From Acidobacteria bacterium UBA7540 (GTDB lineage Bacteria > Acidobacteriota > Terriglobia > UBA7540): a DNA stretch of 19,971 bases. The position numbers were made by a program, and so were the translations under genes. Positions within the stretch are counted from its first letter, which is position 1. Every line of letters starts with the position of its first letter. The stretch lies in contig DLMI01000143.1 of the NCBI GenBank assembly GCA_002478145.1, positions 1 through 19,971 of the forward strand. The letters run 5' to 3'. Below, in pieces: positions 1 to 19,971 of this stretch. The notes under the pieces were generated by a model. That model worked only from the letters and a program-made list of their open reading frames with translations, was not told the DNA's origin and made no database searches.

Positions 1-2
1 AC

Positions 3-260
3 TGTATGACATCCCTTGAGTTTTCCATCTGCGCACCAGATCAGTTGCCGAAAGGTACCGTGCTTCCTGCCGCCAAGCCTTCGGGAAACGACCCCATCGC
101 AAACTACCTTTGGCATTTGAGCCAAGCTTACAAGAACAAACTGTACATCGTTCTCTATTCCACCAAGGGAGCTGGTCTGCTGCGGGAGACAGCGATCCTG
201 TATTGGATTCAAGAGGGGGATTCGTGGAAGTTGGCAGCCTTCAAAGGCACGAATTGGTAA
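3..260 (+). CDS. Hypothetical protein, C-terminal part or short ORF at window edge
   Basis: The frame is open to the left edge, so this may be only the 3' end of a longer gene. An ATG at 6 is available, but only five bases lie before it and no ribosome binding site can be judged. The visible 84 residues end in an alternating aromatic and polar stretch (AILYWIQEGDSWKLAAFKGTNW region) that resembles the last beta strands of a small alpha+beta or NTF2-like domain. I do not recognise the family. The gene converges with the nuclease gene, which ends 15 bp downstream, and there is no obvious terminator in the gap. Confidence 0.5.
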   Translation, partial: CMTSLEFSICAPDQLPKGTVLPAAKPSGNDPIANYLWHLSQAYKNKLYIVLYSTKGAGLLRETAILYWIQEGDSWKLAAFKGTNW

Positions 261-275
261 ATCCCCGCTATTCCC

Positions 276-1304
276 TCACTGACTGATGTGCCCGTCGCAT
301 GGGCGGTTAGCGGCCGCGTGGTAGCCCTTGTCCTGGGCTTCTTCTTGCGTCATGTACACGCCTTCCTTTGTCTTCCCGTACCACCGCGCCCCGGGGCAAT
401 GGTAAGTCCCGGAGTTCGTGTTGACCCAAACTCTTACATCGGGATTACCCCGTGTGGCGGCTGTTTGAGCCTTGGACTCGGGGTTTTGCCCATCTGCGTT
501 GAGCATCAGATTGGCATCCAACAGGTATGCCAGCCTGACTCCGGCCTTCTCCAACTGAAGCTCGATCACCGGTTCGGCCTGCCGCTCATACTCGGGTGTG
601 ATCGGAGATGGATTGTCATTGCTGAGGTCTCCGTAAGCAACCGTTTGAGCGAGTCGGTGACCCTCCATCACCCAATCCTCAATGCTACCCCTTTGCCATT
701 CAGCCCGGTCCTGGGGTGTTATCCGGCTCTCCAGCTCTGCCGCGAATGCCGCTGGATTGCCGTTGATGTGTTGGAGCAGGCCCGTGTCCCACACCCAATG
801 AAGGTTATCGGGATGACCATCAAAGATCACTTGACGCGTGTTACCGCCCTTGTCGTCGTTGTCTTCATCATGCAACGGCTGGTGCAAGTCGCCGACGAAA
901 TGAATCACGAATCTCAGGGCCTGCGCCTTGGCGTTTTTGTCTGCGTTCAGGTCCTTCAGGACGGCGAGGAATTGTTCCGTCTTGGCGATCACGCAATCAC
1001 CGTTAGGGCACTCGCGGGCCAAGTCGATCTTGGAATCCGCAAGGGGGATGTCGATGTAATGCCACGGGGCGGTCTCGCGGTGGCCGTTGCGGTAATCGTC
1101 CGCCCACACTGAGGCCTCTTCGGGACTCTCGGGCGCGAGTAGCTCCCGCATGCGAGTGGCGGTCTCCGGGTGCATGTAGTGCTCTGCGACAATCACTATG
1201 GTTTGATGGCCTTCACGACCCCAGGCGAAAGCCCCTTGCGGTGTCACCATGATAACCGCAAGGTAAGCCACCGAACGGCAGATTGTTGAGGCTCCAACAC
1301 GCAT
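276..1304 (-). CDS. Secreted S1/P1-type nuclease with C-terminal Cys-containing extension
   Basis: This is a zinc-dependent S1/P1 nuclease of 342 aa, a family that cleaves single-stranded DNA and RNA outside the cytoplasm. A signal peptide ends at AFA-27, so the mature protein begins with Trp28, the N-terminal tryptophan that binds zinc in this family. Other expected ligands are visible: His33 (WGREGH), Asp69 (WADD), His82 (WHYID), His135, Asp139 and His145 (HFVGDLHQPLH), then GGN at 153-155 and His169/Asp173 (LHWVWD). After the catalytic domain, residues about 289-336 form a compact tail with W, Y, HCPG and a terminal Cys, a small module I associate with bacterial secreted nucleases. The ATG follows directly on the stop codon of the upstream gene (1305-1307), so the two are probably co-transcribed. 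The long open frame on the opposite strand is a shadow. Confidence 0.93.
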   Translation of the reverse strand: MRVGASTICRSVAYLAVIMVTPQGAFAWGREGHQTIVIVAEHYMHPETATRMRELLAPESPEEASVWADDYRNGHRETAPWHYIDIPLADSKIDLARECPNGDCVIAKTEQFLAVLKDLNADKNAKAQALRFVIHFVGDLHQPLHDEDNDDKGGNTRQVIFDGHPDNLHWVWDTGLLQHINGNPAAFAAELESRITPQDRAEWQRGSIEDWVMEGHRLAQTVAYGDLSNDNPSPITPEYERQAEPVIELQLEKAGVRLAYLLDANLMLNADGQNPESKAQTAATRGNPDVRVWVNTNSGTYHCPGARWYGKTKEGVYMTQEEAQDKGYHAAANRPCDGHISQ

Positions 1305-1634
1305 CTAACTCTTCTCCACCGCTGGAACGGGGTTCTTCCTCAGATTCGCGCTTTCGAACCCGATGCCGCGTCCTGGAGTTTTGTTCGCCTTGCTTATGAC
1401 CAGACACTCGATGGGAGGAACATTCTCTTTCCACTTACGGCCGAGTGCCTGAAGCTCACGCCCCACCGCTCCAAGGACATGGTTGAGATTCAGAGGGTGC
1501 GGCATTTTCAATTCGCGGGCGAGTTGACCGTAGGTTACAGTGCGCCCCGCCTTCGCTCGTCCGACGAGCAGAGGTAGTGCTTGCTTGGCCCGCCTCTGGT
1601 ACAACCTTAGGCCGTCTCCAAAGCCTCTTTCCAT
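1305..1634 (-). CDS. Small MGMT-like/winged-helix protein, probably truncated at the C-terminus
   Basis: The protein has 109 aa from the preferred ATG at 1634, which has GGGAGG seven bases upstream. A longer frame starts at a TTG at 1658 but lacks such a site. The segment from ALPLLV through TVTYGQLARELKM and then NHVLGAVGRELQALG looks like the DNA-binding winged-helix part of O6-alkylguanine methyltransferase-like proteins, followed by PPIECLVISKANKTPGRGIGF. No alkyl-acceptor PCHR motif is present, so it is not a working methyltransferase. From memory, relatives continue well beyond the GIG(W/F) motif; here the frame ends 17 residues later in unrelated sequence and runs straight into the nuclease start, which suggests loss of the 3' end. 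A regulatory or repair-linked DNA-binding role is inference. Confidence 0.6.
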   Translation of the reverse strand: MERGFGDGLRLYQRRAKQALPLLVGRAKAGRTVTYGQLARELKMPHPLNLNHVLGAVGRELQALGRKWKENVPPIECLVISKANKTPGRGIGFESANLRKNPVPAVEKS

Positions 1635-1673
1635 AAACATGCCTCCCGGTCTAGGCAAGAAACGCTAAGGCAG

Positions 1674-1820
1674 ATGGATGTTCTCAAACCACTCGGTATT
1701 TCGGTCGACACCGCTAGCCACCAATTGTCTGTGAAAAACGAAGTGTGGGAAGCGTTCAAGACGCTCGCCGCGATCGGGATTCTGGTGGTCGGTGGTGTTA
1801 AGTTGCTTGAACCGAAGTGA
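1674..1820 (+). CDS. Possible 48-aa single-span small membrane protein
   Basis: An ATG-initiated frame of 48 codons encodes a polar N-terminal half (MDVLKPLGISVDT...) and a hydrophobic C-terminal segment (TLAAIGILVVGGVKLL) ending in a basic tail, compatible with one membrane span. Upstream there is only a weak AAGG three bases before the ATG. It lies between two minus-strand genes, starting 39 bp before the MGMT-like gene in divergent orientation, and its last 23 bp overlap the 3' end of the next gene. It may be a real small protein, or the C-terminal relic of a larger one. Confidence 0.35.
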   Translation: MDVLKPLGISVDTASHQLSVKNEVWEAFKTLAAIGILVVGGVKLLEPK

Positions 1821-2127
1821 GCGAGGGACCGATTTCCCGTGCGTCGCGAAACCAATAATAGTGTTCTCTATCCTGCAGAATTTCGACGATTTCAGAGTTG
1901 CCTTGCTGTTCCGCTGCCTGTATGAATTTACTATAGCCCTTTTTGGTTAGTAAGTAGCGTCCGCCAGGCATAGGGATCGCTTCTTCTTTGGACACCATTT
2001 GATCTAAGTCGAATGGCAGGAGTTTTTCTAGAATGTCTACCAATTCTTCGTCTAGTTTGTATATTGCCGTGCCATTCCCTTTTTGCTGGCGATATTCCCA
2101 GAAAAGACAATTCTGATTATTTTTCAT
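1798..2127 (-). CDS. Hypothetical 109-aa protein, AT-rich
   Basis: The family is not recognised. The product is a soluble 109-aa protein with a Lys/Glu-rich helical middle (LDEELVDILEKLLPFDLDQMVSKEEA), a GGRYLLTKKGYSKF segment that could be a beta hairpin and helix, and an aromatic stretch EHYYWF near the end. The ATG at 2127 has GGGGG about four bases upstream. Base composition is clearly more AT-rich than the neighbouring genes, which suggests recent acquisition. It starts about 370 bp from the end of hamB and reads in the same direction, but the repeat-bearing gap argues against a shared operon. Confidence 0.6.
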   Translation of the reverse strand: MKNNQNCLFWEYRQQKGNGTAIYKLDEELVDILEKLLPFDLDQMVSKEEAIPMPGGRYLLTKKGYSKFIQAAEQQGNSEIVEILQDREHYYWFRDAREIGPSLTSVQAT

Positions 2128-2423
2128 AGTGCCCCCAAATTAGAGAGTTTTAACCAAGCGATTTTTCAACCGTTATGCTACCGTCCCTTACAGCATCCTG
2201 TACATCAGCCGCTTTCCCTCGTCCAACTTGATTGCGACCTCTGACTATACGTGATCATAGACTAGCAGTGACTACGCAACCACGAAATGCCGGGCTCAAA
2301 GTGTGGGTGGTATAGACCACCTGGCACGGTGTGGCCTCCTAGTGAAACTTCAATCCGACAAGGCTACCGCCCTGCGAATCTGAGACTAATACACCTCTTT
2401 TTGCCAAGATGCGCCCGCTCGAA
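2128..2423. other. Intergenic region without a convincing gene
   Basis: This stretch separates the 109-aa gene from the Hachiman module. No codon-like open frame stands out; a plus-strand frame beginning at 2287 has no recognisable protein character. A short hairpin with a 6-bp stem and ATAG loop lies at 2306-2321 (GGTGGT / ACCACC), downstream of hamB, without a T-tract. The right end runs into the imperfect direct repeat. Confidence 0.5.
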
Positions 2424-2486
2424 GATGGTTCCATCCCCTCCGCCTGGGCGGGATCACAGTGTCCCCGCTTTTCCCGGTGTAAGTAC
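2424..2486 (+). repeat. Imperfect direct repeat, left copy (flanks Hachiman module)
   Basis: This 63-bp segment matches 7231-7293 in the same orientation at roughly three quarters identity with small gaps. Two blocks are exact: TCCCCTCCGC, and the 14-mer CCCGCTTTTCCCGG at 2464-2477 (second copy 7269-7282). It lies 12 bp beyond the stop codon of hamB. Internal GC-rich half-palindromes (CCGCC/GGCGG) could form a short hairpin. It may be a remnant of a mobile-element end or of a dispersed extragenic repeat. Confidence 0.7.
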
Positions 2487-2497
2487 TGTGTATAAAC

Positions 2498-5400
2498 CTA
2501 TGGCCGTTGGTGTGCCAAGTACGGATGGCCCGTGACCCAGCGTCGCTGCACATTCAGTGTGAATTCATACTGTTCTGCCGTGGAACGAAGTGCTTCAAAA
2601 ACCGGGCCTTCTGCCACCGCGTACCCCGCCTTATCAATCCACGTCCAGCGTCCATTTAAGAGGATGGGCGTCACATACATTTCCTCATATAGATAATCGC
2701 CCACATTTCGTGTCAATCTCACGCGTTGGTCGAATTCCGGGCTTTGCGGGCGAGCATCCTCTCGGGGTCTATTACCTTGTGCCCACTCCCGGATTGCTCT
2801 CGGATCAAGCAAATCATTAGGCACGGTTCCAGCAGGTCTTGAGGCGTAGTACTCTTGGGCTTCGCGCTCTGCCTCAGGTCGCGTTTTCGCGTCGCCGCGA
2901 GCAAGCAGGAATGCCGCAACCGGCTCCAGCGTTCCCCAAGTGAACAGCTCCTTGAGCCAGAAGGCAATCCATGGCAATCCGGCGCGTGGCCAATCGTCAA
3001 TTTCGAGAGGCATTATAGGATCGTTTTCATTCTCGTTGAGAACAACAGCAATCAGACCGCCCAGCCCCCAAGCGCTGCGATAAGCGAAGTTTTTGGACAC
3101 ATAGTCAAACCACACCGTAATCTGCTTCGGCGTCGGCTGCTCATCAAGTGTTTGCTTGCACAGCCACCATCTAAGCAGCCTGGGCCAATCGGTAAAATTC
3201 TTTTTCGATCCCAGTTTCGTGCTCAATCGGAATGAAGGTACTTGGCTCAGCCGAGCGATAACATCGGCGACAAAAGTGAATCGTTGCTCGGATGACCACC
3301 GGCCGTACTCAGCGCCCGCAGTAAGCTGCTCGACCATCGCCGGAGCTTGTTCCAGCAGGATGCTTGCAGATCGCGGCGTCAGGCTCGTCTTGTAAATCCG
3401 CCCCCGCTCTTGAGGGTCCGGATAAAGCCTCGGGATAGCACGGCCTCGACCGAGCCAGATTGCACTCAATCGCGCTTCCTGAACCGCCGAAGCATGCGCG
3501 TATGTTGCGCGCCAAATTCGGCTCAGTTCTGCTTCGAGATCGGCACCTTCGAGCGGTGAATTCCCCAGTTGCTCGACTTCGCGTAGCGCGCACAGTAAGA
3601 AGTAATCCAGCGCATCCAGGTTACGGATCGCAGCACTATCCGGCGAGGAACTCACGCCTGTTTCTTCGAGCCACCGCTCAAACCCAGCTTGTGTTCCCCG
3701 TGGACTCAAATCCCGCCATGTGGACTCAATGGCCCTCAAAAGTGCAATAAGCGCGCTAGCCGCGGAATCCTCCGCACGCTCCGTACTACCTGTAGATACC
3801 TCAAGCTCATCCCGAAGCTCTTCGTAGCCCCTCCGTTGGCGATAGCTTGCAGCATCTTCCGAAAGCACGATGAGCGCGTGTCCTTCTGTGGCGACCCCTG
3901 GCCGGCCAGCCCGACCAATCAAATTAGAAAACTCCTGCAGATCAAAGCGGGTCTGGCCGCGATAAATACTGGGCATCAGAATGTAGTTCACCGGGATGTT
4001 TACGCCTTCTGATAAAGTCGACGTGGCAATGATGACGCGCACCGTTCCCTTATCAATCAGGCGCTTCAGGCGTCGACCAACGGGCGCCGGCAACTTACCA
4101 TGATGGACCGCTATTCCTCGGGCCAATAATCTGTATTCGAACGACTCTTGGGAAAAGTAATCCGCCATAGACGCGAGACAGTCGGCCAGTAAAGCATCAT
4201 CTGTCGCGGCTTCAAAATAGGCAGGAATGTTATTCGGCCGCCATTGATCCAGAATGTCTAGGCAAGCCTCAGTGAATACGTCTATTTTTTGAGCGATTGA
4301 TATCAGGACGGTCGGTCTAGTTCCTCCGGTTCTTTCTGAAGCGAGATTCAAAGCGGCCCAGAGTGTGGGGGCGCGCATTCTCACTTCCGGCTGGTTCCTC
4401 GAGCCTAGTCGCTCGGGCATCCTAGGGAATGGCTCAGCCACATAGGGAGATGATGTCGTCCTGCCCTCCCGGAATTTGAGCGACTGGCCGTTCATCAGGT
4501 CGTAATGAATCGTAAAGGAGCCCTGAGCGCTCACCTCCAAACGACCCAGCATTTGACGGGTACTGCGGTGACGGGATTCCGTTGGTGTGGCTTCCTCGTC
4601 GCCAGAAATCCACCGAGCCAATGACGGAGCGGCGGCGGCCGCTACAGCCGATAAGGCTATCGTACGAAAGGAGTACCGTTCACGAGCTAAGTTAAGACGC
4701 GTTCCCAAAAGTTCGAGACGGTACGGCCTGCTTGCTCCTTCCTGCAGCGCCTCCGGTTCTGGCTTGCCATAATTCACTGTGTGGGCTTCGTCGATGATGA
4801 CGAGCCTGACGCGATTAAGAAACAGGATGCCCAGGAAGCGCAGCAGAGCATCGGCTTTCTCGAATGTGCATATCAAGATCGTTGGCTGATCCTGAGATAT
4901 CCAGGCGTCCGTAGGTCCCCAGTCCGTACCCCCATACAGGCCCGTAACAACGATCTTTTGCGCTGATATCCCACGGAGATCTTGATCAAGGCGTTCTTCA
5001 ACCTCTGCTGCCAGCGCACGAGACGGCACTAGGTAAAGCACAAGATTTCCTGTGCGCCATTCCTCCAGTCCTTCAGTCACGTTGGGATTGGGTTCGAAAA
5101 GCGCAGGGATTATTCCCAGCGTGGCCACCGTCGTCTTACCCGATCCAGTCGGGGTGCATAAAGCAAACGATTGCCCCTCGCGTAACCGCGATATTCCGGC
5201 CGCCTGCGCGGGCCAAACCAGTGCTCTTCTATTGGAGAACTGTGCCCTGGCAAATTGGGTGAGCGCGTCGGCGGTGTCCCTAGATGCCTCGTCCTGCATT
5301 TCCGAGATCCTCCGCCACAACGACATCTCGACATAGTTACGGGCAACAGCACCAACCAGCCTCGCGAGAATAGCTGAATAGGAATCCCGACTATGAAGAA

Positions 5401-6043
5401 AGCCATCGGCCAGCCGATCCAGTTTGTTCATTGCCCTCGCGACCATGTCATCCTTGCCGAAGCGCAAGTATCCAGAAATCGTGCCGATACACCTAATTAC
5501 ATGCTGAATAGCTGTGGCCGAAAACTCAATTCCGCTATCCGTAGTCCCCGGTGTACCCGCCAATTCTTGTTGCCAGTATTCAACAGTTGCTCTTAAGACT
5601 GCGGGGAAGTCCGCGCGCAAGAATCCGGCCAAGATGTCTGATGCGGGGTCTTCGACCGGCAGCTCCTTAAGCTCTCCAAGAGCCATGGCGGGATAACCAG
5701 CGAGTTGATAGGCAGCGGCAGAGAGCAGATGCAGAGGGGATCCCTCCGGCCTCAGGTCGGCCCTCGATAACCACTCTAGAATCTCGGCGGCACGTTTCAC
5801 GCTATTTTGCCAAGATCCGTTTGCTTCATTATTAGTACGTACAAGAAAAGCGTATTGAATCAGGAGAAACGCCTCTTCCTGCGCCCTAGCGATGTCTGAC
5901 GGAGTGAAGCTTACGAGTCCGTCGCGCCCCATCTGCCTGCGCATGCTTTGGCTATAGAGTTTGGCCTGCGCTTCAGTCAGGGCCGTTCTGGCATGCCCAT
6001 CCTGATACTCTCTCGCAATGCGGATTGACTCAGGTGTCGGCAT
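2498..6043 (-). CDS. hamB: Hachiman defence helicase HamB
   Basis: This is a 1181-aa superfamily 2, Ski2-like helicase forming the motor and sensor half of the Hachiman anti-phage system. Motif I is TPTGSGKT at 297-304, motif Ia LVPSRALAAEV near 338, motif II DEAH at 418-421, motif III SAVAA near 465, motif V TSTLSEGVNIP near 674 and motif VI GRAGRPG at 710-716. About 290 helical residues precede the motor and about 450 follow it, as expected for HamB rather than for a housekeeping helicase. Known Hachiman biology is that HamB holds HamA in check, senses DNA ends or damage, and releases HamA's DNase activity. The ATG at 6043 lies four bases after the hamA stop, so the two are translated from one mRNA. 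No frameshift or lost motif is visible. Confidence 0.93.
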   Translation of the reverse strand: MPTPESIRIAREYQDGHARTALTEAQAKLYSQSMRRQMGRDGLVSFTPSDIARAQEEAFLLIQYAFLVRTNNEANGSWQNSVKRAAEILEWLSRADLRPEGSPLHLLSAAAYQLAGYPAMALGELKELPVEDPASDILAGFLRADFPAVLRATVEYWQQELAGTPGTTDSGIEFSATAIQHVIRCIGTISGYLRFGKDDMVARAMNKLDRLADGFLHSRDSYSAILARLVGAVARNYVEMSLWRRISEMQDEASRDTADALTQFARAQFSNRRALVWPAQAAGISRLREGQSFALCTPTGSGKTTVATLGIIPALFEPNPNVTEGLEEWRTGNLVLYLVPSRALAAEVEERLDQDLRGISAQKIVVTGLYGGTDWGPTDAWISQDQPTILICTFEKADALLRFLGILFLNRVRLVIIDEAHTVNYGKPEPEALQEGASRPYRLELLGTRLNLARERYSFRTIALSAVAAAAAPSLARWISGDEEATPTESRHRSTRQMLGRLEVSAQGSFTIHYDLMNGQSLKFREGRTTSSPYVAEPFPRMPERLGSRNQPEVRMRAPTLWAALNLASERTGGTRPTVLISIAQKIDVFTEACLDILDQWRPNNIPAYFEAATDDALLADCLASMADYFSQESFEYRLLARGIAVHHGKLPAPVGRRLKRLIDKGTVRVIIATSTLSEGVNIPVNYILMPSIYRGQTRFDLQEFSNLIGRAGRPGVATEGHALIVLSEDAASYRQRRGYEELRDELEVSTGSTERAEDSAASALIALLRAIESTWRDLSPRGTQAGFERWLEETGVSSSPDSAAIRNLDALDYFLLCALREVEQLGNSPLEGADLEAELSRIWRATYAHASAVQEARLSAIWLGRGRAIPRLYPDPQERGRIYKTSLTPRSASILLEQAPAMVEQLTAGAEYGRWSSEQRFTFVADVIARLSQVPSFRLSTKLGSKKNFTDWPRLLRWWLCKQTLDEQPTPKQITVWFDYVSKNFAYRSAWGLGGLIAVVLNENENDPIMPLEIDDWPRAGLPWIAFWLKELFTWGTLEPVAAFLLARGDAKTRPEAEREAQEYYASRPAGTVPNDLLDPRAIREWAQGNRPREDARPQSPEFDQRVRLTRNVGDYLYEEMYVTPILLNGRWTWIDKAGYAVAEGPVFEALRSTAEQYEFTLNVQRRWVTGHPYLAHQRP

Positions 6044-6047
6044 ATTG

Positions 6048-6956
6048 CTACGTCCGGTATATCCGGTCCACTAGTCCATTCAGGTCATTGACCTGATACT
6101 CAAGCCCGACCAGTTGTCGATTCAGCGTGTAGGCACTATTAGCCGCCGTCGGAGACATCCAGCTCGTTCTGTCTCTCGCTCGGGGCCGGTCACCGCAGAC
6201 GTAAATTACGCCATCGTATCGGGCGACCCGCCGGCCCCCCGATGCCCGGTATTTTATGAGAGCTTCCTGCCATGCCTGCGCTTCCGGAGTGTGGTAGTGG
6301 TTCAGCAATTCGACCAGCTCGCGGATGCTGTCGGGAATAGACGGACCGGCATTCAGCTTGCTGTGTGCTTCATTCAGTTTGTCGGATCGATGGTTGACGA
6401 GACACTTGGCTTCGAGTGTCAACACATGAGTTATGGAGTTTGAGGTGTCCTTCACGAAAGCGATGGCATCGTCACCGGTTCTTCCCGGTCGTTGCTCCCC
6501 GATTGCATCCGGGTCGTGACTGTGCCCGTCTCTCAGCCGTTGATTAATGCGTTCGAGATGCTGGAACTCGACATCGTGAAATCTAAACAAGAGAGCAGGC
6601 ACCTGCCAATCATCTCTGCCATGGATGTCCCAGTGTTCCACGGCCAACGCCGCGAAACTTTCCCCTAGATATCCTTGCAAAGTTATTCGATGCAACATGC
6701 CGGGATAGTTGACTGCCGGATCTAATTCAGGACCAGTGAAGGGTGATAGTTGATCTTCAAAACCGCTTCGAAGGCGTGTCCGGGCATCCTCCAATGCCTC
6801 CTGAAAATACGCGTGAAGCTCTGTGCTCACTGTGTCGCGCATCGAACCATCTTCGCGCCAAAGGCGCAGGTGGTAAGATCCATTCCGCCCCATCCTCGGC
6901 TGCTCGACGAGCCAAGCGTGCAAGACGGCGCGATTAATTCGGCAAGATCGGAGCAT
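6048..6956 (-). CDS. hamA: Hachiman defence nuclease HamA (DUF1837)
   Basis: This 302-aa protein matches the DUF1837/HamA family, the effector nuclease of Hachiman. The PD-(D/E)XK-like core is visible: Glu99 in YLGESFA, an acidic GDDAIAF at 161-167, and Glu182-x-Lys184 in LTLEAKCLV. The C-terminal part (from about 205) is helical and contains the conserved-looking RYDGVIYVCGD strand. All catalytic positions seem intact. It is the promoter-proximal gene, four bases before hamB. The ATG at 6956 is the only start available before an in-frame stop at 6987-6989; no strong ribosome binding site precedes it. In cells, uncontrolled HamA degrades DNA, so expression with HamB is expected to be tightly linked. 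Confidence 0.92.
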   Translation of the reverse strand: MLRSCRINRAVLHAWLVEQPRMGRNGSYHLRLWREDGSMRDTVSTELHAYFQEALEDARTRLRSGFEDQLSPFTGPELDPAVNYPGMLHRITLQGYLGESFAALAVEHWDIHGRDDWQVPALLFRFHDVEFQHLERINQRLRDGHSHDPDAIGEQRPGRTGDDAIAFVKDTSNSITHVLTLEAKCLVNHRSDKLNEAHSKLNAGPSIPDSIRELVELLNHYHTPEAQAWQEALIKYRASGGRRVARYDGVIYVCGDRPRARDRTSWMSPTAANSAYTLNRQLVGLEYQVNDLNGLVDRIYRT

Positions 6957-7230
6957 GGGCGGGTTCCAGCTTGTTCGGGAAAGGGATCATGAACCTGAAT
7001 TTGCCCCCCTGTAAGCTTCAGGATACGCTCAAGCGCCCTCTGCCTCAAGGCTTGCCATTGACTTATCGTCTGGTCAGCATAACCCCGCGAATCTAGCGTT
7101 TGCCTAAAGTTATAGCGACCGCGTCCTCTCCGGTTAGAAAGACCTCTTCAGTCGGTGTCTTCAGAATTTGCAGAAAGCGACTCGGAACGGCCATACATGC
7201 CCCCCGCCAGTGGTGAGCGATCAAGCTGCG
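6957..7230. other. hamA upstream region with a decayed coding-like stretch
   Basis: This gap must hold the hamA promoter; no clear -10/-35 pair was found. On the minus strand, about 6960-7125, one frame reads like protein (RYNFRQTLDSRGYADQTISQ, then a segment ending ERILKLTGGQIQ) but has no good start and merges into an out-of-frame overlap with hamA. A second minus-strand frame near 7093-7194 encodes a 33-residue peptide (MAVPSRFLQILKTPTEEVFL...). Together they look like a remnant of a lost gene rather than a working one. Confidence 0.4.
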
Positions 7231-7293
7231 GATGGCTTCGTCCCCTCCGCCGGGGTAGGAGCAGGTATCCCGCTTTTCCCGGCGCAAGGACCT
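7231..7293 (+). repeat. Imperfect direct repeat, right copy (flanks Hachiman module)
   Basis: This is the second copy of the roughly 63-bp repeat found at 2424-2486, in the same orientation, including the exact 14-mer at 7269-7282. It lies about 275 bp upstream of hamA and directly beside the IS481-like end at 7309. The two copies enclose about 4.75 kb that contains only hamAB and its upstream region. Confidence 0.7.
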
Positions 7294-7342
7294 CTTGCCC
7301 GACCCGAAACATAGGTAACAGATTGTACCGGACACATAGGTA

Positions 7343-7376
7343 ACATCTCCCGCTGGTTATAACCAGCGGGAGATGT
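7343..7376. repeat. Perfect 34-bp palindrome inside the IS481 remnant
   Basis: The half-site ACATCTCCCGCTGGTTA is followed directly by its exact reverse complement, giving 17 paired bases with no spacer. It lies between the doubled terminal motif and the transposase start codon at 7382. As RNA it would form a strong hairpin just before the transposase start; as DNA it could extrude as a cruciform or bind a dimeric protein. A role in blocking read-through transcription into the transposase is a reasonable inference. Confidence 0.85.
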
Positions 7377-7381
7377 GGAAA

Positions 7382-7486
7382 ATGCCTTGGAAGGAGTGTT
7401 CGGTGATGGATGAAAGACTGCGTTTTGTGGCGCGACTGCTGGAAGGCGAAGAGACCCGCACGGTGTGGATACCAAGTTATTGGTAG
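7382..7486 (+). pseudogene. Truncated IS481-family transposase (N-terminal 34 codons)
   Basis: The encoded peptide starts MPWKECSVMDERLRFVARLL and then leaves the family pattern at about codon 24, ending at a TAG. The helix-turn-helix remainder and the whole DDE catalytic domain are absent, so no activity is possible. The next 100 bp to the caspase-like gene contain nothing recognisable. Confidence 0.7.
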
Positions 7487-7585
7487 CTGATAGTTTTGCC
7501 GTGTTTGAACCGAGCCTAAGTTTCCTTAAGTATTCTTATCACTCTACAGCGCACAGCGAGCGAACGCGGTCACTGTGATTGAAGG

Positions 7586-8332
7586 CTATGCCCCCGGACG
7601 GGTTCGAGGAAAGATTTGGTTCAAAAGGTTCGTCGGACCACGATCCAGCAAGTCTGCGGCAAAGTCCAGCAGAGTGCCCGTGATTTCTTCGCCGGGGCCG
7701 GATTCGCGCCGCTTCCATCGGTAAAGCTGACCGCCCGTCAAGACATAATTGGCAAACCGCAGGGCTGTCGACGTGTCCTCGTCGATCCGGCTGTCCTTGA
7801 GCAAGATGCAGACAAGAACCGCCAGCGGCGACAATTGATGCGGATAGACGGCGGCGGGAGAGGCAAAGATCTGGCGGAGCTTTGAGATTGGAGCGAACAG
7901 CTCCCTTACCGCAGCCGAGCGACCGGCGCGGCAGGCCGCCAGAAAACAAAACTCCGGCTCGAGTTGGCGAAGCCAATTTCCCACCACGCCCCAATTGCGA
8001 AGACCGTCCGCCGTGAGGACGAGTCCTGATTCGTTGCTATGGCCGAGGACAAGAATGGAGCGAAATCGACCGTGCTCCTCGAAGACCCTGGCGAGGTCCC
8101 TTGCGAGTTCTGGCTCGGAGGAGGTTTGCACAAAGGCGATGATTTTATCTGGGAATAACGTTTTGAGAAACTCCGCGAATGGGCGGCCGAAGTTCAATCT
8201 GTCGGCGGCAAGTTGCCGGGAGTCGCACTCGATGACGAGAAGGTGGGCGCGGGCGGGCCGTCGCGGCCTCGCGGCGGACCGGCGCGGCTTTATCCGGCGT
8301 GACATTTGAGCTGATTTTCGACGCGACGGCAT
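7586..8332 (-). CDS. Caspase/CHAT-like cysteine peptidase domain protein
   Basis: The 248-aa product starts with a basic tail (about 28 residues rich in Arg) followed by a caspase-like alpha/beta fold: strand HLLVIECD near 30, strand IIAFVQT near 64, strand SILVLGHSN at 92-100 and strand FCFLAACRAG at 128-137. His98 in LGHSN and Cys134 in LAACRAG, 36 residues apart, fit the catalytic His-Cys dyad of caspase and CHAT proteases. In bacteria such proteases are mostly effectors or processing enzymes in stress and phage-defence systems. The ATG at 8332 has AGGAAGG nine bases upstream; an internal ATG at 8305 is an alternative. It lies 127 bp downstream of the metallopeptidase gene in the same direction, so it may be part of that operon or have its own promoter. 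Family assignment rests on motif reading only. Confidence 0.7.
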   Translation of the reverse strand: MPSRRKSAQMSRRIKPRRSAARPRRPARAHLLVIECDSRQLAADRLNFGRPFAEFLKTLFPDKIIAFVQTSSEPELARDLARVFEEHGRFRSILVLGHSNESGLVLTADGLRNWGVVGNWLRQLEPEFCFLAACRAGRSAAVRELFAPISKLRQIFASPAAVYPHQLSPLAVLVCILLKDSRIDEDTSTALRFANYVLTGGQLYRWKRRESGPGEEITGTLLDFAADLLDRGPTNLLNQIFPRTRPGA

Positions 8333-8459
8333 CGGGAAAAGCCTTCCTCGCCCGGAGCGCTATTGTACTAGCTTGATCGCTGTGATCGGGATTCGCGAAG
8401 GGCAGAGAAACGGCGAGTGACCAGCCCAGATGCTGTTTGCGACTTGGGTCGTACCTGTT

Positions 8460-9293
8460 TCATTCTTCCATGCGGCCGTCGGAGCGGCGCGAGGCTTTCG
8501 CTTCTTCGAATTCTTGAAGTTCAATGAGCATTCTCTCGTCTTTCCACCAGAGCAAAGACAGAACCCAGCCGGTGCGCGGGCGGAAAGAGTGTTCCTGGAT
8601 GTAATATCGCCCGGCGGTGGGGTGATCGAACCAGGCCCTGGCCGGAACCTCGCCGTTAAGCTCCCCTTCTGCGGCAGAGTTGAGGAGTTGAAGAGCGAGC
8701 GTGCTCTTTTCGGGCTTCCCGGAAGGCCAGAGCTGATCGGGAATGCTGGGAGCACGCACGAACCATTCCCTGCCCTCGCTGCCGTAACAGACGAGCATCG
8801 CCGGAAGAGGCCCGTATTCGACGACGCGGATTGCCGTGGCCGTGAGGCTCGTTGTGAATTTCTGCGCAAGACTTCTTACGGCAGTAAAATCCACAGCCCT
8901 TAAGGTTTTTGCAATCGGCACGAAAAGCGCGACGGGGAGCAGAAGCCCGCTGGCGTAGCGGTTCGCCAGCGCTTCGGGATCGCTGGCGGACCATTCTTTC
9001 AGGAACTGGGCCTCCTGACAGCTCAAGGAAGCCTTGCCCCTGTCGTACATCCAGTGCCCCAATTCATGGGCTGCGCAGAAGCGTTGCCTTGGGCGCGGGG
9101 ATGCGGAATCGACGGTAATGATGGCGTTGTTGCCGTTTCCGACGATCCGGGCGGCGCAGCCGGTCAAGGAACGGTACCTGACCGTGGCGCCACAATGGAA
9201 AGCGATGGCCTCAATGTCAATCTCATCCGGGGCCGTTATGCCCAGCTCTTTCAGAAGCTGGTCAGGAAACTTGAAATAATCCTTATTCTCCAT
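8460..9293 (-). CDS. ImmA/IrrE-family zinc metallopeptidase
   Basis: The 277-aa protein has the gluzincin signature HELGH at 76-80 (CAAHELGHWMYDRG) and a downstream acidic ligand, Glu107, in the segment ending LANRYASGLLLP, the standard ImmA/IrrE arrangement. Members cleave or inactivate a partner repressor or regulator, as ImmA does with ImmR and IrrE with DdrO. About 150 residues beyond the core form an additional C-terminal domain (EGREWFVRAPSIPDQLWPSG, then WVLSLLWWKDERMLIEL). I chose the ATG at 9293, which overlaps the end of the upstream gene by 11 bp; a TTG at 9347 would add 18 unlikely residues. The tight overlap with the helical protein and sigma-like gene implies that one of them is its substrate or partner, which is inference. 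Confidence 0.88.
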   Translation of the reverse strand: MENKDYFKFPDQLLKELGITAPDEIDIEAIAFHCGATVRYRSLTGCAARIVGNGNNAIITVDSASPRPRQRFCAAHELGHWMYDRGKASLSCQEAQFLKEWSASDPEALANRYASGLLLPVALFVPIAKTLRAVDFTAVRSLAQKFTTSLTATAIRVVEYGPLPAMLVCYGSEGREWFVRAPSIPDQLWPSGKPEKSTLALQLLNSAAEGELNGEVPARAWFDHPTAGRYYIQEHSFRPRTGWVLSLLWWKDERMLIELQEFEEAKASRRSDGRMEE

Positions 9294-9732
9294 CGGTTTC
9301 GTCGCGTTGAAGCTTTTCCAATATACCCAGCTCAGCCAAATCCTCAAGATAGGATTCGATGTCGTTGTCGGTGAGCTTGTCCAAATCCCGGTACTGGGCG
9401 GTCACGAATTGCGTGAACTGCGGACGTTGAATAAAGATCGAGAACAGCCTACGGCGCGCGGCAGGCGTTTCGGGAATCGCGTATGACTTGCGCTCCATAC
9501 CCTCTATCTGGTGGCTGTACGCCGCACGGGCGGCATTCAGCGCCCGCTGCCGAAATGCCTTCACCGTCGCAAGCATCATTGCCTTCATACGGGCCGCTTC
9601 GGCATCCGGATCGATTCCGGTCAGGCGGAGCTCCTCAATGACTTCGGCGTCGCTCTCCTCAAGTATCGAGTCAGCCAGTGCATCTGTCAGGGCCTCCAGC
9701 CTTTGCTCGTCGGTCCTATCTTTGCTGGCCAT
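9283..9732 (-). CDS. Small helical hypothetical protein in sigma-like/ImmA operon
   Basis: No named family is recognised for this 149-aa protein. It is acidic at the N-terminus, then almost wholly helical, with AAYSHQIEGMERKSYAIPET in the middle and a C-terminal LTDNDIESYLEDLAELGIL segment followed by a Lys/Arg/Asp tail. Its start overlaps the stop of the sigma-like gene by one base (TAATG) and its end overlaps the metallopeptidase start by 11 bp, so all three must be made from one transcript. A role as the regulated partner, such as an anti-sigma-like or repressor protein cleaved by the ImmA/IrrE peptidase, is a guess from position and size. Confidence 0.8.
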   Translation of the reverse strand: MASKDRTDEQRLEALTDALADSILEESDAEVIEELRLTGIDPDAEAARMKAMMLATVKAFRQRALNAARAAYSHQIEGMERKSYAIPETPAARRRLFSIFIQRPQFTQFVTAQYRDLDKLTDNDIESYLEDLAELGILEKLQRDETDGE

Positions 9733-10361
9733 TAGTTTCCCCCTCTGCCAAGATGTGCGGTCATGCCGGCATCATCCAGACGGCGGCGGATTCTGCGTAC
9801 AATGGTGTTGTAATCATTCTGCGACAGCTCCCAAAGCTCGCGAACCCCGGCAGGGTCGCACCCTTCCTGCCAGGCCATCAACACCATCTGCGCCTTCTCA
9901 TCCCCCTTGAATAGAGTCTCGATCCGCTCCAGTGTTTGATTCTGGTGGCGTGTTTGTTCAGGGTCTGGACGGCGGGATGGCACGCTGTCGAGCGGACTGA
10001 AGACTTCTCCTTCAACGTCCGTTCGAAGGACATCGGCCTCGGTCACGGGCGTTTCCGCCTGCTTGAACGATTTTGCCCAGTTGCTCGAAATGCTCGTGAT
10101 CGCGCCGGCGAGGAATCTGAAAAATCCAACCTTGACTTTGTTCCATCGCCGCGTGTCTTCCAGGAGGTCCGTCAACGCTGTATTGAGGAGATCATCTCCC
10201 GTTCGGCCTTCCGCCTTGGGACCTAGGCAGAACGTGCGGTAATCCGCATAGCGCCGCAGTTTCGCCCACTCTCCGGGCGTAAGCGCCTCGATTGCCGCCG
10301 TAATTTCCTCAAAGGTGGCCGCCGCTTCCTCAGGGACGCGGCGCGGAGGCTTGGTCACCAT
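9732..10361 (-). CDS. Sigma-70-like (ECF-type) transcription factor
   Basis: The 209-aa product has the layout of a short sigma factor. Residues about 24-100 resemble region 2 (LTPGEWAKLRRYADYR, then GRTGDDLLNTALTDLLED, then KVGFFRFLAGAITSISSNW). A linker follows, and residues about 143-197 resemble region 4 with a helix-turn-helix (LERIETLFKGDEKAQMVLMA, then CDPAGVRELWELSQNDYNTI and a basic VRRIRRRL helix). It is divergent from classical ECF factors and may have lost core-polymerase binding. I chose the ATG at 10361, with GGGGGAG five bases upstream; the longer frame uses a TTG at 10439. It is the first gene of a tight operon with a helical protein and an ImmA/IrrE peptidase. Confidence 0.78.
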   Translation of the reverse strand: MVTKPPRRVPEEAAATFEEITAAIEALTPGEWAKLRRYADYRTFCLGPKAEGRTGDDLLNTALTDLLEDTRRWNKVKVGFFRFLAGAITSISSNWAKSFKQAETPVTEADVLRTDVEGEVFSPLDSVPSRRPDPEQTRHQNQTLERIETLFKGDEKAQMVLMAWQEGCDPAGVRELWELSQNDYNTIVRRIRRRLDDAGMTAHLGRGGN

Positions 10362-10560
10362 GTGCGCTCCCCCGAAGATTCTACTGCATGTCCCTCCATC
10401 CAGAAAGTGCTCGCCGGGGCGACTCCATTGACGGGACAAAGAGCGTTTTTTTCGTTGCCTGTGTCGATGGCGCGGCGAAAACGAGCAGTGATCTAGTAGG
10501 GGCAGTCCAAATCCGCCCCGTCACGGCGTCCGGCAGCGTAAACATGACGATTCGCGAGGT
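10362..10560. promoter_or_regulatory. Divergent intergenic region between sigma-like operon and 332-aa gene
   Basis: About 200 bp separate two genes transcribed away from each other, so promoters for both must lie here. The minus-strand Shine-Dalgarno GGGGGAG is at 10367-10373; just upstream on that strand a TAGAAT hexamer could be a -10 element, but no matching -35 is evident. On the plus strand GAGG is at 10556-10559. If the sigma-like protein autoregulates, its target motif should be found here. Confidence 0.4.
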
Positions 10561-11559
10561 ATGAACAATATGGCTGAGCGCAACTGGAAGAGGATTTTTC
10601 GAAAAGTACCCGATCCAATCATCAGGAAGGCGTCGAAGATTCCGGGCGACAATGTCATGGCGGCATGCGTGAGGAAAATTCCCGCCTCCGTCCTTAGCTC
10701 CGGCACGTACAAGCATCTTGGCATGCGGATGAATGGAAACAGCCCGGAGTTCCCCAGCCGGCTCATGCCACAGCCCAAATTCGGGCCGTGCTCGCTCCGG
10801 AATGCGCAGGGCGAGGAGATTGTGCGCAAGGACCTGCCCATGAAGACGAAGACCTACAGCTTCGATGCGCCCAACTGGGGCGACTGGAGCAATGGAACGC
10901 ACGAGGTCTCGTGGGACCGGCAGGTCTACCAGCGCGAGTTCGTCCCGCCGAAGGAGCTGGAGATTTCCATCACGTTGCTGGCAACGGAGGCCGGAGGCGA
11001 CCCGGTTTTTGTCTTCCGATTCCGCGTGGAAGAAGTTCTGAACAAGCGGGCAGCGGATTTCGGGAAGGCGCTGTTTTTCAATCTGAACCTTCTCCAGGAA
11101 AATACGGGCGCAGCAGACGTGTTCGCCGCAGACGCTGACCCCACTCAGTATCTGAATACGATTTCCGTCCACTGGGAAATCCTTCCTCCCGGAGAAGGCA
11201 GGGATGTGCTGGTGCGCATTCTGGCGAAGTTCCGGGAGCCTGGCAAGGAATTGAGGGAAAAACTGGAGGACCGGTATTCGTTCCTCGAAAAGCTCAAGCC
11301 GGTCGCCTATGTCAGTGGCACGAGCGGTTTTCAGCGCTATTTCGGGGCCAAATTCGCCGACAATCTTGTAGTTTTCGAGAACCTGGAGTACGGGAACGCA
11401 ATCTATGTGATGTTCGAAGATTGGCAGGAGCTGAGCAAGCTCAGCCGCTTGGAACTGCTCAGGGACCGCCGGGGTGCGGGCTTTGAGCGCATTATCCATC
11501 GAAAGGGATGGAAGGACGAGGTCAAGAGGGCTGTCGAGGCTCGTCTCGTACCGGCGTAG
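10561..11559 (+). CDS. Hypothetical 332-aa protein, paired with DUF3892 gene
   Basis: No named family is assigned. The reading frame has ordinary codon character, and a conserved-looking block runs from GTYKHLG (about 48) through RKDLPMKTKTYSFDAPNWGD (about 89), WDRQVYQREFVPPKELEISI (about 117) and LLQENTGAADVFAADADPTQ, then ISVHWEILPPGE. The pattern suggests a beta-rich domain; the C-terminal 80 residues are more helical and basic. Two ATGs are possible: the one at 10561 is one base from GAGG, that at 10570 ten bases, which is more usual. The 372-aa open frame on the opposite strand is a compositional shadow. It is 46 bp upstream of a DUF3892 gene and divergent from the sigma-like operon. 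Confidence 0.8.
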   Translation: MNNMAERNWKRIFRKVPDPIIRKASKIPGDNVMAACVRKIPASVLSSGTYKHLGMRMNGNSPEFPSRLMPQPKFGPCSLRNAQGEEIVRKDLPMKTKTYSFDAPNWGDWSNGTHEVSWDRQVYQREFVPPKELEISITLLATEAGGDPVFVFRFRVEEVLNKRAADFGKALFFNLNLLQENTGAADVFAADADPTQYLNTISVHWEILPPGEGRDVLVRILAKFREPGKELREKLEDRYSFLEKLKPVAYVSGTSGFQRYFGAKFADNLVVFENLEYGNAIYVMFEDWQELSKLSRLELLRDRRGAGFERIIHRKGWKDEVKRAVEARLVPA

Positions 11560-11605
11560 TGATCTGCGACAGCTTGCAATTTATCAAAACCGACAGGAGG
11601 CCGAG

Positions 11606-11890
11606 ATGGCAAAAAGCGCACGCATTCGCTGCATCAACAAGACCGACCGTCTAAACCCGCACGAGAGGATTCGCAATGTTGGCGGGGTCAATCCCGACGG
11701 CGGGCGGTGGAAACAGAGCCAGCAGCAGACGATTCAGGAGATCGAATCCGGGGAGTGGGAATTCTACGTCAGCCAAGCCGGCAGGACCGTGAACGTGATT
11801 GTCGCCACGCACAACGGCAACAAGTACATCAAGACGGAAGCCGACGGGATTCACCCGGACAATCTCCTGGCTCTTCCGGAGTGCCCGTAA
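11606..11890 (+). CDS. DUF3892 domain protein
   Basis: This 94-aa protein is a clear DUF3892 member over its full length: RIRCINKTDRLNPHERIRNV with VGGVNPDGGRWK, then QQQTIQEIESGEWEFYV, and a C-terminal NKYIKTEADGIHPDNLLALP. The family is a small alpha/beta domain of unknown function. The start is certain: AGGAGG at 11595-11600 lies five bases before the ATG. It follows the 332-aa gene by 46 bp and is probably co-transcribed with it. It converges on the zinc-ribbon/HEPN gene, which ends 33 bp away. Confidence 0.9.
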   Translation: MAKSARIRCINKTDRLNPHERIRNVGGVNPDGGRWKQSQQQTIQEIESGEWEFYVSQAGRTVNVIVATHNGNKYIKTEADGIHPDNLLALPECP

Positions 11891-11923
11891 TCGCTCGCTG
11901 CGGGTGGAAACCTCGGACGCGAG

Positions 11924-13009
11924 TCATGGAAGAAGAGGTGCGCGTGCGGGAAGTTGAGCGTTTGGGAGAAGCCAGTCTTCGAGAGTGCTGATAACGTTCA
12001 AACAGATTGCGGCAAACCGGTTGATTTCTTCGCCAAGCAAACGAACCGTTTCTCCGGGCTGTTCGTCCTGGGCGAGCTGGAAATAGTGTTCGTCCGCAAT
12101 CCCCAGATTGTGTCCTATGACATGGCGCTTCTGTATATTGATAGTCAGGAATGCGAGGTCCCCGCCGGTGAGCCTAGAAAAAGGGTCGATGGCGAGGATC
12201 TCGAAATACTTGCGGACGCGGTCAATGTTCTGAAAGATCGTTATCTTTGACAGCAATTCGACCGTCTGTGCAGGCCGGTGCTGCCTGACAAGGTAGCGGT
12301 AAACGGTCTTCAGGGCTGTTTCAAAGGCGGTGAGCACGTCCTCGTGGGCGTTGCCCATGAGGCGATATGCGAGTTCGGGTTGGCCGGCTTCGTTCGTCTG
12401 ATCGGCCAAGATGACTTGGTCGCGGACAAGCTGTACTTCGTGCTGGAAGTGCAGCGCCAGATTCGGGGCGCCGCAATCGGGACAGAAGAGCGCAATGGCA
12501 TAGACGCCATAAGGACGGCGGCAGATGCCGCACTCAAGATTGCGAAGCAGGTCATTTCTCAACGGTGCGGGCTTGGGACGATATGGGCGTTTAACGTCCA
12601 TACTGGCGGAGATGAAAGTGTTGCGCGGCTGGTGGCGGTTGAAATCCCTGGCGTGTTGTTCAAGAAAGTCGCCGATGTCCTGCTCGGCTTCCCACATAAT
12701 CAGGTTTTTGATGGCCTCGATGTCTTCGAAATGGACGAACTCCCGGTCGGCAGCAATGTAGCCGGAGTAAGGACATACGGTCTGGCCGGGACCGGGCGGG
12801 CGGCGGATACGCGAACGGTGCTCCTCAGAAATGGTGCGGTCGGCTGGTGCCTGGCCGATGAGAAAGAGGCGAGGCGAAGCATCGGGATTGGGCGAGTATT
12901 GATACGCCTTGCCGGAGCTGGTCAGGGGTATCGGCACCGAAAGAAGCATGTTGTTGGGGTCGCCCCCGACTTTGTGACTTTCAATGCGGCGCAAGCGAAT
13001 GTCGCTCAT
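11924..13009 (-). CDS. Zinc-ribbon protein with C-terminal HEPN-like domain
   Basis: The product has 361 aa from the ATG at 13009 (AAGGGA about nine bases upstream); a GTG at 13036 is less likely. A CPYSG segment near residue 79 may be a further metal site. Residues 160-179 carry CxxC-x12-CxxC (LECGICRR ... FCPDCG), a zinc ribbon. The C-terminal half is helical and contains INIQKRHVIGHNLGIADEHY, in which Arg295-x4-His300 matches the RX4-6H signature of HEPN ribonuclease domains, followed by a long final helix. HEPN proteins are often RNA-cutting toxins in toxin-antitoxin and abortive-infection systems. It is divergent from the 44-aa/451-aa gene pair across a 254-bp region. HEPN assignment is by motif and helix context only; the zinc ribbon is directly visible. 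Confidence 0.78.
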   Translation of the reverse strand: MSDIRLRRIESHKVGGDPNNMLLSVPIPLTSSGKAYQYSPNPDASPRLFLIGQAPADRTISEEHRSRIRRPPGPGQTVCPYSGYIAADREFVHFEDIEAIKNLIMWEAEQDIGDFLEQHARDFNRHQPRNTFISASMDVKRPYRPKPAPLRNDLLRNLECGICRRPYGVYAIALFCPDCGAPNLALHFQHEVQLVRDQVILADQTNEAGQPELAYRLMGNAHEDVLTAFETALKTVYRYLVRQHRPAQTVELLSKITIFQNIDRVRKYFEILAIDPFSRLTGGDLAFLTINIQKRHVIGHNLGIADEHYFQLAQDEQPGETVRLLGEEINRFAAICLNVISTLEDWLLPNAQLPARAPLLP

Positions 13010-13263
13010 CTGCTTTTTCCCTTTGAGGGGGTGCACAGTGTTGCATCACGCATCATAACATTGATAGCGAAGAAAAGGGGAAGACGATCGGCGGATTCGG
13101 TCAATGATGCAAAACTTACCAATTTCGATATGTTTCTGAAAGCGCCAGAATGCGCCCTATGTGGGAAAACAACAAGGCGGAAACCGAGGGCGGGATTGAT
13201 GCTTTCGAAAAAGCGATGATGCGCAGAAAATATTGTATTCTGTATTCTGCTGAGGAACAAGAA
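13010..13263. promoter_or_regulatory. Divergent regulatory region with inverted repeats
   Basis: This AT-richer 254-bp gap lies between divergent genes. TTGCATCA at 13041-13048 has its exact reverse complement TGATGCAA at 13105-13112, and a second GCATCA follows at 13050-13055. CATTGA at 13060-13065 is likewise mirrored by TCAATG at 13101-13106. Near the plus-strand gene there is a tandem GTATTCT repeat within 13230-13250. These fit operator-like sites shared by the two divergent transcripts, but no convincing -35/-10 pair was found. Confidence 0.4.
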
Positions 13264-13398
13264 ATGCATGGCAATCCTCACCTACCATTGGGTGCCTGCT
13301 TCGGAACGCGAAACTTTCGGCTGACGTTCTGCCCAGGCGATGTCTTGATCAGCAGGCTAGATGCATACAAGGAAGGTACAATCCAGGTAAAGAGGTGA
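13264..13398 (+). CDS. Possible 44-aa ORF coupled to the 451-aa gene
   Basis: From the ATG at 13264, which has GAGGA seven bases upstream, a 44-aa peptide is encoded (MHGNPHLPLGACFGTRNFRL... ending TIQVKR). Its TGA at 13396-13398 overlaps the ATG of the next gene (TGATG), the usual arrangement for translational coupling. The frame is open further upstream to an ATG at 13150 but without a ribosome binding site. It could be a small partner protein, an antitoxin or a leader peptide; no family is recognised. Confidence 0.45.
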   Translation: MHGNPHLPLGACFGTRNFRLTFCPGDVLISRLDAYKEGTIQVKR

Positions 13399-14753
13399 TG
13401 AACCCATCTCTGGAAGTGCTGGAAAAGTACGGACTCGTCGCTGATGAGGACTCGTTTCGGGTTCTGGAGTTCGGCAGAAAAACGGCAGTGAAACTTCACC
13501 GGGAACTGTGGGAATTGGTTTTCTCTCGGCAACAGGAGCCTATCAGCGATAACGCTTCAACTGATCCGTTCAGTTTCTTGGCGAGTGCTTCAATGCGCGG
13601 GCAGTCAACCTGCTCATCGCCGTTCTGTCGGCTTCAGAAACTGGACTTCCTCGCCCGCTACACGGCCCTCTATGCGAACAAGGTGCTGTTTCCGCTACCA
13701 CTGAGCCATCCATCCAAAGTCGACACGGTTGCTGAGTACAGGGACGAGCTTGCGCAGACGGCCCTTATATTGTTGCGCCTGCGAACGCTGATAGACGCTG
13801 GAATGGTTGTTCCTGTCGTAATGCGCTCTATTCATTGCACCCACATGATTCGCTGGGTGCGCGAGATGACGAGCCTAATTCATGAAATTGCTGACGACGC
13901 GACACTGGAAATTCAGAAACATTTTCATGTCATGTACCAGACTGCCGATAAAGCACCTACTGGGCGAGCGACCGTTCACGTTGAAGGGCCGGAGGATTTT
14001 CTAGAACATGGCGGCGGAGTGCTGCTCGTTAACAACGAGAGAATGTGGAGGCCAAAGAAGGGGAAGCCAGACCGTGACGGCAACATGCAAATCCGAGGAC
14101 CGATGAAGCTCCTCGCCATCAGGGAGATGCTTGACCACATCGCCAACGACACTACTTTCTACCTTGCCTATGGTCGTTCGCAGAATGTCAGATATTTAAC
14201 AGACCGACCCGGCGAGACGTTCTTCCTCGATTGCTTTAACAATGATGAAGAACTCGCGGCGAGCAGTGCGGCGATGAATGCCTATCTTACTCATTCACTG
14301 CCTTTGCTCGGTGACCTTTCCATCGCGACCTTGCTGAGAATCAGGCGGGAGGAAAGAGATTCGTTCCTTCGTTATCGTTCTGCTGTTGAACTCATCCTGA
14401 GCGACATCATCAACAAAAAGAAAAGAGTTGGAAAGCGCGAGATGCAAGAATTATTCAGGGAACGCATTGAGCCTCAGCTGCTGCGAATGAAGTCAGAATT
14501 GCACCAAGAAGGAGGGCGGCAGCGTCGCAGAATCCTCGGAGGAATAGGAACCCTGGCTGCGACTGTGGCATTGGGCGCGTTCGGCGGCGTGCTCCCTGTC
14601 TTGGCGAAGGGTGCTGCGGTAGCCGCCGGAAGCATAGTTGGCGGCAGATTGCTCAGCAAAGCCGCCGAGGCTACTTGCGAACACGGGGCGGCGTTAAAGG
14701 AACAGAGCGATTTCTACTTCCTGCTTCGGCTGTGCCAAGAAGCTGCTCAGTGA
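13398..14753 (+). CDS. Hypothetical 451-aa protein with hydrophobic C-terminus
   Basis: No named family is assigned. The soluble N-terminal part contains a Cys-containing stretch (RGQSTCSSPFCRL near 68-79) leading into a helical LDFLARYTALYANKVLFPLP, which seems conserved-like. A mixed domain follows (FYLAYGRSQNVRYLTDRPGE near 254), then a long charged helix (about 315-378). Residues about 379-419 form two short hydrophobic Gly/Ala-rich helices (GTLAATVALGAFGGVLPVLA and KGAAVAAGSIVGGRLL), compatible with a membrane-inserting hairpin. The ATG at 13398 overlaps the upstream small ORF stop and follows AAAGAGG closely; a GTG at 13395 is an alternative. A membrane-acting effector role is inference from the C-terminus and defence-island context. 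Confidence 0.8.
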   Translation: MNPSLEVLEKYGLVADEDSFRVLEFGRKTAVKLHRELWELVFSRQQEPISDNASTDPFSFLASASMRGQSTCSSPFCRLQKLDFLARYTALYANKVLFPLPLSHPSKVDTVAEYRDELAQTALILLRLRTLIDAGMVVPVVMRSIHCTHMIRWVREMTSLIHEIADDATLEIQKHFHVMYQTADKAPTGRATVHVEGPEDFLEHGGGVLLVNNERMWRPKKGKPDRDGNMQIRGPMKLLAIREMLDHIANDTTFYLAYGRSQNVRYLTDRPGETFFLDCFNNDEELAASSAAMNAYLTHSLPLLGDLSIATLLRIRREERDSFLRYRSAVELILSDIINKKKRVGKREMQELFRERIEPQLLRMKSELHQEGGRQRRRILGGIGTLAATVALGAFGGVLPVLAKGAAVAAGSIVGGRLLSKAAEATCEHGAALKEQSDFYFLLRLCQEAAQ

Positions 14754-15153
14754 ATGGTTTCGCTGTAATCTGGCGGTGCTGTGCCGGAACTGGCACGGAC
14801 TGGTCACCGCGAAAAGTAATTTCGGCGCCAGCTAACAGTCCGTCATTGACCGACTTCGGGCCTCAGTTTCTGCCAGGGAACGGTCGCCACAGAATGCGGA
14901 ACTTGAACCTTTCGTGGCGTTGGGCAAAAAAACTCCAAACAGCGCCCGTTGACTCACTTGGTCAAGCGTTTTTCCAACCATCGACAGCTCTTGTACGCGA
15001 TCTCCGTCGAGCGCTTGTAAGCGGCATTCGTGCGCATGAAGCTGAAATTAGGCAGTTTCAGGAGTCTGGGATGTGCTTCTGGGGCACTCCCTACCGGCTG
15101 TCGGGCGCTGAAAAGGTCGTTGGTTTATTTGAGGCAGCCAGCCTCTTCGAATC
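14754..15153. other. 400-bp region without a supported gene
   Basis: No recognisable protein is encoded here. A plus-strand frame from an ATG at 14894 stays open to 15244 (116 codons), but it lacks a ribosome binding site and runs antisense into the well-supported gene at 15154-15516. A short hairpin GTGCC-GGAACT-GGCAC lies near 14785, shortly after the 451-aa gene, without a T-tract. The stretch may be decayed coding sequence. Confidence 0.4.
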
Positions 15154-15516
15154 CTATCTCGGGTCTTCCCACCGCGGTAGCGGGTCGCGCGCGGCCAATC
15201 GAAGAAGGAGCTCACCGCCGTTGTCTACGTCGAACAGCTCCTGAATGAACTCGTATGTTTTCTGGACTACATCGATCATCAGAGTCTTCATCTCCTCGTC
15301 ATCGAATCGCGAGAGCTTGGACCAGGGAATTTCCCCAAATGGCGTAGACACCACGACGTCTGAGTAATCGCCCGACTTCGAATCTGGTGCTATGCCCGCG
15401 TGTAAGTCCTCGAGCACGGAGTTTCGAAAACATCGGTGAACGAGGTACTTCGCCAGTCTCTTTTGCAGAACCGAGTCCGCGACGAGAACCTGCGCGCCGC
15501 CGTGTGCCCTATCCAT
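15154..15516 (-). CDS. Hypothetical 120-aa protein
   Basis: The start is firm: an ATG at 15516 with GGAGG five bases upstream, preferred to a GTG at 15540. The 120-aa sequence resembles a recurrent family without a name I can give: VLQKRLAKYLVHRCFRNSVL, then EDLHAGIAPDSKSGDYSDVV, the strand-like TPFGEIPWSKLSRF, and a helix EEMKTLMIDVVQKTYEFIQELF. It is probably a soluble alpha+beta protein. It stands alone, divergent from the TonB receptor and followed by a gene-free stretch. Confidence 0.75.
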   Translation of the reverse strand: MDRAHGGAQVLVADSVLQKRLAKYLVHRCFRNSVLEDLHAGIAPDSKSGDYSDVVVSTPFGEIPWSKLSRFDDEEMKTLMIDVVQKTYEFIQELFDVDNGGELLLRLAARDPLPRWEDPR

Positions 15517-15670
15517 GTCAGCCTCCAATTGCAATCCCACTCTGACATCCGAAAGGGCTTATTACAAGGTCAACACTCCATAGGCCTGAAATCCCCTTTG
15601 ATATCAACCACATCGACGACCTTATGTCGGAAACCCTGCTGAAAATTGCATAAAGTCGCCGTCAGATGTA

Positions 15671-15694
15671 CGTTTATTGGTGGAACAATAAACG
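15671..15694. repeat. Perfect 9-bp inverted repeat, 6-nt loop
   Basis: CGTTTATTG is followed by GTGGAA and then CAATAAACG, an exact match over nine pairs. It lies midway in the 318-bp gap between the divergent 120-aa gene and the TonB receptor. There is no T-tract after it, so an operator or mRNA hairpin is more likely than an intrinsic terminator. Confidence 0.7.
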
Positions 15695-15772
15695 ACTGAT
15701 TTCTCCGATCAGGCCTTGGTGAGTGGGTCACCCATGTCTTTGACCCGAGGTCGGCGGGGCAAAGTGGTCCAT

Positions 15773-15813
15773 GTGCCTGTCTGCGCACTGCTCATCGTGT
15801 CGCGGACAGGCAC
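15773..15813 (+). promoter_or_regulatory. Leader hairpin just upstream of the TonB receptor start
   Basis: GTGCCTGTC (15773-15781) pairs exactly with GACAGGCAC (15805-15813) across a 23-nt loop. CCAT at 15769-15772 can extend the stem by pairing with ATGG at 15819-15822 around a 5-nt bulge, which would cover the first Gs of the Shine-Dalgarno GGGAGG (15821-15826). If transcribed, it could modulate translation of the receptor; this is inference. Confidence 0.45.
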
Positions 15814-15834
15814 TTGACATGGGAGGCCATGAAA

Positions 15835-18800
15835 ATGCGATGTGTCGCTCGAATGGGCTTGAGAGCCATCCTGGCACTGGCGGTCGGTCAATGTCTGGGC
15901 TTACGAGCGCAGCAGGTCCAAGGCAGCTTCACAGGAACGGTTAGGGACCAGTCGGGTGCCCTCGTTCCCGGCGTCAGGGTAACAGCGTTGGAAGTGCAAA
16001 CAGGCGGCAGCCGAAGCGCCGTAAGCTCAGCTGATGGTTCCTATACGATTCCCCTTTTGCTGCCCGGGTTGTACCGGCTGACGGCAGAGAAGACGGGCTT
16101 TGAGAGGACCGTTCGAGGCCCCATTAACCTTCTCGTCGATGCGCATCCGCGGGTTGACTTTAAGATGAATGTGGGCGCGCAGACAACCAACGTCACGGTG
16201 GAGTCGACCGCACCTGTGCTGGACACGCAGACCGCCACGGTGGGGACAACCGTCGAGCAGGCCAAGATCAGTCAGCTTCCTTACAACGGCCGCAATTTCC
16301 TCCAAACGTTGCTCTTTACGCCGGGAGTCGTACCGGGGGTCCAGGGGTCGGAACTGAACAATAACCGAGGCGGGTCCATCAACGTCAACGGACTGCGTGA
16401 AGACATGAACAGCTTTCTGCTGGACGGCATGAGCAACACTTCCATCGCCATTGGGACCTACGCCGCCGCGCCGCCGCTCGATTCTATCCAAGAATTCAAA
16501 ATGGAAACCGGCATCTATGATGCCAGGTTCGGTGTGTCGGCCGGCGCCCAGGTGAACATTGTCACGAAGTCCGGAACCAACCAGTTGCACGGCTCGCTTT
16601 ATGAATACCTTCGCAACAACAATCTGGACGCGAGGAATTTTTTTGAGCCCAACGTGCCGCCCTTTCATCGCAACCAGTACGGGGCCAGCCTGGGCGGGCC
16701 GATTGTGCTTCCGCACGTCTATAACGGCCACGACAAGACCTTCTTTTTCTTAAACTACGAAGGTTTGCGCGACAACCACTCCTTCTTCAGCCGCGCCCAC
16801 GTGCCCACGCTCGCCGAGCAAAGCGGTGATTTTTCTGACCTTGCGCCGGGGTCTCCATGCCCCCACACGACAGTTCTTCTGGATCCCCTGTTGCTCGTCA
16901 ATCCTGCCGCGCCGCTGACAATTCCCGGCAATAACCTGAGCAACATTGCTTCAACTCTTCCGGCGGGCACGCTCGACCCCGTTGGTCGAGCCCTCGTCGG
17001 CCTTTACCCGTCTCCTAACATCCCCAATGCCTCATGTGGGGCAGAGAATTACCAACAGCAGGTGCTGCGCCTAATCGATACGAACAGCTTCGTCGGCCGC
17101 GTCGACCACCGTTGGGGATCGAAGGACAGCCTTTTCTATCGCTATAGCCTGACTGCCGAATCCTCGTTGGCTCCTTCGGGACTGCCCACAGGGGTGCCAG
17201 GCTATGGTACGCGGCGCGTGGACTGGTTCGACCAGACAGGGATCGATTGGACCCACATATTCACCCCGATGCTGCTAAACGAAGCGAAGGTCGGCTACAA
17301 CCGCTGGCAGTACCGTTGGAACAATGAGGACCAAGGGAGGGACATCAATCAAATCCTCGGCCTGAAGGGTGCGCCTACGGCCTACCGCGACACCGGAGTG
17401 CCCAACCTCAGCTTCGCCGGCTATGACGGTCTCGGGGCGGCAGGCATCTACCCCCAATTCGGCGCCGTCAATTCCTTTCAGTACGCGGACACGCTCACCT
17501 ATATCCACGGCAACCATTCCTTTGATTTCGGCGCGGACATCCGCCCGATCAAGCGCGGAAACTTCTTTCAGGACATCGATGCGCGCGACGCGTACAGCTT
17601 CAATGGGGTGGCGACGGGTAGCGTGGTGTTTGCAGGTCTGCCCTCGAGTGCTCAGACGGCGCTTTTGGCGGCCTGTCCTCCGCCAAGTTGTGGCTTCGGC
17701 AACGGCGTAGCTGACGCCCTGTTCGGCCTGCCCACGAACTGGATCCGCGGTTCTTCGGGCTACATTTCGGGGACGGGCACGGAGTACGATTTCTTTGTGC
17801 AGGACCGCTGGAAGATTCACCGAAACCTCACGATGACGCTCGGCCCCCGGTATGAATACAATAGCCTGATCACGGATAAGTACAACCACTTCGGCAGCTT
17901 CGACTTCAACAAGGGCTTACTGCTTGCTGCGGGTACGAGTGCGGCCTCCCTGCTGAATTTTGTCGGCACGACCGGGGCCTCGGGATTGCCCATTGGACAA
18001 TTCGAACAGGTCGGGACGGAGAACCTGGGAAGCACTTCGGAAAACCGGGCGCTGCAACGCCCCGACCACACTGACTTTGGGCCTCGCCTCGGCCTTGCCT
18101 GGATGCCCTTCGGAAATGAGAAGACCGTCATCCGCACCGGCGGAGGCGTCTACTACGACCAGATGGTCGGTCAGCTTTATTTCCAAAAGAGCTTCAATCC
18201 ACCTTATTTTCAATTGACCCAAGGCGATCTGCTGGACAATGAGCGGGCCGTTTTGACCGCAGTGTCCACAACGCCCTCTGCGGGCGGGCTGCCGCTGGCC
18301 ACTGGTCTGCTTCTCCAGAACCTTTTCGTGGCACCCTCGCTCACGCAGGCGCTTTTCCCGGCCCTTGACCCGGTCAACCTGGACGTCAAGGACGCAAGGA
18401 TTTTCGAATGGACGTTCGACGTGCAACGACAGTTGGGATCCTGGCTCCTCGACGTGGGCTATGTCGGCACTCGGGGACTAAGATTGCCTATCGAGTGGGA
18501 CCCGAACCAGCCGAACAACGCCCTCTACAGGGGCGGCTCAACCTGCATCTCGGGCACGCCTGCGGATACACCTTGCCCGCGGCCCTACCCTAATTTCCAG
18601 ACGATGTCCTACACGGATCCCATCGGCACATCCATTTATCATTCCTTGCAGGTCAAGGTGGAGAGGCACTACAGCAATGGCTTGGCGATTATCGGCGCCT
18701 ACACCTGGTCGAAATCCCTCGACGACGACTCCGCCTACTTCGGGACCAACGCCAGCCCAGGGTTCCCACAGAATTCTTACGACCTCGCTGCGGAGAAGGG

Positions 18801-19386
18801 CCGCTCGGACTTCGACTACGAACAGCGCTTCTCGGTCGCTTATGTGTACAACCTGCCTTTCGGCGACAAGTTCGGAAAGCTGCACAACCCGAAGGCGAAC
18901 TACGTCATTAGCGGCTGGGAAATAGCGGGGATCGCCATGCTGCAATCCGGGGCGCCCTACACGCCCACCGTCGACGGCAACCCCAGCAACAATATCGACA
19001 ACTATGATCGTCCGAATGTGGTTCCGGGCGTCAGCTTGTATCCCGCCCATAAGAGCGTCAACGAATGGGCAAACCCCGCCGCATTCTCCTACCCTGCCCC
19101 CTACACCTTCGGAAACGCGGGACGAAATATTCTGACCGGGCCGGGTCTGGTCGACTGGGACTTCTCGCTGATTCGAAATTTCAGACTGTGGGAATCGAAA
19201 ACTCTCCAGTTCCGAGCGGAGATGTTCAATATTCTCAATCGGCCGAACTTTACGTTGCCCAACGCTGACTGGAGTTCAACCTCCTTTGGTGTGATCGGGA
19301 ATACGGTGCAGCCCATCGCCGGCGAGGCTTCAGGCGGACCGGGCGACCCGCGCGAGATCCAATTCGCATTGCGCCTGACATGGTAG
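15835..19386 (+). CDS. TonB-dependent receptor, Oar-like, with carboxypeptidase-regulatory domain
   Basis: This complete 1183-aa outer-membrane receptor is of the acidobacterial Oar-like type. The chosen ATG at 15835 has GGGAGG eight bases upstream; an ATG at 15829 is too close to it. A signal peptide runs to about Ala25 (LRA-QQ). A carboxypeptidase-regulatory (Ig-like) domain follows (about 29-110: GSFTGTVRDQSGALVPGVRV, then DGSYTIPLLLPGLYRL), then the plug (about 115-260, with VNGLREDMNSFLLDGM and AQVNIVTKSGTNQLHGSLYE) and a long beta barrel ending in ALRLTW with the terminal aromatic residue needed for outer-membrane assembly. Such receptors import large substrates, often glycans or peptides, using TonB-ExbBD energy; the substrate cannot be told here. 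No SusD partner is adjacent. The frame is intact. Confidence 0.93.
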   Translation: MRCVARMGLRAILALAVGQCLGLRAQQVQGSFTGTVRDQSGALVPGVRVTALEVQTGGSRSAVSSADGSYTIPLLLPGLYRLTAEKTGFERTVRGPINLLVDAHPRVDFKMNVGAQTTNVTVESTAPVLDTQTATVGTTVEQAKISQLPYNGRNFLQTLLFTPGVVPGVQGSELNNNRGGSINVNGLREDMNSFLLDGMSNTSIAIGTYAAAPPLDSIQEFKMETGIYDARFGVSAGAQVNIVTKSGTNQLHGSLYEYLRNNNLDARNFFEPNVPPFHRNQYGASLGGPIVLPHVYNGHDKTFFFLNYEGLRDNHSFFSRAHVPTLAEQSGDFSDLAPGSPCPHTTVLLDPLLLVNPAAPLTIPGNNLSNIASTLPAGTLDPVGRALVGLYPSPNIPNASCGAENYQQQVLRLIDTNSFVGRVDHRWGSKDSLFYRYSLTAESSLAPSGLPTGVPGYGTRRVDWFDQTGIDWTHIFTPMLLNEAKVGYNRWQYRWNNEDQGRDINQILGLKGAPTAYRDTGVPNLSFAGYDGLGAAGIYPQFGAVNSFQYADTLTYIHGNHSFDFGADIRPIKRGNFFQDIDARDAYSFNGVATGSVVFAGLPSSAQTALLAACPPPSCGFGNGVADALFGLPTNWIRGSSGYISGTGTEYDFFVQDRWKIHRNLTMTLGPRYEYNSLITDKYNHFGSFDFNKGLLLAAGTSAASLLNFVGTTGASGLPIGQFEQVGTENLGSTSENRALQRPDHTDFGPRLGLAWMPFGNEKTVIRTGGGVYYDQMVGQLYFQKSFNPPYFQLTQGDLLDNERAVLTAVSTTPSAGGLPLATGLLLQNLFVAPSLTQALFPALDPVNLDVKDARIFEWTFDVQRQLGSWLLDVGYVGTRGLRLPIEWDPNQPNNALYRGGSTCISGTPADTPCPRPYPNFQTMSYTDPIGTSIYHSLQVKVERHYSNGLAIIGAYTWSKSLDDDSAYFGTNASPGFPQNSYDLAAEKGRSDFDYEQRFSVAYVYNLPFGDKFGKLHNPKANYVISGWEIAGIAMLQSGAPYTPTVDGNPSNNIDNYDRPNVVPGVSLYPAHKSVNEWANPAAFSYPAPYTFGNAGRNILTGPGLVDWDFSLIRNFRLWESKTLQFRAEMFNILNRPNFTLPNADWSSTSFGVIGNTVQPIAGEASGGPGDPREIQFALRLTW

Positions 19387-19552
19387 AAGCGACTCTTGTG
19401 TTGGCTCCGCGGTTGAGGCTGAACCACATTCTCCAAGCGACGACCTCCTCGCTAAGCTACCGCCGCGCAGCTCCAACCTCCTGAGCTAAGCAGGACTCCA
19501 TCCGGGAAGGCGACTCAGGCCGAATACCCAAATCCAAGCGGAACTCCTTTGT

Positions 19553-19971
19553 TCAGGGTCGGCTTTCGTATTTCAGGCCGTCTGCCGTGGGCACAAACTC
19601 GATTCTTTCCGGCGAGACTGCGATACCGTCGAGATATATGTTGCCAGACTCGATACCTACAACGAGTCCGATATCCGCGGGCACTAGGTGTATCTTCTTC
19701 AGGTCCCTTTTGAGATAGGTGATCGTCTCAACGATCGGGCTGTAGCTGTTGAACCCTGGGAGTGATCGCCCGCACACTTTCGCGATCTGTTCCTTAGTGG
19801 CGTGCTCCAACCCCCATTCGGAGACCAGGACCAACAGGTGCCCCTTGTAAGCACACCTGCATAGTTGACCATCCATGTCGATGAGGATCTCCCTCAATCC
19901 GGGTAGATACAAGTGCTTGCCCGATCCGTGCTTGGACTGCGATGAGCCGATGTGGAGAACGGCGACTGCGG
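19553..19971 (-). CDS. Hypothetical protein, 5' end outside window
   Basis: The frame is open to the right edge of the window without a stop, so the start probably lies beyond it; the first internal candidate start is only a TTG at 19912. The visible 139 residues include SSQSKHGSGKHLYLPGLREI, then LIDMDGQLCRCAYKGHLLVL, ATKEQIAKVCGRSLPGFNSY, and an end with IYLDGIAVSPERIEFVPTAD. It looks like a soluble alpha+beta protein; no family is recognised. It is convergent with the TonB receptor gene. The 166 bp between them hold no gene and no clear terminator. Confidence 0.6.
   Translation of the reverse strand, partial: AVAVLHIGSSQSKHGSGKHLYLPGLREILIDMDGQLCRCAYKGHLLVLVSEWGLEHATKEQIAKVCGRSLPGFNSYSPIVETITYLKRDLKKIHLVPADIGLVVGIESGNIYLDGIAVSPERIEFVPTADGLKYESRP

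Follow-up and report, generated by a model that had tools for sequence, protein, structure and literature searches.

A unit of three genes, and not four, is conserved at the locus described here, and it encodes a sigma factor of ECF-like type together with a small acidic partner and a peptidase of the CapP family. This trio of overlapping genes recurs across several bacterial phyla and probably serves as a regulatory cassette, in which CapP would cut the anti-sigma-like partner and the freed sigma factor would transcribe both the cassette and a divergent, often antiviral, operon from two likely promoters. The features of the window, as the whole analysed stretch of 19,971 nucleotides is called here, are as follows.

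2498 to 6043, minus strand: HamB helicase of Hachiman, 1181 aa (PADLOC HamB, E=1.6e-61; PDB HamB 8vx9, E=6e-25)
6048 to 6956, minus strand: gene in the HamA position, 302 aa, 4 bp before HamB, with a HamA-like nuclease motif (D...LEAK) picked out by eye
7586 to 8332, minus strand: caspase/CHAT-fold protein, 248 aa, with His98 (8039-8041) and Cys134 (7931-7933); a neighbour, not core
8460 to 9293, minus strand: CapP-family Zn peptidase (M78/ImmA-IrrE), 277 aa, assigned by PADLOC, PDB and tree
9054 to 9068, minus strand: HELGH zinc/catalytic motif of CapP, residues 76-80, located by motif script
9283 to 9732, minus strand: small acidic helical partner, 149 aa, predicted from locus position and AF2 model to be a CapP-cleavable anti-sigma factor
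9328 to 9402, minus strand: CapH-like tail of the partner, residues 111-135, TAQYRDLDKLTDNDIESYLEDLAEL, from hhalign, with the nearly invariant Arg115 and a predicted cut between Tyr114 and Arg115
9732 to 10361, minus strand: ECF-like sigma factor, 209 aa, with sigma-2 and sigma-4 regions, from the family profile against the PDB
10404 to 10432, minus strand: candidate sigma-dependent promoter toward the trio, GTCAATGG-N11-CGAGCA, from the self-pair test
10463 to 10491, plus strand: candidate sigma-dependent promoter toward the 332-aa and DUF3892 genes, GTCGATGG-N11-CGAGCA, of equal spacing, from the self-pair test
10561 to 11559, plus strand: divergent gene of no known family, 332 aa, for which Pfam, PADLOC and NCBIfam give nothing above threshold
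11606 to 11890, plus strand: divergent DUF3892 protein, 94 aa, from an internal ATG of ORF 11474-11890 (PF13031, E=4e-21)

The earlier note on this DNA had described four genes on one strand, three of them overlapping and the fourth set apart by 127 bp, and that arrangement is confirmed. Loci anchored on CapP number 93, for which the best 80 of at least 349 relatives in the genome scan and 12 of 29 plasmid records were taken in (12 loci are plasmid-borne). The full trio is present in 88 of them, and two of the five loci in which no sigma gene was detected are contig ends. Every one of the 88 loci with a sigma gene bears an ORF of partner size (123-153 codons), and the sigma and partner genes overlap in 83/88, by 4 nt in 74 loci. 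Near-duplicate loci (e.g. L007, L070, L073, L074 and L076) were kept as separate entries in the neighbour counts. A reciprocal search anchored on the sigma factor recovered both partner and CapP in 9/9 loci, seven from 396 Acidobacteriota genomes and two from 395 genomes in the phylum of genome G004, with three of the nine repeating earlier loci. Among the top-ranked matches in the open-licence PMC literature there is no description of a sigma factor encoded with CapP, nor is one given in passages of PMC13373217, PMC12839542, PMC8195603, PMC7159879 and PMC1779556.

The peptidase, recognized in the earlier note as a HELGH metallopeptidase of a repressor-cleaving family, is indeed a CapP (PADLOC capP, E=1.5e-56; PDB 7t5t CapP, E=3e-10). 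A motif script finds an HExxH-type motif in 92/93 CapP ORFs, the exception (L071) being short, at about 140 codons. A tree was built from 79 CapPs, taken from 38 of the 88 sigma-type loci and 41 of 48 loci found with the PADLOC capP model. In it all 42 sigma-linked rows, the window CapP among them, fall on one side of a single branch (100/97), apart from the CapPs whose gene comes after that of the HTH repressor CapH. CapH stands directly upstream of the peptidase in 38 of those 48 PADLOC loci, sigma and partner do so in 4 (two of them repeats) and neither does in 6; directly upstream of the window CapP there is no CapH, and sigma and partner fill that place. The first protein of the trio was likewise rightly taken to be sigma-like, as its family profile matches the ECF sigma factor SigH (5zx2, E=1.1e-7) over positions 39-183 and covers both domains. 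Pfam recognizes Sigma70_r2 in 21/70 members of the family and Sigma70_r4_2 in 2/70; the window protein by itself matches no Pfam family and scores 18.5 bits against NCBIfam TIGR02937, below the cut-off of 42.9.

The intergenic region between the trio and the divergent genes bears, across the family, two back-to-back promoter-like sites of the form TGTCCG-N18-GCATA. The motif, modelled on 87 of the 93 loci, reaches a log-likelihood of 463 compared to 142-154 in three shuffles. When loci were held out, the best site of the locus lay within 300 bp upstream of the sigma gene in 45/87, with about 2% expected, and 40/87 held-out loci had no site above their own background; these values come from a rerun with shift moves, the first cross-validation having settled on a shifted motif (33/87). 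A motif-free self-pair test, for which the limits of place and spacing were fixed after the motif was known, gave p<=0.05 in 47/93 upstream regions, comprised of the 87 model loci and 6 sigma-anchored ones. A stringent form of the pattern has 15 matches in 45 Mb, 14 of them at the cassette, and its reversed control has none. In 5/8 annotated plasmid loci, the sites toward the divergent genes end 46-63 bp away from the start as annotated, and the other three loci have weak sites. The window seems to display a diverged, weak version of this promoter pair: its two sites are the best self-matching pair of the upstream region (13/15 bases; p=0.03 against 100 shuffles, uncorrected), and the family matrix does not recover them.

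Antiviral genes often lie divergent to the trio, among them the Bub-like set of Multi_ubiq, E2 and ThiF proteins, CBASS, patatin and SAVED. Among 140 of 166 divergent-side proteins scanned, ThiF was found 22 times, Multi_ubiq 14, Prok-E2_E 10, JAB 8, SMODS 7, patatin 6, DncV-like 4 and SAVED 4, compared to at most one for each of those families in the control flank downstream of CapP (140 of 195 scanned). These immune genes lay beyond the view of the earlier note. The immune context of the window itself is comprised of the DUF3892 gene on the divergent side and a nearby Hachiman HamB. By BLASTP, relatives of the DUF3892 protein turn up in 9 further loci, where they always lie on the strand that runs divergent to the trio; for the 332-aa protein, none of the remaining 92 loci gives a hit at E<=1e-3.

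The small partner had been called helical, and its AF2 model is all-helical, with no HTH match. The model has no match in the PDB at E<=0.001, solved anti-sigma structures included, and the absence of anti-sigma folds and of CapH structures from its fold matches is uninformative. The partner family has a median pI of 4.8. The 149-aa protein of the window matches the PADLOC capH model (E=0.002), and this match is unusable alone since the model matches in 14/14 control genomes; it was set aside and the tail was compared separately. An acyl-CoA oxidase match and other weak Pfam matches were regarded as chance, and a genome scan for the 149-aa family gave pattern matches with no confirmed relative. 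The tail resembles that of CapH around a nearly invariant Arg, which is kept in 91/92 partner rows. Alignment of the two families by hhalign gave P=2.3e-5 for the tails, a region chosen by hand, with 30/38 CapHs used, and P=0.0025 (probability 12%) at full length; a second, weak alignment (P 0.14) pairs the tail of the partner with the HTH of CapH. The pattern R-x4-[LIM]-[STD]-x2-[DT] occurs in 42/92 partner rows and in 21/38 CapHs at a spacing of 4, and at most three times at other spacings; the 8/38 CapHs of other subtypes that lay outside the hhalign comparison are inside these counts.

Passages on IrrE/PprI of Deinococcus describe an M78 protease, activated by single-stranded DNA, that cuts DdrO between Leu106 and Arg107 (PMC10904395, PMC8072749). 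By analogy with this cut, the cleavage site in the window partner is predicted to be the bond between Tyr114 and Arg115, a parallel hydrophobic-Arg step. DdrO differs from the partner in that those passages present it as an XRE repressor of DNA-damage-response genes and not as an anti-sigma factor (PMC10904395, PMC8072749).

The earlier note had suggested that the sigma-like factor is held back by a block which the peptidase lifts, and the conservation of the trio, the CapP family membership and the CapH-like tail support this proposal, with cleavage and binding still matters of inference. The partner would bind and hold the sigma factor until CapP is activated, plausibly by single-stranded DNA or DNA damage, the published trigger of the CapH/CapP pair. 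Activated CapP would then cut the partner at the hydrophobic-Arg bond before the invariant Arg, and the released sigma factor would fire both back-to-back promoters, driving its own operon in positive feedback along with the divergent genes, which in the window would be the 332-aa and DUF3892 genes.

Could the partner instead be a repressor in its own right, acting like CapH on DNA or RNA polymerase and relieved by CapP cutting, with the sigma factor as a cofactor or a regulated gene? The CapH-like tail suits this reading, as do the distance matrices, in which the N-terminal part of the partner is tied to CapP over sigma (partial correlation 0.41 vs 0.17); all of the proteins covary in that test and the sigma-partner link is not preferred, so that sigma binding is not favoured by it. 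It is nonetheless unlikely, given a helical model with no HTH match and a median pI unlike that of a DNA binder, the overlap of sigma and partner genes in nearly all loci, and bipartite sites whose promoter-like spacing suits a sigma factor better than an operator. A reading in which CapP cuts not the partner but the sigma factor (say, a zymogen-like one), and the partner is an adaptor that delivers CapP to it, would account for the co-occurrence of all three genes in the 88 loci, and M78 peptidases do cleave more than one type of regulator; it appears quite unlikely in that the CapH-like tail with its nearly invariant Arg is found on the partner, the protein to which the tail search was confined.

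The proposal that all four genes form an antiphage circuit, and that the caspase-like protein is the effector, fares worse and is very unlikely. The fourth protein was rightly described, in that the fold search supports the caspase/CHAT fold and the His/Cys dyad is invariant, and its gene is co-directional with the trio at 127 bp downstream, from which it could be transcribed by read-through. Relatives of the caspase-like protein and of the partner also share two contigs (43576 and 12729, matched by length only). The earlier note had looked to gene neighbourhoods to decide, naming absence of the caspase-like gene from most trio loci as refuting: the trio is indeed found together elsewhere, but the caspase-like gene has a match in 1/93 loci, the window alone, which makes it a neighbour and not core and rules out the four genes as a conserved unit. 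Furthermore, of 18 caspase-family contigs of at least 8 kb, only 2 reappear among those listed for the partner or for sigma (again by length only), and the CapP-downstream flank, where the gene lies, has no enrichment of the immune families found upstream. The gene was found in 0/396 Acidobacteriota genomes in a search that had no positive control, its profile matched nothing relevant among solved sequences, and viral scans for the caspase and 149-aa families gave pattern matches with no confirmed relative.

In passages on EACC2-caspase neighbourhoods, a predicted conflict system likewise has an ECF sigma factor encoded close to a protein with a caspase domain, with no CapP or small partner in those passages, whereas here the caspase-like gene falls outside the conserved set (PMC8195603). 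Passages of PMC12799240 describe Hachiman systems that have gained proteases, as well as defence loci with caspases such as the caspase-nuclease (canu) loci; there the protease activates a paired nuclease. Here no such nuclease was found, and a gap of 629 bp that contains a transposase-like remnant separates the caspase-like gene from the Hachiman pair. Neither PADLOC nor the PDB matches the protein in the HamA position to HamA, and BLASTP finds no HamA or HamB relatives in the 92 remaining loci. A toxin-antitoxin or plasmid-maintenance module that merely sits within defence islands is highly improbable, for although ImmA/IrrE peptidases are found in toxin-antitoxin pairs and some loci are plasmid-borne, the divergent Bub-like, CBASS and other immune genes are nearly absent from the control flank and the promoter-like sites aim at those divergent genes.

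The release of a sigma factor by cleavage of the partner, as preferred here, has precedents with other proteases. In type III CRISPR immunity, CalpL-CalpT-CalpS and Craspase/Csx30/RpoE employ an immune protease to free a sigma factor from a small inhibitor, the protease being a Lon-SAVED or TPR-CHAT protein that a CRISPR effector controls; in the trio an M78 CapP takes that place, and PADLOC matches no cas genes among ten window proteins. RseA-sigmaE also releases sigma once the inhibitor is cut, in membrane signalling, whereas the trio is predicted to be cytosolic and lies beside immune operons. Another close relative is the CapH and CapP pair, reportedly the work of Lau et al. in 2022, which shares a tail with an aromatic/hydrophobic-Arg step. 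According to passages of PMC13373217, its CapP Zn peptidase cleaves the CapH repressor; as in the trio, the genes for the peptidase and its likely target stand together next to immune operons, CBASS included. The trio differs in that sigma and a helical acidic partner replace the HTH repressor and its CapPs form a separate group; cutting of CapH lifts repression, whereas the trio is predicted to be an activating switch. The same passages set CapH+CapP, CapW/BrxR and CapK+CapS side by side as three controller families, all lifting repression (PMC13373217). CapW/BrxR and CapK+CapS similarly control adjacent immune operons, Bub and CBASS among them, through a WYL sensor or a kinase/STAS repressor in place of the protease and sigma factor seen here (PMC13373217).

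Immune operons that kill their own cell need to be silent until infection. If the preferred reading is true, a sigma-based switch released by a protease acts opposite to the repression-lifting controllers, an all-or-none response with feedback is possible, and the cassette travels with its own promoter code. The similar tail on two otherwise different proteins offers a test case for a protease gaining a new substrate. The switch is directly testable on plasmids of Cereibacter sphaeroides, on which the trio stands back-to-back with CBASS genes.

The conserved unit consists of three genes, which lie in the window beside a fourth:

9732..10361 (-): ECF-like sigma factor, 209 aa
9283..9732 (-): partner, a small acidic helical protein of 149 aa, predicted anti-sigma
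8460..9293 (-): CapP, a Zn peptidase of M78/ImmA-IrrE type, 277 aa
7586..8332 (-): caspase-like gene

A tblastn search with the window CapP returned 29 plasmid records; 12 were analysed, covering Alpha-, Beta- and Gammaproteobacteria and one Bacteroidota, and each of them has a sigma-like gene upstream of CapP. Together with the window and the best 80 of 349 CapP relatives from genomes sampled one per species, these form a set of 93 loci. A same-strand sigma-like ORF is found upstream of CapP in 88, a rate that is not general because the set was picked by closeness to the window CapP; of the remainder (L023, L029, L071, L068, L069), the last two have CapP at a contig end. The interval between sigma and CapP is filled by an ORF of 123-153 codons in all 88 sigma-bearing loci, overlapping sigma in 83 and by 4 nt in 74. 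Reciprocally, a sigma profile matched in 7 of 396 Acidobacteriota genomes and in 2 of 395 genomes from the phylum of a Desulfuromonadales MAG (G004, locus L014), with partner and CapP present at all nine sigma-anchored loci, three of which repeat earlier loci. The earlier note had joined all four genes in one circuit; its first three members do recur together, but a caspase-family match occurs in only 1 of the 93 loci, the window itself, and only 2 of 18 caspase-family contigs of at least 8 kb seem to recur in the partner or sigma lists. The caspase-like gene is most plausibly a local neighbour.

Sigma-linked CapPs are a group apart from those paired with the HTH repressor CapH. With the PADLOC capP model, the class of a gammaproteobacterium (G001, locus L075) had matches in 20 of 369 genomes and that of a Bradyrhizobium (G006, L031) in 25 of 337, for 48 loci in total. 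An XRE-type HTH gene (CapH) is directly upstream of CapP in 38 of these, sigma and partner are present in four (two being repeats of L075 and L031), and six have neither. Against the CapP profile built here, the sigma type scores 229-369 bits and the rest 46-101, with no overlap. A single branch (support 100/97) separates the 42 sigma-linked rows from all others in an unrooted tree of 79 CapPs; the window CapP falls inside this group, and linkage type changes once versus 26 times in shuffles. The PADLOC capH model PDLC04142 matches in all 14 control genomes, probably through generic XRE HTH proteins, which makes it unspecific as the sole basis for a capH call. At L112, L124, L127 and L130 the HTH protein linked to CapP belongs to another subtype, whose alignment shows an insertion following the HTH. 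No description of a sigma factor with CapP was found among the open-licence PMC papers listed.

The commonest recurrent neighbour families lie on the opposite strand, upstream of sigma. The scan covered 140 of 166 proteins on this divergent side and 140 of 195 in the flank downstream of CapP.

Table. Divergent-side Pfam matches (n=140)
ThiF: 22
Multi_ubiq: 14
Prok-E2_E: 10
Prok-JAB: 8
SMODS: 7
DUF6791: 6
patatin: 6
SAVED: 4
DncV-like: 4
DUF3892: 4
HORMA: 2

Each of these families has at most one match among the 140 flank proteins scanned, because none appears in a listing that reaches down to single matches. The top PADLOC families on the divergent side are E1-E2, Cyclase and Effector models, read as CBASS parts; those in the flank are mostly restriction-modification models. 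The divergent genes are read as often being Bub-like (ubiquitin-like), CBASS and related operons, "often" marking the upper limit of the claim since counts are per protein and include near-duplicate loci. In five loci (L057, 5634-6821 (-), and four others) the first divergent gene encodes a protein of ~395 aa, presumably metallo-beta-lactamase-like by motif. The corresponding side of the window holds:

Divergent from the trio: 332-aa gene without known family
Divergent from the trio: DUF3892 gene (PF13031, E=4e-21)
11924-13036 (-): 370-aa protein, weak PADLOC PDC-M14A match

Nine other loci have DUF3892 relatives, without exception on the divergent strand; at L042, one sits between the trio and a divergent-side relative of the 370-aa protein (E=9e-25).

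Upstream of sigma in 87 loci, de novo discovery gave the motif TGTCCG-N18-GCATA (log-likelihood 463 versus 142-154 in three shuffled sets), present twice, back to back, in many loci, with one copy that in most cases begins 47-76 bp upstream of the sigma start and the other facing the divergent genes. Under cross-validation with loci split by sigma similarity, 45 of 87 held-out loci had their locus-wide best site no more than 300 bp ahead of sigma (expected ~2%); at least one site exceeded everything else in the locus in 47, both did in 18, and neither did in 40. A motif-free test asked whether both strands share one two-block word with equal spacing, within limits chosen once the motif was known; 47 of 93 upstream regions reached p<=0.05 (~5 expected), and 44 of the 47 hold a GTC/TCCG/TCGG core. 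Among eight annotated plasmid loci, the second copy stops 46-63 bp short of the annotated divergent start in five, and the sites are weak in the remaining three. A stringent pattern from the loci's own sites matched 15 times in 45 Mb (11 genomes or records, two of them without a match), 14 times at the cassette by coordinate conversion, and its reversed control never; the promoter-like sites therefore look largely private to the cassette. In the window the signal is weak: the family matrix finds no site, and the pair from the motif-free test (p=0.03, uncorrected) consists of GTCAATGG-N11-CGAGCA facing the trio (10432-10404) and, at the same spacing, GTCGATGG-N11-CGAGCA facing away from it (10463-10491).

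The simplest model joining these findings, predicted in its binding, cutting, trigger and transcription alike, is that the partner would hold the sigma factor until CapP, activated by single-stranded DNA by analogy with known CapP and PprI, cuts a CapH-like tail of the partner; the freed sigma would then start transcription at both promoters and so boost its own operon together with the immune one. Against this model, covariation ties the partner more closely to CapP than to sigma, the partner's modelled structure appears to resemble none of the solved anti-sigma factors found, and the window promoter signal is weak.

Beyond the caspase-like gene, downstream of the trio, a transposase-like remnant sits in a gap of 629 bp, after which the window has a Hachiman pair (2498-6956, -). 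The remnant (7382-7477, +) has the translated start MPWKECSVMDERLRFVARLLEGEETRTVW, cut short, which we take to resemble the N-terminus of an IS481-type transposase. HamB was identified by PADLOC and PDB, and HamA was assigned by position alone, the protein there matching neither the PADLOC HamA models nor, by sequence, a solved HamA. Towards the window ends lie what we take to be a secreted S1/P1-type nuclease (276-1304, -) and a large TonB-dependent Oar-like outer-membrane protein (15814-19386, +), both typical of Acidobacteriota.
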